Program-made: the position numbers and the translations under genes
The notes under the pieces: generated by a model
Database searches by the model: none
The model's input: the letters and a program-made list of their open reading frames with translations, nothing else
Told to the model about the DNA's origin: nothing
Shown here: piece after piece, positions 1-64,000 of the stretch
How the letters are laid out: each line of letters begins with the position of its first letter
How positions within the stretch are numbered: position 1 is the first letter of the stretch
NCBI GenBank assembly: GCA_028684065.1
Contig: JAQUGO010000002.1
Coordinates: 62,001-126,000, forward strand
Direction: 5' to 3'
DNA length: 64,000 nt
Source of the DNA: Sulfurospirillaceae bacterium
GTDB lineage: Bacteria; Campylobacterota; Campylobacteria; Campylobacterales; Sulfurospirillaceae

Positions 1-417
1 TCGTGCTTTAAAATAGTCAATCGCTTTTTTACTTAACGTTGTATTATTAATTATCCACTCATATATTTCTGCGTTAGGTTGATACTCATTAGTTTCAATT
101 TTTTTTATATCTTGTTTGAATACTTTCTTTTTTATACATTGATTTGAAGAATCATGAATAAATCGATCCATTAGCCATTGGCAAGCTTCTTGAAAATCAA
201 CTCCGCCATATTCCATAATTAAATTAATCGGACCTCCACCAATTCCACAACCAAAACATTTGAATTTATTTTTTGAATACTGAAAAGAAAGACTAGGTGT
301 TTTTGTATCATGTCCAGCAAAGCACATCGCCTTTGTATTTTTATTTATCTCTATCCCTAAGATTTGCGCTACTTCTTTGATGGGAATATTATTTAATAAT
401 TCCGTATCATATTTCAT
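1..417 (-). CDS. CHC2 zinc-finger primase-like protein (3' part outside window)
   Basis: Only the first 139 codons are present; the frame stays open to position 1. About residues 34-64 hold a CHC2-type zinc-binding pattern: CFAGHDTKTPSLSF, then CFGCGIGGG. This is the zinc ribbon that contacts template DNA in DnaG-like primases; the first pair is spaced C-x3-H rather than the usual C-x2-H. Such stand-alone zinc-ribbon proteins often belong to mobile elements and may carry a TOPRIM or helicase domain further on, which cannot be seen here. The ATG overlaps the end of the upstream membrane-protein gene by about 11 bases, so the two are probably translated together. It is not the housekeeping dnaG as far as I can judge, because that gene normally sits elsewhere. 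Confidence 0.75.
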   Translation of the reverse strand, partial: MKYDTELLNNIPIKEVAQILGIEINKNTKAMCFAGHDTKTPSLSFQYSKNKFKCFGCGIGGGPINLIMEYGGVDFQEACQWLMDRFIHDSSNQCIKKKVFKQDIKKIETNEYQPNAEIYEWIINNTTLSKKAIDYFKAR

Positions 418-1147
418 TTTTAAGAACTTTTGTACAACATTTTTTAAGTTCAGATAATGAAGAACAAATAGCTCTCAATTGTTCTTCATTAGATATTTCT
501 CCATTTATTCCTTGAATCAATTTTTCAATAGGAAAAATAATTAGTCTAAATTTTTCACTTTTATAATTTTCTTCGAATTCATAATAAGATTTACAAATCC
601 TTTTTCCATTTTCATGACTTATCATCATTTCTGCAATTTGCCGTTGTTGCAAGGAATAGATAGGAGTCATAAATGCTGTAGACCTAAGATTCACATTCAC
701 GGAATGAATGGCATTAAAAAAATCTTTTTCATCTTTTTTTTCGTTAAAAATTTCATAGTTAATTTCTTCTTTTAAAACTTGTATCCAACACAAATATTGT
801 GCAAAATAATAAAGTGAACTTGGCATATAATAGTTATATTCTAGTTCATCCTCCAGAAGAGCTTTCTTACCATTTTTATTAATAAAATAATCCAATCTAC
901 CTATCAATCCATTGACTGAACTTAAAACAGGATTTGTCCATTTTTTTAGTTCTTCAAATTTTCTATTATCTTTTTCATACAATTTTTTAATTTCGTTTTT
1001 TTCATTTTCTAATTCTATCTTTAACTCATTTTTATATTTTTCTAATGTCATTTTTGATGCTGTATCTAAAATCTTTTTACCAAGAAAAACTACTCCTGTC
1101 GTAATAACTGATATGCTAGAAAAATAAACAATTATTTCTTGAATCAT
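407..1147 (-). CDS. Membrane-anchored coiled-coil protein, unknown function
   Basis: This 246-residue protein is not one I can name. Residues 4-26 form one hydrophobic N-terminal membrane segment (IIVYFSSISVITTGVVFLG). A lysine/glutamate-rich stretch follows at about residues 32-68, likely a coiled coil. The rest looks soluble and helical. The start has an AGGAG ribosome site in the 21-base gap after the sbcC stop, so it looks like the third gene of an sbcD-sbcC operon, and it overlaps the primase-like gene after it. One N-terminal membrane helix plus a coiled coil is a common layout of accessory and defence-associated proteins, but nothing here proves such a role. Base composition is more AT-rich than sbcC. 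Confidence 0.7.
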   Translation of the reverse strand: MIQEIIVYFSSISVITTGVVFLGKKILDTASKMTLEKYKNELKIELENEKNEIKKLYEKDNRKFEELKKWTNPVLSSVNGLIGRLDYFINKNGKKALLEDELEYNYYMPSSLYYFAQYLCWIQVLKEEINYEIFNEKKDEKDFFNAIHSVNVNLRSTAFMTPIYSLQQRQIAEMMISHENGKRICKSYYEFEENYKSEKFRLIIFPIEKLIQGINGEISNEEQLRAICSSLSELKKCCTKVLKNEI

Positions 1148-1168
1148 TATAATTACTCCTATTTAAAT

Positions 1169-3538
1169 TTAAAGTTCCACAACTCTCTCAAACATCTCTT
1201 TTATCTCCATTTCATGGCTTATCAAAAATATCTGTCTGTACTGTTCTTTTATGGTATGAAATGCTTCTAAGATTTCCATTCTTCGGTTTTCGTCTTGACT
1301 TCCAAAGACTTCGTCAAACGCTAAAAATCCCACGCTACTGGCACCGTTCAGTTCACTCAGTGTTTTAGAGATGGCGATACGAAGCACTAAGTTAGCAAGG
1401 TCTATCTCTCCGCCGCTGAAGCGTTCTATGGGGTAGCATTTGCCCTCGTCGTAGATGAAAAAGTCAAAGTCGTTGTTCACTTCGATGTATTGGTATTTGC
1501 CTTTGGTGATGGTGGCGTACATCTGCGAGGCGATTTGCGAGATGCGTGGGGCTATTTTTGAGTTGAGTTTGGTTTTAAACTCACTAAGGCTCAGTTTGAT
1601 TTTCTCATAGTCTTGCAAATCGTCTTTTTTACTCTGTACTTTTTTAAGTTGTATGTCGTTATTTTCCAGAGCGTTTTGCAAGGTTTTTATCTCGCCTTCA
1701 TTTTTGGCTATCTTTTCTTTTAGCTCTGAGATAACGCTGTATTGTTTCTCTTTTTGCTTTTGAAGTTCGTCGTATTCACTTTGTTTTGCGGTGTGTTTTG
1801 GCTCATCGTAGAGTGTTTTTTGCACTTCCAATTCTTTCTCTTTTGACTTTACATGTAAAGCTTCTGCACTTTTTACTGTAAGTGCCAAATCCTCTCTCAC
1901 GCCCTGCTCTCGTTTGAGTTCTGTTTCAAGACTTAGGACGGCTTCATACTTTGGTTTTAGCTCCAAAAAGCTTTTTTGTAGGCTTACATGTAAGGCTTCA
2001 TTGTAAGTGTGTTTTGAGAGAGTGTCAAGTTCTTCTTTGTTGCGTTTGCCTTGTTCACTGACTTTTATAAAATGCTCTTTGGCACTTGCCAAATCTTTTT
2101 GCTTACTTGCTATCAAACTAAGTGCCGTCTCGTTTACATGTAACGCTTTTTGCGTTTGCTCTTTTTGAAGTTCGAGCTCTCCTATCTGTTTATTTAGGAG
2201 TTCAAGTTTTTCTTTGGTTTTGTCTATCTTTTGAGTTTGCGTTTTTTGCACTATCTCGTTTAGTGAAGCGATGACATTGTCATACTCATCGAGCAATTGC
2301 CTTGTACATGTAGGGCAGTTTGATTCTCGACCTAGGCTTTGTATCTTGGCTATCTTTTGTTGTGTGTCTGAGACTACTCGTTGTTCGGCTGAGAGTTCAT
2401 TTTGAAGATTTTTTTGCTCTGTTTGCTTGCCCGAAAGTTCGGTTTTTAGCTTCGTTGACAAGGCTTCATTTTCTTTTTTTTGCCCTAAAAGTGTTTCATA
2501 CGGTTTGATTTGCTCTTCCAAAGTTGCGATGTCTGCTTTGGCTTTGGTGTACTGGGCTCGTAACTGGGTTTGCTCTTTTTCCAAACCCTCTTTTTTGATC
2601 TGTATATTTTTGAGAGTTTCTTGCTCTTTTAACTTTACATGTAAAGATTCGTACTCTTTTTTGACGGTGCTTAAACTTTTAAGTTCTTTGGCTTTTGTTT
2701 CTAAGGTTTTGAGCTCTGTGGTAAGTTTGGTTTGCGTGGCTATGTTTGCGTTGATGTCGTTTTTGATGAGAGAGAGTTCGCCCATCAGCTTTTGTTTTTG
2801 CTCTTTTGTTTTGACAAAGAGTTCTAATTCTTGCTTTACATGTAACTCTTGTTTTTTGGTGGTTTCTAGCTCTGTTGATTTAGTTTTGACTTCTTTTTCA
2901 AACGCTTGTTTTATGGCGGTAGTTTCTTTTATCAAAGCTGTTTTACTTTTTAGTTCTTCCTCGCCTAGAAGAAACTCTGCACTTGCTGCGATGTCGCGTT
3001 TGAGTTCTCTGCTTTTTTCGATGAGTTCATTTTCCACAAAGTCTATTCTTTCAAGCCCAAGAAGTTTGCGTATCATCTTTTTTCGATCTTCATTTTTAAG
3101 CGTGCTGAGGCTGGTAAGCTCTTTTTGAGAAGCGAAAAGTGTATGCAAAAACGCCTCTTTGCTCATCTTTGTGAGTTTCGTGATAGCCACGGTAACTTCT
3201 CTCGCTCCACTAGTGGTCAGCTCACCGTTTTTATACAGCTTGGCGTTCGCACTGAGGGCTTTTCCACGAAATTCACGCATAACTTTGTACGCCATACCTT
3301 CAAACTCAAAATCAAGCTCCACCAAAACAGCATCTTTATCACTCGCACTAGCATTTCGTATGACTTCTTTAAATTTTTTGTTTCTAAGTTCGCCATACAA
3401 GGCAAAAAGAATGGCTTCAAAAAGGGTCGATTTGCCACTGCCATTTTTACCGATGATGCCGATAAGTCCCTCACCAAACTCAATGTCAAAAGTGCTGTAG
3501 CGTTTGAAGTTTTCAAGGTGAAGTTTAGAGAGTATCAT
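1169..3538 (-). CDS. sbcC: SbcC/Rad50-like exonuclease ATPase subunit
   Basis: An SMC-type ATPase of 789 residues. The Walker A motif GKNGSGKST is at about residues 30-38. Long coiled coils flank a zinc hook CPTC near residues 409-412, in the middle of the protein. The C-terminal lobe has the ABC signature FSGGE and Walker B FLAFDEVFGSQD. With SbcD it forms the Mre11-Rad50-type nuclease that opens DNA hairpins and processes blocked ends. It is shorter than E. coli SbcC but in the range of compact bacterial Rad50 homologues. The start overlaps the sbcD end by 14 bases, showing translational coupling. Five exact TTACATGTAA palindromes lie in the coiled-coil coding part, each read as Leu-His-Val, so the repeats fall in the least conserved regions of the protein. 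Confidence 0.9.
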   Translation of the reverse strand: MILSKLHLENFKRYSTFDIEFGEGLIGIIGKNGSGKSTLFEAILFALYGELRNKKFKEVIRNASASDKDAVLVELDFEFEGMAYKVMREFRGKALSANAKLYKNGELTTSGAREVTVAITKLTKMSKEAFLHTLFASQKELTSLSTLKNEDRKKMIRKLLGLERIDFVENELIEKSRELKRDIAASAEFLLGEEELKSKTALIKETTAIKQAFEKEVKTKSTELETTKKQELHVKQELELFVKTKEQKQKLMGELSLIKNDINANIATQTKLTTELKTLETKAKELKSLSTVKKEYESLHVKLKEQETLKNIQIKKEGLEKEQTQLRAQYTKAKADIATLEEQIKPYETLLGQKKENEALSTKLKTELSGKQTEQKNLQNELSAEQRVVSDTQQKIAKIQSLGRESNCPTCTRQLLDEYDNVIASLNEIVQKTQTQKIDKTKEKLELLNKQIGELELQKEQTQKALHVNETALSLIASKQKDLASAKEHFIKVSEQGKRNKEELDTLSKHTYNEALHVSLQKSFLELKPKYEAVLSLETELKREQGVREDLALTVKSAEALHVKSKEKELEVQKTLYDEPKHTAKQSEYDELQKQKEKQYSVISELKEKIAKNEGEIKTLQNALENNDIQLKKVQSKKDDLQDYEKIKLSLSEFKTKLNSKIAPRISQIASQMYATITKGKYQYIEVNNDFDFFIYDEGKCYPIERFSGGEIDLANLVLRIAISKTLSELNGASSVGFLAFDEVFGSQDENRRMEILEAFHTIKEQYRQIFLISHEMEIKEMFERVVEL

Positions 3539-3923
3539 CGCTCACCTCTTCGTAGGCACTAAATAAGCCTTGGATTTTGCCTTTGAGCCTGTCAAACTCT
3601 TCGGGCTTACTCTCTTCTTTGATGTGTTCCAAAAAGTACGCTTCTAAAGAAAGTGCTTCGATGTCATTTAATGTGGCTTCTCCGCTGGTTTGTTTGAACT
3701 CTCTTTTGATGCTTACATGTAAGGCTTCACTAAAGAGATTTTTGATGTCACGGGTTTGGATGTCGATGGACTGCAACGGGGTGAGATGGGTCAGTTTGAC
3801 TTCGATGAGAGCGTCTTTTGTATCGTTTACATGTAAAGATGCGACAGCGTTTTCGTAGTCTTCACAATTGATTTCGTAGGTTTTAATCGGACGTATTTGT
3901 ATCTCGTGGTAGTTTACATGTAA
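1849..3923. repeat. Cluster of eight TTACATGTAA palindromes inside sbcCD
   Basis: Exact copies start at 1849, 1984, 2134, 2635, 2836, 3713, 3827 and 3914, so eight 10-mers fall in about 2.1 kb. A near-match, TGTACATGTAG, is at 2302. All exact copies here are in the reading frame that gives Leu-His-Val plus a polar residue. The flanks are often GC or AAGC, which extends the symmetry (for example GCTTACATGTAAGGC-like contexts). By composition the chance count for the whole 64-kb window is well below one. Confidence 0.9.
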
Positions 3924-4643
3924 AGAATCATCAAGTGCGACTTCAAGAAAACCTTTTGAGTTTCGTTTGTCATTTAAACTCGTTCGCTCAGTTGAGCCTG
4001 AGTAATAGACGTTTTCGTGTTTGCCGACTTTCCCAAAACCATGCCAATGCCCAAGGGCAACATAATCCATTTGAGAAAAAAGGCTCTCTTTATCGTGTGG
4101 ATAGACCCACTCCCCAAACTCCGCCATAAGATAGCCAGCCCCAACAGAGCAGTGAAGCATCATGATGTTGCGTTTTGTGTTATCAAGGTTTTCTTCGCAT
4201 AGTTCTATTTGAGAAAGAGCTTTACTTTCATCGTGCATATGCGGTAAAGTGTGAAAGACGACATCTTCAAACTCAATTTTTTTGTACTCTTGATTGTATG
4301 AAACATAGATGTTTTTGAAGTTTTCAAATATTTTGAGTATGGGAGAACTGAGATTGGTACGTGGGGTTGAATGATTGCCCGCTATCATGATAAACGGGAT
4401 ATTCAGTGCTTCGATAATTTTAAATTGCTCTAACGCAAAGGTGATCGCTCGATTACTAGGCGATGGGCGGTGAAAAAGATCGCCTGTGTGGATGATGTAG
4501 TCAGGTTTTAAGATTTTGATTTGCTCGATGACCTGTGAGAAAGCATCGTAAAAATCAGCCTCACGCTGGTTAATGCCTAACTCATTGATAATGTCTAAAT
4601 CGTTAAACCCTAAATGCGTGTCCGAAAAATGAATCAGTTTCAC
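3525..4643 (-). CDS. sbcD: SbcD/Mre11-like metallophosphoesterase nuclease subunit
   Basis: A 372-residue calcineurin-like phosphoesterase and nuclease partner of SbcC. The metal-binding motifs appear in order: DTH at residues 8-10, GDLFHR at 54-59, GNH at 89-91, and the later LGHWHG motif that completes the two-metal site. The C-terminal third is the capping/SbcC-binding region and is poorly conserved. It contains three exact TTACATGTAA palindromes, all read as Leu-His-Val. This is the first gene of the sbcD-sbcC-membrane protein-primase array. A hairpin at 4753-4774 lies upstream and may insulate it from the rightward gene. Confidence 0.9.
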   Translation of the reverse strand: MKLIHFSDTHLGFNDLDIINELGINQREADFYDAFSQVIEQIKILKPDYIIHTGDLFHRPSPSNRAITFALEQFKIIEALNIPFIMIAGNHSTPRTNLSSPILKIFENFKNIYVSYNQEYKKIEFEDVVFHTLPHMHDESKALSQIELCEENLDNTKRNIMMLHCSVGAGYLMAEFGEWVYPHDKESLFSQMDYVALGHWHGFGKVGKHENVYYSGSTERTSLNDKRNSKGFLEVALDDSLHVNYHEIQIRPIKTYEINCEDYENAVASLHVNDTKDALIEVKLTHLTPLQSIDIQTRDIKNLFSEALHVSIKREFKQTSGEATLNDIEALSLEAYFLEHIKEESKPEEFDRLKGKIQGLFSAYEEVSDDTL

Positions 4644-4752
4644 AGTGCTTCTTTATGATTAATTCATTCGATTATAGCCAATAATATGATAAGTGAAGAG
4701 AAATTTGTGATAAACAAAGAAAGTATATGAGAAGTTTAGAAGAAAAAGAAAC

Positions 4753-4774
4753 GCTCGGACCGGGCAATCCGAGC
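4753..4774. terminator. GC-rich hairpin, possible bidirectional terminator or attenuator
   Basis: GCTCGGA at 4753-4759 pairs perfectly with TCCGAGC at 4768-4774. Rightwards it is followed by a T-rich run (ATTTGTCTTTT) and leftwards by GTTTCTTTTTC. Because it lies between divergent genes, it would act on upstream or antisense transcripts, or be a leader structure of sbcD. Confidence 0.45.
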
Positions 4775-4940
4775 ATTTGTCTTTTAAAATTGTTAGGTTC
4801 TACACAAAAAGGAGGTAATTGTTTTACAAGTGAAAGTATAGGCCTTTAATCTAAACGAGAAATGAACCATTTGTAAATAGAATCTAAATACACTTTGATT
4901 ATTGCCCATTGTATCGCGCAAACTATTGTAGTTTAAGCCA

Positions 4941-4970
4941 TTGTCACCTCAACATAAAATTGGTTATAAT
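4941..4970 (+). promoter_or_regulatory. Sigma-70-type promoter
   Basis: TTGTCA at 4941-4946 and TATAAT at 4965-4970 are separated by 18 bases. The transcript would start near 4977. This excludes the longer TTG-start reading of the downstream gene at 4970 and supports ATG 5009. Confidence 0.6.
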
Positions 4971-5008
4971 TGTGTCATGAATGGCTTTACATGCAAATGG
5001 GGTATAGA

Positions 5009-5503
5009 ATGAATCACGACGACGACCGTACGCTAACACTTATGGAAAAATACCCTAAACCCAAAAAAACAACGAAAACAAATAGTGCAAAACCTAAATC
5101 CAAAGGGACAACTGTATCAAAGAGTACCCCAAAAGTGCGTAAACGCATTCCACAGAAGCGTTCAAAAATACCTTCTTTTTTCATAAAACTTGCACTTGGG
5201 CTAATCGCTTGTGTCTTCATCATTTTTGGAGGCAGGTATCTTTATGACCATACCATTAACTATAATCCACTTTTAGGTACATGGCATGCGCAAACGGTGA
5301 TGGGCATCATGGAAATTTCATTTGAACGAGAAAGCGTCTCAAGTTTTGGCGTGCAAAGAGCTGTAAGTTATGATGTCAAAGAAAACGAAGTGATTGTTAT
5401 GGATGACAATATTAAAATAGGAGAGCGCTATCGTATCATTGATGACAATACGATTAGCGTACAATCTGGCGCTTCTAAAATGACGTTCAAGCGGGTTAAA
5501 TAA
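5009..5503 (+). CDS. Single-pass membrane protein with small C-terminal beta domain, unknown
   Basis: A 164-residue protein not recognised by name. The first 55 residues are strongly basic (many Lys/Thr/Pro, for example PKKTTKTNSAKPKSKG) and predicted to be cytoplasmic. One membrane segment follows (FFIKLALGLIACVFIIFGG). About 85 residues then begin with LLGTWHAQ and run through alternating short strands, resembling the lipocalin-like LxGTW opening of small ligand-binding domains. ATG 5009 is chosen over an upstream in-frame TTG because GGGG lies six bases before it and the -10 box overlaps the TTG. It appears monocistronic. A TTACATGTAA copy follows 15 bases after the stop. Confidence 0.65.
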   Translation: MNHDDDRTLTLMEKYPKPKKTTKTNSAKPKSKGTTVSKSTPKVRKRIPQKRSKIPSFFIKLALGLIACVFIIFGGRYLYDHTINYNPLLGTWHAQTVMGIMEISFERESVSSFGVQRAVSYDVKENEVIVMDDNIKIGERYRIIDDNTISVQSGASKMTFKRVK

Positions 5504-5537
5504 ATTCTTGTTTTTCTTTACATGTAAGGATATAAAC

Positions 5538-5762
5538 TTATTTCCAACAGCATCCATCTCTATCCCAAAGGACATTTTCACCTTTTATTTTATTGAATTC
5601 TCTTAAAACTTTTCGATCGATTGAAAGAGTCCCATGATTGTTCGCAAAAACAAATTCATCACCAAATAACTTCTGAATTTTTTGCACTAGCCCCTCTTGA
5701 TAGAGAATACCATTTTGAGCTAATTCTTTTACCATAAATTCAGCAACGTCTTTTGTTTTCAT
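5538..5762 (-). CDS. DUF6953-like small protein
   Basis: A 74-residue protein starting MKTKDVAEFMVKEL. The pattern of an initial helix, LYQEGLVQKIQKLFG, then a NxGxLxIDxKVLxxF segment and a C-terminal W-R-C-W-type end matches the small DUF6953 family, from memory. The function is unknown. The frame extends nine codons upstream, but the AAGGA ribosome site is correctly spaced only for the ATG at 5760-5762. It sits alone between the rightward membrane-protein gene and the left end of the tRNA-Asn island, so it is native flank, not island cargo. Confidence 0.65.
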   Translation of the reverse strand: MKTKDVAEFMVKELAQNGILYQEGLVQKIQKLFGDEFVFANNHGTLSIDRKVLREFNKIKGENVLWDRDGCCWK

Positions 5763-5955
5763 TATCATTTCCTTTTTAATGTATATCATTCATTTTAACA
5801 TTTAATTCTAATATTAGAGGTGTGAGAAACTTTTGAAATAGGGCTAAAGATGAAAATAATTTCTGGAGTATTGCGATTTGGGAGACATTACAGTGTACAC
5901 CCTTAATTAAAGTTCTTTGGCGTTATTAGAAAAAGTTGTTTTAAGATTTTATCGA

Positions 5956-6014
5956 ATGATTGGTTAAAACCCCGTAATATAGGGGTCAAAAAGAAAGTGG
6001 CTCCGAATGCTGGA
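5956..6014. repeat. Left attachment-site repeat (tRNA-Asn 3' end copy)
   Basis: These 59 bases match 12245-12303 with three mismatches. The last 27 (5988-6014) are identical, and the final 17 are the 3' end of tRNA-Asn with its CCA. The repeat also carries a copy of the tRNA terminator hairpin (AACCCC...GGGGTC), in which one end base pair is lost. This is the far-end duplicate expected after integration into a tRNA 3' end. Confidence 0.92.
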
Positions 6015-6163
6015 GCTTAAAAATAGCTTAATAAAAAACTAAAAATGACCATAAATACGGACTTTCGTAATTCTATCTTTTTTAAAAAACTGCATTTTTT
6101 ATTCTTTTTGGGCACAATTTGGGCACAGTGAAATAGTCAATTATTTTTTAAATATAGAATAAT
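6015..6163. other. Left end of the element, non-coding
   Basis: Very AT-rich sequence between the left core and the DUF262 stop. Apart from the doubled TGGGCACA motif I see no gene or strong hairpin. Confidence 0.6.
6109..6129 (+). repeat. Left doubled integrase arm-type motif
   Basis: TGGGCACA at 6109-6116 is repeated at 6120-6127, an 11-bp step, ending in GT. The same doubled motif with the same step occurs near the other element end at 12216-12236, in the same orientation. Placement inside both ends suggests integrase arm-binding sites. Confidence 0.55.
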
Positions 6164-7231
6164 CTACAATAAAATCTTTGCCAAGAAATCATTTCGAATT
6201 AATCTTTCTTTTTTATTATTAACTCCTTCTTTAGCAGCTATTCTATATTCTTCAGGAAGATTAGATTCAAAATTTTCTAATTTTTCTTTAATATTCTTTT
6301 CATCTATTTCTATAATTTTGTTAAAATTTTTATAGGAAAATACAATAATTGAAAACATGTTAGCTTTGTTAAGCCAATATGATTGTTGATTAAACTTCAT
6401 TTTAATTATTTTTTGTGAAATTCTTTCTAATTTTATTAAAATATCACTTTTATTATCTAGCTGGTCTGCAAATTTTTCTAAAAATTTATTTGATAAATCA
6501 TTCCTATTAAAAAACTCATCCATTATTGTTGATATTATATTCATAGTAAACAATAAGTGTGATTGTCTTGATATTTCATAAGATGAAAAAATTTTTCCTT
6601 CCAATATTAATTTATAAAAATATTTAATTGGATTTTCTTTTGCCCATTCTATAAACTCTATTGGAATATTTGGGTTTTTTTGCATAGGAAGTACAATATT
6701 CTCTTCATCAGTTTCGTTAAAAGTTTCTTCTTTAACTAAATATTTACAGAATAGCATGAATTCTGAAGATGCATACTCAATTGATAATTTTTCTATTGTC
6801 GATAAAGAGTAGAATGTTCTATTTAATCTTTTAAAAATTTCTTGAATCTCAGGATCATCATGCTTAATTTGTAAGTCTATTATAGGAACTTGATATTTGA
6901 GAAATTTTTCTTTTGTTGAATTATCTAATTGACTAAAAAATTTCCCATCAACTTGAAATTTATCATTACAAAAACGATATATCGTTGTCATTCTTTGTTG
7001 TCCATCGACTATACTTGATGTATTAATCATATTATCGATATCTAAGTCACCTTTAGCTATAAAAATTTGCGGAAAAGGATATTCTAATAAGATTGTTTTG
7101 ATAAAGTCGATTTGATGCGAATCTCTCCAAACAAAATTTCTTTGAAAGAAAGGTGCAAGAATGAGTCTTTTTTGTTTTATATCATTAACTAAATCGATTA
7201 ATTCTTTTGATCTAATATCGTACTTTATCAT
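6164..7231 (-). CDS. DUF262 domain protein (island cargo)
   Basis: A 355-residue protein. The N-terminal region has the DUF262 (ParB/Srx-like fold) hallmarks PFFQRNFVW at residues 27-35 and DGQQR at 76-80, the latter a nucleotide-binding/hydrolysis motif. The rest is helical, rich in Asn, Lys and Ile. No DUF1524/HNH nuclease domain is visible, unlike GmrSD- or SspE-type restriction proteins that use DUF262 as a sensor/NTPase. It starts inside the nucleotidyltransferase gene, overlapping it by 20 bases, with AAGGAT seven bases before the ATG, so the two are translationally coupled. Composition is far more AT-rich than the element backbone. A role in phage or plasmid defence is inferred from the family and location. 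Confidence 0.8.
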   Translation of the reverse strand: MIKYDIRSKELIDLVNDIKQKRLILAPFFQRNFVWRDSHQIDFIKTILLEYPFPQIFIAKGDLDIDNMINTSSIVDGQQRMTTIYRFCNDKFQVDGKFFSQLDNSTKEKFLKYQVPIIDLQIKHDDPEIQEIFKRLNRTFYSLSTIEKLSIEYASSEFMLFCKYLVKEETFNETDEENIVLPMQKNPNIPIEFIEWAKENPIKYFYKLILEGKIFSSYEISRQSHLLFTMNIISTIMDEFFNRNDLSNKFLEKFADQLDNKSDILIKLERISQKIIKMKFNQQSYWLNKANMFSIIVFSYKNFNKIIEIDEKNIKEKLENFESNLPEEYRIAAKEGVNNKKERLIRNDFLAKILL

Positions 7232-7811
7232 ATTGTGTATCCTTGATTTTTTTTATATTATCTACTTGTTTTAATATCATACATGTCTCAGAAAGGTATA
7301 TTTGTGCATTTATATTTTTGAACCAATTATAATATGAATTTGATAATGTTCTAAAAAACTTTTCAAAATCGTCAATTGTGTCAATACTCTTCAATAAAGT
7401 AAAATCTAAAATTCCTTTAGATACTTTATATCGAAAAGTTTTTGGTGTGTCACTGTATTTACTACTAAAAAATGTTAGATTAGAATAACTATCGGTAATT
7501 AATAAAATTTTTTGCAAATAAAAATTGAATATTCTTTCATCAATAATACTGATATCTAAATCTGATTTTGTTTTACAAAAAATTTTTTCTTTGAAGGGGC
7601 TTGATCCTATATGTGCTGAACCCACTATTTTTATTGAGCTGAAGGGGATAGAAAAATGGTCGGCAATTTTTTTTTTAATTTCAAATTCAATATCCAATTC
7701 TTGTTCTAAAACTTCTGAGTGAGCCAATGCATAATATTTTTTTGTAATATCAATAATGTCTTTATCATCATTGGTATCTTGTTTTATTTTTTGTGTCATT
7801 GATAAAAACAT
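7212..7811 (-). CDS. Nucleotidyltransferase-fold protein paired with DUF262
   Basis: A 199-residue protein with the Pol-beta-type nucleotidyltransferase signature: Gly64-Ser65 (VGSAHIGSS), then SDLD at residues 83-86, and a likely third carboxylate Asp136 in GILDFTLL. All three catalytic acids therefore look intact. The extended loop between the GS and DxD motifs is longer than in minimal MNT proteins and recalls small NTases of the GSARxGxS type. The substrate is unknown; tRNA, protein (AMPylation) and signal-nucleotide synthesis are all possible. It is the first gene of a two-gene leftward operon with the DUF262 gene, which supports a joint function. A GGGAG ribosome site precedes the ATG. 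Confidence 0.7.
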   Translation of the reverse strand: MFLSMTQKIKQDTNDDKDIIDITKKYYALAHSEVLEQELDIEFEIKKKIADHFSIPFSSIKIVGSAHIGSSPFKEKIFCKTKSDLDISIIDERIFNFYLQKILLITDSYSNLTFFSSKYSDTPKTFRYKVSKGILDFTLLKSIDTIDDFEKFFRTLSNSYYNWFKNINAQIYLSETCMILKQVDNIKKIKDTQYDKVRY

Positions 7812-8089
7812 TTTTTCTCTTACTCCCCCAATTTTTAGTATTACCTATCTTCTAATGTAATATTACTATAAATCATATTGTTTTAATACAACTTTTTTGT
7901 ATTAAATTTTTGATTATCTCTCTGCTCAAAAGATAAAAGATTTTTAATTTTTATTGATTCAATTCCACTATTTATGATTTTATTAACCCAATTATTTAAG
8001 TAATTGCTCTGTAAGAACACATCAATTGTATCAAAATTTATTTTTTTTTAGTTAATATCACTAAATAAATAATTATCGCTGGGTAATAA
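7812..8089. promoter_or_regulatory. Divergent AT-rich control region of the element
   Basis: 278 bases between the leftward NTase/DUF262 pair and the rightward replication block. The clearest element is a perfect 10-bp inverted repeat, TTTAATACAA at 7882-7891 and TTGTATTAAA at 7897-7906, with a 5-base spacer. Between divergent genes this is more likely an operator than a terminator. Confidence 0.45.
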
Positions 8090-8983
8090 ATGCAAAAACC
8101 AACACTCCCCAATAAACAGCTTCTAAGCGATATAGAGCTTTTATACAATTGTCTAAAAGCTCCATTGGTTAGTCAAGATGAGTTTATTCATTATGTGATG
8201 AACCTTTTAACTGAAACCTATCAATTATCCATTCATCTTGAAAAAAAAGATATATTTAAAACGACCGCTAGCAAACTTGAAAAAAGTGGTACAAATGTTA
8301 GTCCATTGATCTTAAGTTATCAAAAACTCTCTCAAAGCGCAAAAGAACGAGAAGATGAAGATTTGCATTGGGGATATGAATTAGCGGTTAGTCTTTTGCA
8401 GTTATTTCAAGAAAATCAATCAAAAAGCCTCTCTGCGTTGAAACTTATTCTTGGTGCAAATCTTTTTTTACAAAATCATGACTTCTTTGAAGCTTATATT
8501 AAATATCAACAAAAATATAATCCCAAAATAGCAAAAACTGTCTTTAAACATCACGCAAATATAGATCTATTAATAGAACTATATGGGCTTTTTGAAGGCT
8601 ATCAAATCTCACAACAAAAGCTTATCAAATCAACAGCCCTTAAAATCTTTCACTATTGTCTTACTGTTGCAGATTGTACAATGACAGAAATTGCCACCCA
8701 GATTGATTATATCTTTATAAGGCTAGAAGAAGATATAACGCTTGATCCCAAACGTGCTGTTAATGTAAAAAAAATCGGTGAATATAAAAATATGATTTTA
8801 TTGGATTATGGTGATAATAAAAAGAGTATTCTTTATGACTTTGGATTATCAGAGATCATAGAAAAATCTATACAGAGTATGATTAAAATTCTCAAATCCC
8901 AAAAACAAAAGGATAAAATCCACCAAATTAATACAAACGTTAAACTCCTAGAAACCGCATTTATAGGCAAACTCCTCTCTTAA
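8090..8983 (+). CDS. Unknown element protein, 297 residues
   Basis: Not recognised. The protein is soluble, apparently all-helical, with no signal peptide or membrane segment and no catalytic motif that I can identify. It is the first gene of the rightward block and is followed by an operator-like palindrome and the small gene/rep pair, so a role in element maintenance or control is possible. The ribosome site before ATG 8090 is weak (GGGTAATAA). Composition is similar to rep and int rather than to the DUF262/NTase cargo. Confidence 0.6.
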   Translation: MQKPTLPNKQLLSDIELLYNCLKAPLVSQDEFIHYVMNLLTETYQLSIHLEKKDIFKTTASKLEKSGTNVSPLILSYQKLSQSAKEREDEDLHWGYELAVSLLQLFQENQSKSLSALKLILGANLFLQNHDFFEAYIKYQQKYNPKIAKTVFKHHANIDLLIELYGLFEGYQISQQKLIKSTALKIFHYCLTVADCTMTEIATQIDYIFIRLEEDITLDPKRAVNVKKIGEYKNMILLDYGDNKKSILYDFGLSEIIEKSIQSMIKILKSQKQKDKIHQINTNVKLLETAFIGKLLS

Positions 8984-9080
8984 AAACAAAAACGTCGAAA
9001 TTTTTCCCAAAAACGCCCCCTTTTTTTTACGAATTAACTGAACCCATAATGCGATAATTCTACTTGTCAGACAAATAAAT

Positions 9081-9092
9081 CTAAACGTTTAG
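9081..9092. promoter_or_regulatory. 12-bp palindrome, possible operator
   Basis: CTAAACGTTTAG is a perfect palindrome 29 bases before the ATG of the 85-residue gene. It lies where a promoter or operator for the replication block would be expected. A clear AAAGGAG ribosome site follows at 9105-9111. Confidence 0.4.
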
Positions 9093-9120
9093 GTTAATTC
9101 AAATAAAGGAGTTAACCATC

Positions 9121-9378
9121 ATGTTAACGCTCAAAGCAAATCTAATCAATATATTCATGGGAAGTGATTATATTGATAAACAAACGGGTGAAGTCACTAA
9201 AGGCAAACCCAAACTTCAACTCTTGGCAAAAATACCATTGAAAAATGGTGAATATAAAAGCCAATTGATTGATCTGTCTATCCCAATAGAGAAGCTAGCA
9301 CTCTATAAAGATAAGGTCACAGAAATAGTTGAAGTTGAAGTAGGCTTGATTGGTGATGCTAAATTCTACGGCATTTAA
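9121..9378 (+). CDS. Small 85-residue protein preceding Rep, possible ssDNA-binding protein
   Basis: 85 residues with strand-rich patterns (LTLKANLINIFMG, KLQLLAKIPL, IVEVEVGLIG) compatible with a small OB-like fold. Its size and its place just upstream of a Rep_trans initiator recall the single-stranded-DNA-binding protein of filamentous phages and the RstB-like genes beside RstA. That is inference from size and context; no diagnostic motif is visible. It has a strong AAAGGAG ribosome site. The stop is followed by the large inverted repeats at 9395-9464. Confidence 0.6.
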   Translation: MLTLKANLINIFMGSDYIDKQTGEVTKGKPKLQLLAKIPLKNGEYKSQLIDLSIPIEKLALYKDKVTEIVEVEVGLIGDAKFYGI

Positions 9379-9394
9379 AACAAGAGAGAAATAA

Positions 9395-9464
9395 ACGAAG
9401 GAGTAAGGGACTTTGTCCCTGATTCCTTCGTGTTTCTCCAAAGGGGGTTCTAGTAACACCCCCT
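9395..9464 (+). repeat. Two inverted repeats upstream of rep, candidate replication origin
   Basis: The first, at 9395-9431, is nested: ACGAAGGA, spacer GTA, AGGGAC, loop TTT, GTCCCT, spacer GAT, TCCTTCGT, so every arm base pairs and the spacers form opposed bulges. The second, at 9442-9464, pairs AGGGGGT with ACCCCCT around a 9-base loop. Both are GC-rich against an AT-rich background and sit 50-120 bases before rep. Neither has a T-tract. They fit a Rep nicking site or single-strand origin better than a terminator. Confidence 0.5.
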
Positions 9465-9516
9465 GACGTAAATCAAAGTTACTCTAAAACAATAAAAAAT
9501 AAAAGGTAATAAAGAA

Positions 9517-10872
9517 ATGAATAGTATAAAAGAAGCTCCCTATATAAGTGGCACAGATGCTTTATACTACTTTGCACAAAGTGGTGGTGGCTATGATGCT
9601 ATCTACTTAGATATTCTTAATCAAATAGAAGATAGGAAAAAAGAGTTTGAAGCATTAAACTATGCCTATGTAGACAATGAAATCATTGTCACTCTTAATG
9701 AGATAGATATCAAGTACAGCGGTAAAGGAAGAGATGGTTTCTTGTGGTTTAACCACGAGTTTTTTCGTGTAGGATTCAAAGATTCACAGAAGAGTCCTAA
9801 CATTAATGATATTAGAGTACAGCTTAATGCTGTTGGTATTTATACTTTAGGCATAAAATCCCTTCTTGAATATATCAATACACAGTTTTTACAAGGGGCT
9901 CTTTTAAAAGGAAATACATTCCCTATTACAAGAATCGATGTAAATATGTTTATCCAACATAATTTTAACTATCTACGTAAGGAGATGATTGTTTCTAAAA
10001 AGAAGAATCACTCAGCCAACATAGCCGAACATTCAAGTGGTTATGAGTTAGAAACATACTATGTAGGAAAGAAGCCTTTTAAACTAAGAGTCTATAACAA
10101 AATGCAAGAGTTAAAAAATGCCTCAGAGGTTAAAAGAGAGTTAATGCTTAATTACTTTGGTACGCATGGACTGGATATTAATGAATCCATCTTTAACGTT
10201 GAATTTGAACTGCATAGAGAGTTTTTAAAAGAGTATGGCATTGATACTATAGAAGATGCTTTGGAACGTTCTCAGTATCTCTTTGAGCTAGGCTGTGATT
10301 TAATTAAGATTATTGATATAAGCTCCCTTAGTGAAGCACAATTACACTCTTCTAATCGTAGACGTGCTGCGTTATTGCCTATTTGGGAATTTATTGCAAC
10401 ACACTATGATAGTAAAGAGTTTATGCAAATTACAACACCGCTTGAAAAGATTGAAAAAATCTCATACAGATACAATCTTGAAGATGCAAAAAAGCCTCTT
10501 AAAAGAGTGATTACACGTTTGCTTATGCATAACAATGCACCAACCTTGTTGTACTTCTATGACTTGTTACAGAACACTAAGGAAGATTATCACTTACGTT
10601 GTGAGATGAAGAAGTTAAAACAAGCCTTCATTCATCCTATCAGAGAGAATTTTGCTGAAGATTTAAAAGCATATTCTAATGAAGGATTACAACGTTTTAA
10701 AGAGAAACTTGATAAAGAACTTAGCCAAATGGATGATGAAGCAATGAACGGCTCAACTCTCTATCAAGAGCTATTTCAAAAGTATCAAGATATTCATCGT
10801 GAAATAACTTTAAGAGGCTTAGAACATACGCCAACACCTCTTTATGATGTTGATGATGAAGAACCCTTTTAG
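9517..10872 (+). CDS. Rep_trans-type replication initiation protein
   Basis: A 451-residue protein of the replication initiation factor family (Rep_trans, as in filamentous phage RstA/gpII-like and Tn916 Orf20-like proteins). Visible features are the acidic TRIDVN segment at about residues 138-143, and a conserved Tyr-containing stretch GKKPFKLRVYNKMQEL at about 184-199. The C-terminal half is helical and ends with an acidic tail. Proteins of this family nick one strand at an origin and start rolling-circle replication. A weak AAAGG ribosome site precedes ATG 9517. It is followed closely by the excisionase-like gene. Confidence 0.78.
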   Translation: MNSIKEAPYISGTDALYYFAQSGGGYDAIYLDILNQIEDRKKEFEALNYAYVDNEIIVTLNEIDIKYSGKGRDGFLWFNHEFFRVGFKDSQKSPNINDIRVQLNAVGIYTLGIKSLLEYINTQFLQGALLKGNTFPITRIDVNMFIQHNFNYLRKEMIVSKKKNHSANIAEHSSGYELETYYVGKKPFKLRVYNKMQELKNASEVKRELMLNYFGTHGLDINESIFNVEFELHREFLKEYGIDTIEDALERSQYLFELGCDLIKIIDISSLSEAQLHSSNRRRAALLPIWEFIATHYDSKEFMQITTPLEKIEKISYRYNLEDAKKPLKRVITRLLMHNNAPTLLYFYDLLQNTKEDYHLRCEMKKLKQAFIHPIRENFAEDLKAYSNEGLQRFKEKLDKELSQMDDEAMNGSTLYQELFQKYQDIHREITLRGLEHTPTPLYDVDDEEPF

Positions 10873-10882
10873 GAGCACAATA

Positions 10883-11209
10883 ATGATAGAAATGGAAAAT
10901 ATAAACCTCATCAAAGAGATGGCAAAAGACATTGAACTCATTAAAAAAGCACTCAGCAATCAAACGGATAAACGCTGGCTTAGTGTGAAAGAGTTATCCG
11001 TATATCTTGGCTATTCTAAAGATCATATCTATAAACTCAAAGAAGATACTTTTTTAGAGAATATTCATTTTTACAAGAAAACGGGTAAAATAATATTTGA
11101 TAGAGTTGCGATTGATTCGTGGATGGTCGGAAAGGAATCCGATGACATTAACCAATCGAGAAGGCAAATTGTGGATAACATTTTATCATCAGTCAAAAAG
11201 GTTTCGTAA
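10883..11209 (+). CDS. Excisionase-like helix-turn-helix protein
   Basis: A 108-residue protein. The N-terminal 35 residues look like a helical oligomerisation segment. The centre (WLSVKELSVYLGYSKDHIYK, then FYKKTGKIIFDRVAIDSWM) matches the AlpA/Xis-type MerR-like winged helix of the HTH_17 family. Start ATG 10883 is preferred over an in-frame ATG at 10844, because AGGAG at 10871-10875 fits it and the longer version would overlap rep by 29 bases. It overlaps the integrase gene in another frame by 68 bases, which implies joint expression. It probably directs excision or regulates int. Confidence 0.75.
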   Translation: MIEMENINLIKEMAKDIELIKKALSNQTDKRWLSVKELSVYLGYSKDHIYKLKEDTFLENIHFYKKTGKIIFDRVAIDSWMVGKESDDINQSRRQIVDNILSSVKKVS

Positions 11210-12209
11210 ATCACTTAATCTTGATGATACAAAGGCAAACCGCAAATTAGCCCTCAACACACTTATCCCTGAGATTCAATACAAACTGAACTCAGGGGAG
11301 TTCTTTAACATAGAAAATGAAAAAAAAGTTCCTACTGTTGGTGAGTTCGCTAAAATCTCATTCTCTTTGCACTCAGGTACGAGGAAAGCCTCTACTCAGT
11401 ACGATTATGAAATTTGTTTTAGATTACACATACTCCCTTACTTTGGAGATACCCCTCTTGACGCTATTAAGCCATCCAATATTGCTTCTTGGCAAAGTCA
11501 ACTTTTGCAGAAGCTTTCACCTAGACGGGTAAGAAGTATTAGAGCTACATTTAATACTATCTTTGAAGATGCCCTTAACGATGAGATTCTTGAAAAGAAT
11601 CCTATTGCTAGAGTGAAAACCCCAAAGATTGAAAAGATAGAAGCAAAAGCTTTTTCACTTGATGAAATCAACCTTATCTTATCAAAAGCACAAGGTGATA
11701 TTAAAAACTTTTGTGCACTTGGATTTTTTACGGGTATGAGAAGCGGTGAAATGATAGGTCTAAAATGGAGTGATGTTGATTTTAAGAGAAAAGAAATATC
11801 TATCAAACGAGCTATTAAAATGGGCGTAACATCTACACCTAAAACACAAAATAGTATTCGTACAATTGATATTATTGAGGCGCTAATGCCTTATCTTGAA
11901 AATCAATATACCCTTACTGGCAATCAAGATTCTTATCTGTTTCTAAATAGCGAAAATTCACACTACTATGATATAAAACGCATCAGAAACAATAAGTGGA
12001 AAAAACTCTTAAAAGAATGTGACATTCCTTACCGAACAGTCTATCAAATGAGGCATACATTTGCCACGATAATGATAGAAAATGGTGAGGATGTGTTGTG
12101 GGTTTCAAATATGCTTGGTCACGTTGACCCTTCTATGACACTAACAATGTATGCTAAGTACAGAAAACGTGTTGAAAAGGAAAGAGCTACATTCTTAATG
12201 AGTGCTTGA
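11142..12209 (+). CDS. Tyrosine-recombinase integrase
   Basis: A 355-residue phage-type integrase. Residues 1-50 are an arm-binding-like domain (REGKLWITF...), followed by a SAM-like core-binding domain and the catalytic domain. Catalytic residues visible are Arg in TGMRSGE, the box YQMRHTF (Arg304, with Tyr replacing the usual first His), His327 in LGHVD, and nucleophile Tyr337 in TMYAKY. ATG 11142 with AAGGAA upstream is chosen over a longer frame from 11097. The gene ends 78 bases from the tRNA-Asn 3' end, the usual placement for an integrase using that tRNA as its site. Confidence 0.9.
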   Translation: MTLTNREGKLWITFYHQSKRFRKSLNLDDTKANRKLALNTLIPEIQYKLNSGEFFNIENEKKVPTVGEFAKISFSLHSGTRKASTQYDYEICFRLHILPYFGDTPLDAIKPSNIASWQSQLLQKLSPRRVRSIRATFNTIFEDALNDEILEKNPIARVKTPKIEKIEAKAFSLDEINLILSKAQGDIKNFCALGFFTGMRSGEMIGLKWSDVDFKRKEISIKRAIKMGVTSTPKTQNSIRTIDIIEALMPYLENQYTLTGNQDSYLFLNSENSHYYDIKRIRNNKWKKLLKECDIPYRTVYQMRHTFATIMIENGEDVLWVSNMLGHVDPSMTLTMYAKYRKRVEKERATFLMSA

Positions 12210-12215
12210 CACACT

Positions 12216-12236
12216 TGGTCACAATCTGGGCACAGT
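12216..12236 (+). repeat. Right doubled integrase arm-type motif
   Basis: TGGTCACA at 12216-12223 and TGGGCACA at 12227-12234 with an 11-bp step, ending in GT. It mirrors the left-end motif in sequence, spacing and orientation. Confidence 0.55.
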
Positions 12237-12244
12237 ACGTAAAT

Positions 12245-12286
12245 ATGATTGGCTAAAACCCCGCAATATAGGGGTTAAAAAGAAAG

Positions 12287-12303
<17 letters not shown>
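12245..12303. repeat. Right attachment-site repeat overlapping tRNA-Asn
   Basis: The 59-bp partner of 5956-6014. The three mismatches all lie in the terminator part (12245-12276). The 27 identical bases (12277-12303) cover the last 17 bases of the tRNA plus 10 downstream bases, which places the strand exchange there. Confidence 0.92.
12257..12276 (-). terminator. tRNA-Asn terminator hairpin
   Basis: Read leftwards, AACCCC pairs with GGGGTT around an 8-base loop and is followed by TTTT counted from the stem end. It lies 10 bases after the tRNA CCA end. A copy with one mismatch lies in the left attachment repeat. Confidence 0.7.
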
Positions 12304-12361
<58 letters not shown>

Positions 12362-12557
12362 ACATTTGTTTATGAACGAGGTCGAAATTATAGTAAAAAA
12401 TATCTTCAATGTCAAGGTTTTTTGCTTTATAATAAAAATTAATAACTTATGTAGATTTTTTATACAGTGTTGAATACTTTATTACTCAATATTTCAAGGA
12501 AAAGTAAGTGTAAAGATTGTAGGATTAATAGTATTAAAAAACTTATAAGGAGTTCAT

Positions 12558-13508
12558 ATGAACAAAAGACTTGCTATTTTAGCTCTTGCTGGGACGATGA
12601 GTGTTTCTATGGTTGCCGCTGAATTTATTACTATCGGAACAGGTGGTGTTACTGGTACTTATTATCCAACGGGTGGCGCCATTTGTCAAATGGTAAACAA
12701 AAATAAAAAAGAGACAAATCTCAGATGTTCTGTTGAATCCACAGGTGGTTCTGTTTACAATGTAAACACCATTAAAGCAGGCGAATTGGATTTTGGTATT
12801 GCACAAAGTGATACTGCATACCAAGCATACAAAGGTGAAGGTAAATTTAAAGATGCCTCAGTTCCTGAACTTAGAAGCGCTATCGCTATCTATCCTGAAC
12901 TTTTAGCACTTGTTGTAACACAAAAATCTGGTATTAAAACCATTGCTGATCTTAAAGGGAAAAAAATTAACTTTGACTCCCCAGGTTCAGGCACTAGCAT
13001 GACAGCTGATGTTGTTCTTGAAGCGTTTGGTGTTAAACGTTCAGACGTAGCTTTAGCAAACGAACTTAAATCTTCAGAAGCTCCAACTATGATGCAAGAT
13101 GGACATATTGATGGTTACTTCTTTGTTGCAGGTCATCCAACGGCTAATATCAAAGATGCGGCTAACTCTGTAGATATTAGTATTGTTCCTATCGCAGGCC
13201 CAGGTATTGATGCATTAATCAAAAAATATCCATACTATGCTAAAGGCACTATTTCAGGTACATTCTACAAAGGTGTCACTACTGATGTCCCTAGTCTTGG
13301 TGTAAAAGCTGTTCTTGTTACTAGCAGTAAAGTAAAAGACGATGTTGTTTATCATGTTGTTAAAACTATCTTAGATAATTTTGATAAATTTAAAGAACTT
13401 CATCCTGCCTATAAAACAATCACAAAAGAAAGTTTACTTGAAGGCTTAAGTGTACCTCAACATCCAGGTGCTATTAAAGCGTTTAAAGAAGCGGGGCTTT
13501 TAAAGTAA
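12558..13508 (+). CDS. TAXI-family TRAP transporter substrate-binding protein
   Basis: A 316-residue periplasmic protein with a signal peptide (residues 1-21, cut after VAA). It starts with the TAXI-family mature motif TIGTGGVTGTYYPTGG and contains the SVESTGGSVYN, DFGIAQSD and FDSPGSGT segments of this family. TAXI proteins bind small organic acids or amino acids for sodium- or proton-driven import; the ligand cannot be told from sequence. AAGGAG precedes the ATG. The permease follows after a hairpin, so they form one unit. The upstream 196 bases contain only the tRNA and AT-rich promoter-like sequence. Confidence 0.92.
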   Translation: MNKRLAILALAGTMSVSMVAAEFITIGTGGVTGTYYPTGGAICQMVNKNKKETNLRCSVESTGGSVYNVNTIKAGELDFGIAQSDTAYQAYKGEGKFKDASVPELRSAIAIYPELLALVVTQKSGIKTIADLKGKKINFDSPGSGTSMTADVVLEAFGVKRSDVALANELKSSEAPTMMQDGHIDGYFFVAGHPTANIKDAANSVDISIVPIAGPGIDALIKKYPYYAKGTISGTFYKGVTTDVPSLGVKAVLVTSSKVKDDVVYHVVKTILDNFDKFKELHPAYKTITKESLLEGLSVPQHPGAIKAFKEAGLLK

Positions 13509-13518
13509 TTTTTTACAC

Positions 13519-13547
13519 GTAAGGTTTCAGTAAAACTGAGGCCTTAC
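13519..13547 (+). terminator. Intercistronic hairpin between binding protein and permease
   Basis: Twelve base pairs including two G-U pairs: GTAAGGTTTCAG with CTGAGGCCTTAC, loop TAAAA. There is no long T-tract, so it probably stabilises or attenuates the mRNA and keeps the binding protein in excess. Confidence 0.55.
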
Positions 13548-13575
13548 ACTTTATTTCTCTATAAAGGGTATTTAT

Positions 13576-15648
13576 TTGAAAACATTAACTGAGAGATTAG
13601 ATGACGAAAAACTCATCAACGAATTTGAAGGACAAAGAGATTTTGAAAAGAACAGCTGGTATTTTTGGTTTGTTGCTGTTGTTGCCTTTTCATGGTCTTT
13701 ATTTCAACTTTATATTGTTTTAGAACCTGGTAATAGCGCACATATAAGAGCCATTCACTTGGCATTTGGTGTTGTTTTGGGCTTTTCTATGTATGCTATG
13801 CGCAAAGTTAGCAAACTAAAATCTATCATTACCTGGTATGACTTTCTGATAATGGCTATTGGTCTTACGGTGGTACTCTACCAAGTCTATGCTTATGAAG
13901 ATTTAGCCAATCACGCTGGTAATTGGTCGCAAACGGATGTTATCGTTGGTATTATAACGATTTTCGTCGTTTTAGAATTGTCACGTCGTGTAATGGGCTT
14001 ACCTTTGATGGTGGTGGCAATTGTCTTTTTATGTTATGACTATTTTGGTCCCCTCCTTCCAGATGTCATTGCACATAAAGGCGCAAGTATCAGTAAAATT
14101 GTTGGACAAATGGTTTTAACAACCGAAGGTATTTTTGGTGTACCCCTAGGTGTTAGTGCAAGTTTTGTCTTTTTATTTGTACTCTTCGGTGCTCTCCTTG
14201 AACGTGCAGGTGCCGGTGAATACTTTATCAAACTAGCGTATACTTTACTAGGGCGTTATGATGGAGGTCCAGCCAAGGCAGCTGTTGCAGCTTCTGGCAT
14301 GATGGGTATGATATCTGGTTCTTCCATTGCCAATTCAGTTACTGTTGGTACCTTTACCATCCCTTTGATGAAACGCTTAGGCTTTAGTTCACACAAAGCT
14401 GCGGCTGTAGAAACGGCGGCTTCTGTGAATGGTCAATTGATGCCACCCATCATGGGTGCGGCAGCATTTATTATGGCAGAATTTTTAGGGCTTGATTATA
14501 CAGATATCGTTTATGCCGCATTTATTCCTGCATTTACATGCTACATTGCACTCTTTTATATCGTACATTTAGAAGCCAAAAAAGCAGGACTCAAAGGGGA
14601 AGACCCTAAAATATTAGGTAAAGCATGGCCTATTTTTACAAAGGGTATTCATTACTTTATTCCTATTTTCTTTTTGATGTACAACTTAATTATTTTACGT
14701 CATTCGGCGCAAAGTTCAGCCTTTAGTGCGATTATCTTTATCATGCTTATTATGGTCATACAAAAACCTTTGAAAGCGTATCTAAATAAAGAGAAAATTA
14801 CGACCTCTATTATTTTAGAAGGCTTTGGTGACATTGGCTATGGAATGGTTACAGGTGCTAAAAATATGGTTTCTATCGCAGCAGCAACAGCCGTTGCAGG
14901 AATCATTGTTGGTTCTGTGACCTTAACAGGAATTGGGCTTATTTTGGCCGAAGTCATTGACCAACTCTCAGGTGGTTATATTTTAGCCGTCTTATTTATG
15001 ACAGCATTCGTTTCTTTAGTTCTTGGTATGGGACTGCCCACAACAGCTAACTATATTGTTATGGCCGCACTTACGGCACCAATTATTATGGATTTAGCAG
15101 GGAACAATGGCTATGTTATCCCTTTGATTGCAGCGCATATGTTTGTTTTCTACTTCGGTATATTAGCCGATGACACGCCACCAGTGGGAATGGCCGCCTA
15201 TGCCTCGGCAGCAATCGCAAAGAGTGATCCTATAGTCACAGGTATTCAAGCGTTTATTTACGATATTCGAACGGGTTTATTGCCGTTTATGTTCTTTTTT
15301 AACAATGAACTTTTATTGATTGGTGGTGTAGATAGAGGTGATCCTAACGATCCAAGTAAATGGATATGGATAACCAATCCTTTTGAAATCGCGCTCATTT
15401 TTGGTGGAGCCATTTTGGGTATGTTTGCCTTTACATCAGCAACACAAAGCTTTGTACTAACACGTATCAATACTATTGAACGTCTGATGTTAATAGCGGT
15501 TATTCCTTTTATGATGCTTCCAAAATTAGTCGCTGAAACGATTGATCTTCCAAGCTATTATCTCTCCTATGCTATTGGTTTAGCCATCTATGCGGTGGTC
15601 TACTTTGGTCAACGTGTTAAATATAAAAAACAGCACGCTTTAGCATAA
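13576..15648 (+). CDS. TRAP transporter permease, fused DctQ/DctM type
   Basis: A 690-residue inner-membrane protein. The N-terminal four-helix DctQ-like part (to about residue 170) is fused to a DctM-like large permease, the usual arrangement in TAXI-TRAP systems. Conserved stretches include MGMISGSSIANSVTVGTFT, GLPTTANYIV and ADDTPPVGMAAYASAAIA. It starts with TTG at 13576, with AAAGGG eight bases before. Together with the binding protein it makes a complete secondary transporter next to the tRNA-Asn site. Confidence 0.92.
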   Translation: MKTLTERLDDEKLINEFEGQRDFEKNSWYFWFVAVVAFSWSLFQLYIVLEPGNSAHIRAIHLAFGVVLGFSMYAMRKVSKLKSIITWYDFLIMAIGLTVVLYQVYAYEDLANHAGNWSQTDVIVGIITIFVVLELSRRVMGLPLMVVAIVFLCYDYFGPLLPDVIAHKGASISKIVGQMVLTTEGIFGVPLGVSASFVFLFVLFGALLERAGAGEYFIKLAYTLLGRYDGGPAKAAVAASGMMGMISGSSIANSVTVGTFTIPLMKRLGFSSHKAAAVETAASVNGQLMPPIMGAAAFIMAEFLGLDYTDIVYAAFIPAFTCYIALFYIVHLEAKKAGLKGEDPKILGKAWPIFTKGIHYFIPIFFLMYNLIILRHSAQSSAFSAIIFIMLIMVIQKPLKAYLNKEKITTSIILEGFGDIGYGMVTGAKNMVSIAAATAVAGIIVGSVTLTGIGLILAEVIDQLSGGYILAVLFMTAFVSLVLGMGLPTTANYIVMAALTAPIIMDLAGNNGYVIPLIAAHMFVFYFGILADDTPPVGMAAYASAAIAKSDPIVTGIQAFIYDIRTGLLPFMFFFNNELLLIGGVDRGDPNDPSKWIWITNPFEIALIFGGAILGMFAFTSATQSFVLTRINTIERLMLIAVIPFMMLPKLVAETIDLPSYYLSYAIGLAIYAVVYFGQRVKYKKQHALA

Positions 15649-15657
15649 TACATTAGA

Positions 15658-15684
15658 GTAGAAGGGTTAAATTAACCCTTCTAC
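15658..15684. terminator. Bidirectional terminator between convergent genes
   Basis: A 27-base perfect inverted repeat, GTAGAAGGGTTAA and its complement, with a one-base centre. Rightwards it is followed by ATATTTTT. It overlaps the stop of the radical SAM gene. Confidence 0.75.
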
Positions 15685-16595
15685 ATATTTTTGATGTAAA
15701 AATCCACTCCAGCAACTGTTTTGACACCAACCTTCTTATCAATGACCAATTGTGATAATCTATCTTTACTGGCGTTATCAAATGAAAATTGAACATCTTC
15801 AAAACTTTGAGGTCGTCTCTCCAATAAGCCTAAAATTTCTGCCTTACTGAAATATCTCGGCAACGGAGCATGCTCTTTTTTATAGGCGATGTTGACATGT
15901 AAACCTTTTAATTCATCTGCCAACTCAATGACTCGTTGTAAACTGACACCCTTGACATTGTAAGCGGGAGGGCGATCAATCGTTCCTACATCAATTCGGT
16001 CAGGGCGTATCTCTTGCAAGACAGTATTTAAAGCTCTAAACTCAACTGGGTTATCATTAAGCCCTTCAACAATTAATATTTCTAACACCAGCTCTTTATC
16101 ATAGTATTTTCGAAATGCTTTCATGCCTTCAATAATAGCATCTATATGTATTGAAGCATGCGGTCTATCGAGCTTTTTAAAACATTCATGCGTTGCACAG
16201 TCTAAAGAAAGTTTTACAATATCTACATGGACTAGTATTGATTGTATGGTAGGATTTGAAATGGTAGAGCCGTTGGATAAAATAAGAAGTTTTATACCAG
16301 TTTTTAGTGCTTGTATACCAAGTATTAGCTGTTCCAACTCTGGATATAATGTTGGCTCACCATTAGCCGTTAGTGTGATAACATCAATATGATGATGCAC
16401 TGCCAAAGCTTCCGTTAGGGCTTCCAATACTTCTTTACATGGAGGCGTTTTTGTTACACTATTAACGGTTTTGGCACCTTTAAGTTCACAATAAAGACAG
16501 TCAAAATTGCATTGCTTTTCGTCAGGACTTAAATCTATACCTAAAGACTGACCAAAACGCCGTGAGCTTACAGGTCCAAAGATAATGTTACTAAT
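15681..16595 (-). CDS. Radical SAM protein with apparent ATT start codon
   Basis: About 304 residues. The SAM-cluster motif CNFDCLYC gives Cys29, Cys33 and Cys36, followed by the family's GEPTLYPELE and LILSNGST segments. The family N-terminus FGPVSSRRFGQSLGIDLSP is encoded completely, but no ATG, GTG or TTG lies between it and the in-frame TAG just upstream. The only sensible start is ATT at 16593-16595, preceded by TAGGAG with a six-base gap. A TTG at 16427 would remove the cluster cysteines and is rejected. The substrate is unknown; the family (COG0731-like) is related to wyosine-type radical SAM proteins. Confidence 0.8.
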   Translation of the reverse strand: MSNIIFGPVSSRRFGQSLGIDLSPDEKQCNFDCLYCELKGAKTVNSVTKTPPCKEVLEALTEALAVHHHIDVITLTANGEPTLYPELEQLILGIQALKTGIKLLILSNGSTISNPTIQSILVHVDIVKLSLDCATHECFKKLDRPHASIHIDAIIEGMKAFRKYYDKELVLEILIVEGLNDNPVEFRALNTVLQEIRPDRIDVGTIDRPPAYNVKGVSLQRVIELADELKGLHVNIAYKKEHAPLPRYFSKAEILGLLERRPQSFEDVQFSFDNASKDRLSQLVIDKKVGVKTVAGVDFYIKNM

Positions 16596-16620
16596 GGAAG
16601 GCTCCTACATATAAAGGGGA

Positions 16621-16643
16621 TTGCTAGGGAAAAATCCTAGCAA
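16621..16643. terminator. Hairpin after hemE
   Basis: TTGCTAGG pairs with CCTAGCAA around a 7-base loop. It lies just downstream of the hemE stop. The T-run is on the opposite side (TTATTTTTT), so it may be a weak leftward terminator or an intercistronic mRNA structure. Confidence 0.4.
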
Positions 16644-16646
16644 CTC

Positions 16647-17669
16647 TTATTTTTTAGTGAGTTTTTGTACTTGTTTAATAAAATATTTTGCGTGTTCAAC
16701 AGGGATGTCTGGTAAAATTCCATGCCCTAGATTGAAGATATGACGTTCGTTTTTCATTACATTAACGATATGTTCAATCCCTTCATCAATAGCATCTTTG
16801 TTATATAAGCGGGTTGGTTCCATATTACCTTGTAGGATATATTTGTCTCCAAGCTTTTCTTTAGCTAATTCCATAGGCGTTGACCAATCCACACCAAAGA
16901 CATCAAAATCACCATCTATTTTATCCAAATAACCACTGATACCTTTCGGGAAAAGTATCACGGGAACATCTGGAAATTTTGCCTTAAGGTAACTACTGAT
17001 TTCTTTCATATAAGACCAGCTAAATTCAAAATAAGCACTTTCTTCAAGTGCTGAGGCCCATGAATCAAAAATCATCACAACATTGGCACCGCTTTGAATT
17101 TGGCGCTCCATATAAAGTTTTAACACTTCTGTCACTTTCTTTAAGAGGGCATGCATAAATTGAGGATTGGAGTATATCAGCTTTTTAACCAAAGCATACG
17201 TTTTAGTACCTTGCCCTTCTATCATATAGGTTGCAAGTGTCCAAGGTGCGCCACAAAAGCCAATCAATGCTTTATCTGCGGCTAACTTACCACGAATAAG
17301 CTTTATCGTTTCATAGACGTATTCCAAACCTTCTACAGCTTTTTCAACGCTAAGTTTATCGAGATCTTGTTGATTTTTAATAGGCTCTGAAAAAACAGGA
17401 CCTTCTCCTTTTAAAAATTGAAGTTTCATGCCCATTTCCAAAGGAACAACTAAAATATCACTAAATAAAATAGCTGCATCAACCCCTAAAATATCAACGG
17501 GTTGAAGCGTGACTTCACATGCTTTCGCTGGGTTTTTGCATAAAGAAAGAAAATCCCCTGCTTGCGCTCTTACTTTCATATACTCAGGTAAATATCGCCC
17601 CGCTTGACGCATCATCCAAACAGGTGTGTACGGTGTTGGTTTTCCAAAACAAGCATCTACAAAAATCAT
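16647..17669 (-). CDS. hemE: Uroporphyrinogen decarboxylase
   Basis: A 340-residue cytoplasmic enzyme that converts uroporphyrinogen III to coproporphyrinogen III in heme synthesis. The signature [13 protein letters not shown] is at residues 18-30, with [16 protein letters not shown] and the C-terminal NLGHGILPD motif also present. Length is standard. Its ATG overlaps the stop of the YqhA-like gene by four bases, so translation is coupled. It is part of a leftward run asd-yqhA-hemE. Confidence 0.97.
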
Positions 17670-18178
17670 TCGTGTTTTCCACCCTTATGTAATAAAAATA
17701 ATCCTAAAGAGAGTGCTGTAATGGAAATAGCAAAATAGAACATCTCTTGCGCACCTTTGTATTCTGTATGTAAAACTCTTTGAAAAAAGCTTACCACAAG
17801 AACCATCACAATAACTTTGGCGATTTTATCTTTAAGTTCATCCAATGAGCTAACATATAAAATCTTATCACCGCCTGTTCCTTTGGCAACATCAATTTCT
17901 GAAATGAAGAGTTCATAAAGTCCAAATCCAAATATCAACAATACAACGGCAATCAAATACAAATCAATGGCTCCGATAATATCAGCCACAATATCAGCAT
18001 GAAAATCGGCTGGGTGAACACCCATAAAAAAATATTGATAGGTTGCAACGACAACATGGTATAAATCTGCACTGGCCAAAAAGAAAAGTGCAAATGCGGC
18101 TAGGATACTAAAGATAACGGCTAAAAGAACAATGAGCCGGCTGGCCCATAGTCCTTTTTCGAAAAAATGTTCTAACAT
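17666..18178 (-). CDS. YqhA/UPF0114-family membrane protein
   Basis: About 170 residues with four predicted membrane segments. Starting at ATG 18178 the protein begins [21 protein letters not shown], the typical opening of the UPF0114 family; the longer frame from 18202 adds residues read from the asd end. The start is two bases after the asd stop. The middle carries the family's [10 protein letters not shown] and [19 protein letters not shown]-like segments. Function is unknown; it may be a small inner-membrane carrier or channel-like protein. Confidence 0.85.
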
Positions 18179-18180
18179 TA

Positions 18181-19206
18181 TTAAGCTTCCTGATGAATCC
18201 ATTTAAGAGCGATGCGCACTGCATTGGTTGCAGCCCCCACTCTTATCTGGTCAGCAACGCACCAAAGGTGCAATATGTTGTCACGATTGATATCTTTTCT
18301 GATTCGTCCAACATACGTGTCATTCGTATCGGTTGAGATAATTGGCATCGGATACTCTTTTTTAGCAGGATTATCCAATACAATGACATTTTCTGCATTT
18401 TTAAGTGCTTCGATTGCTTTTTCTAAATTGACATCTTTTTCAAAATGAATGGTAATAGCCTCAGAGTGACTTCTCATAACGGGGACACGCACACATGTAG
18501 CACTAATTTCCATTGTTTTGCCCAAGATTTTTTGAGTCTCATTGACCATTTTCATCTCTTCTTTGGTATAGTCATTCTCTAAAAAAACATCAATATGAGG
18601 AATGACATTAAGAGCGATTTGATGTGCAAATGTTTTTGGCTCACACTGGTCAAGTTTAAAGGCAAAAAAGTCTTGCATTTGGTTCACAAGTTCTTCCATA
18701 CCACCTTTTCCTGCACCACTAACCGCTTGATACGTTGCAACATCCACACGAGTAATGTTAAAAATATCATCAAGTGGTTTAAGCACTTGTACCATTTGAA
18801 TTGTTGAACAATTTGGATTTGCGATAATGCCTCTATTTTTCCATTCACTAATTGCTTCAGGATTGCATTCAGGAACGACTAAAGGGACATCGGCATCCAT
18901 TCTAAAGTGACTGGTATTATCGATAACGACAGCACCTGCTTCTGCCGCAAAATGTGCAAAATGCGCAGAAATATCGCCACCTGCACTAAAAAATGCAATT
19001 TCTACGTCATTTTCTTCAAAAACAGTTTCCGTTAATTCAAGAACCTTATAATTTTTACCTTTAAATTCAATATCAATTCCAGCACTTTTACTGCTTGCTA
19101 ATGGAACTAAATTATTGATGGGGAAATCAACCTCTTCAAGAACTCTAAAAAGTTCTTCACCAACTGCACCCGTAGCACCAACGATGGCTACATTGTACTT
19201 TCTCAT
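18181..19206 (-). CDS. asd: Aspartate-semialdehyde dehydrogenase
   Basis: 341 residues. The N-terminal NADP-binding motif is GATGAVGEEL. The catalytic cysteine lies in ANPNCSTIQ, and the acyl-enzyme region YQAVSGAGKGG follows. The enzyme makes aspartate semialdehyde for lysine/diaminopimelate, threonine and methionine synthesis. Length and motifs are complete. It is first in the leftward asd-yqhA-hemE run; the upstream region holds two strong inverted repeats. Confidence 0.97.
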   Translation of the reverse strand: MRKYNVAIVGATGAVGEELFRVLEEVDFPINNLVPLASSKSAGIDIEFKGKNYKVLELTETVFEENDVEIAFFSAGGDISAHFAHFAAEAGAVVIDNTSHFRMDADVPLVVPECNPEAISEWKNRGIIANPNCSTIQMVQVLKPLDDIFNITRVDVATYQAVSGAGKGGMEELVNQMQDFFAFKLDQCEPKTFAHQIALNVIPHIDVFLENDYTKEEMKMVNETQKILGKTMEISATCVRVPVMRSHSEAITIHFEKDVNLEKAIEALKNAENVIVLDNPAKKEYPMPIISTDTNDTYVGRIRKDINRDNILHLWCVADQIRVGAATNAVRIALKWIHQEA

Positions 19207-19231
19207 AACTTCGACCTTTTGTTTTGTATTA

Positions 19232-19280
19232 AGACTTTTTTAATAACCTAACACGCATGTTAAGTTATCAAAAAAGTCTA
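19232..19280. repeat. Long inverted repeat upstream of asd
   Basis: AGACTTTTTT at 19232-19241 pairs with AAAAAAGTCT at 19271-19280. Inside it ATAAC/GTTAT and AACA/TGTT pair further, around CGCA. As RNA it forms a stem with runs of A and U in either direction. It may be a bidirectional terminator or part of the asd leader. Confidence 0.5.
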
Positions 19281-19283
19281 TGA

Positions 19284-19327
19284 GTATTCAGGTGTGTTTG
19301 CTCAATGTAAAAACACACCTGAATACT
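19284..19327 (-). terminator. 17-bp hairpin terminator after flgR
   Basis: AGTATTCAGGTGTGTTT pairs perfectly with its complement around a loop of about 10 bases, overlapping the flgR stop codon. Leftwards a T6 run follows within about 10 bases. This is probably the operon terminator for gyrA-flgP-flgQ-flgR, or for flgR alone. Confidence 0.7.
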
Positions 19328-20483
19328 AAATCCAGCTTCGACTTTCTAAAAATAAATCTTCTTTACTAATAGCTTCTGCGTCACTCAAAATAACTGCACG
19401 CTCGACCACTGAGATTAGCTCTCGAATATTCCCTGGCCAACGATATGTATTTAAAGAATCAATTGCTTCCTCTGAAAAATGACGTTTTCCAAGTGTATAT
19501 TTAGCGCAGACTCGCTCTAAAATAACTTCGCAAATCGGAAGAATTTCCTCTTTTCTTTGGCGTAAAGGAGCTATTTCAACAGGTATTGTATTGAGCCTAT
19601 AATACAAATCCTCTCTAAATCGACCTTCTTGTATCATCTTTTTAATATCAGCATTTGTCGCTGATACTATGCGTACATCAATGGGTATCTCTTTTGTACC
19701 CCCCACTCTTACCAACATTCGCTCTTGAATAGCTCTAAGAATTTTAGCTTGAAGCGCAACAGGCATCTCGCCAATTTCATCTAAAAAGAGCGTGCCCCCT
19801 TGTGCCACTTCAAAATAGCCTTTTTTCTCACTTGTAGCATCTGTAAAGGCTCCCTTTTCATACCCAAATAATTCACTCTCCAATAAATTTTCAGGAATTG
19901 CCGCCATATTAATAGCCACAAAAGGATTTTTAATACGTGGTGAGTTCTTATGAATATAATTTGCAAAAAGCTCTTTCCCTACACCACTCTCGCCTAAAAG
20001 TAAAACACTTACGTCTGTTTTAGCCGCTTTACTAGCAATATGCAATGCCTTTTCAAGTTCAGGTGATGTTGCTATAAAATCACCATGTTGTTCTCTGGAA
20101 GCATCTATTTTATCAAAACCAACTTTAATTTTATCACGCACTTTGACATGCCTTTTGATGGCTTCTACAAGTGTATCGATTTCAAACGGTTTGGTTAGGA
20201 AATCTTTAACTCCTAAGCGCACTGATTCGATGGCACGATTAAGGGTTGCATTTCCCGTAATAACAATAATATCATATTTCCCATCTAATTTTTTAATGAA
20301 CTCAATACCATCCATTCCTGGCATATTGATATCGGTAACGATTAAATCTACACTTTCATCTATCTTTTTTAAAGCATCAATAGCGCTTTTATAGGTCGAA
20401 ATAGTAAATTCTTCATACTCCCCTAAAGCAATTTCAAGAGATTTTCGCATATTAATATCATCTTCTACAATCGCAACATGCAT
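19326..20483 (-). CDS. flgR: Sigma-54-dependent flagellar response regulator lacking DNA-binding domain
   Basis: 385 residues. The receiver domain (1-120) has acidic pair VEDD, the phospho-acceptor Asp in DLIVTDINMP and Lys in FLTKPF. The AAA+ sigma-54 activation domain has GESGVGKE, the GAFTDA loop and FLDEIGEMP. The protein ends shortly after the AAA+ lid (NIRELISVVERAVILS) and has no C-terminal Fis-type helix-turn-helix. That layout matches Helicobacter FlgR, which activates RpoN flagellar genes from solution with kinase FlgS. Position beside flgQ, flgP and gyrA matches other Campylobacterota. Confidence 0.88.
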   Translation of the reverse strand: MHVAIVEDDINMRKSLEIALGEYEEFTISTYKSAIDALKKIDESVDLIVTDINMPGMDGIEFIKKLDGKYDIIVITGNATLNRAIESVRLGVKDFLTKPFEIDTLVEAIKRHVKVRDKIKVGFDKIDASREQHGDFIATSPELEKALHIASKAAKTDVSVLLLGESGVGKELFANYIHKNSPRIKNPFVAINMAAIPENLLESELFGYEKGAFTDATSEKKGYFEVAQGGTLFLDEIGEMPVALQAKILRAIQERMLVRVGGTKEIPIDVRIVSATNADIKKMIQEGRFREDLYYRLNTIPVEIAPLRQRKEEILPICEVILERVCAKYTLGKRHFSEEAIDSLNTYRWPGNIRELISVVERAVILSDAEAISKEDLFLESRSWI

Positions 20484-20502
20484 TTAAACTACCTATTTAT
20501 CG

Positions 20503-20898
20503 TTATCTTATAGCTCTTATAGTAGCAAATTCCTCTTTAAACTCTACTGTGAAGTACGTAGGTTCTATTACCATTTCTATCCTATCATTACTAGTTTTTA
20601 AGCTTCGTTCATCCCATGATATAAGATGTGATTTAGAGGAATAAAAGCATGGTATAAGAGTATCAAAGTGTTTTTTTAAAAGTTCTACTGTAGAAAATTT
20701 TTTATCTTCTTTAAGAGCAATTGTGCAGATAAACTGTGTTTTTGCAGGGTTTGGAACCATGATTGGAGAAATATTTTTTTCTTCAAACACCACCACACTA
20801 TTAACCGTAACCACTTTATATGAAAACCAAAAGTGTTCACTGCCAAAGAGTGATGGTGTCAAGCATCCTATAATTAATAAGAGAAGATTTCTAGCCAC
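20503..20898 (-). CDS. flgQ: FlgQ-like flagellar motility protein
   Basis: 131 residues with an N-terminal signal peptide (LLLLIIGCLTPSLFG). The mature part is a small strand-rich domain without recognisable catalytic motifs. The name rests mainly on position: in C. jejuni flgQ lies between flgP and flgR, and both proteins are needed for motility. The start overlaps the flgP end by 25 bases. The Cys at position 12 is not clearly a lipobox. Without the neighbourhood this would be called a hypothetical exported protein. Confidence 0.65.
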   Translation of the reverse strand: MARNLLLLIIGCLTPSLFGSEHFWFSYKVVTVNSVVVFEEKNISPIMVPNPAKTQFICTIALKEDKKFSTVELLKKHFDTLIPCFYSSKSHLISWDERSLKTSNDRIEMVIEPTYFTVEFKEEFATIRAIR

Positions 20899-21362
20899 CT
20901 ACGTCCGCTCATAGTAAGTTCCATTCTAACACTGTACAAGCCATCTTTAAAAGTGGCATCCGTCACAGCAGCATCTTTGACGACACCATTGACAGATGAA
21001 ACTATTCTAGAATCTTTCAAAGCAGCATCTTTGACAGTATCGGTAGAATTAATTTTGGCACCATAGAGTTTTTCACCCAATTGGCGGTAACCATCAGCAA
21101 TAGCAGCTCTTTTTGCCAAAGCCATTGCTTGTGCTGGAGAGATTGTGTGCTGAGGTGCAATACCTTCACCATAAACTACAAATGTTTTTTCAGAGCCAGT
21201 ATCCATATAGGCCATTTTTTGCTCATCCATTACTTTTTTGGCCTCTGCACGACTAATTTTCTGTACACTGTCTCTTTGCTGATCTGGACCTTCTACTTGT
21301 TTAGAAGAACATCCTGCAAAAAAAACAATACTAGCTAAAAGCGCTACAATCCCTTTATGCAT
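20874..21362 (-). CDS. flgP: FlgP-like LPP20-family lipoprotein
   Basis: 162 residues. A lipoprotein signal (ALLASIVFFAGC, lipidated Cys18) precedes a domain of the LPP20 family, with the AKRAAIADGYRQLGE helix and the C-terminal MSGRRWLEIF. FlgP forms the large basal disk under the outer membrane in the Campylobacter flagellar motor. Synteny with gyrA on one side and flgQ-flgR on the other supports the name. The gap to gyrA is only 48 bases, so read-through from gyrA is possible. Confidence 0.82.
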   Translation of the reverse strand: MHKGIVALLASIVFFAGCSSKQVEGPDQQRDSVQKISRAEAKKVMDEQKMAYMDTGSEKTFVVYGEGIAPQHTISPAQAMALAKRAAIADGYRQLGEKLYGAKINSTDTVKDAALKDSRIVSSVNGVVKDAAVTDATFKDGLYSVRMELTMSGRRWLEIFSY

Positions 21363-21410
21363 AGCTACACCTTTTTCGATATTTTCTTTTCTTAAGCAAC
21401 TATTATTCCA

Positions 21411-23942
21411 TTACTCTTCAGGTGTTGTAGTATCTTCTGATAACAAAGAACCTTCTTCACCTTCTATCATCTCATCGTCAAGGTCAGATTCAATCTCATC
21501 TTTACCCTCTTTTGGACAACGAGCAACACTAGCAACAATATCACTTCCTTCAACAGAAACAACTTTTACACCACTGGTATTCCGTCCAGCTTTTCGTATT
21601 GTTTCCATATCGACACGAATCATTTTTCCATTACTAGTCAACGCCATAAGATCTTTATCTTCATCAACAATGACGACACCTACTAAATCGGCAGTTTTTG
21701 CTGTAAGTTTCATAGCAATAACACCCTTACCACCACGACCTTGTAATCTATACTCTTCTGCCGTTGTTCGTTTGCCTATACCTTTTTCAGTGACGGTTAA
21801 AAGCTCTTCTTGGTCATTATAGATAACCGCTGCACCAACAACACGATCATTTGGCTCCTTAAAGCGAATACCTGTTACACCTCGAGCCGTTCTACCTATT
21901 TCTCTTGCATCACTTACTTCAAAACGAATACACATACCTTTTTTAGTTACAATGAAAAGATTTTTGGTGTCGTGAGTAACCACTTTTGCTGTTACTAATT
22001 CATCATCGTCATCTAAAGTAATGGCACGTACACCTACTGAACGGATATTTTTAAACTCACTGAGGTTTGTACGTTTAATAACACCATTTTTTGTAAAGAA
22101 GGCTAATGATTTGGTCTCATCAAAATCTGTCGTTGGGATGATAGCCATAATCTGCTCATCGGCTTGGAGTTGAACTAAATTCACAACTGCTTTGCCTTTT
22201 GCAGTACGGCTTCCCTCTGGGATTCGGTACACTTTTAACCAGTAGAGTTGTCCACGATCAGTCACGAACATTAAAGTATCGTGCGTATCAGAAACAAAGA
22301 AACTCTCTATAAAGTCATCATCATACGTTGTGACTGCAATCTTTCCTTTACCACCACGTTTTTGTTTTTCGTACTGTTTGAGTGGTACACGTTTGATGTA
22401 ACCACGATGTGTAATGGTCACAACCATTGGCTCATTGGCAATCAAATCTTCCACATCAATATCATCATAATCATCTACAATTTCAGTAATTCGTTTTGAT
22501 TTAAATTTGTCTTTTATCTCTAAAAGCTCTTTTTTAATCATCTCATTTAAAAGAGCTTCACTTTTTAAAATGTCACTTAGATATTGTATTTCTTTGAGTA
22601 ATTCTGCTAATTCATTTTCGATTTTTTCACGCTCTAATCCCGTCAATCGTTGGAGTCGCATATCCAAAATGGCACCTGCTTGAATCTCACTTAGACTAAA
22701 TTTCTCAACTAAGCTATCTTTGGCACTTTTAGTATCGGGACTGCCTTTGATTAACGCGATGATTTCATCGATATTATCAAGTGCAATTTTAAGACCTTCT
22801 AAGATATGTGCTTTTGCTTTTGCTTTTTCAAGTTCAAAAATTGTACGACGGATAATAACCGTTTTACGATGACGCAAGAAGAGTTTGAGGAGTTCTATCA
22901 AGGTGAAAACTTTAGGCTCTTTATTGTAAATCGCCAAAAGGATAACACCAAAAGTAACTTCAAGATTGGTTGATTTGTAAAGGTTGTTAAGGACGATTTC
23001 GCTCATCGCTTCACGTTTTAGCTCAATGACTAAACGGATACCATCTCTATCACTTTCATCACGAATTTCGCTAATTCCCTCAATCATTTTCTCTTTGACA
23101 AGTGCTACGATTTGCTCAATCAAACGTACTTTATTCACTTGATACGGAAGTTCATCGATAACGATAATATCTTTAGTGCTTTTTTTCTCGATATGAATTT
23201 TAGCGCGCACTTTAACACGACCACGTCCTGTTTTATAAGCCTCTAAAATACCTTTTTTACCAAAGATAATACCACTTGTTGGGAAATCTGGCCCTTTAAT
23301 AAATTCCATCACTTCATCGAGCGTGGCTTCTGGATTTTCGATGAGAAGCAAAAGCGCATCTAAAAGTTCATCTAAACAATGTGGAGGAATGTTCGTTGCC
23401 ATACCAACAGCAATACCGCTTGATCCGTTTAACAATAAGTTTGGAACACGACTTGGCAAGACATCTGGTTCAATCATACTATCATCGTAGTTGGGTACAA
23501 AATCAACCGTGTCTTTATCTAAATCACGCAAAAGCTCTTCAGCCAAAGGAGTCATTCTAGCTTCGGTATAACGCATAGCCGCTGCATTGTCGCCATCAAT
23601 TGAACCGAAGTTTCCTTGTCCATCCACCATCGGGATACGCATGGAAAAAGGTTGCGCCATACGAACAAGCGCATCATACACGGCAGTATCTCCATGGGGA
23701 TGGTATTTACCGATAACATCACCGACGATACGGGCTGATTTTTTATAAGGACTTCTTGAAGAAATGGCGAGGTCATTCATCGCATACAAAATTCTTCGAT
23801 GAACGGGCTTTAGTCCATCTCGCGCATCTGGAAGTGCACGCCCGATGATAACGCTCATCGAGTAGTCAAGGTAACTCGCTTTTATCGAATCTTCGATATT
23901 GATTGTCTTGATATCTTGGTTAGAATCAAAAATATTATCCAT
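21411..23942 (-). CDS. gyrA: DNA gyrase subunit A
   Basis: 843 residues. The catalytic Tyr125 lies in [10 protein letters not shown]. The quinolone-determining region reads [10 protein letters not shown] with Thr86 and Asp90, the Campylobacter wild-type pattern, so no common resistance change is visible. The GyrA box QRGGKGK (about residue 535-541) and six C-terminal beta-pinwheel repeats are present, followed by an acidic tail. It wraps DNA and introduces negative supercoils with GyrB. Upstream at 23952-23961 is a TTACATGTAA copy 10 bases before the start codon. Confidence 0.97.
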
Positions 23943-24016
23943 TCACAAACCTTACATGTAATGATTTTTATTTATTATACTTTATATTTCTTTTGCATCA
24001 GCTTAGTCCCAAAATA

Positions 24017-24861
24017 GGGGTCAGAGCTAAACTTTTAACTTTTGAGGATTTTACTCACACCTGCGACGCTTAGAGAAACTTTCCTCGCAACATCACTTTT
24101 ACTATACCCATCTTCAAATGCTTTTTTTATCGCCTCATTTCTTTGTAGTTTACTTTTTACATGTATGAAATAATTTTCTAATGTGTCTTTATGAAAAAAA
24201 CTGGTTTGCCCATTTTCGTGTTTGTACTTAGACTGATGAAAGGCATCTATAGTTAAGTGCTCATCTTCACTTATGGGAAGACCCAAAAGAGCAAATAACT
24301 CTTGGGTATTATAATCCCTTAAAACAAATGTATTTTGCAAAAAAGTGGGGACAGCATCTTTATATATACTGTAGCTTGCACTGTACTTGTACTCACCAAT
24401 GACACTGGTCATTTTGGCTTTTACGGGGTTTGATTCGATGTACTTAAAGAGTGTGAAGAGATATTTTTCATCTAAGACATACCATGATTTGAAACGGTCT
24501 TGCCACAAATGCCCCACTCTTTTATGACGTTTATTAAAATAACTGGCGTACTGCCCATTGAGCTGGCGCATGCCTGTGGAGAGATTTTCATTTAAATTTT
24601 GTATTAATATATGATAATGATTGTCCATCAAACAAAAAGAATGAATGTTAAATTTATACTCTCGTGCCACGCCTGCCATGTACTCTATAAACTTTGCTTT
24701 GTCCTGCTCATCTTCAAAGACTTTCCCTTTCGCAACACCTCTATTATACACATGATGATAGCCTATGCTTTCAATACGCAATTTTCGTGGCATTTACACC
24801 TCTTTTTTAATAGAAATTATAGCAAAACAGTTTTAAAAGTTAAAAGTTTAGCTCTGACCCC
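24017..24861. mobile_element. RAYT-type element with 27-bp terminal inverted repeats
   Basis: GGGGTCAGAGCTAAAC at the left (24017 onward; full arm to 24043) has its exact 27-base complement at 24835-24861. The two arms enclose a single Y1-type transposase gene whose stop codon lies inside the left arm. The total length of about 845 bp fits a self-contained REP-associated transposase unit. The right arm supplies the stop codon of the leftward small gene at 24848-25012. Confidence 0.88.
24035..24793 (-). CDS. REP-associated Y1 transposase (RAYT)
   Basis: 252 residues of the IS200-like Y1 transposase superfamily. The N-terminus MPRKLRIESIGYHHVYNRG is the usual RAYT opening, and the metal-binding HUH pair is in MDNHYHIL. 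The core segment GHLWQDRFKSWYV is conserved. A C-terminal helix-turn-helix (SKSDVARKVSLSVAGVSKIL) should bind the terminal repeat. The enzyme cleaves single-stranded DNA through a tyrosine at short palindromic repeats. The gene looks intact. Confidence 0.9.
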   Translation of the reverse strand: MPRKLRIESIGYHHVYNRGVAKGKVFEDEQDKAKFIEYMAGVAREYKFNIHSFCLMDNHYHILIQNLNENLSTGMRQLNGQYASYFNKRHKRVGHLWQDRFKSWYVLDEKYLFTLFKYIESNPVKAKMTSVIGEYKYSASYSIYKDAVPTFLQNTFVLRDYNTQELFALLGLPISEDEHLTIDAFHQSKYKHENGQTSFFHKDTLENYFIHVKSKLQRNEAIKKAFEDGYSKSDVARKVSLSVAGVSKILKS

Positions 24862-25012
24862 TTTTATTTTCTTGTGCCTTTAGTATCTCACTACTAGATG
24901 ATGATGTGACATTTTTTACTACAAAATAGACAGAAGCACTCATAAAAATTATGAAAGTAAAAAGAATAGCTGAAACAAGATAGATATTATATTTGTTTTT
25001 GTCTAATTGCAT
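24848..25012 (-). pseudogene. Small membrane protein, C-terminus cut by RAYT inverted repeat
   Basis: A 54-codon frame starting MQLDKNKYNIYLVSAILF, with one membrane helix and then a serine run. The start has a strong GGAGGTGAGCCG ribosome site, so it is or was translated. The last residues (KRGQS) and the stop TAA are encoded by the right inverted repeat of the RAYT element, which implies that the insertion truncated a longer gene. I cannot identify the parent family. It lies downstream of comF in the same direction. Confidence 0.55.
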
Positions 25013-25112
25013 CGGCTCACCTCCTTTACAAAATTTACTATAAATATTCTATATCTATATTTCTATAATTTTATAATTGATAATTTTTGTAGTTTTTTTA
25101 TTTATTTTAATT

Positions 25113-25685
25113 TTAATTTTCTTTTGCATCCGCTAAAACTAATGCAAAAAGAACATGAACATTATTTTTTTCGAGTACTTTTTGTGCCTCTTCCAATGTA
25201 GTGCCTGTTGTCACGATATCATCTATTAGAACAACATTCATTCCTGTTTGACACGTAGAGATAAAATTGCGTTTATGGCTTTGTCTAAAAGCCAATTTTT
25301 GTCCTGAATAGGTTTGATCATTTTGAGCACGAAGAGATTTGTACAAAGGCTTAATGATGCTTCTAAGGGCATGGGCCAAAACAGCACTATGGGCATATCC
25401 ATGGCGCACGTGATCGTCTATGGGAATACCATAGGCACCTTTTGGGAAGTTGACTTGTTGTAAAAAAGGTAGCATAGAATTTTTGGCAAGTTGCGCGAAA
25501 ATTTTGGCGCCAAGGTAAGTATGTTTAGTGTGAAGAAAATTGGCGATTTCTGTGTATTGATAAAAGGAGTAGACTTTAAGCCCACTGTGTAAAACACGTT
25601 TTGCTGGGGTTGGTTCTAAAATAGTTCTAAGGCAGGTTTTGCAAAGCGGTTGCCAACTCCATTGTAAACAAAGATGGCAACGCAT
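25113..25685 (-). CDS. comF: ComF-family phosphoribosyltransferase-like protein
   Basis: 190 residues. An N-terminal zinc ribbon (CHLC, then C-x2-C in PLCKTCL) is followed by a PRPP-type phosphoribosyltransferase fold with VVLIDDIVTTGTTL near residues 155-168. ComF proteins are needed for DNA uptake in several competent bacteria, where they work with the ssDNA translocation/recombination machinery; some homologues have other roles. The start is seven bases after the lepA stop, so it is the last intact gene of prs-lepA-comF. Confidence 0.85.
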   Translation of the reverse strand: MRCHLCLQWSWQPLCKTCLRTILEPTPAKRVLHSGLKVYSFYQYTEIANFLHTKHTYLGAKIFAQLAKNSMLPFLQQVNFPKGAYGIPIDDHVRHGYAHSAVLAHALRSIIKPLYKSLRAQNDQTYSGQKLAFRQSHKRNFISTCQTGMNVVLIDDIVTTGTTLEEAQKVLEKNNVHVLFALVLADAKEN

Positions 25686-25692
25686 AGCACTG

Positions 25693-27486
25693 TCAATCTA
25701 ATTTCAAAATGGTTAAAAACGCCTCTTGCGGTAATTGTACTTTACCAATTGACTTCATACGTTTTTTACCCTCTTTTTGTTTTTCAAGGAGTTTTCGTTT
25801 TCGGGTAATATCACCGCCATAGCATTTTGCTGTCACGTTTTTACCCATGGATTTAACTGTTTCACGCGCAATAACTTTGGTGCCGATGCTTGCTTGAATT
25901 GCCACTTCAAAAAGCTGTCGTGGAACAATCTCTTTCATCGCTTTGACAAAGTCTCTGCCTCTGGTTTGTGCACTCACACGAGGAACAATAATGGAAAGAG
26001 CATCCACAGGCTCACCCGCTACCAATAAATCAAGCTTCACCAAATCCCCCACCTGATAACCTATCGGCTCATAATCAAAACTCGCATAGCCTTTGGAAAC
26101 AGATTTGAGTTTATCGTAAAAATCCATAACAATTTCATTGAGAGGGATTTCGTATTCAAGTAAAACGCGCTCAGGACTTAAATAATCCATCTTTTTTTGC
26201 GAACCACGTTTGTTATTCATCAAGGTAATGATATTGCCTAAAAATTCTGTCGGAGTTAATACCGTTGCTTTAACGTAAGGCTCTTGAATTTCTTCATACT
26301 CATTAACAGGAGGTAATTGGCTTGGATTTTGAATGTCTATGACCACGCCTTTAGTTGTGGTCACTTTATAGGTAACTGTAGGTGCAGTAGCGATTAAATC
26401 TAAATCAAACTCACGCTCTAAACGCTCTTTAATGACTTCCATATGTAAAAGCCCTAAAAAGCCAACCCGAAAGCCAAAGCCAAGAGCGGCGGAGGTTTCA
26501 GGCTCATAGGAGATACTTGAATCATTCAGTTTGAGCTTATCAAGAGCGTCACGAAGCTCTTCAAATTTATCAGTTTCAATCGGATAGAGTCCTGCAAAAA
26601 CAAATTGTTTGACTTCTTTAAAACCAGCAATTGCTTCTTTCGTTTTATTACGAAAATCCGTAATGGTATCGCCCACTTTAACATCGCCTACATTTTTAAG
26701 ACCTAAAACCACGATGCCTACTTCGCCCGTTTTAATCTCAGGTGTTTTTTCAAGCACCAAAGGATGCGGGTACATCAGGTTTAACACTTCATGTTTTTTA
26801 CCCGTGCCCATGACGTAAACTTCTTGCCCTTTTTTGATACTACCATCATAAACACGTACCAATGCAAGCGCTCCTAAATAGTTATCAAACCAGCTATCAT
26901 AAATTAAAGCTTTCGTTGGGGCATTGGTATTCCCTACAGGAGAAGGAATTTTATCAACGATAGTGTCTAGCAGTTCTCTTATACCTAAACCGCTTTTGGC
27001 ACTAACATTTAATGCATTGCTGCAATCAAGTCCAATTGTATGTTCTATCTCATCTTTGACACGATCTGGGTCTGCAGCGGGAAGGTCGATTTTATTGATA
27101 ACGGGAATAATTTCAAGATTGTTTTCTAAGGCAATGTACACATTGGCAATTGTTTGAGCTTCAACGCCTTGTGAGGCATCCACGACGAGTAAGGCACCAT
27201 CACTTGATGCTAGAGAGCGACTGACTTCATACGAGAAATCAACATGGCCTGGGGTATCAATAAGATTGAGGATATAAATTTGCCCCTCTTTCACATAGGT
27301 TAATCGCACGCTCTGCGCTTTAATCGTAATGCCTCTTTCTTTTTCGATGTCCATTGTGTCCATCATCTGAGCGGTCATTTCGCGCGCACTGACTGCACCA
27401 CACTCTTGAATCAGTCTATCGGCTAATGTGCTTTTCCCATGGTCAATATGGGCAATGATTGAAAAATTTCTAATATATTTTTGCAT
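25693..27486 (-). CDS. lepA: Elongation factor 4 (LepA)
   Basis: 597 residues, full length. GTPase motifs: [14 protein letters not shown] (G1), the RGITIKAQ switch, DTPGHVDF (G3), NKIDLP (G4) and SAKSG (G5). The LepA-specific C-terminal domain ends [16 protein letters not shown]. This ribosome-bound GTPase acts on stalled or back-translocated ribosomes at the membrane. Its ATG overlaps the prs stop by one base (TAATG), showing coupled translation. Confidence 0.97.
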
Positions 27487-28415
27487 TAAATGAACAATCC
27501 ATTGACACTTTCATTGTGGTAAACACGTCGAATAACTTCTGCAAAGACAGGAGCAACACTGAGGACTTTGATTTTATCAATGTTTTGTTTGAGAGGAATG
27601 GTATCGGAGACAACAAGTTCATCTAACTCGCCTTTTTCAATGCGCTCATAAGCAGGTCCACTAAGAACCGCATGGGTACAGCACGCCATGACACTTGCCG
27701 CACCTTTTTTCTTTAAAACCTCAGCCGCTTTGACAATGGTTCCAGCCGTATCAATCATATCATCGACTAAAATAACATCCTTACCTACCACATCACCAAT
27801 GATATTCATGACCTCAGATTCATTGGCTTTTTCTCTACGTTTATCAACAATTACCATATCAACTCCTAAAAGCTTCGCAAAACTTCTAGCACGTGCTACG
27901 CCTCCAATATCAGGACTTGCGATAATCGGATTTTTAAGATTTTTTGCTTTAACATAGTCATTAAAGACAATAGAACCATAAAGATTGTCCACAGGTATAT
28001 CAAAAAAACCTTGAATTTGACCCGCATGTAGATCAATGGTTACAACCCTGTCAATACCTGCTGTTTGAATCATATTGGCAACAAGTTTAGCTGTAATTGG
28101 AACACGAGGTGCAGCTTTTCTATCTTGTCTAGCATACCCAAAATAAGGCATAATCGCCGTAATGGTACTCGCTGAACTTCGGCGTAACGCATCGGTTAAA
28201 ATTAATAATTCCATTAAGTTTATATTGGCTGGAGCACATGTTGATTGAATGATAAACACATCTTTACCACGAACACTTTCACTCACTTGAACACTAATTT
28301 CACCATCGCTAAATCTTTTAATTTCAGCCGCTGAAAGTGGTAATGAAAGATGTTTTGCCACTCTTTTAGCAAACTCTGGATTTGCCGTTCCTGCAAAGAC
28401 TTTATAGCCTCTCAT
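27486..28415 (-). CDS. prs: Ribose-phosphate pyrophosphokinase
   Basis: 309 residues. It makes PRPP from ribose 5-phosphate and ATP for nucleotide, His and Trp synthesis. The flexible loop/ATP region [11 protein letters not shown], the ribose-phosphate loop DDMIDTAGT and the allosteric-site regions are all present. Length is standard. It is the first gene of the leftward prs-lepA-comF run. Confidence 0.97.
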
Positions 28416-28563
28416 AATAAATATCCTTTACGTCAAAAAGTTACTTATTTTACCCCAAAGGGACTTAAAATCTCTTTTTGAAACATTCAAGATTAGTTCA
28501 TTAACATTCTCTTAACAAAAGAGTGCCATAATAACATTACTTCAATGGAGAAAGGATTTTTTA

Positions 28564-29400
28564 ATGAATAGTTTAAGACGTTTCATATCCTTATGTATCA
28601 CATTATCTTTTTTAATCATGAGCTATACAGGTATTTTACTCTTTATATCACCAAAGGGACGTGTAGCAAATTGGACAAATTGGGAACTCTTCGGTTTGGA
28701 TAAAACACAATACACTAACTTACATGTTAGCTTTATGGTACTTTTTTTAATAGGGATGATGTTTCACCTTTATCTCAATTGGTCACCACTAATATGTTAC
28801 TTAAAAAACAAAGCACGCACGTTTAGCCTCTTGACCAAAGAATTTTTATTTGCTTTTGGTATTAATTTACTGTTTATTGTTGGAACGCTTTACTATTGGA
28901 CACCTTTTGATCAGTTTTTAGATTTTCAAGATGATGTCAAAGCCAGTTGGGAGCAAAAAGCTAATAAAGCACCTTATGGCCATGCAGAGCTTTCAAACAT
29001 CAAAGATTTTTCGGAAAAAACAGGTGCAAATACCGCTGATATTGTCGCACAATTGACTGCTAAAAAACTCAAAGGTGTGGATTTAGAAAAGAGCATCGCT
29101 CAAATTGCACGAGAAAATGGTCGTTCACCTGCACAACTCTTTGAAATGATTGATATAACCAAAAAAAATAATTCCAATGCAACCACAAGCACTACTATGG
29201 TACCGTTAAAAGAAGGTGGAGGCTATGGAAAATTGACCTTACAAACAGCATGTGAGCAATATGCACTAGAATTTAGCACCGTGCAAACTCAGCTAAAAGA
29301 AAAAGGCTTTGAAGCCAATCCAACAAATACATTACGCGAGATAGCTGATGCGTTACATGTAAGTCCGATTGAGCTTTTAGATATGCTTCGTAAACCATAG
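28564..29400 (+). CDS. DUF4405-family membrane protein with duplicated C-terminal helical repeat
   Basis: 278 residues. The N-terminal half has three membrane helices with candidate heme-ligand histidines in TNLHVSFM and FHLYLNW, the pattern of DUF4405/cytochrome-b561-like domains. The soluble C-terminal half looks like two copies of one helical unit: one ends IAQIARENGRSPAQLFEMI, the other IADALHVSPIELLDML. The second copy carries a TTACATGTAA palindrome (29353-29362). A role in membrane electron transfer is suggested by the family; the repeats may bind a partner. AGAAAGGA precedes the ATG. Confidence 0.7.
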   Translation: MNSLRRFISLCITLSFLIMSYTGILLFISPKGRVANWTNWELFGLDKTQYTNLHVSFMVLFLIGMMFHLYLNWSPLICYLKNKARTFSLLTKEFLFAFGINLLFIVGTLYYWTPFDQFLDFQDDVKASWEQKANKAPYGHAELSNIKDFSEKTGANTADIVAQLTAKKLKGVDLEKSIAQIARENGRSPAQLFEMIDITKKNNSNATTSTTMVPLKEGGGYGKLTLQTACEQYALEFSTVQTQLKEKGFEANPTNTLREIADALHVSPIELLDMLRKP

Positions 29401-29469
29401 AGTTTGACAAGGACTCTAAGCACCAAAGGTGCGCGGGCTTTCTGCCGAAGAAAACTCAGCGTTAGCGTA

Positions 29470-29494
29470 GTTTTTAAAGCTTTGCTTTAAAAAC
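29470..29494 (+). repeat. Inverted repeat between DUF4405 and EF-hand genes
   Basis: GTTTTTAAAGC pairs with GCTTTAAAAAC around TTT. It lies 29 bases before the EF-hand gene start and has no T-tract, so it is probably an mRNA structure rather than a terminator. Confidence 0.4.
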
Positions 29495-29522
29495 GTGTCA
29501 ACCAAATAAAAAAGGATACGTT

Positions 29523-29858
29523 ATGAAACATTATTTTCGTTATGTGGCACTATTAAGTGTCGTGGCAAGTCTTTCATTTGCAGTCGAGGCACTACCAACA
29601 ACAAGAGGGCCTATGAGTTTTAGTGTTTATGATACTAATAAAGATGGCGTTATCAGCGAAGAAGAGTTCTACGCTGTTAAAGCAGCTCGTATGCAAAATA
29701 AAGCAGATGCAGGAATGCCAATGCGCAATGCAGGAAATTCCCCAGACTTTACTTTTTTTGATACCAATAAAGATGGAAAAATAACCCCTGAAGAGCTTCA
29801 AAAAGGACAAGCAACACAAATGCAAAACCGTCCTAAAGGAATGGGTAGAGCCCAATAA
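29523..29858 (+). CDS. Exported EF-hand calcium-binding protein
   Basis: 111 residues. An N-terminal signal peptide (YVALLSVVASLSFAVEA) is followed by two EF-hand loops, DTNKDGVISEEE and DTNKDGKITPEE, with all metal-ligand positions filled. It is probably a periplasmic calcium-binding protein. It follows the DUF4405 gene in the same direction and may belong to the same unit. AAAGGA precedes the ATG. Confidence 0.8.
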   Translation: MKHYFRYVALLSVVASLSFAVEALPTTRGPMSFSVYDTNKDGVISEEEFYAVKAARMQNKADAGMPMRNAGNSPDFTFFDTNKDGKITPEELQKGQATQMQNRPKGMGRAQ

Positions 29859-29861
29859 CAC

Positions 29862-29881
29862 TAGGGCGATTATTCGCCCTA
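29862..29881. terminator. Convergent terminator hairpin
   Basis: TAGGGCGA pairs with TCGCCCTA around TTAT, overlapping the stop of the leftward transporter gene. It separates the EF-hand unit from the 40-kb leftward array. Confidence 0.65.
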
Positions 29882-30244
29882 ACCTGCTCGACTTGAAATA
29901 AAAATACCAAGTACCACTAATGCTAACCCTAAAATTTTATAAAAATTTACGCTCTCTGCAAATAAAAAAACCGATAAAATAAAAACAATTACAAACGTAA
30001 GTCCCATAAAAGGATAAGCATAACTCAACTCAAATTTTGTCATCGCTGCCATCCAACACATAGAAGCTAAGAAAGCAGAAACAAATCCACTTAAGATAAA
30101 AGGATCTAAAAAAAGTTTGAGTAAAAAGATAATTTTAGCCAAACTCTCATCGGGTAGGTGTCCAAAAATAGGTATGCGCCATTTGATAATCAATTGTCCA
30201 TAAACAGTAAAAAAAATCGTCCCAAAAATATATAAATGTGCCAT
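29879..30244 (-). CDS. SMR/EamA-like small membrane transporter
   Basis: 121 residues with four membrane helices, of the small multidrug-resistance/EamA half-transporter type. The conserved end of helix 4 region (SYAYPFMGLTFVIVFILS) resembles ArnE/ArnF-like lipid-sugar flippases more than EmrE. Start ATG 30244 overlaps the aminotransferase stop (TAATG); the longer frame from 30277 is unlikely. In this glycan cluster it may flip an undecaprenyl-phosphate sugar. Confidence 0.75.
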   Translation of the reverse strand: MAHLYIFGTIFFTVYGQLIIKWRIPIFGHLPDESLAKIIFLLKLFLDPFILSGFVSAFLASMCWMAAMTKFELSYAYPFMGLTFVIVFILSVFLFAESVNFYKILGLALVVLGIFISSRAG

Positions 30245-31377
30245 TAGTGCTTGCTCCATTCTACGATGACATCGCACACTTCTGCAATTTCTTTTTCACT
30301 TAAGCCAAAATACATTGGCAAGCGTACCAAACGCTCACTCTCTTTGGTTGTGTAATTATCATTTTCAAAAAAACGTCCAAATTTTAAACCAGCAGGGGCC
30401 GAATGCAATGGAATATAATGAAAAACAGCACCAATAGAAAGTGCTTTAAAAGCATCTAAAAGTTGTGTTCTCGCATCTAAATCTTTGACTTTTAGGTAAA
30501 ACATATGTGCATTATGCACACACTCTTTAGGCATAAAAGGAAGTTCAATGAAACCTTTTTTGGCAAGAGGAAGTAACGTTTCATAGTAGCATTTCCAGTT
30601 TTTCATACGCGCTTCTTGAATCACATCGCTCATCTCTAATTGTCCCCAAAGATACGCTGCTTGCAATTCACATGGCAAATAACTACTTCCAATATCAACC
30701 CAACTGTATTTATCCACCATTCCTCTAAAAAACTGACTACGATTAGTTCCTTTTTCTCTGATAATTTCAGCTCTCTGAAGGAAACGCTCATCATTAATCA
30801 ATAAAAGACCACCTTCACCACCACTTGTAACATTTTTAGTTTCATGAAAACTATAAGCACCCAAGTGGCCAATTGTTCCAAGTGCTTTACCTTTATAGGT
30901 GCTCGCAAAACCTTGTGCAGCATCTTCAACCACAAAAAGGCCATGTTTATCAGCAATCGCCATAATTGTATCCATCTCGCATGCAACACCTGCATAGTGA
31001 ACCGGAACTATCGCTTTTGTTTTGGGAGTAATAGCACGCTCAATTAACTTTTCATCGATATTAAGTGTATCAGGTCTTATATCAACAAAAACAATAGTAG
31101 CACCACGAAGAGCAAAAGCATCAGCCGTACTTACAAAAGTATAGCTTGGCATAATGACTTCATCACCTTCTTTGATGTCCAACAAAAGTGCGGCCATTTC
31201 AAGAGCATGTGTACACGAAGGAGTCAATAATGTTTTCTTACATGACAAACGCTCTTCAAACCATTGTTGGCATCGTTTGCTAAAAGCACCATCGCCTGAA
31301 ATTTTTAAACTTTTCATCGCTTCTAAGACATATTTTTCTTCAAGTCCTGCAAAAGGGGGTTTATTAAAATGAATCAT
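30244..31377 (-). CDS. dTDP-4-amino-4,6-dideoxygalactose-type transaminase
   Basis: 377 residues of the PLP-dependent DegT/DnrJ/EryC1 sugar aminotransferases. The PLP-lysine motif reads SFHETKNVTSGGEGGLL, the exact style of RffA/WecE. The N-terminus IHFNKPPFAG also fits WecE. The enzyme would transfer an amino group from Glu to a 4-keto-6-deoxy nucleotide sugar for a surface glycan. Its start overlaps the WbqC-family stop by four bases. Confidence 0.88.
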   Translation of the reverse strand: MIHFNKPPFAGLEEKYVLEAMKSLKISGDGAFSKRCQQWFEERLSCKKTLLTPSCTHALEMAALLLDIKEGDEVIMPSYTFVSTADAFALRGATIVFVDIRPDTLNIDEKLIERAITPKTKAIVPVHYAGVACEMDTIMAIADKHGLFVVEDAAQGFASTYKGKALGTIGHLGAYSFHETKNVTSGGEGGLLLINDERFLQRAEIIREKGTNRSQFFRGMVDKYSWVDIGSSYLPCELQAAYLWGQLEMSDVIQEARMKNWKCYYETLLPLAKKGFIELPFMPKECVHNAHMFYLKVKDLDARTQLLDAFKALSIGAVFHYIPLHSAPAGLKFGRFFENDNYTTKESERLVRLPMYFGLSEKEIAEVCDVIVEWSKH

Positions 31378-32066
31378 ACATTCCTACTTTTCATAAAATT
31401 TATGGCATTTTCGCCTTCATTCAAAATCAAATCAACGATGCTCACACCATGCTCAAACGGTGGAAACAACTGATGATATTCTTCATACCCACTATAATCC
31501 ATCCATTCAACCTCAATTCCTGCTTCTTTAAAAATAGATTCATCCAAATAATCCCGTGCAGCAGGGCCACTAAGGTATGTGGTAGCACCCAAATCTTGGC
31601 ATAAAGCTAAAAGTCTTTCACTTTTACCATCTGCCAAGACAAATTCTCTCGAATCTCTAATCACTGTTTTAATTCCTACCATCGCACAAATAGCATCTAT
31701 AAAATGACGATTTATTTCACTAATGCCTTCTTGTGTAGCACCCATATATAAGCTTTCAAATTGCTCTTTATAGGCTTTAAAATGAGGAGCTTTGGCATAA
31801 TTTTGTGAAATACTTCGCCAGTGATTGATATGCCATTTTGCATCTATAATCTTCGTTTCATTGATTTTCTGGTGTAAACTCTCTTGACGTACAGGAATAC
31901 TTAACCACTGCAAACCATTTTGTGTTTTGATTTTATTGCGATTACGCCAGTCATTTTTAGTGTATTGCATGTCATCATACAATACAAACTCATCCACACT
32001 GCCGATAATGTCAAAATATCCCTTCCAAGGGATATAATTGGACTGTAAAATAGCTACTTTTTTCAT
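31374..32066 (-). CDS. WbqC-family protein
   Basis: 230 residues. The opening AILQSNYIPWKGYFDII and the segment DDMQYTKNDWRNRNKI are characteristic of the WbqC family found in O-antigen and glycan clusters. The biochemical role is not firmly known; these proteins are thought to act in making or attaching modified amino sugars. It overlaps both neighbours by four bases. Confidence 0.85.
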   Translation of the reverse strand: MKKVAILQSNYIPWKGYFDIIGSVDEFVLYDDMQYTKNDWRNRNKIKTQNGLQWLSIPVRQESLHQKINETKIIDAKWHINHWRSISQNYAKAPHFKAYKEQFESLYMGATQEGISEINRHFIDAICAMVGIKTVIRDSREFVLADGKSERLLALCQDLGATTYLSGPAARDYLDESIFKEAGIEVEWMDYSGYEEYHQLFPPFEHGVSIVDLILNEGENAINFMKSRNV

Positions 32067-32992
32067 AAATTGATTGTTTCCTGAATGATATATAAGGGAC
32101 GATGCTTGACTTCATCAAAAATTTTACCAATGTAAAGACCAGTAATACCAATAATGGCAAATAATAGACCAAACATAAAGAACATAGAGACCATTAAACT
32201 CGTCCAACCCTCTGCTGGGGTATGAAAGAAAAAGTAACGCACCACTAACCAAAAAGCAAACAACATACTTATCGTTGAAATGGTAAAACCTAATTCAATG
32301 GAAAGCCTAAGAGGTTTGTTAGAATGTGAAATTATCGAGTCAATTGCCAATTTAATCAGTTTTCGAAGATTATAGGAAGACTGTCCATGGGCACGACTGG
32401 CGTGGGCAATTTCTATCTCAGTTTTCTTAAAACCTACCATACGTGCAAACAGTAAAAAATCGCGACTGTGTTCACGGTAACGATTAATTGTATCGACCAC
32501 TTTTCGAGCATAAATACCAAAATTGGCAATCGTATTGTCATGTTTGGTTTCTGTAAAATATTCGAGTACTTTATTAAATATTTTAGAGCCCAATTGCTTA
32601 AGAAAGCTGTCTTGTCTTTCAACACGTCGTCCAAAGACAATGTCATAACCCTCACTTGCCTTAGCATAGAGTTTTAAAATCTCTTCAGGTTGATCTTGTA
32701 AGTCACAATCCATAACAACAACCCATTCACCTTTGGCATAATCAAGTCCTGCTGTTATCGCATAGTGCTGACCAAAATTTCGGGAAAGATTGATACCTTT
32801 AACGCGACTATCTTTATGACAAATTGTTTCAATAACTTCCCACGAGTTTTGAGGACATGCATCATTAACAAAAATAATTTCGAACTGGTCTGTGATTTGT
32901 GAAAGTGCATTGACTAAGCGTTCATGCAGTTCAAACAAACATGCTTTACACCCATATATTGGAGAAACAACGCTTATCTTCAGAGGCTCCAC
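32063..32992 (-). CDS. GtrB/DPM1-like polyprenyl-phosphate glycosyltransferase (GT2)
   Basis: 309 residues. The GT-A catalytic domain has SVVSPIYG, FVNDACPQ and the metal-binding VVMDCDLQDQPEEI. Two C-terminal membrane helices follow, as in GtrB and ArnC. It probably moves a sugar from a nucleotide to undecaprenyl phosphate at the inner membrane, the donor for the neighbouring multi-pass protein. Confidence 0.88.
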   Translation of the reverse strand: MEPLKISVVSPIYGCKACLFELHERLVNALSQITDQFEIIFVNDACPQNSWEVIETICHKDSRVKGINLSRNFGQHYAITAGLDYAKGEWVVVMDCDLQDQPEEILKLYAKASEGYDIVFGRRVERQDSFLKQLGSKIFNKVLEYFTETKHDNTIANFGIYARKVVDTINRYREHSRDFLLFARMVGFKKTEIEIAHASRAHGQSSYNLRKLIKLAIDSIISHSNKPLRLSIELGFTISTISMLFAFWLVVRYFFFHTPAEGWTSLMVSMFFMFGLLFAIIGITGLYIGKIFDEVKHRPLYIIQETINL

Positions 32993-33014
32993 GACTAACC
33001 CTTTATATGTAAAA

Positions 33015-34736
33015 TTATGGAGCCATAATTATACGCTTTTTCTTCCTAGGTTCAGCTTTAGTTTTTTGAACATAAAGTGGATTTTTTTCGAAGACAATAA
33101 TCGTATAGTTACCAAATGTAAATTGTTCAATGGGGTCTGGCATATTCATCTTTTTCATACCATTGTAAAAGTCATCAATATCATCCCCGTTGGCCAAAAA
33201 GAAGACTTTGCCTGGAGTTGAATCTTTTTGATACCAGCCATCACTGGAAAGCCATGTTTCTGCACTTAACCCCGTATCAGTAAATTTAATCGGCCGTATA
33301 TCGACTTCACCATCACTAAATACTGTGTACATATGCGAGTCCCAATACGTTGCATAGCCAAAATGTAAATCATGGTTTTTGAGTTCCTCAACCAAGGCAA
33401 TACGCTCATCAACAATACATCTCCAACCCTTAGGTGAAACATAGTTCCACGACAAAGCAAGCGAAATAGCTAAACATAAGGATAAGACGAGCTTAACAAA
33501 GACAGGGAAAAAGCGCCACATAATAACATTTGAAAGCAATATCATCATAATAAAAGGAGAAATATAACGAATATTATTGCGTGCAGCCCATGCATGCTCG
33601 TGTAGTGATGTTGTAGAGTACAATAACATAATAATGGCAAACCCAACATAGGAATAAAGAACGGTCATACGCTCAGATGAGCTCATCTGATAAAAATATT
33701 TTTTCACATACAATGCGGGAAAAAGTAAAACCATGGGATAGAGAAAAAATTTGGCTAAAGAAACAACACCCTCGACAGAAGAGATGAGTACACCATCATT
33801 CCACTCTCCTCCTATAAAATTGATTAACCCTAAAAAGGCGTGGGCTACGTGAACGGGAAGGGCTTCAAGTGGCATTAATTCTGCTTTATTAGCTCCACCA
33901 GAAAAATGTAAACTCTCCAATAATGAGTAATGTGCAATGGTTGCAATACCAATGACTGCCATAGCACATATAAAAATAACTACTTTTTTAATCGATAATA
34001 ATTTCATCACCGATTCATTAAAAGTTTTGACACTATCTCTTGCCAAATAGACCATCAGTGCCAGTGCTCCAAAAAAAGGTGCCACATAATAGACAATAAA
34101 ACGAATAGGATTGGCTAAAACCAAAAGATACAAGAGTATCAGAAAAAGAAAAAAGGCTTTAATTTTAGTTGATTTACGAATTACATGAGGACTGAGCTTT
34201 CGAAACATGTACAAAAAAGCAATCATAAAGATAAAATACCACGTATACGCCGCTTCTCCATAAAGCTCTCGCAAATACATCGGAGAGTAGCCAATGCAAA
34301 CAACAACGCTACCCATTAATGCAGAAGCGCGAGAGAGCATAAGTGCTCTAAAAAAATTGTAAATAAAAACAACCATAAATATACTGACGATAAAAACAGT
34401 GAAAGCATGTGCAAAATAGCCATTTTTGCCTAAAAGAACCCAAGGAATAACTAACGCTTGTTTATAAAATACCCATAAATCATTATTAACATACCACCAG
34501 TGACTGGGAAAAAAACTGCCCTCTAGCACAATCTCCTCAGCTAAAATATTGGCTATAGCTGCATCTGAATTAAAAAAAGCACGGTAGGTTTTAAAAATAT
34601 AAAAACTAATTTCATAAAGCACAAAAGAAAGCAATACTGCCGCTAAAAAAGTAGGTAAATACTGTTGAAGCCATTGTAACTTGGTTCTTTTATGTGAAAG
34701 ACTACTTATTTTCTCTTTACTTGATTTCATTAACAC
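33015..34736 (-). CDS. Multi-pass membrane protein, probable GT-C glycosyltransferase
   Basis: 573 residues with about eleven membrane helices. The first periplasmic loop contains FFNSDAAIANILAEE followed by FFPSHWWYVNNDLWV, the acidic-residue pattern typical of GT-C enzymes that use lipid-linked sugars. The C-terminal part is a soluble domain. Adjacent GtrB-like and SMR-like genes suggest a GtrABC-type glycosylation module. The acceptor is unknown (LPS, S-layer or flagellin). It overlaps the LOG-family gene by seven bases. Confidence 0.65.
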   Translation of the reverse strand: MLMKSSKEKISSLSHKRTKLQWLQQYLPTFLAAVLLSFVLYEISFYIFKTYRAFFNSDAAIANILAEEIVLEGSFFPSHWWYVNNDLWVFYKQALVIPWVLLGKNGYFAHAFTVFIVSIFMVVFIYNFFRALMLSRASALMGSVVVCIGYSPMYLRELYGEAAYTWYFIFMIAFLYMFRKLSPHVIRKSTKIKAFFLFLILLYLLVLANPIRFIVYYVAPFFGALALMVYLARDSVKTFNESVMKLLSIKKVVIFICAMAVIGIATIAHYSLLESLHFSGGANKAELMPLEALPVHVAHAFLGLINFIGGEWNDGVLISSVEGVVSLAKFFLYPMVLLFPALYVKKYFYQMSSSERMTVLYSYVGFAIIMLLYSTTSLHEHAWAARNNIRYISPFIMMILLSNVIMWRFFPVFVKLVLSLCLAISLALSWNYVSPKGWRCIVDERIALVEELKNHDLHFGYATYWDSHMYTVFSDGEVDIRPIKFTDTGLSAETWLSSDGWYQKDSTPGKVFFLANGDDIDDFYNGMKKMNMPDPIEQFTFGNYTIIVFEKNPLYVQKTKAEPRKKKRIIMAP

Positions 34737-35464
34737 TCTTTATTGGATAAAAATTCTATAGCCTTTTTGTAATACGCTGAATTCTGAAGCCCAGCATTTT
34801 TTAATTCATTGAGATACAATACAAGCCTTTCATCAATCTGCGTTACTATTTCTTCTTTTGAGTCACTTACGATAATAAGTTCTAAATCTTTCACAGAAAT
34901 AGTATGATGTTCTACCATGGTCGTTTGAATAAAATCCATCAGTTTTTCCCAATATGATGCCCCATAAAGAAAAATACTAATTTTTGCAATTTTACCTGTT
35001 TGTGTGAGTGTTAATGCTTCAAACAACTCATCTAATGTCCCAAAACCACCTGGAAAGATAACATACGCAAGTGAATATTTGATTAACATGACTTTTCGCA
35101 CAAAAAAATAATCAAAACTTAGCTGTTTAGTTGTGTAAGGGTTACTTTGTTGTTCATGAGGGAGATTAATATTGAGCCCGATTGATTGGCATGCATGGGA
35201 GTCATATGCTCCTTTATTGGCCGCTTCCATAATACCGTGAGAACCACCAGTAACGATAGAATACCCTTTAGAACCAAGCATATTTGCAAGCGTGTAGGCC
35301 TCTTTACAATATGGGTTACTCTCATCAAATCGTGCGCTTCCAAAAAAAGTAACAGAAGGTCCTAAATCTTCAAGTTCATCAAAGCCTTTTGCAAAATCTG
35401 AAACAATACGAAAAAGGCTTGATTCTGTCGAACTTTGAGTATCTTTAATATAGTTATGATGCAT
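34730..35464 (-). CDS. LOG-family protein (TIGR00730, nucleotide 5'-monophosphate phosphoribohydrolase-like)
   Basis: 244 residues. It shows the LOG-family motifs GGSHGIMEAANKGA and PGGFGTLDELFEALTLTQTGK, with the catalytic Arg and Glu regions preserved. Relatives hydrolyse cytokinin-type or purine nucleotide monophosphates; the bacterial substrate is often an ordinary AMP-like nucleotide. It sits between fliY and the glycan genes, a few bases from each, and may simply share their transcript. Confidence 0.85.
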   Translation of the reverse strand: MHHNYIKDTQSSTESSLFRIVSDFAKGFDELEDLGPSVTFFGSARFDESNPYCKEAYTLANMLGSKGYSIVTGGSHGIMEAANKGAYDSHACQSIGLNINLPHEQQSNPYTTKQLSFDYFFVRKVMLIKYSLAYVIFPGGFGTLDELFEALTLTQTGKIAKISIFLYGASYWEKLMDFIQTTMVEHHTISVKDLELIIVSDSKEEIVTQIDERLVLYLNELKNAGLQNSAYYKKAIEFLSNKEC

Positions 35465-35469
35465 CGTAT

Positions 35470-36327
35470 CTATCTTAACTTTTCAAGTCTCTCTCGTTTG
35501 GTCCCAATTTCACCTATTTGTACACCAAAGTTACCGTCGACAATGACCACTTCACCCATAGCAATAACTTTATCTCCTACGAGGATTTCAAGTGGATCAT
35601 TGGCTAATTGATCTAATTCTATCACCGAGCCTATATCCATGCTCAAAACATCTTTCAGAAGCATTTTTTTGGAACCTATACGTACGCGAATAGGTAATTT
35701 GACATCTTTAATAAGCTCAATATTACTTATCTCTTCAGGGCTCATGTTGGGTACTGATTTTTTTGGTTGTTCACTGACTTGCTCTTCTTTCATAGGATTT
35801 CCAGAAGTTGGAGCGTCCCCTTCAATAACACTACTCAACCCATCACTAAGAGCAAAAGCCATCATATCATGGGAATTATGAATCGCTAAATTATAAATAA
35901 ATAATTTTTCATAGCCATGAAAATCAACACCCCCATCAATCGCAATATAATCTACTTGATCTACAGAAAAATTGAGTTTTGGCATATTTTTTTGACTACC
36001 CAAAGAACGTGAAAAAGAACTTAATATATTGGAAATAATTTCTTTAGTTGCATCTAAATCATCTGCATCCATCTCTTCTTTTTCATTTCCTTCACCACCT
36101 AACATCATATCACCAATAGCAGTTGCTAGGGAGGTGGCAATAGTGACTCTCATTGTACCACTTAAATCACCACTAACTCTGACATCAGCTTTAGCGAGAG
36201 GAGGAACAAGTTTTATCTTACTCTCACCACTTTCTTCTTTATTGAGTTCTACTTTAGGTGCAATACCCGTTAATCCCTCAATGGTTGAGATTATCTCTTG
36301 TTCTAATAATTGTACAAATACATTCAC
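35470..36327 (-). CDS. fliY: Flagellar motor switch protein FliY
   Basis: About 285 residues. The N-terminal CheC-like region begins with a VQLLEQEIISTIEGLTG helix. The C-terminal 80 residues are a FliN/SpoA domain (LPIRVRIGSKKMLLKDVL and VIDGNFGVQIGEI-like segments). It is part of the C-ring with FliM. I choose GTG 36327 (AAGGGG six bases upstream) over ATG 36354, which would overlap fliM by 17 bases and add residues absent from the usual N-terminus. Confidence 0.88.
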   Translation of the reverse strand: MNVFVQLLEQEIISTIEGLTGIAPKVELNKEESGESKIKLVPPLAKADVRVSGDLSGTMRVTIATSLATAIGDMMLGGEGNEKEEMDADDLDATKEIISNILSSFSRSLGSQKNMPKLNFSVDQVDYIAIDGGVDFHGYEKLFIYNLAIHNSHDMMAFALSDGLSSVIEGDAPTSGNPMKEEQVSEQPKKSVPNMSPEEISNIELIKDVKLPIRVRIGSKKMLLKDVLSMDIGSVIELDQLANDPLEILVGDKVIAMGEVVIVDGNFGVQIGEIGTKRERLEKLR

Positions 36328-36337
36328 CTTATTCCCC

Positions 36338-37396
36338 TTATCCCTGTGTATCAAATGAAGAAATTTTTGATATTCTAAATTGTTCTAATTTCTCAAGAGC
36401 ACTCTTAATTTCATCTTTATCTGTTTTAACTAATTGCTCAATTTTAATAGATTTTCGAAAACGATGCAAACCAATTTCCGCTAAGAAAAGCTCTTTCTTG
36501 TCAATCATAACGATGGCTTTATCATCGGCAGCTCTATCCAAACGGATAATATCCCCTTGCTTTAAATCAAGCAATTCACCAACGCTTAATTCTGCCTGCC
36601 CAATGATAGCCTCATTAAAGACTTCTGCACGACTGATTAACGTATTAAGCTCTTTGTTACGACTTTTTTTAGCACTGGTTTCACCCAACATAATATCACG
36701 ATTCGCAAGACGAGAGAGAATCGGTTCAAGATAAATAACAGGATAACACAAGTTTATCATACCACTAGAATTTCCAATGATAATTTCCATAACCACCATA
36801 ATAACAATCTCATTTTGAGAAACGATTTGAACAACATTGGGACTTGATTCTTTGGTTTCAACCGTTGGGTACATGTCGGTAATCGGTGCCCACGCCTCTT
36901 TAAGCCGTTGCATCACAATACGCAAAATGGCATCTAAAAGATTCAATTCTATATCAGTGAGTTCTCTCGTAGACTCGTAAGCCTCACCTAAACCACCTAG
37001 AAGTCTATCAATCATTGGAAAAGCAATCGAAGGGTTGATTTCAATAACACAATTACCATCCAATGGCTTAATCGAAAAGACGTTAAAACTGGTAGGACTT
37101 GGCAAGGACATTAAAAATTCACCATACGTCATCTGATCGACTGAATGGAGTTGAATTTCGACGATACTACGCATAATGGAGGAAATCTGTGATGCTAAAT
37201 TTCGCGCCATCTTATCATGGATACCTTTGACGGCACGAAGCTGTTCTTTGGAAACACGATTGGGGCGCTTAAAATCATAAAGAATAATCTGACGCGTATC
37301 GCTACCATCATTATCAAGGCCTACAGGAGCATCTCCCTCTTCCTCAACAACTTCTAATAAGGCGTCAATCTCTTCTTGACTTAATATATCAGCCAT
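36338..37396 (-). CDS. fliM: Flagellar motor switch protein FliM
   Basis: 352 residues. The N-terminal CheY-binding peptide LSQEEIDALLEVV is intact. The central CheC-like domain (including the GGLGE segment at LLGGLGEAY) and a C-terminal SpoA domain follow. It is the C-ring protein that receives phospho-CheY and sets rotation direction. It overlaps fliA by eight bases. Confidence 0.95.
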   Translation of the reverse strand: MADILSQEEIDALLEVVEEEGDAPVGLDNDGSDTRQIILYDFKRPNRVSKEQLRAVKGIHDKMARNLASQISSIMRSIVEIQLHSVDQMTYGEFLMSLPSPTSFNVFSIKPLDGNCVIEINPSIAFPMIDRLLGGLGEAYESTRELTDIELNLLDAILRIVMQRLKEAWAPITDMYPTVETKESSPNVVQIVSQNEIVIMVVMEIIIGNSSGMINLCYPVIYLEPILSRLANRDIMLGETSAKKSRNKELNTLISRAEVFNEAIIGQAELSVGELLDLKQGDIIRLDRAADDKAIVMIDKKELFLAEIGLHRFRKSIKIEQLVKTDKDEIKSALEKLEQFRISKISSFDTQG

Positions 37397-38084
37397 GTTT
37401 CATTCCTAACTGCTCTTTAATTCGTGACAATAATTTCTTATGAATTTGTGAAATACGTGACTCACTAATTTCTTTTAAATTCAATTCCTCAAAATAGTAT
37501 AATTGTATAATAAGTTGTTCGCGTTCTTCAAATCCAGAGAGTATCTGAGTAACTAAGGTAAGAAGCTCATCACGCTCTACTTTTTGAACGGTATCTTCTT
37601 CTGACAGAATTGTAATCTGCTCATTAAGAGACATCACAGAAACGATCATTGCACTGTTACGTGCTTCGGCTATTTTTTCAATATCTTCATTTAAAACCTG
37701 CGCTAAATAAGCATCATCTGGTTCATTTCCATGCTCACTCAAGTAATTCATAATTTCATGATCAACCATTTTAATCAATCGTCTATTGGCTCGGCTCATC
37801 GTATCCAAAGAGCGTAAAAAATCGAGCATTGAACCATACACTCGTTTCTTTCCATAGCCCCAAAAAGAATCATTCTGATCTTTATCATATCGACGAGAAA
37901 GCTTAATCATCTCTTCAGTTCCAATAGAAATCAAATCATTCACATCCACAGAAGCAGGTAAACGTTCACGCAAGCGATACGCCATCGCCCTTACGGCTGG
38001 TAAATATTGCAAGACTAATGCGTCTTGCTCTTTTTTAATATTCTGGCTATAAGGATTAAGCTGCTTTTTGACTGTGTGATTCAT
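37389..38084 (-). CDS. fliA: Flagellar sigma factor FliA with shortened region 4.2
   Basis: 231 residues. Sigma regions 2 (VNDLISIGTEEMIKLSRRYD) and 3 are normal. Region 4 reads LNLKEISESRISQIHKKLL at about residues 201-219. In family members about six residues (such as GxVLxI) separate the LKEI helix from the recognition helix ESRVSQIH, so the first half of the helix-turn-helix looks shortened. The frame is kept. This could impair -35 recognition or be a lineage feature. Position between the small membrane protein and fliM is as in C. jejuni. Confidence 0.9.
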   Translation of the reverse strand: MNHTVKKQLNPYSQNIKKEQDALVLQYLPAVRAMAYRLRERLPASVDVNDLISIGTEEMIKLSRRYDKDQNDSFWGYGKKRVYGSMLDFLRSLDTMSRANRRLIKMVDHEIMNYLSEHGNEPDDAYLAQVLNEDIEKIAEARNSAMIVSVMSLNEQITILSEEDTVQKVERDELLTLVTQILSGFEEREQLIIQLYYFEELNLKEISESRISQIHKKLLSRIKEQLGMKHG

Positions 38085-38424
38085 TAATTTCTGGCGAGCC
38101 TTTCATAATCTTCTCATACTGTTGGTTCATCATATCTAGACTGGATAATAACCCATCAATAACCTTTTCACGCGATTCAAGCTCACTAATAAAATAATCT
38201 CCAATTTGTTCGTGGTCTTGCTTATTAAACACAAACCGACCAACACGCTCAAAATCAAAAAAGTTCATAACGGCAACATGGATAATTAAATAAAACACTA
38301 ATGTTATCTCAAGAGTATAAAATAAGATATTCTCTGGTTCTGAAAAGTTTAATACAGAAAAAATTAATCCTATGAAAAATCCACAAATCGTAAAAAAATA
38401 GATGAAATTTTCTGAACTAACCAT
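38056..38424 (-). CDS. Small membrane protein between flhG and fliA
   Basis: 122 residues with two membrane helices near the N-terminus (FIYFFTICGFFIGLIFSV and a second at about 35-57), then a soluble, possibly coiled-coil tail. Its place between flhG and fliA equals that of the conserved hypothetical Cj0062c. No function is known. It overlaps fliA by 29 bases, which suggests coupled translation with the sigma factor. Confidence 0.75.
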   Translation of the reverse strand: MVSSENFIYFFTICGFFIGLIFSVLNFSEPENILFYTLEITLVFYLIIHVAVMNFFDFERVGRFVFNKQDHEQIGDYFISELESREKVIDGLLSSLDMMNQQYEKIMKGSPEINESHSQKAA

Positions 38425-38447
38425 GCAATACCTTTTGTGAAATTTAT

Positions 38448-39320
38448 CTAAAATTGTTCAATAATACGCTTAAAGAAGCTACCAAAGCTTTTTTCTGTAT
38501 CATTTTGAAGCACTTTTCGTTCCAATTTATAAACCAAATTATTGACGACACGCTTCATATCCATTGCTGGAAGTGAATTGGGTGCATCATTGGTAAAAAG
38601 CGTTCGCTGTTTAATACTCCTAGAAATGATTTTATCTTCAGGTAATTTACCAATTAAATTGAGTTTTAACTCATTCCCAATATTGGCCATAGCGACTTTA
38701 TTAATCTTATCAAAAATAAGTTGTGCCTCTTTTTCATTTTTGGTCATGTTAAGTAAAAGATGAATATACGGCTGGCTTTTGCTGGTGATTTTAATCGTAG
38801 CATAGGCATCTGTAATGGCCGCAGGGTCAGGTACAGTAACCACAATAACCTCATCAGCAGCTTCTAGGAAAAGTTGTATGTGCTCACCAATGCCAGCACC
38901 TGTATCGATTATCATAAAATCCAAATCATCTAAAACTTTAGTCTCTTCAAAAAATCGTTCGTATAAAAATTGCTCAGAGTATTTTAAAATCTCATCACCA
39001 CTTTCACCAGGAATTAAAATAAGATTTTTTTTCACATGCACAATGATATCGTTGAGTGAACATTCCCCTTTGAGTACATGTAAGATATTTTTATCAATCC
39101 GAACATTTAAGATAACATCTAAATTGGCCAATCCAATATCAGCATCAAAAAGAGCGACTTTATAGCCATTGTTGGCTAAGATATTGGCCATATTGGCACT
39201 CACGGTACTCTTGCCAACACCACCTTTACCGCTTGTGATGGCGATAAACTTGGTACGGCTATTTTTTTTGGTAGTGCTATTGCCTACTAACTCGTGAAGC
39301 TTATTTGCCTGATTTTCCAT
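38448..39320 (-). CDS. flhG: MinD-like flagellar number regulator FlhG
   Basis: About 290 residues of the ParA/MinD ATPase family. The deviant Walker A GKGGVGKST, the switch MIIDTGAGIG and a C-terminal amphipathic helix for membrane binding are visible. It works with FlhF to set flagellar number and place. The start ATG 39320 (AGAGG upstream, N-terminus MENQANKLHELV) fits the family better than ATG 39341; both overlap the flhF end. Confidence 0.92.
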   Translation of the reverse strand: MENQANKLHELVGNSTTKKNSRTKFIAITSGKGGVGKSTVSANMANILANNGYKVALFDADIGLANLDVILNVRIDKNILHVLKGECSLNDIIVHVKKNLILIPGESGDEILKYSEQFLYERFFEETKVLDDLDFMIIDTGAGIGEHIQLFLEAADEVIVVTVPDPAAITDAYATIKITSKSQPYIHLLLNMTKNEKEAQLIFDKINKVAMANIGNELKLNLIGKLPEDKIISRSIKQRTLFTNDAPNSLPAMDMKRVVNNLVYKLERKVLQNDTEKSFGSFFKRIIEQF

Positions 39321-40581
39321 GTTCGCCTCTCTTTTTTTCAAACCCGTCTAAAATGCACTCTACTAAAAAATCACTCGAAGCTGCGACAATATCATCAGGC
39401 ACCTCTTGCCCAATGGAAAAATAACTTACTGGTTTATCAATATCGTATATCAAAGAAAATATCGTTCCAAAAACCTTCGTTTCATCAAATTTTGTAAAAA
39501 TAAGGGTATCAATATCTAAAAAAGAGAAATTTTTATAAATCTCTTTAAGGTCTTCAAGTTTTGTACCCGCTGAAAGTACAAGATTCACATCGATTTGATA
39601 ATTACTACTTTGAATAAATTTATTAAGTTTGACAAGCTTTTCTTTATCATATTGCGAGCTACCCACGGTATCAATCAAAATAACATCACAATGAGCAAGG
39701 GAAGTCAATGCTTTGTTAAAATCTTCCGTATCAACAACATCTTCTATCGGTAAACGCATCATTTTTGCATACTGAAACAACTGCTCCACGGCACCAATAC
39801 GATAGGTATCAAGGGTGATAATTCCCACCTTTGAACGTTTTTCTTGAATATACGAATACCGAGCCGCTAATTTGGCAATCGTTGTTGTTTTACCCACTCC
39901 CGTAGGCCCTACAAACATCATAATACGCTTACTACCTTTGGGCATCTCCGCTTCCATTCGTACAGGAATGAGTTTACGAAGGAGCACTTGAAAATAGCGT
40001 TTGATAGTTTCACTGCTATTTTTCATACGACTTGGCATATGTTCAAGCGTTAAATTCATAATATTTTCAAGGTGATCTTCACCCATACCGCTAAATTTGG
40101 CTAATTTATAAATCTCTGAAAATTCTGAAGGAATAGCTAAATTGTTACGGTGATGTGCTTTTTCTTCCCAAAACATTTCTTGAATCAGTTTGATTTTATC
40201 GGCTAATTTTGTAATCTCATTTTTAATATCGCCCAAACCTTCATTATTAATCAATTTTTGAGTATTCTTTGGAGGCAAAAAATCCGCATTTTCATTCGTT
40301 GCTTGAGCAATTTGTGTTATCTGTTTAGCCGCTTCGGAAAGGCTAAAAAGCACATCATCACTGCTTTGGTAGCGATTTTGTTGTGGTTGAACGTCTTTGA
40401 TGGGTTGAGGTTTTTGATTTTCATCAATGGCGACAACCACTTCATAAAGGGCGGAGGAGTTAATTGTCTTTTTTTTAACCTGCTTGGTACTAATTACTAA
40501 AGCATTTTCACCACACTCATGTTGCGCTTTTTTGAGTGCTTCTGCTGGAGTTTCACCACTAAACGTATGAAATTTCACCAT
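39301..40581 (-). CDS. flhF: Flagellar SRP-type GTPase FlhF
   Basis: About 426 residues. The N-terminal basic domain begins MVKFHTFSGETPAEALKKAQ, the family start, which selects ATG 40581 (AAGGAAG upstream) over the longer frame from 40644. The NG GTPase domain has MMFVGPTGVGKTTTIAKLA, DTYRIGAVEQL, DVILIDTVGSSQ and TKFDE. It directs the first flagellar parts to the pole and is needed for flagellar gene expression in Campylobacterota. Confidence 0.93.
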   Translation of the reverse strand: MVKFHTFSGETPAEALKKAQHECGENALVISTKQVKKKTINSSALYEVVVAIDENQKPQPIKDVQPQQNRYQSSDDVLFSLSEAAKQITQIAQATNENADFLPPKNTQKLINNEGLGDIKNEITKLADKIKLIQEMFWEEKAHHRNNLAIPSEFSEIYKLAKFSGMGEDHLENIMNLTLEHMPSRMKNSSETIKRYFQVLLRKLIPVRMEAEMPKGSKRIMMFVGPTGVGKTTTIAKLAARYSYIQEKRSKVGIITLDTYRIGAVEQLFQYAKMMRLPIEDVVDTEDFNKALTSLAHCDVILIDTVGSSQYDKEKLVKLNKFIQSSNYQIDVNLVLSAGTKLEDLKEIYKNFSFLDIDTLIFTKFDETKVFGTIFSLIYDIDKPVSYFSIGQEVPDDIVAASSDFLVECILDGFEKKRGEHGKSGK

Positions 40582-40589
40582 CTCTTCCT

Positions 40590-41051
40590 TTACAAATTGT
40601 GTAACATACTTAACGGAACGCACACCGATAAACGCTCCATCCATCTTGGGTGAGGAACGATTAAACCCTTTTGATGAATACGTTTATTGCTAAAAAATAT
40701 TATATCCAAATCCAATGTTCTTGGTCCATTTTTGAAGACTCTTACACGCCCAAAAAGAGCCTCTACATGTAAAAGTATTTTTAGTAATGCTTTAGGCGCT
40801 AGTGAAGTTTGCATCACAAGAACAGCATTGTAAAAATCATTTTGTTCCAGATAACCAAATGGTGGATTTTTAAAGACTAAAGAACTCTCAACGACATGTA
40901 AACGTCTATCGTTTTGCAGATAACGCATAAGCTTTACAAACCGCTTTTTGACATCCCCTTCATTACCACCAACACCTACGACAACTCTGTATTTAAAAGC
41001 GGTGTTTGACGCTTGTATATTAGGGAAAAAAGAAATTCTTTCTAACTTCAA
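40590..41051 (-). CDS. folK: 6-hydroxymethyl-7,8-dihydropterin pyrophosphokinase
   Basis: 153 residues. The catalytic loops GVGGNEGDVKKRF and GPRTLDLDIIFF (with the two catalytic Asp) are conserved, as is PHPRWMER. It makes the pterin diphosphate for folate synthesis. Its place between the peptidase and flhF matches other Campylobacterota. It overlaps the peptidase gene by four bases. Confidence 0.93.
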   Translation of the reverse strand: MKLERISFFPNIQASNTAFKYRVVVGVGGNEGDVKKRFVKLMRYLQNDRRLHVVESSLVFKNPPFGYLEQNDFYNAVLVMQTSLAPKALLKILLHVEALFGRVRVFKNGPRTLDLDIIFFSNKRIHQKGLIVPHPRWMERLSVCVPLSMLHNL

Positions 41052-42076
41052 CCAATTACCTCAGCACCCTTACTGGTCATAATAACCGTATCTTCAATGC
41101 GCACGCCAAACTCATCAGGCAGATAAATCCCTGGCTCAATCGTAAAGACCATATTTTCTTCAATGCGTGTTAAAGAACGTGCACCAATCACAGGTAACTC
41201 GTGAATATCTAAACCTACACCATGGCCTGTAGAATGGATAAAAAACTTTCCAAAGCCCGCGTGCTCTATCACTTCACGTGCTGCTTTGTCGATTTCGTTG
41301 GCTAGAACACCCACTTTTGCTGCCTTAATGGCCGCTTCTTGGGCGAACAAAACCGTATCGTAGACTTTTTGTCGATGCCCATCACTGAAGATTTGCTCTT
41401 TTTCAAAACCAAAATACTCACCAAAACTGCTTGTTCGTGTACGATCCGAACAATAACGCTGATACATCACACCTGCATCTAACAAAACTAACTCATTTTG
41501 TATTAATTGTGTTGTCGTAGGCAAGGCATGAGGTTTGGCAGCATTGGCTCCAAAAGCCACAATGGGCGAAAAACTTAGTCCCAATTGTCCGTGGTATTTA
41601 AATATCGCTTCGGCTTCAAAATGTGCCATTTTTTCATCAATACCTAAACCATCCTTTTGTAAAAACTCACCAAAACGGTAAAAGGCATCTTTGCCATACT
41701 TAGCGGCTTGTCGTAAAATATTGAGCTCGGCATTGCTCTTAATAATGCGCTTTTGTTGTGAAAAATTAGGTTTTTTTTGAAATGTAATGGAAAGTTTATT
41801 GCTTAAACGTGCAAACTCATCCACACTCCATTCACTAGGATTGTACGCGATGGCTTTGATACCACTTTTACGAATGAGCAATCGTACCGTTTTGAGTAGA
41901 TCACGTCTATCGCCCTCTAAAACAACTGCATGTTTTACAACTTCAGAAGCTTCCGTGGTATAGCGTGCATCCGTGATAAAAAATGCTTCACTTCCTAATT
42001 TTAAAAAAACTTCATTATCACATGAAAAGCCGCACTCGTAATAGACGGCATTTTCATTTTTGAGAATGTAATTCAC
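41048..42076 (-). CDS. M24-family Xaa-Pro aminopeptidase/dipeptidase
   Basis: About 342 residues, a creatinase-type N-terminal domain and a pita-bread metallopeptidase domain. Metal-binding residues occur in LLDAGVMYQRYCSDRTRT, HSTGHGVGLDIHE and FTIEPGIYLP. It releases N-terminal residues before proline. The frame opens at 42127 inside aroQ, but the likely start is GTG 42076, one base after the aroQ stop, giving the family N-terminus NYILKNENAVYY. Confidence 0.85.
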   Translation of the reverse strand: MNYILKNENAVYYECGFSCDNEVFLKLGSEAFFITDARYTTEASEVVKHAVVLEGDRRDLLKTVRLLIRKSGIKAIAYNPSEWSVDEFARLSNKLSITFQKKPNFSQQKRIIKSNAELNILRQAAKYGKDAFYRFGEFLQKDGLGIDEKMAHFEAEAIFKYHGQLGLSFSPIVAFGANAAKPHALPTTTQLIQNELVLLDAGVMYQRYCSDRTRTSSFGEYFGFEKEQIFSDGHRQKVYDTVLFAQEAAIKAAKVGVLANEIDKAAREVIEHAGFGKFFIHSTGHGVGLDIHELPVIGARSLTRIEENMVFTIEPGIYLPDEFGVRIEDTVIMTSKGAEVIG

Positions 42077-42077
42077 G

Positions 42078-42551
42078 TTAGGCTTTTTGGCTTTCTTGTG
42101 CTTTTCTAATCGCTTCGATTTCGCCAAGCATTTGCATCATTGAGATCATCGCTAGGTGGTAACCGAAAGGACCAAAACCGCTAATTTGACCCGTACAAAC
42201 AGCTGCTGTTAAACTTTTTTGGCGGAACTCTTCACGTCTGTAAATATTACTAATATGTACTTCGATAGCTGGTAAACTGACCGCACTAATGGCATCACGA
42301 ATCGCGATTGATGTGTGTGTATATGCCGCTGGATTGATGATGATACCATCAGCATCACCTAAACACTCTTGAATTTTATCAACTAATTCACCCTCAAGAT
42401 TGGATTGAAAAAATTCGATTTCAAAATTGTTTTGTTTCGCAACAGCTTCCATTTGAGAGTGAATCTCTTCAAGTTTCATGCCACCATAGATATTTTGCTC
42501 TCTATGACCGAGCATGTTTAAATTTGGTCCTTGAATTACAACAATCTTCAT
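42078..42551 (-). CDS. aroQ: 3-dehydroquinate dehydratase, type II
   Basis: 157 residues. The family start [14 protein letters not shown] is complete, as are [11 protein letters not shown] (catalytic His region) and [15 protein letters not shown]. It performs the third step of the shikimate pathway. It is first in the long leftward array that continues into the flagellar genes. Confidence 0.96.
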
Positions 42552-42629
42552 TGATTACCTTTTTATTTAAAATTTTGTTCTATTATAGCAAGGCTTAGTT
42601 TAGGATACAATTACGTCAAAAGAAGAAGG

Positions 42630-43865
42630 ATGAAAGTGAAGATTTTAGAAGCAGATTTTGTGCTGACATGTAACGAAACGTTTGAGATAATTCAAAAAGG
42701 TGCAGTGGCCTTTGAAGAGACGATAATCGAAGTGGGAGAAAGTGAGCAACTCAAAGCTAAATACCCCAATGCAACGCATATTTTTACACCACCACATAGT
42801 GTCATTATGCCTGGTCTCATTAATGTGCACGTACACTTAGAATTTAGCGCCAATGCCACGATGCTACACTATGGTGATTTTATCCCATGGCTACAATCGG
42901 TCATTAAGCATCGTGAATCTCTAAGTCAAATGGCGACAACAGAGTTGATAGCCGAAAAATTACAAACAATGTTACGCTCAGGTACGACCTCTTTAGGGGC
43001 TATTAGCAGTTTTGGAGCTGACCTAGAAGCCTGCTCACAAGCACCACAGCGTGTTGTTTTTTTTAATGAAGTTTTAGGCTCAAATCCTGGCACAGTAGAT
43101 GCCATGTATGGGGATTTTTTAGGGCGCTATCACCAAAGTAAGGATGAAGCTTCCTCGATATTTTTCCCTGCTATTGCGATTCATTCGCCTTATTCAACAC
43201 ACCCTATTTTAGCAAAAAAGGCGATTGAATTGGCCTTTAGCGACCATGTCAATCTCTCAACCCATTTTATGGAGAGTCAGGCTGAGCGTGATTGGCTTGA
43301 TGAGGGAAAAGGTGATTTCACACAGTTTTTAACCGCTTTTAACCCTTACGCTAAACCGATGTGTTCAGCCGAGGAATTTCTCACGCTTTTTAATTCACTG
43401 CCTACACTTTTTACGCACAGTGTTCACGCTAGTGCGCAAGAATATGCAACGATAGCGGCACAGCATGGAACACTGACGCATTGCCCGATGTCCAACCGCC
43501 TTTTGGGTGTAGGTGCCCTTGATTTAGAAGCCGTCAGCAAACACGCTATTAACCTTACCGTAGGCACCGATGGCTTAAGTTCGAATATCTCTTTAAGCCT
43601 TTGGGACGAACTGCGTGCGGCTTTAATGATGCACACGAATAGTCCTCTTGAAGCCTTGTCAAAAACGCTTCTTAAAGCCGTTACATGTAACGCTTCAAAA
43701 GCTTTAAATCTGCCTGCTGGAAAACTTGAAAAAGGCTTATTGTCAGACATTATCGTTGCTACTTTACCACAAGAAGTCGATAGTATTGAACAACTCCCAG
43801 CTCAGCTTATTTTACATACCCATCAAACACACTTAACTTTTATAAACGGAGAACTTGTATGCTAA
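42630..43865 (+). CDS. Aminofutalosine deaminase-family amidohydrolase
   Basis: 411 residues of the COG0402 amidohydrolase superfamily. Metal ligands occur in NVHVHLEF, a central IHSPYSTHP, and GTDGLSSN. Related enzymes deaminate 6-aminofutalosine, S-adenosylhomocysteine or similar adenosine compounds; the precise substrate is not settled by sequence. ATG 42630 is very close to the AAGAAGG ribosome site, so GTG 42636 is an alternative start. A TACAAT box at 42606-42611 may be its -10. It lies divergent from aroQ and overlaps sppA by seven bases, as in C. jejuni. It holds a TTACATGTAA copy at 43681. Confidence 0.82.
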   Translation: MKVKILEADFVLTCNETFEIIQKGAVAFEETIIEVGESEQLKAKYPNATHIFTPPHSVIMPGLINVHVHLEFSANATMLHYGDFIPWLQSVIKHRESLSQMATTELIAEKLQTMLRSGTTSLGAISSFGADLEACSQAPQRVVFFNEVLGSNPGTVDAMYGDFLGRYHQSKDEASSIFFPAIAIHSPYSTHPILAKKAIELAFSDHVNLSTHFMESQAERDWLDEGKGDFTQFLTAFNPYAKPMCSAEEFLTLFNSLPTLFTHSVHASAQEYATIAAQHGTLTHCPMSNRLLGVGALDLEAVSKHAINLTVGTDGLSSNISLSLWDELRAALMMHTNSPLEALSKTLLKAVTCNASKALNLPAGKLEKGLLSDIIVATLPQEVDSIEQLPAQLILHTHQTHLTFINGELVC

Positions 43866-44725
43866 ATGTGATTAAAAAACCTTTTATCTGGATAGGTGCC
43901 ATTCTAAGTTATATCCAAAACCATTTTAAAGCGATGCTTTTTGTCTTGCTTGTGATTCTAATTTTTGGTTCTATCGGTGAAGATAAACTCGATACTCCCA
44001 ATTTAGGCGTCATCAAAATTGAGGGCGAAATTACCAAGGTCGATGACATTTTAGAAAATATTGACAAAGCCATCAAAGATGAACGCATCAAAGGTGTGCT
44101 CTTGCATGTAGACTCTCCTGGTGGCGCGCTTGCCCCTTCCATCGAACTTTCTATGGCGGTTAAACGTTTAGCACTGAAAAAACCTGTGGTTGCTTATGCC
44201 GCAGGTAGTATGACCAGTGGAAGTTACTACGCTTCGATTTGGTCAAACTATATTATCGCCAATCCAGGTGCTTTCATCGGCTCTATCGGTGTACTGTTTC
44301 AAGCACCTAATGTCTCAGAATTGGCTAAAAAACTGGGCATTTCAGAGCAAATTATCACTGCAGGTGAATACAAACAGATGGGTACCTTCACCCGTGAATG
44401 GACACCTAAAGAACGTGGGGCACTCAAAGAACTTATCGATGATGCATATGGTTTGTTTATCAAAGATGTTGCTTTAGCACGTGGGTTGGATGCGACTAAG
44501 CCCGAAAGCTTCGCGAATGCGCGTGTTTTTATCGCCGAAAAAGCCTTACATGTGAAGCTCATTGATGAAGTAGGTTCCATCGCTGAAGCCAAAGCAAAAC
44601 TCGTCGAACTGACAGGCGTTAAAACAGCCGTTTGGGAAAAACCTGATGCAGTGGATAAATGGATGAAAAAATTAGAGAGTAGCAGTAAATTACCCATTTT
44701 TAATTTGATGGGCTATTTAAAATAA
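43859..44725 (+). CDS. sppA: Signal peptide peptidase SppA
   Basis: 288 residues, the short SppA form. One N-terminal membrane helix (AMLFVLLVILIFGSIG) anchors a ClpP-like serine protease domain with a Ser nucleophile in AAGSMTSGSYYAS and a Lys general base in GEYKQMGTFT. It degrades cleaved signal peptides in the inner membrane. The gene starts inside the deaminase gene. Confidence 0.92.
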   Translation: MLNVIKKPFIWIGAILSYIQNHFKAMLFVLLVILIFGSIGEDKLDTPNLGVIKIEGEITKVDDILENIDKAIKDERIKGVLLHVDSPGGALAPSIELSMAVKRLALKKPVVAYAAGSMTSGSYYASIWSNYIIANPGAFIGSIGVLFQAPNVSELAKKLGISEQIITAGEYKQMGTFTREWTPKERGALKELIDDAYGLFIKDVALARGLDATKPESFANARVFIAEKALHVKLIDEVGSIAEAKAKLVELTGVKTAVWEKPDAVDKWMKKLESSSKLPIFNLMGYLK

Positions 44726-44729
44726 TAGT

Positions 44730-44759
44730 GAGACAACCTCTCTTATGAGGGGTTGTCTC
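44730..44759. terminator. Terminator hairpin after sppA
   Basis: A 12-bp stem of GAGACAACCTCT with AGGGGTTGTCTC (one G-U pair), followed by TTTAGG. It lies between the convergent sppA and pheA. Confidence 0.7.
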
Positions 44760-44765
44760 TTTAGG

Positions 44766-45623
44766 TTAAAAAACCTCGGCCATAGAACTGCGGTATGGAT
44801 GTTTTTCATAAATTCCTAAAATTTTTATCTCTTTAGCAAAATAGCGTAACTCTTCTAAAGCTAAGTGTAGAGCTTTTTCATCAGGATGACCATTGATGTC
44901 AAGATAAAAATGGCTTACATGTAAGGTTCCCATTTGATTATAGCTCTCCAGTTTTATCAGGTTTACTCCATTGGTAGCAAAGCCACCGAGCGCTTTATAA
45001 AGGGCGGCAGGAATGTCTCTAACTTGAAAAACCAAAGAGGTAATATAGTGTTTTCCAGCATCATAGGTCGGAATATGTTCATTCTTGGCCAACACAATAA
45101 AACGTGTGACATTGCCACGATAATCGCCAAAATCATCGTTTAAAATTTCTAAACCATAAAGCTCTGCAGCTATTTGTGAAGCAATGGCCGCGCGTGTAGG
45201 ATCATTTAATATTTTAAGCTCCTGAGCAGAACCTGCGGTATTAAACTTTGCTTCAGCCTTGAAACCTAATTTGGTGATATTCCTATGGCACTGGGCTAAG
45301 GCTTGAGGATGTGATGCAACCGATACAATACCCTCTATTGAGCTTCCTTTAATACCTAGCAAACAGTGACGTACAGGTTGAAAATGTTCTTCCACGATAT
45401 GAAGTTCCATGCGAGGAATCAGCCGATAAATCTCTTCCACGCGCCCTGCTGTTGAATTTTCAAACGGTATCATTGCCAATTGTGCTGTTCCAGATTCTAC
45501 CAGTTTCATGGCATTTTCAAACGTATCACAGGCAATGGTTATGGATTGTGGAAAGGCATTTTTACATGCAAGATAAGAATACGCACCTTCAACGCCTTGA
45601 TAAGCAATTACAACATCATTCAT
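44766..45623 (-). CDS. pheA: Prephenate dehydratase (no chorismate mutase domain)
   Basis: 285 residues: dehydratase domain with AYQGVEGAYSY, IPFENSTAGRV and the GDYRGNVTRFIVL catalytic segment, then a C-terminal ACT domain. There is no N-terminal chorismate mutase, unlike the bifunctional PheA usual in Campylobacter. The ACT motif reads LIKLESYNQMG rather than ESRP, as in alphaproteobacterial-type monofunctional enzymes, so regulation by Phe may differ. A TTACATGTAA copy lies at 44915. Confidence 0.9.
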   Translation of the reverse strand: MNDVVIAYQGVEGAYSYLACKNAFPQSITIACDTFENAMKLVESGTAQLAMIPFENSTAGRVEEIYRLIPRMELHIVEEHFQPVRHCLLGIKGSSIEGIVSVASHPQALAQCHRNITKLGFKAEAKFNTAGSAQELKILNDPTRAAIASQIAAELYGLEILNDDFGDYRGNVTRFIVLAKNEHIPTYDAGKHYITSLVFQVRDIPAALYKALGGFATNGVNLIKLESYNQMGTLHVSHFYLDINGHPDEKALHLALEELRYFAKEIKILGIYEKHPYRSSMAEVF

Positions 45624-45752
45624 TGATAAACCCTTACGTCATAATAAGCGATATTGTACTGTGACTCGTGTAAAGATGGGATAAATTCATCATCAAAAAG
45701 CTTCTTTATGGCATAATAGCCACAAATTTATCACACTTTGGACATCCCATTA

Positions 45753-46316
45753 ATGGCAACTTTTGATTTTTTAAAACATAAAACCTATCTCATGCTTTTT
45801 ATTGTGGCTCAATTTTTTATCATGCAAAGCCAATACAAAGCCTATGTGGATAATACAACAATGCTTAAACTGGGCAAAGAAGCGATTGTTACCAATATTT
45901 ATGTACGAGAAACACAGCAAATGAGGCATCGTACTAAGGAGATTTTCTTCGATTATTTCAATGCCGATGTCAATAAAATCATAAGAGGCTATGATGCGGA
46001 TGTTCCCGACATTCAGAACATCGAAAATACAACATTGCTCAAAGTTCTTTACACCACCGATAGTGCCAATGGTTTTACACACACTAAAATGTATGATAAT
46101 GTCATCGCACATCTCAAACCCTCTTATATCATCCTCCAGACTCTATTTTTGCCTATCATGCTCAGTGTGGGTATTTTGATCATCGCTTTTGCGCTTTGGT
46201 GGAAAGAGGAAAAAGTAGACTTAACTATCTTTAAAGCATTTTGGCTGGTTTTTATCGGCGAAGATAGACCTTTAAGGACTGAAATTATTCAAAAAGTAAA
46301 AGAGCATAAAAAATGA
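45753..46316 (+). CDS. Unknown membrane protein, first gene of a TPR/AAA operon
   Basis: About 187 residues, not recognised. It has an N-terminal membrane segment (YLMLFIVAQFFIM), a soluble loop of about 100 residues and a C-terminal helix (PIMLSVGILIIAFALWW) followed by a basic tail. ATG 45753 is preferred to the upstream TTG at 45738. Its stop overlaps the next start by four bases. The four genes through 48581 all overlap and form a tight unit. Confidence 0.65.
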   Translation: MATFDFLKHKTYLMLFIVAQFFIMQSQYKAYVDNTTMLKLGKEAIVTNIYVRETQQMRHRTKEIFFDYFNADVNKIIRGYDADVPDIQNIENTTLLKVLYTTDSANGFTHTKMYDNVIAHLKPSYIILQTLFLPIMLSVGILIIAFALWWKEEKVDLTIFKAFWLVFIGEDRPLRTEIIQKVKEHKK

Positions 46317-46672
46317 CAATTCACCATTTCTCGAAACTTTTATCTGTAAGTTTACATTACGGTTGGTTTGGTCTCGTCTATGGTATCCTTTTTTCACTGA
46401 TGTTAGAAGAATATGGTTATGCCGTACCTTTATGGATACGTATTATTATAACGGTTGGAACATTGATAGTGAGTGTTGGCGTTGCTTATGCCATGGAGAT
46501 GCGTTATCACACCCCTTCACAAAAGTATTGGACGATTGCCATTGTTACACTGCTGTGCCTCTTGGGCTTAAGTTCTCATCCCTCTTTATATCCACTTTCT
46601 TTTCTCTTTTTTTTGGGAATGATTGTTTACCGCTGTAAAGACTGCGTAGCCTATACAAGAATCAAGCGATGA
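46313..46672 (+). CDS. Unknown small membrane protein
   Basis: 119 residues with four predicted membrane helices and a short cytoplasmic basic tail (ending YTRIKR). No family motif recognised. It overlaps both neighbours by four bases, so its product is likely made in step with them and may sit in the same membrane complex as the TPR protein. Confidence 0.6.
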   Translation: MTIHHFSKLLSVSLHYGWFGLVYGILFSLMLEEYGYAVPLWIRIIITVGTLIVSVGVAYAMEMRYHTPSQKYWTIAIVTLLCLLGLSSHPSLYPLSFLFFLGMIVYRCKDCVAYTRIKR

Positions 46673-47640
46673 ATGAAACAATACAAAAACTAGATGTTTT
46701 ACATTCGCTCAAACGTTATGAAGCGTGCTTACATGTAAGTATCCCCTTGTGTTCAAGCATAAGCGATAATCAAGAGGAAGCGTATCGTTATACGATTTTG
46801 GCAATGATTGGATTAGAGCGCTTTGATGAAGCGTTACACTGGGTACAGCAAGCTTTAGGAGATTTTCCGAATGAGCCTTATTTCTTCTATCTTAAAGCCT
46901 TTACACTCTTTAGTGCTAATCGCTATAAAGAAGCACTTTTTGAGATAACGACATTACTGGGCATTGAACCCAATAATGCCTCCTATCATCATCTTCATGC
47001 GCAAATTTTGACATCTCTTTCATTGTATGTAAAAGCAAAACGCGCCATTGATAAAGCACTTTTGATAGACAGCCATCACGTAGATTATTTGTGTACCTTG
47101 GCGTTAATTACCTATCATTTAGGCAATACACCTATTGCTTGTGAGATTATCGATTCTGCTCTTATGCAAGAGCCGAATCACTCTTTTGCACTCTATTTGA
47201 AATCTGCCATCGGCACATCTTCTTTAGACACACAAGGAAGGATTTTAAAAAATTTACTGTTTCAAAATCCTTTTGATAAAAGTACGCAAGAAGGCTACGA
47301 ACGTATCCGTCGCTACTATACTCTTGTGCCTGTCATAATGCTTGCTTTTATTTTATATGCTCTAGGTGCAAGCTTAGAGATGTGGGAAAAGGGCGAAGAA
47401 ATAGGTATGGCTTTACTAATTTTTTCAACCTATGCATGGCGTGATTGGCGATTGAGTCTTCCTTTTTTTGCTTTAATATTTACCCTTTTAAGTGAAACTT
47501 CTCTTGCTCAATGGTATATTATTCCCATTGCTGCGCTGCTTTATTATTTTATAGGGCGCGTTACAGGACAAATTGGGATGATGCTTTTAGCTACACTACA
47601 AAAAATGATACACAAAGGTCAAAAATGGCTGAACCCTTAA
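46669..47640 (+). CDS. TPR protein with C-terminal membrane helices
   Basis: 323 residues. Residues 10-200 consist of tetratricopeptide-type helical pairs (for example ALHWVQQALGDFPNEPYFFY, and AKRAIDKALLIDSHHVDYL). Four to five membrane helices follow from about residue 222. This places a TPR platform at the membrane, probably facing the cytoplasm. It overlaps the AAA gene by 16 bases. A TTACATGTAA copy at 46729 encodes Leu-His-Val-Ser. Confidence 0.75.
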   Translation: MNETIQKLDVLHSLKRYEACLHVSIPLCSSISDNQEEAYRYTILAMIGLERFDEALHWVQQALGDFPNEPYFFYLKAFTLFSANRYKEALFEITTLLGIEPNNASYHHLHAQILTSLSLYVKAKRAIDKALLIDSHHVDYLCTLALITYHLGNTPIACEIIDSALMQEPNHSFALYLKSAIGTSSLDTQGRILKNLLFQNPFDKSTQEGYERIRRYYTLVPVIMLAFILYALGASLEMWEKGEEIGMALLIFSTYAWRDWRLSLPFFALIFTLLSETSLAQWYIIPIAALLYYFIGRVTGQIGMMLLATLQKMIHKGQKWLNP

Positions 47641-48581
47641 AAAACAAAGTCGATGAAGAAGCAGGCGTATGCCTTTTTGAGCCTTTATCGGAAAAATACA
47701 AAATTACTTTTGAGGCTATTGGTGGATTGGAAGCGTTAAAAAAACAAGCTTCAATGAAAATCATACAGCCATTTAAAAATCCTGAATTATTTAAAAAATT
47801 CAAAAAAAGCGCAGGGGGAGGCATTCTTCTCTATGGCCCTCCAGGATGTGGTAAAAGTTATTTTGCCCGTGCCATTGCTGGCGAATGCAATGCTTCTTTT
47901 TATAATATTGGCATTGATCAGATTTTAGATATGTATGTGGGCAATAGTGAAAAAAATATCAAAGCGCTTTTTGATACGGCGCGCGCCAATCGACCAACGG
48001 TTATTTTTATCGATGAAATAGATGCTCTTGGTCGTAAACGTGAACTACTACGTCACACCAATATGACCTCCACCATCAATGCTTTTTTGGCTCAAATGGA
48101 TGGTGTGGAGAGCGATAATGAAAATATCCTCATTATTGGTGCCACGAACGCTCCGTGGGATGTCGACAGTGCCTTTCGTCGAACAGGGCGGTTTGACCGT
48201 ATCTTTTTTGTGCCTCCACCAGATGAAGAAGCAAGGGAGCAAATATTTTCACTTTACTTACATGAACTCCCTATTGGCAAACTAAATTACAATACCTTAG
48301 CAGCACAAACAGCCAATTATTCTGGCGCGGACATTCATGGTTTGATTGATAGAGTCAGTGAAAAAGTGATTGAAGATATTTTAGAGACTGAAAAAGAGTG
48401 CTTGATTGAAGAAACACACTTAGAAGAAGAAATTGTGCATTCAAAACCCACTACAATGGAATGGTTTGCTATGGCAAAAAATGTCGTAGAATATGCCAAT
48501 GAAAACGGTATTTACGATGAATTAGCGCATTATATGCATAACGAAATGAATAAAAAATCGAAAAAAATGGGATTTTTATAA
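47625..48581 (+). CDS. FtsH/Cdc48-type AAA ATPase
   Basis: 318 residues, one classical AAA domain. Walker A GPPGCGKS, Walker B VIFIDEIDALGRKR, and the second region of homology with arginine fingers GATNAPWDVDSAFRRTGRFDR are all present. There is no protease or membrane domain, so it probably remodels or extracts proteins for the membrane partners encoded upstream. ATG 47625 with AAAGG upstream is chosen; an open frame begins earlier at 47511 inside the TPR gene. Confidence 0.82.
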   Translation: MAEPLKNKVDEEAGVCLFEPLSEKYKITFEAIGGLEALKKQASMKIIQPFKNPELFKKFKKSAGGGILLYGPPGCGKSYFARAIAGECNASFYNIGIDQILDMYVGNSEKNIKALFDTARANRPTVIFIDEIDALGRKRELLRHTNMTSTINAFLAQMDGVESDNENILIIGATNAPWDVDSAFRRTGRFDRIFFVPPPDEEAREQIFSLYLHELPIGKLNYNTLAAQTANYSGADIHGLIDRVSEKVIEDILETEKECLIEETHLEEEIVHSKPTTMEWFAMAKNVVEYANENGIYDELAHYMHNEMNKKSKKMGFL

Positions 48582-48881
48582 TCATCTAACAACATTAAAA
48601 TTTATAAAATAACACAGACGTAAAAGCAGTGTTTCTGCTTTAAAAACTCGTTGAATACAACAGACAGTGAAGTCTTTTTATATTTAATGACACCTCTGCT
48701 AACCCGTTAGCATTAGTCTCCCTTGGTAACTCATTTTGCACAAGGTAAATATGACAAACTAACATTGAATAGTTAGTAACAAAGTATACCCAAAGTGATT
48801 GTTCGTCTTTATCAGCAAATTCTATCTTTTTATAAAACCTTACAAGGAGGTGTTACCCTAAAGCTAACACCTCCTCAAACA
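48582..48881. other. Gene-free 300 bp between convergent AAA gene and ribB
   Basis: No gene seen. It contains a short palindrome GCTAACCCGTTAGC at 48698-48711, the ribB terminator hairpin at 48845-48875, and several short direct and inverted motifs (CCTTGG/AAGG around 48720-48745). A small RNA cannot be excluded but no promoter-plus-terminator pair is convincing. Confidence 0.5.
48845..48875 (-). terminator. Hairpin after ribB
   Basis: AGGAGGTGTTA pairs with TAACACCTCCT around a 9-base loop; read leftwards it is followed by TGTAAGGTTTTATA. One arm contains a perfect Shine-Dalgarno-like AGGAGGT, but no frame follows it. Confidence 0.55.
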
Positions 48882-49517
48882 TTAAAGCGCGTGCTCTTTG
48901 CGATACGCAATAATTTCATCAATACTGACGATAGGAAAGTTGTGCTTTTGTGCAAAGCTTACAATCTGCTCGCCCACACTCATTGTTCCATCAGGATTGG
49001 TGAGTTCACACAAAACGCCATACGGTGGAAGCCCAGAAAGGCGCATCAAATCTACCGTTGCCTCTGTATGTCCTTCACGTTCTAACACACCATTGGCTCG
49101 TGCTCGAAGTGGAAAAACATGCCCAGGAGAGACGATTTTCATTTTGCCCTCAGGATGAATAGCCGCGTGAATGGTAGTGCATCTATCTTTAGCACTTACA
49201 CCCGTAGTAACGCCCTCTTTAGCTTCTATGGAAACCGTAAATGCTGTTTGGAATTTAGACTCATTGTGCGTAACCATCATAGGAAGGGCTAGTTCATCAA
49301 GCTTTTCAGAGGGTAAACACAAACAGACAATACCACTGCATTCACGTATCAGTAACGCCATTTGCGCAGGAGTAAGAGAGTGGGCAGAGAAGATAATATC
49401 GGCTTCATTTTCGCGATTGAGACTATCCATCACGATAACACCGTTTTGATTTTGTAACGCACTTATGGCTTGCACTACAGAGTTGGTAAGCGAAAAATTC
49501 GCACACATTTGATTCAT
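48882..49517 (-). CDS. ribB: 3,4-dihydroxy-2-butanone 4-phosphate synthase
   Basis: 211 residues, the single-domain RibB. Catalytic segments [15 protein letters not shown], the [10 protein letters not shown]-type loop and [18 protein letters not shown] are present. It makes the four-carbon precursor of riboflavin from ribulose 5-phosphate. The FMN riboswitch lies about 95 bases upstream in the leader, so expression should fall when FMN is plentiful. Confidence 0.95.
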
Positions 49518-49613
49518 GGGTTACTCCTAAAAGGTGAGTAAACTTACCAGAATCAGGGCATCTTTAAATATAGACACACGATTTTGTCATCAACAATGGC
49601 AACAATGCACTAC

Positions 49614-49772
49614 ATTCTCTCTCATCCGGACTTTAACCGTTGGTTTTGGAGTTACACCAAATCTGCTTGACCTTTTACATGTAATAGACTTCTTACATGT
49701 AAAAGCGCTCGCGGACTCTCTTTGTTACAAGATTACCGCCAGTAGGGAATCACACCCTGCCCTGAGAAATAA
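49614..49772 (-). promoter_or_regulatory. FMN riboswitch (RFN element) upstream of ribB
   Basis: Read leftwards, the conserved blocks occur in order: TCTCAGGGCAGGGTGTGATT, CCTACTGGCGGTAAT, AGTCCGCGAGCGC, then GCAGATTTGGTGTAACTCCA, AACCAACGGTTAAAGTCC and GGATGAGAGAGAAT. This is the complete FMN aptamer. The variable stem after GCGAGCGC is formed by two TTACATGTAA palindromes (49675-49684 and 49693-49702), which pair as longer arms CTTTTACATGTAA and TTACATGTAAAAGG. The leader between aptamer and ribB could form the switching hairpin; I did not resolve it. Confidence 0.92.
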
Positions 49773-49820
49773 GTTTCGGTGAAAGTATACCCCTTTGTTC
49801 TTAAAAAAAATAAATCGGTG

Positions 49821-50738
49821 TTACGAAATACGCATTAAATTTTGTTTCATCAACTTGATATCTAGTGAGGGCGCATTACCAAACACTCTGGAATATTCTC
49901 TGCTAAATTGTGAAGGGCTTTCATAGCCTACTAAAAAAGCGGCTTCGGCTACTTCTCCAATCTCACCCAGCAGTAACTGGCGCGCTTGTTGAAGCCGTAG
50001 TAGTTTTTGATACTGTATCGGACTCATAGTTGTGGTATTTTTAAAATGTCTATGAAACGACGCCACACTCATACCTACTTTTTTGCATAATTCATTGACC
50101 CGCAAAGGTGTGGCGAGCTCTTGTGAGATGTATTCGATAGACTTTGCAATGCGATACGCGTTACTGCCTTTTAAGACAAATTGATGCAACATCACTCCGT
50201 ATTCGCCTTGCAACACACGGTACAGTATCTCTTTGATTATCAAAGGTGCAAGCGCAGTAATCGCCTCTTTTTGATGCCACAGGCATACCAAACGAAAGCT
50301 CGCATCTAAAAGCTCCACGGTAGTGTGCCCCACACCAATGCTTGAAACACCATTCTTAGAAGGCGTTTGTAAATCTGTCGTGTACTGCATCATCTCAACA
50401 ATCTGCTCCGGCTCAAAGATAAGCTGTAACGACAAAAAAGGCTTTTGCTCGCAGGCTTCTATAATTTTCCCAGTAACGGGCAGATGAAGAGAGGAAACCA
50501 AATACGATGTGGCATCATACTGATAACTGTTTTGACCCAACATGACCACTTTAGCCCCTTGAACGATGATAAACAAAGAGGGCTCATACACCGTATGCAT
50601 CATTTCAGAAAGAGACGATGCTTTAAAAATATTCAGATGTGCAATCGGTGTGGCATTGAGCCCTTCGTGTAATTTTTCATTGTTTAGAAGCTCAACCAAC
50701 GCTTCCAAAAGTGATTCTATCGTTGTGTTTGTTTGCAC
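49821..50738 (-). CDS. AraC-family transcriptional regulator
   Basis: 305 residues. The N-terminal cupin-like AraC-type domain (about 20-170, with MHTVYEPSLFIIVQG) is followed by two helix-turn-helix motifs, VNELCKKVGMSVASFHRHFK and a second ending VGYESPSQFSREYSRVFG. It lies 14 bases downstream of the SDR gene, so the two are one unit and it may control that operon. The inducer is unknown. Confidence 0.9.
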   Translation of the reverse strand: MQTNTTIESLLEALVELLNNEKLHEGLNATPIAHLNIFKASSLSEMMHTVYEPSLFIIVQGAKVVMLGQNSYQYDATSYLVSSLHLPVTGKIIEACEQKPFLSLQLIFEPEQIVEMMQYTTDLQTPSKNGVSSIGVGHTTVELLDASFRLVCLWHQKEAITALAPLIIKEILYRVLQGEYGVMLHQFVLKGSNAYRIAKSIEYISQELATPLRVNELCKKVGMSVASFHRHFKNTTTMSPIQYQKLLRLQQARQLLLGEIGEVAEAAFLVGYESPSQFSREYSRVFGNAPSLDIKLMKQNLMRIS

Positions 50739-50752
50739 CTTTTTCCTTTCGT

Positions 50753-51505
50753 TTATAATCGCATACCGCCTGAGACTTCAATGCGTTGTCCGTTAATCCA
50801 CGTGGCATCATCACTGACCAGCAAAGAAACCGCCGCACCGATATCTTCAGGCAATCCCACGCGCCCTAGGGCAATTTGAGAAGCGATGTATTCGTTGATT
50901 TTAGGATTATCCCGATTGACGCCGCCTGCAAAATCCGTTTCAATGGCACCTGGGGCGACCACATTCACACTGATACGACGTTTTCCTAGTTCCAATGCCA
51001 AATAATGCGTCAAAACTTCAATGCCCCCTTTCATCATGGCATATGCGGCATACCCAGGAATACTAAAGCGCGTTAGACCCGTTGAAATATTGAGAATTTT
51101 ACCGCCATTTGCGATGAGAGGCAATAATGTTTGCGTCAGAAAGAAAGGACCTTTGAGATGAATGTTCATCAACGTATCAAACGCTTTTATGCTTGTTTGT
51201 TCAAAGGACTGGTTGATACCAATACCCGCATTATTAATCAGAATATCAAACTGATTTTTGTGCCAAACGGTATCTAAAAGCAATGTTAGCTCTTCGCTAA
51301 ATGTTGAAAAAGTGTCGCTTTTTGAGACATCCAAGGGCAGTGCCGCCGATTGACGTCCGTAGTGTTTGATTTCTTCCACGACCTTCAATGCTTCTTGCTC
51401 AGACGTTTGATAGGTAATGATCACGTCAAATCCCTTTTGTGCGAGAAACAACGCCATACTTTTGCCTAAACCTCTACTACCACCGGTGATAAGAACTGTT
51501 TTCAT
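50753..51505 (-). CDS. SDR-family oxidoreductase
   Basis: 250 residues, a classical short-chain dehydrogenase. The cofactor motif is TGGSRGLGKS, the NNAG motif is ILINNAGIG, the active-site Ser-Tyr-Lys includes NISTG and YAAYAMMKGG, and the C-terminus IEVSGGMRL is typical. Here the catalytic YxxxK reads YAMMK. Substrate unknown. It is transcribed before the AraC-family gene. Confidence 0.9.
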   Translation of the reverse strand: MKTVLITGGSRGLGKSMALFLAQKGFDVIITYQTSEQEALKVVEEIKHYGRQSAALPLDVSKSDTFSTFSEELTLLLDTVWHKNQFDILINNAGIGINQSFEQTSIKAFDTLMNIHLKGPFFLTQTLLPLIANGGKILNISTGLTRFSIPGYAAYAMMKGGIEVLTHYLALELGKRRISVNVVAPGAIETDFAGGVNRDNPKINEYIASQIALGRVGLPEDIGAAVSLLVSDDATWINGQRIEVSGGMRL

Positions 51506-51602
51506 ATCTTCTTCCTTTGAAGTTATTTGATATGAAAGTCTATAATGAATTGTACCTTTTCGGTTAGCACAGAATGCTTATAGATTTGCCTATTTCTATC
51601 AA

Positions 51603-52484
51603 TTAACGTTTTTTAAGGCTATTGGCAAGTCCAGAGGAGACAATGAGCGCAAGGCCGATAAAATAAATAGGCAATATAGGTTCATCAAAGACGATAATCA
51701 GAAACGTCGCTGATAAAATCGGAGTGATAAAAATAAACGGTGCAACAAACGATGCATCAGCATTTTGAAGTGCTTTTATCCAAAACAGATACGAAACACC
51801 ATTAAGAAAAACACCATTGATCAGAATATAAAACCACTCTTTTCCAGTAGGAAGCACAAACGAAGAGAATATTTGCATTGCGATAAACGAGTAAATAATC
51901 GCTGTTAAAAAATAGATGGTAACGGCATTAGCAAGATTGATGTTCACTTTTTTGCTCAAAACTGAAAACAATGCGAACGATATTGCTCCTAGTAAAACCA
52001 TGCCGACAACACCCATATTGGACAAATCAATCGAAGCAAAGTCTCCTTTGGTTATCACAACAACAACACCCAAAAATCCAAGAATAAGTGAAGCCGTTTT
52101 ATTGATCGTTAATTTTTCTTTTAAAATGCCTAAAGAGAGTAAAACAATAAAAATCGGCCAAGTATATTGCATAACAAGCACTTCTAAACCATTTGATTTC
52201 TGATAACCAAAATATAAAAGTAAGTAGTAAAAAAAATCTAAAAATCCAAGTAGCACTAAAAAGAGATACATTTTTCCAGAATATTTTAACAGCTCATGTA
52301 TTTTTTTCGTGTAAAGTGCCACTGCTAAAAGAGAAAAAAAAGAGATAACACTGGAGTAAAAAAGATACTGATAATGATCCAAACTTGTTTGTCCAAGCTT
52401 AGCAAAAACAGGAATCAGTGACCATAAAAAAATGCACAGTGCCACATAAATAATCCCTTGAACATTGTTAGAAAGTTGCTTCAT
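51603..52484 (-). CDS. EamA/DMT-family transporter
   Basis: 293 residues with ten membrane helices in two EamA repeats (first IFLWSLIPVFAKLG, second GVVGMVLLGAISFALFSVLSKK). These are inner-membrane carriers for amino acids or metabolites, mostly exporters. The start lies 69 bases from the divergent deaminase gene, and the two may share a control region. Confidence 0.88.
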   Translation of the reverse strand: MKQLSNNVQGIIYVALCIFLWSLIPVFAKLGQTSLDHYQYLFYSSVISFFSLLAVALYTKKIHELLKYSGKMYLFLVLLGFLDFFYYLLLYFGYQKSNGLEVLVMQYTWPIFIVLLSLGILKEKLTINKTASLILGFLGVVVVITKGDFASIDLSNMGVVGMVLLGAISFALFSVLSKKVNINLANAVTIYFLTAIIYSFIAMQIFSSFVLPTGKEWFYILINGVFLNGVSYLFWIKALQNADASFVAPFIFITPILSATFLIIVFDEPILPIYFIGLALIVSSGLANSLKKR

Positions 52485-52529
52485 TATAATCCTTTTAAAA
52501 AAGGATTATAACCAATTTTAAATCTTTGC

Positions 52530-52535
52530 TATAAT
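52530..52535 (+). promoter_or_regulatory. -10 box of the deaminase gene
   Basis: TATAAT 18 bases before ATG 52554, in the 69-base gap between divergent genes. No clear -35 box, as is usual in this phylum. It implies a very short leader. Confidence 0.45.
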
Positions 52536-52550
52536 TTCATAAAAAGTTGA

Positions 52551-54720
<2,170 letters not shown>

Positions 54721-54721
<1 letters not shown>

Positions 54722-55257
54722 TACATTCCTTTTTGCAGGTGTTCAAAAAGTTGCCAGCCTTCATCCCAAAAACCAAGCCCACTATCGGCATTGATATGCC
54801 CTTTGTCACCAATGTTGACAAAGTCGCTACCCCACATTTTTGCCCTTTCTTGAGCATATTCAATAGAAGCATATATATCATTTGAGCTCGCAATAACCAC
54901 GCTGGGAAAATCAAACGGGGTAGAAGGTGTATTTTCAAACCCTAAAGCACTGGGTGGAAAAGTAGGGGCATTCACATCAGGAACACCGACAAGTAATGCC
55001 CCTTTAATAGGCCGATGTTTTTGACTTGCCCAATGTGCTACAACCAAACATGCCATACTATGCGCGACTAAAAAAACCTCAGAGCTTGCCTCACTCAGTG
55101 CTTTTTCCAATGAAGCAACCCACTCATCACAAATAGGATTGAGCCAATCTCTTTGCTCAACTCGTTTAAAATAAGTATGTTTTGTTTCCCATAAGCTTTG
55201 CCAATGTTCATGCGATGAATTACCATACCCTGGTAATATTAGAACGGTCGGTTCCAT
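54721..55257 (-). CDS. RBBP9/YdeN-family serine hydrolase
   Basis: 178 residues. The opening LILPGYGNSSHEHW is typical of the family. The nucleophile Ser is in VAHSMACL, an Asp follows in the SSNDIYAS segment, and the His is in GDKGHIN. It is a small cytoplasmic alpha/beta hydrolase of unknown substrate, translationally coupled (TAATG) to sdaA downstream. Confidence 0.88.
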
Positions 55258-55326
55258 CCAAATGCCTCTCTTCTCAAAATATAAAAATAGTGTAGTGAAT
55301 CAGAACTTAGAAACAGGCTTTTTTCG

Positions 55327-57276
55327 TCATTGAGAAGTATCTGACTCATAAAACTCTATCGTATTTTTTCCAGCTTCTTTGGCCTGATACATAGCTTTAT
55401 CAGCTTTTTTCAATAACTCATCTTTAGAATCACTATCACTTTTGAACAATACAATTCCAATGCTCGCAGTACAATAATGCTCAATGATATGACTTGTAAT
55501 ATCTGTTTTTGAGATACTTAGATGATAAGGCTTGGATAAAGAAATACGAATTTTTTCAGCAACCTTCTTGGCAAGTTCTTTTGAAAGTCCATTTTCGGCA
55601 TGAAGATCTTGAAGAATTATGACAAACTCATCACCACCAAAACGGGATACGGTGTCTACTTCTCTAACACACCCTTTGAGTCTGTGAGAAACTTCAATCA
55701 ACAGCCTATCGCCTATGCTATGGCCATGAGTATCATTGAGGGATTTAAAATTGTCGAGGTCAAGGAATATTAAAGCACAATATTTATTGTTACGTTTACT
55801 GCTTACAACCGAAAGCGTGAGCCTTTCAGACAACAAAAGACGATTTGGTAATGTTGTTAAAGTGTCATAAAAAGCCAATTGTTCTACTTTAGCTTGCATC
55901 ATTTTTCGCTCAGTTACCTCACGTGTAATGCCATGGTATCCAATCACTTCTCTTTGTTCATTAAACTCTGCTTTTGAGAGAATTTCACCCCATATTAATC
56001 TTCCGTCTTTACAACGATGCTGAATTTCGTACGTTACAAAATCTGTCTTAATACCTTTTTTTTCAGCCTCTTCTCTTTTGCGGATAGCGCCCATGATAGT
56101 TTCAATACCCTCTTGTGTAAACATCTCAAAGACATGGCGACCAATAACTTCTTCCATTTTATAGCCACGTAACCGCTCATCCGAGGGACTGATATACGTA
56201 ATGATTAAATTCTTATCTGCTTTCCAAATAACATCACTCACATCTTCCGTGAGATGACGATAATACGCTTCTCGCTCTTTGAGTTTGGCTTCGGCATGGT
56301 TTTTTTCAATAATAATACTTTGAAGCTCCTCACTTTGCTCTTTGTACGCTATTTCAGAAGCTTTTCGTAATTTTATTTCACGTTGTAGGCGTAATGTCCA
56401 AAAACCCAAAAGAAACAAAAACAGTAAAAATATCACGCTGTAACTTACTACCGTTTTAAGTGCAATACCTTGTTCAATACGAACACTCATCCAACGGTTA
56501 AAAATAGCATCCGTCTCTTCTGGCGAAATCACATGCATTACTTTTGAGAGAATTGTTGCTAATTCTCGATTTGATTTAGCAACACCAAAGCGATGTTGAT
56601 TCATAAAATCGGTTTGTCCTGAAAAACGTAAATTTTTAAGACCATAACGTATAATCGTATAATTTGTACTGCTAATATCACCTACATAAGCATCCACTTT
56701 ACCATCACAAACCATCGTTAAAGCTTCTAAGGTATTCTTCGCTAACACCAATATGATATCTGAATAATTTTGTTCAATAAGCTCTTGGGTAAAATAGCCT
56801 TTTTCGACAACAACACGCTTACCATGAAGCCGTTTTAACGTTCCAATAAAATCACCCTCTGCATTATCCACAATCACTGTTTGAATATCTCGGTAAGGTT
56901 CGCTAAATATGAAATCTTTTAAACGTTCTGGGGTTTCAACGATACTACTTAGCATATCTATCTCACCTTTTTTTGTCATCTCTATGGCTTGAGTCCATGA
57001 AATATTTTTAACAATTTCAAAATGAACACCTACTTTTTTTTCAATCAAGGCAAGATAATCAACGGCCATACCTACATACTGACCCTTTTCATTCAGCCAC
57101 TCAAAAGGGGCATAATCAGAATCCATTCCTACACGAATGACGGGGTGTTTTGCAAGCCAATTTTTCTCGCTAGCACTTAATGTGAGATTGGTATCAAATG
57201 AAGACGTCATTGTTTCTGAACAAAGAGAGGTTAAAAGAAGTGTAACGATACAAAGATGCCATTTTATAAATTTCAT
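55327..57276 (-). CDS. Sensor diguanylate cyclase (periplasmic binding, PAS, GGDEF)
   Basis: 649 residues. A signal peptide is followed by a SBP_bac_3-like periplasmic domain (VIRVGMDSDYAPFEWLNEKG), a membrane helix near residues 277-297, a short coiled coil, a PAS/PAC domain (about 345-460) and a GGDEF domain with intact FGGDEF and the FLDLDNFKSLNDTHGH substrate region. It should make cyclic di-GMP in response to a small molecule bound outside. No EAL domain is present. Confidence 0.92.
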   Translation of the reverse strand: MKFIKWHLCIVTLLLTSLCSETMTSSFDTNLTLSASEKNWLAKHPVIRVGMDSDYAPFEWLNEKGQYVGMAVDYLALIEKKVGVHFEIVKNISWTQAIEMTKKGEIDMLSSIVETPERLKDFIFSEPYRDIQTVIVDNAEGDFIGTLKRLHGKRVVVEKGYFTQELIEQNYSDIILVLAKNTLEALTMVCDGKVDAYVGDISSTNYTIIRYGLKNLRFSGQTDFMNQHRFGVAKSNRELATILSKVMHVISPEETDAIFNRWMSVRIEQGIALKTVVSYSVIFLLFLFLLGFWTLRLQREIKLRKASEIAYKEQSEELQSIIIEKNHAEAKLKEREAYYRHLTEDVSDVIWKADKNLIITYISPSDERLRGYKMEEVIGRHVFEMFTQEGIETIMGAIRKREEAEKKGIKTDFVTYEIQHRCKDGRLIWGEILSKAEFNEQREVIGYHGITREVTERKMMQAKVEQLAFYDTLTTLPNRLLLSERLTLSVVSSKRNNKYCALIFLDLDNFKSLNDTHGHSIGDRLLIEVSHRLKGCVREVDTVSRFGGDEFVIILQDLHAENGLSKELAKKVAEKIRISLSKPYHLSISKTDITSHIIEHYCTASIGIVLFKSDSDSKDELLKKADKAMYQAKEAGKNTIEFYESDTSQ

Positions 57277-57435
57277 TCAAGCCGCCTAGCTTTTTCTAAG
57301 ATATAATGGTTTTTTAAAATTTACGTTTTATCTGCTTTAATACAATAACTGTTAGTGTACCCAAAAACTTTACATGTTAAGCTTTTCACGGAACATAACT
57401 TGCAATCCTTAACCAATAGATACAAGGAGTGCCAT

Positions 57436-57624
57436 ATGGATGAAAAAGAACTCAAAAAAGAGTTAGCGAGACTCAAGCGCTTAGCCGTCGAAATTGCTGG
57501 AGAAATTCACGATATCGTCGAAGATACCTTATGGGTAAAATACACCGAATTGCCTATTTTATCAGCAAAAATTGTTGAAGCCATTAAAACAGCCGAAACA
57601 TTCAAAGAAAAACATAATCTTTAA
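57436..57624 (+). CDS. Rop-like/DUF683 (CCE_0567-type) small protein
   Basis: 62 residues, two-helix protein: ELKKELARLKRLAVEIAGE, HDIVEDTLWVKYTELPIL, and a third short helix. The pattern matches the Rop-like DUF683 family, whose known members sit in nif operons and bind metal. No nif gene is visible nearby. ATG 57436 has a good AAGGAG at 57424-57429; an upstream in-frame ATG at 57355 has none. It faces convergent xseA. Confidence 0.75.
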   Translation: MDEKELKKELARLKRLAVEIAGEIHDIVEDTLWVKYTELPILSAKIVEAIKTAETFKEKHNL

Positions 57625-57645
57625 TAGGCTTCATCGCAATCTATA

Positions 57646-58899
57646 TTAAAAAAGTTTTTTTTCTAAGGCTTTGGCTTTTAGAATAACATGAGGTGTTTGC
57701 AATTCAAAAATCTCATCTTCACAGATGTTTTCAAGTGCTATTTTTTTGCCCTCTTTGACAATTTGGGCATAACACTCTTTGAGTTCACGTGTTGGCTCTT
57801 TAGCATGTAATGCTATCGTAAAAGAGGAGAGTATTTGCTCTTTTTTAGCAATATTTTGCTTGGTTTGAAAACTAATCTGCTCTTGCAATTGAAGGAGCTT
57901 TTGGGCTTTTTCACGTAATAAAATGCCTATTCGTTCATCGTATTGGCGCTTGAGCATATTGATTTCACTGCGCCATAGAGAGAGTTTTTCATCCATGGAT
58001 CGTTTAGCAAATTGCATTTTTAAGTGAGTCAATGATTCCATTTTAGTGCGTAGTAACCTTGAAAAAAGACCACCCATTTGCTCCATCATGCCATCAATAC
58101 GCATCAGCATTTCGCTCTGATCTGGAAGTATCATCTCCATCGCTGCAGAAGGCGTTGGCGCTCTTAAATCGGCCACAAAATCACTAATCACATAATCTAT
58201 CTCATGCCCAACTGCTGAAACAATAGGCGTCTTACATGCGAAGAATGCGTCAGCAACTATTTCTTCATTAAATGCCCACAAGTCCTCGATACTTCCGCCG
58301 CCTCGTCCCACAACAATCACATCGGCATTTAAAGTATCAGCCAAAGCGATATTGTGAGCAATAGCAACTTTTGCGCCTTCGCCTTGAACTAAAGTATCCA
58401 ACAAAGTTATCTTCACGAGTGGCCATCGTTTGGTTGCAACACGAAGCATATCTTGAAGCGCGGCACCTGTACCTGATGTTACAAGCGCTATGTGATTGAT
58501 AATTTTTGGAATGACTTTTTTATGTGAGGCTTCAAAATAGCCTTTGGCGCTCAATTTTACTTTGAGCTGTTCGTATGCTTTAGCCAAAGCGCCACTACCA
58601 GCGGGTTCTAAACTCAAACAATTGATTTGATAACTTCCCCGTGGTGCAAAAACTGAGATGGAGCCGTGAATGACCACCGCCATCCCTTCCTCGACTTGAA
58701 ATTTAAGTGATTTGGTATTGCCTTTAAACATGACACACGAAATTGATGAATCGGCATCTTTCAGCGTAAAATAGAGATGACCAGAGCTATGATAAGTGGG
58801 CCTAGAGACTTCACCTTCCACACATACATGTAAAAAGGTGCTCTCCAGTAAAGACTTTATTTGATTGTTAAGACTGGAGACACTTTGGGGTTGGCTCAT
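57646..58899 (-). CDS. xseA: Exodeoxyribonuclease VII large subunit
   Basis: 417 residues. The N-terminal OB-fold (FLHVCVEGEVSRPTYHSSGHLYF, in two overlapping parts) precedes the catalytic domain with TSGTGAALQDML, VGRGGGSIEDLWAFN, SAVGHEIDYVISDFVAD and RAPTPSAA. A coiled-coil tail follows. It forms a single-strand-specific exonuclease with many XseB subunits. No xseB is adjacent. The start overlaps the ubiE stop by four bases. Confidence 0.94.
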   Translation of the reverse strand: MSQPQSVSSLNNQIKSLLESTFLHVCVEGEVSRPTYHSSGHLYFTLKDADSSISCVMFKGNTKSLKFQVEEGMAVVIHGSISVFAPRGSYQINCLSLEPAGSGALAKAYEQLKVKLSAKGYFEASHKKVIPKIINHIALVTSGTGAALQDMLRVATKRWPLVKITLLDTLVQGEGAKVAIAHNIALADTLNADVIVVGRGGGSIEDLWAFNEEIVADAFFACKTPIVSAVGHEIDYVISDFVADLRAPTPSAAMEMILPDQSEMLMRIDGMMEQMGGLFSRLLRTKMESLTHLKMQFAKRSMDEKLSLWRSEINMLKRQYDERIGILLREKAQKLLQLQEQISFQTKQNIAKKEQILSSFTIALHAKEPTRELKECYAQIVKEGKKIALENICEDEIFELQTPHVILKAKALEKKLF

Positions 58900-59612
58900 C
58901 GTTTTTTAGCAATAACCAAGGTTGAAATATCCATTGAAAAACTTTTGACAAATTCTGTTTCAAAACCCGCCACATCAAGCTCTTTTTGAAGCATAGAGGA
59001 TGTTAAAAAACCTTCTATGGAATTAGGTAAATACTCATAGGCTTCTTTATTTTTAGAGATAAACCCACCTAAAATGGGTAGTATTTTATTGAGGTAGAAA
59101 TCTTTAAGTGCGAAGAAAAACCCTTTTTTATCATCTTTAGTAAATTCTAGAATCACTACATAACCGCCCTTTTTCACCACTCTTGCAAACTCACTAAAAG
59201 CTTCTTGACGCTTAACGACATTGCGAATGCCATAGCTAATGCTCAAGATATCGGCACTGGCATTAGGAAGGGGAAGCTCCGTTGCTTCGGAAATAACAAA
59301 CTCAAACTCAGGAAATTTTTGCTTACCGACATCGGTCATACCAACAGAAGGATCAATACCTAAAATTTTTCCAATATTGCGTCCTGCTTTTTTGGCTTGC
59401 TTTGCCCAATAACCCATCATATCACCCGTTCCACATGCTACATCGACAATCAACTCAATAGGCTTTGTGTAGCGTGCAAAGGTTTCATCACACGCTTTCT
59501 TTCGCCATTGAATATCAATACCCATACTCAAAACACGGTTTGCTGTGTCATAGGTCCCTGCAATATCATCAAACATCTGGACAATTTTTTGTTGCTTGTT
59601 TTGTTCTTCCAA
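58896..59612 (-). CDS. ubiE: Demethylmenaquinone/ubiquinone methyltransferase
   Basis: 238 residues. SAM-binding VDVACGTGDMMGYWA and GIDPSVGM motifs, and the UbiE signature SYGIRNVVKRQEAFSE and LEFTK are present. In menaquinone-using Campylobacterota it should act as the MenG-type C-methyltransferase, the last step of menaquinone synthesis. It is coupled to xseA. Confidence 0.93.
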   Translation of the reverse strand: MEEQNKQQKIVQMFDDIAGTYDTANRVLSMGIDIQWRKKACDETFARYTKPIELIVDVACGTGDMMGYWAKQAKKAGRNIGKILGIDPSVGMTDVGKQKFPEFEFVISEATELPLPNASADILSISYGIRNVVKRQEAFSEFARVVKKGGYVVILEFTKDDKKGFFFALKDFYLNKILPILGGFISKNKEAYEYLPNSIEGFLTSSMLQKELDVAGFETEFVKSFSMDISTLVIAKKR

Positions 59613-59757
59613 AATTCTTCCTAATTCTAAAATAGTTTGCCAAAGAATTGACTAACTTTGCTTAAAAGCGTATCAAAGTATTTCTGCCTCACATGAGGTT
59701 AGCTTTAGCACCTAGTGTAACGTAACTTTCCAAGCAAAGCTAGGGAAGCGTGTAAAA

Positions 59758-60522
59758 TTAAAATAATCCAGCTATTTGCTGTGCTATTTTTTGCTCTAAA
59801 ATAGGCGTTGCCTCTTGAAGTGTCAAATCCATTTTTGTGGCTTCCGCGAACATCATTGTACGGTGTTCTATAAAATCACTCTCATACGATTGACTGCTGT
59901 TATTGTAAGTATTAGAGTTGATTCTTCCACTGGTATCATCACGAACTGGTCCAGCAAAGCTATTTTGAAAGCCACTTTTTTGGCCATCTCGGACATACGC
60001 TTGTCCACCAACATTACCCGTACTGGCCATCACTTTGCCTTTAGCTTTTTCACGAATCACGATATCCACTTGCATTTGAAAAATGGTATCTTCAGTTGCT
60101 TTACCGATGAGTCCACCTACAACGGCACCCGCAAGACCAGCAGCTACCATGCTTCTGCCATTACTCCCTGAATTACCAATGGCTCCAGCCATACCACCCA
60201 TCATCGCACCACTGGCAGTATTGTTTTCACTTTTTTTGTTGCAGTAGAGGATATTGGTCATCAAGACATACGTTGCCATCTCTGGGTCTTCCACAACCAT
60301 GTATCCTTTAGCGTAAAGGGCTTGAACGATGCGTTGTTCAAGATTAATATCTGTCCCACTGGTATTTTTTGTGGAGATAAAAATTGTTCGCTTATCTTTG
60401 GCAACAGGATTAATAAAAACACTCTGTGTCATCTTTGCACTGGTTTGAAGTTGAGATGTTGCACATCCTGTAAAAAGGAGCGTTGCTGTTGCTAAACTGA
60501 TTAAAATAAAATTTTTTTTCAT
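59758..60522 (-). CDS. TraT-like outer-membrane lipoprotein
   Basis: 254 residues. A lipoprotein signal ends at TGCATS (Cys19). The mature region has the TraT-family features SVFINPVAKDKRTIFI, KNTSGTDINLEQ, a glycine-rich MMGGMAGAIGN stretch and a second GLAGAVVGGLIG stretch. TraT gives surface exclusion and complement resistance on F-like plasmids, but chromosomal homologues exist and no transfer genes are near. A possible structural or envelope role is all that can be inferred. Confidence 0.82.
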   Translation of the reverse strand: MKKNFILISLATATLLFTGCATSQLQTSAKMTQSVFINPVAKDKRTIFISTKNTSGTDINLEQRIVQALYAKGYMVVEDPEMATYVLMTNILYCNKKSENNTASGAMMGGMAGAIGNSGSNGRSMVAAGLAGAVVGGLIGKATEDTIFQMQVDIVIREKAKGKVMASTGNVGGQAYVRDGQKSGFQNSFAGPVRDDTSGRINSNTYNNSSQSYESDFIEHRTMMFAEATKMDLTLQEATPILEQKIAQQIAGLF

Positions 60523-60901
60523 ATGAATTCCTTATCTAAAATAGATGTAAGATTGTAACGCTATTATCCAAAATTATTGCTAAAGTTTTTTACTTGTTTT
60601 ATACGTATAATATAAATTTATTACTGTTTTTTAGACTCAATCAAAATCACATAAGAGCTTTTAGGCCAATAAATACAACATGTCCTAGAGTCCAAACACT
60701 TTTTATTATATCTAAGCAGCAATAGTCTTATTTTAGGCAGTTGTGATGTTATTGAACTTGCTAACAAGTTCCTCTTATTTTCCATGAGATAATGCTATAT
60801 TGATTTTAGATGAAGGTATTAAAAGAGTAAAAGAAGTAGATTATGCAACCAACAATAGACTCATTTAGTACAAAGAGACTCTTTATAAAAACTTATGAGC
60901 T
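60523..60901. other. Gene-free stretch upstream of TraT-like gene
   Basis: 379 bases, AT-rich. It holds AT-rich promoter-like sequence for the leftward lipoprotein gene (around TATACGTATAATATAAAT near 60600). A 58-codon rightward frame starts at 60843 but runs antisense into the next gene and is not called. I see no terminator or RNA with confidence. Confidence 0.45.
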
Positions 60902-61429
60902 TTATGTATCGCGATTTTCAATGAGAGACTTTTTAATTTTTTTTGCCATTCTAAAATACTCTTTATGTAAGTGTTTTTTGACAAAAATCCGTAAAGGTTT
61001 TTCACCAGAGTTTTCTAAATAAAAAGCACTCGGTTCATAAAAGAAAAAATGCAAATCAAATAATAAAGCAGGATAATGTATCTGTAAAAAATCTGATAAA
61101 GCTGTGGTCTCTTTCATTTGCACAATAGTTTCAAATATCACAAAACGCTCTTCATAGCTTTCTATAATGGTACTATCAAAGACATCTTTAGATATATGAA
61201 AAAGATAGATAATATTTTGAAGTGTTTTTGTTAGTTTCTTTAATGCATTAACTTTTTCTTGGTGTAATTTAGCAAGACGTAATTCGAGAAATTGTATTTC
61301 GCGGTAAAGGAGGACTTTGAGTACTTTTTGGGTACTCATCCCTCCTTGAAGAACGAAATCAAATTGACGTGCACCAAGCTTGTCACATCGTTTGTAAACG
61401 TCAATAAGATTAAAATCACAATTTTTCAC
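60902..61429 (-). CDS. Unknown 175-residue protein
   Basis: Not recognised. Soluble and helical, with no signal peptide; residues 45-75 are rich in Leu and Lys (REIQFLELRLAKLHQEKVNA) and could form a coiled coil. The C-terminus is basic (FRMAKKIKKSLIENRDT). It starts 10 bases after the pyrophosphatase stop, so it is the second gene of that unit. Confidence 0.6.
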   Translation of the reverse strand: MKNCDFNLIDVYKRCDKLGARQFDFVLQGGMSTQKVLKVLLYREIQFLELRLAKLHQEKVNALKKLTKTLQNIIYLFHISKDVFDSTIIESYEERFVIFETIVQMKETTALSDFLQIHYPALLFDLHFFFYEPSAFYLENSGEKPLRIFVKKHLHKEYFRMAKKIKKSLIENRDT

Positions 61430-61439
61430 GTAACTGTTT

Positions 61440-62357
61440 CTAAAATTGCTTTTCCAATACAGGAATGACTTGTTTTTTACGACTTAATACTTTGTTAACC
61501 CACATCTCATGATTGGTAAGTTTGGTATTAAAAGCACTTTCTATTTTACTTTCATCATCACTCACCACTAAAAACTGAGAGCCTTCAATCATAATATCTG
61601 TTAGTAAAAGCATAACCGTATGGCGATTGCCCTCTTCTTTATAGGCTTTCATATCTGCAAATAAAGCTTCTTTCATACCATCAAAAACTTTAAGGTCAAC
61701 CACTTCAAGCTGACCGATGCCTATCTTATTGCCACCCATTTCAAAATCTTTATAATCACGAAGTAAAAGTGTACGTGGACTTGCCCCAATCACAGCTGAT
61801 TTAACTAAAAACATCTCCATGCCAAGGGCTTTAAAATCTTCCACACCTGCGATTTTAGCCAACTCTTTAACAGCTTTAGTATCGACTTTAGTGCAAGTTG
61901 GTGATTTAAATAAAACTGTATCACTAAGAATTGCCAACATCATCGCACCTGCAATATTTTTAGGAATTTCAATCTTATAATGATCGAACATCTCTTTGAC
62001 AATAGTGTTCGTACAGCCAACAGGACGAATCCAACATTCAAGCGGCGATGTTGTCGTAATATCACCTAATTTATGATGATCCACAATACCTAGTATAGTG
62101 GTCTCTTTAAGATTATGAGGTGCTTGTGCAAGGTCTGAATAATCGGTAATATAAAGGTTATGGCCTGAAAAATCATTTTTAAGTTCAGGTTTTTCAAGTC
62201 CAAATGTTTTTAAGATAAATTCCGTCTCAGGGCTTAATTCGCCTTGACGTGCAGGCGTGCAAGGCTCGCCCAATGCTGTTTTTAAATACGATAATGAGAT
62301 TGCTGAACAGATCGAATCAGAATCAGGATTGATATGCCCACATGCATAGGTTGCCAT
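61440..62357 (-). CDS. ppaC: Manganese-dependent inorganic pyrophosphatase
   Basis: 305 residues of the DHH phosphoesterase family. Metal-binding motifs: CGHINPDSDSICSA, YITDYSD, the DHH in GIVDHHKLGD, and the C-terminal DHHA2 substrate site with SRKKQVIP. It hydrolyses pyrophosphate in the cytoplasm. Length is standard for family II enzymes without CBS domains. Confidence 0.93.
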   Translation of the reverse strand: MATYACGHINPDSDSICSAISLSYLKTALGEPCTPARQGELSPETEFILKTFGLEKPELKNDFSGHNLYITDYSDLAQAPHNLKETTILGIVDHHKLGDITTTSPLECWIRPVGCTNTIVKEMFDHYKIEIPKNIAGAMMLAILSDTVLFKSPTCTKVDTKAVKELAKIAGVEDFKALGMEMFLVKSAVIGASPRTLLLRDYKDFEMGGNKIGIGQLEVVDLKVFDGMKEALFADMKAYKEEGNRHTVMLLLTDIMIEGSQFLVVSDDESKIESAFNTKLTNHEMWVNKVLSRKKQVIPVLEKQF

Positions 62358-62408
62358 GATAGTTCCTTCATTGTTTTTAAGGATATTATAGCGCGTTTAC
62401 ACTATATT

Positions 62409-63287
62409 TTAAGTCACGGCAAAATTTTTAACAAAGTTTTTAAACTCTAGAAAAAGTTTACTTTGGTACTTGTTTTTGTTGTAAATCAGATAAAACTTGC
62501 GCTCAATAAGTAAATTATGTAACTTAACTTCATAAAGCTCACCTCGTTTTAACTCTTTTTCAACCACCACTTTTGAAAGACATGTAATCGTTTGAGGGTT
62601 TTTTAAAAGAATCGTTTTAGCCTCTTCAAATTCGGAAAATTCCATACAAATTTTAAGCTCTTTAGCAAGCTTGCCAATCGACTCTAAAAAAACTTCCCTC
62701 GTGCCTGAACCTTTTTCTCGTACAATCCACTTTTTATACAATAGTTCATCTATATAAAATATTTTTCCTTCTAAATCTTTGTCACTGGTTACTAAAATTA
62801 ATTCATCATTACCCATTTCTTCCTTGATAACATCCTCATCACAACAAATAGATTCAATAAAACCAATATCTATAATACCATTTTTAACAAGATTGATAAT
62901 ATGCGCTGAGTTTTGAATATCTTTTTGAATCATGACATGAGCATGCGTCTCTAAAAAATGAAAAACGATTTGTGAAGTGATAAAATCACCAATAGTTTTA
63001 CTGGAAGCAATCGTAAGAATCCCAGAAATTTTATTGTCTTTAAAAAAGTTTTCTGCATCCATAAGGGCTTGAAAGTGAGGATATGTTTTCTCTTTAAAAA
63101 GCCTTCCTATCTCATTAATAACCAGTTTTTTACCAATGCGATCAAAAAGTGGTTCCCCAATTTTGCTCTCCAAAGATTTAATAGCAAGCGATACAGCAGA
63201 TTGTGTGATGCCCAATTTTTGGGCTAAATTTGAAAGATGGGCATCTTCACATAGTTGATAAAATAGGCTTAGTTCTTTAAGTGTCAT
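62409..63287 (-). CDS. LysR-family transcriptional regulator
   Basis: 292 residues. The N-terminal winged helix (LAQKLGITQSAVSLAIKSLE) and the C-terminal LysR substrate domain are complete. It is divergent from the YeiH-family gene with 103 AT-rich bases between them, the classic arrangement for a regulator and its target, as with yeiE/yeiH in E. coli. The effector is unknown. Confidence 0.9.
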   Translation of the reverse strand: MTLKELSLFYQLCEDAHLSNLAQKLGITQSAVSLAIKSLESKIGEPLFDRIGKKLVINEIGRLFKEKTYPHFQALMDAENFFKDNKISGILTIASSKTIGDFITSQIVFHFLETHAHVMIQKDIQNSAHIINLVKNGIIDIGFIESICCDEDVIKEEMGNDELILVTSDKDLEGKIFYIDELLYKKWIVREKGSGTREVFLESIGKLAKELKICMEFSEFEEAKTILLKNPQTITCLSKVVVEKELKRGELYEVKLHNLLIERKFYLIYNKNKYQSKLFLEFKNFVKNFAVT

Positions 63288-63390
63288 AATCTCTTCTTTA
63301 ATTAATTATATTTATGATTATATCATATTTAATTTATTTTACTAATTAAATAAATTGCTCTATACTTCTTTAAATTTTTTAAGGACTCGT

Positions 63391-64000
63391 ATGTTTCAAA
63401 AAGAACACCGCAATAATACGCTCAGTGGCATCTTATTTGTAGCTCTCTTTGCTATGAGTGCTACGTACCTTTCGGATTTTATCCTCTTTAAACATTTAGG
63501 GATTAGCCCTTTGATTATTGGTATCGTTTTAGGCATGATTTATGCCAATACCCTTCGCAATAAACTACCCAAAGAGTGGGTTCCAGGCATTCTATTTTCA
63601 ACTAAAACAATCTTGCGTACAGGCATTATTTTATACGGTTTTCGCTTAACCTTTCAAAATATTGAAGCTGTTGGAATAGCGGGTATGTTTACCAGTATCG
63701 CTGTTGTGAGCTCTACTTTTACTCTCGGCTATTTCGTTGGGACACGCTTTTTAAAATTAGATAAAGAGACAACGATTCTTACCAGTGCAGGCAGTTCCAT
63801 CTGTGGGGCTGCAGCGGTTTTGGCGACGGAACCTGTGATTAATGCAGAGCCTTACAAAAGCGCTATTGCTGTTTCAACTGTCGTCGTTTTTGGAAGCATC
63901 GCGATGTTTTTGTACCCATTTTTATACAAAGCTGGCTTTATCCCTTTAAGTGCTGATGCGATGGGCATTTATATCGGTGGCACCATTCATGAAGTGGCCC
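63391..64000 (+). CDS. YeiH-family putative sulfate/small-anion exporter (3' part outside window)
   Basis: 203 codons are present and the frame is open at the edge. Several membrane helices are visible, with the family segments ISPLIIGIVLGMIYAN, LRTGIILYGFRLTFQ and ILTSAGSSICGAAAVLATEP. AAGGA precedes ATG 63391. Members of the YeiH/DUF-type family are proposed exporters of sulfonate-derived or sulfate ions. Likely controlled by the divergent LysR protein. Confidence 0.85.
   Translation, partial: MFQKEHRNNTLSGILFVALFAMSATYLSDFILFKHLGISPLIIGIVLGMIYANTLRNKLPKEWVPGILFSTKTILRTGIILYGFRLTFQNIEAVGIAGMFTSIAVVSSTFTLGYFVGTRFLKLDKETTILTSAGSSICGAAAVLATEPVINAEPYKSAIAVSTVVVFGSIAMFLYPFLYKAGFIPLSADAMGIYIGGTIHEVA

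Follow-up and report, generated by a model that had tools for sequence, protein, structure and literature searches.

Two copies of the palindrome TTACATGTAA stand 8 bases apart in the leader of ribB in a Sulfurospirillaceae genome, within an FMN riboswitch. The locus raises the question of whether the palindrome is there for the riboswitch or whether the riboswitch is one of many positions at which the palindrome is kept. We addressed it in the window (the whole 64,000-nucleotide stretch of DNA that was analysed), in the genome from which it comes and in related genomes, which are designated by handles (G019 and the like) only where they need to be told apart.

The FMN riboswitch and its stem P4

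The covariance model RF00050 matched window positions 49773-49610 on the reverse strand with a score of 109.5 bits (E = 1.4e-24), above the curated cut-off of 66.2 bits. Model positions 1-138 were matched and the aptamer is complete. It is followed 93 nt downstream by ribB, which encodes DHBP synthase (PF00926). The features of the locus are listed below.

49610-49773, reverse strand: FMN riboswitch aptamer, complete (RF00050)
48882-49517, reverse strand: ribB, 3,4-dihydroxy-2-butanone 4-phosphate synthase, 211 aa, the controlled gene (PF00926)
49553-49559, reverse strand: leader GCCCUGA, candidate expression-platform pairing with the P1 5' strand UCAGGGC (49765-49759), read from the sequence
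49672-49705, reverse strand: variable stem P4, 13 bp, with 5' arm 49693-49705, 3' arm 49672-49684 and loop 49685-49692 (comparison and predicted fold)
49693-49702, unstranded: TTACATGTAA in the 5' arm of P4, exact match, the copy common to most congeners
49675-49684, unstranded: TTACATGTAA in the 3' arm of P4, exact match, the second copy, found in this genome only
49685-49698, unstranded: TAGACTTCTTACAT, complement of ATGTAAGAAGTCTA (the MITE end in P4 of G004), probable excision scar by sequence identity

Both copies are located between P3 and P5, that is, in the free-length stem P4. The original prediction had placed them in the variable stem of the ribB RFN element, and the full match to RF00050 with the copies inside the aptamer bears this out. 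In the predicted fold of the aptamer alone, the two copies are the arms of a 13-bp P4 with the 8-nt loop GAAGUCUA, and this is the strongest helix of that fold. The pairing of the copies with each other as longer arms thus agrees with what had been proposed; folding of each copy on itself is possible in principle, but the predicted fold has the inter-copy pairing instead. The riboswitch itself is ordinary. It resembles the RF00050 family in its full-length match, its conserved core and its position upstream of ribB, and only P4, as a 13-bp stem of two iterated palindromes, is unusual. The leader GCCCUGA and the 5' strand of P1 likely constitute the expression platform, although this reading of the sequence is suggestive only.

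A copy of the palindrome is present in P4 of 16 of the 18 intact aptamers of congeners and in the interrupted aptamer of G004 (17 of 19 congeners). Its usual position is directly after GCG in the 5' arm, at the same offset, while in the group of G013, G003, G015 and G005 it occupies the P4 apex. In G021, the P3 hairpin of the FMN riboswitch contains an additional TTACATGTAA. The two remaining congeners keep the pairing of P4 without the palindrome (CTTTTAATG/CATTAAAAG in G009 and CTTTTAGTG/CATTAAAAG in G020), with a similar length and with bases that differ by compensatory changes. Pair 7 of P4 varies by species (C-G, A-U, G-U, or U-A) and pair 2 is U-A or C-G. Since G009 and G020 retain the stem, the DNA motif and the RNA stem are separable, and the riboswitch does not need the palindrome. 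Elsewhere in the class, P4 of the FMN riboswitch is a different stem, in some cases one near the palindrome, as in three genomes of another family with CTTTACATTTGTAAAG, which is two bases off. In G043 (567 genomic sites) it is CTTCATAGTATGAAG.

These comparisons bear on the possibility that a palindromic P4 is specific to the riboswitch, with selection acting on the copies for a stable RNA stem or for a binding site involved in ribB regulation. The strength of the 13-bp helix in the predicted fold and the presence of a copy in P4 of most congeners would fit such a role. However, hundreds of palindromes lie elsewhere in the genome, mostly in coding sequence, and the arrangement of two copies 8 nt apart is unique to this genome: a search of 296 loci gave two matches, both of which are the present ribB locus. 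P4 lacks the palindrome in G009, G020 and other Campylobacterota. Close relatives with unrelated stems of equal length had been named in advance as the refuting observation, and for any riboswitch-specific role this is what was observed. We consider this explanation largely refuted and highly improbable.

Origin of the second copy

In G004 (strain SCADC), P4 contains a 165-bp MITE with the inverted ends TAGACTTC...GAAGTCTA. The MITE family is dispersed through the genus in many copies with TA flanks and inverted ends. In strain SCADC one copy interrupts the FMN aptamer, and riboswitch function there may or may not persist. P4 of the present genome contains ATGTAAGAAGTCTA, which matches the MITE end of G004 at each of 14 nt and lies directly in the palindrome context; the loop GAAGUCUA equals the 8-nt MITE end. 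No MITE copies were found in this genome, only the end sequence in P4.

From this identity over 8-14 nt, the P4 loop is probably the excision scar of a MITE. The element would have inserted into P4 and later disappeared except for its 8-nt end, now the loop. ATGTAA occurs both in the palindrome and in the MITE end, and a deletion between these two copies would give the present sequence; the 3' arm would later have been corrected into a further palindrome, perfectly complementary to the one in the 5' arm. Alternatively, the second copy and the loop may have arisen by simple duplication or template switching within P4, with no MITE involved. Such a route is favoured by the lack of the MITE in this genome and by the known correction of inverted repeats to perfect ones. 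It is, however, rather unlikely in view of the loop and adjoining palindrome end, which match the MITE end over 14 nt in the same stem where G004 carries the element, and MITE excision is the origin that we prefer.

The palindrome in the genome and its possible maintenance

The window contains 18 exact and 13 one-mismatch sites, and the total of 31 compares with an expectation of 4.75 and a maximum of 11 in shuffled sequences. The exact sites outside the riboswitch are as follows.

1849-3923, unstranded: eight exact palindromes in sbcC/sbcD-like genes (starting at 1849, 1984, 2134, 2635, 2836, 3713, 3827 and 3914; genes named by eye)
5518-5527, unstranded: exact palindrome
23952-23961, unstranded: exact palindrome
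29353-29362, unstranded: exact palindrome
43681-43690, unstranded: exact palindrome
44915-44924, unstranded: exact palindrome
46729-46738, unstranded: exact palindrome
52801-52810, unstranded: exact palindrome
54429-54438, unstranded: exact palindrome

The density in the sbcC/sbcD-like recombination genes is far above the genome mean of ~1 per 6.5 kb. The whole genome has 412 copies of TTACATGTAA versus 2 of the reversed control, and 400 kb of it, with both strands counted, has 126 versus 1.2 expected. The other 23 Sulfurospirillum genomes have 49-1,496 copies each, other genera of the family a variable 7-733 and other families of the order 0-6, with the reversed control at 0-10 across genomes. 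It ranks first in enrichment among the 10-mers of G019 and G000; in a 200-kb sample of G009 it is absent, and no replacement palindrome was found there either. TTACATGTAA therefore qualifies as a highly iterated palindrome in Sulfurospirillum and in some of its sister genera. The open-access literature searched contained no report of it as a bacterial repeat, nor of any iterated palindrome in Sulfurospirillum, and the wider repeat appears to be undescribed in those papers.

The strict core of the motif is TACATGTA, and the outer base is mostly T, followed by C. In G019, 24 of the 26 one-mismatch sites differ at position 1, and G000 is looser. The flanking bases show a preference, and the symmetry of the palindrome is of the dimer type. 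Two S. diekertiae plasmids have 4 exact sites each, versus ~17-18 at the chromosomal density. The core TACATGTA occurs 13-14 times on the same plasmids, as if they were partly adapted to the host pattern. In the G000 and G021 samples, TGACATGTAA outnumbers the transition product TCACATGTAA (14 versus 6 and 5 versus 0, respectively). Simple decay does not predict this excess, and these lineages may have changed their preferred motif.

The sites keep their positions. Across corresponding 200-kb stretches with an overall identity of 81.7%, 46 of 50 aligned G016 sites were exact in G019 and 46 of 65 in the reverse direction, while none of 66 aligned G019 sites was exact in G009, which is about equally related (80.5%). 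Between G019 and G016, the identity is 92.5% at the sites and 77.5% in the adjacent 10 bp; between G019 and G009, the values are 70% and 73%, respectively. BLAST favours conserved stretches and these percentages lean toward conserved DNA. Together, the two comparisons indicate that the positions are weakly constrained apart from the motif. Approximately three quarters of the sites are in genes, where they are read mostly as LHV(K/N) or (F/L)TCK, and non-coding DNA holds about three times its share.

Very probably, then, the riboswitch P4 is one of many fixed and otherwise weakly constrained positions that carry an iterated palindrome. The palindrome would be held at such positions throughout the genome, P4 among them, and the P4 stems of some repeat-free Campylobacterota are already near it (CTTTACATTTGTAAAG). 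Because inverted-repeat symmetry is common to RNA hairpins and DNA palindromes, half of the palindrome can serve as a P4 arm with the aptamer unharmed. Of the two explanations offered originally, insertion into neutral sites gains support as regards neutrality, but P4 is an old, mostly inherited site, shared by most congeners, and not a fresh insertion. The shared use in DNA and RNA stands in the passive sense that half of the palindrome is the 5' arm of P4; a need of the riboswitch for the palindrome is contradicted by G009 and G020.

The methyltransferase comparison covered the D12 and PF01555 families. The N6/N4 methyltransferases of PF01555 showed no correlation with the sites. A single locus carries a gene for a D12 adenine methyltransferase (PF02086) of ~325 aa; a transglutaminase-like gene lies downstream of it, a cheY-like gene is usually its neighbour, and no restriction enzyme is encoded next to it (orphan). 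Fifteen congeners with tight sites have this gene, one of which, a draft with 78% completeness, has it in fragments. The same junction is without the gene in G000, G002, G009, G010, G020 and G021, six genomes with few or frayed sites that include the present one. The D12 clade has a support of 100/100, and its members are all from genomes with at least 869 sites. In G004, the gene adjoins cas1- and cas9-like reading frames.

Per exact site, one-mismatch sites exceed the reversed control by 0.11-0.42 in genomes with the D12 gene and by 0.70-3.2 in those without it. One-mismatch sites of the core are in excess in G000 (198 versus 143, P = 8e-6) and at background in site-rich genomes (45 versus 48.6 in G019 and 43 versus 58.7 in G016). 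A depletion of one-mismatch sites in site-rich genomes, an impression given by the 10-mer, was discarded: the 8-mer core is near the background and not clearly below it. On a tree built from the flanking genes and ribB, site state and D12 gene undergo four changes each, and the two traits agree in every supported independent pair; these are 3-4 independent contrasts, too few for significance, for a gene chosen after the site counts had been seen. G017 (934 sites) and G043 are exceptions, with a tight core and no D12 match, and some genomes with 7-29 sites encode D12 relatives (51-56% identity). The recognition site cannot be inferred by homology, because the distant relatives have other specificities, pairing with FokI- or AlwI-type endonucleases, and no relative is solved.

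From these sequence comparisons, the orphan D12 N6-adenine methyltransferase, acting on the palindrome, is the most likely maintainer, a supported hypothesis that we hold tentatively. The enzyme would methylate the palindrome, and without it the sites would be free to decay, as in this genome. Possible routes of preservation are methyl-directed repair, methyl-dependent DNA uptake and a methyl-sensitive binding protein. More tentatively still, approximately a thousand fixed TTACATGTAA sites may be maintained by D12 methylation together with methyl-directed repair or methyl-dependent uptake, as a HIP-type system outside the cyanobacteria in which the loss of one gene erodes the palindrome.

Two other maintainers were weighed. 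TTACATGTAA could be a DNA uptake sequence enriched by uptake and recombination, and a methyl-dependent version of this would also use the methyltransferase. Copy numbers of up to 1,496 are comparable to those of known uptake sequences, plasmids have a lower density of the motif than the chromosome, and in C. jejuni, another member of the phylum, uptake is restricted to CtsM-methylated DNA. To our knowledge, however, known uptake sequences are not perfect palindromes. The competence channel ComEC was found in 57 of 60 genomes; its near universality leaves room for uptake but is not discriminating, as ComEC is also present where the sites are lost. In addition, core one-mismatch sites are at background in the site-rich genomes, whereas the uptake sequences of H. 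influenzae and N. gonorrhoeae have their one-mismatch variants in excess (PMC1939737). Overall, uptake seems an unlikely though not negligible maintainer. The palindrome could also be bound by an abundant nucleoid protein or chromosome organiser, with approximately a thousand sites under selection and loss of the protein accounting for the poor genomes. Position-specific conservation, the dimer-type symmetry and the flanking-base preference are what such a site might display, but no candidate protein was found and only the methyltransferase was found to vary with the sites. We regard this as improbable, and the D12 methyltransferase is retained as the preferred candidate.

Relation to known systems

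The actual discovery is a repeat that runs through the whole genome and that fades in the absence of one DNA-methylating enzyme. The riboswitch is a case in which a motif kept at the DNA level uses an RNA stem as a permissive site, with pairing and motif separable across species.

The uptake sequences of Neisseriaceae and Pasteurellaceae are not known to be palindromic. They resemble the present repeat as one short word in hundreds to thousands of copies, and differ in that their one-mismatch variants are over-represented, as in H. influenzae and N. gonorrhoeae (PMC1939737), with no such excess in the site-rich genomes here. In C. jejuni, DNA uptake is directed by CtsM-dependent methylation of RAATTY (PMC8468864, PMC10046745). 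The phylum is the same, and an orphan adenine methyltransferase marks the cell's own DNA there, as the candidate identified from sequence may do here, although RAATTY is not reported in those papers as a highly iterated 10-bp palindrome. By analogy, such uptake could be another route by which an orphan methyltransferase favours a motif.

The closest known kind is HIP1 (GCGATCGC) of cyanobacteria, which together with alternate HIPs has been linked to solitary DNA methyltransferases (Elhai 2015, PMC4390886). Both are short perfect palindromes with a density of ~1 per 2 kb in the genomes rich in them, located mainly in genes and sporadically lost; in both, variants concentrate at the outer positions. 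The link of HIPs to solitary methyltransferases may have its counterpart in the candidate enzyme here. Unlike the GC-rich HIP1, the present repeat is an A+T-rich 10-mer with an 8-bp strict core in Campylobacterota, and the associated enzyme is a different D12 methyltransferase, as a candidate link. The function of HIPs has been open since HIP1 was described. Here, a palindrome of this kind in another phylum has undergone repeated parallel decay and a candidate gene occupies a fixed locus, so that cultured species such as S. diekertiae allow the methyltransferase hypothesis to be tested.
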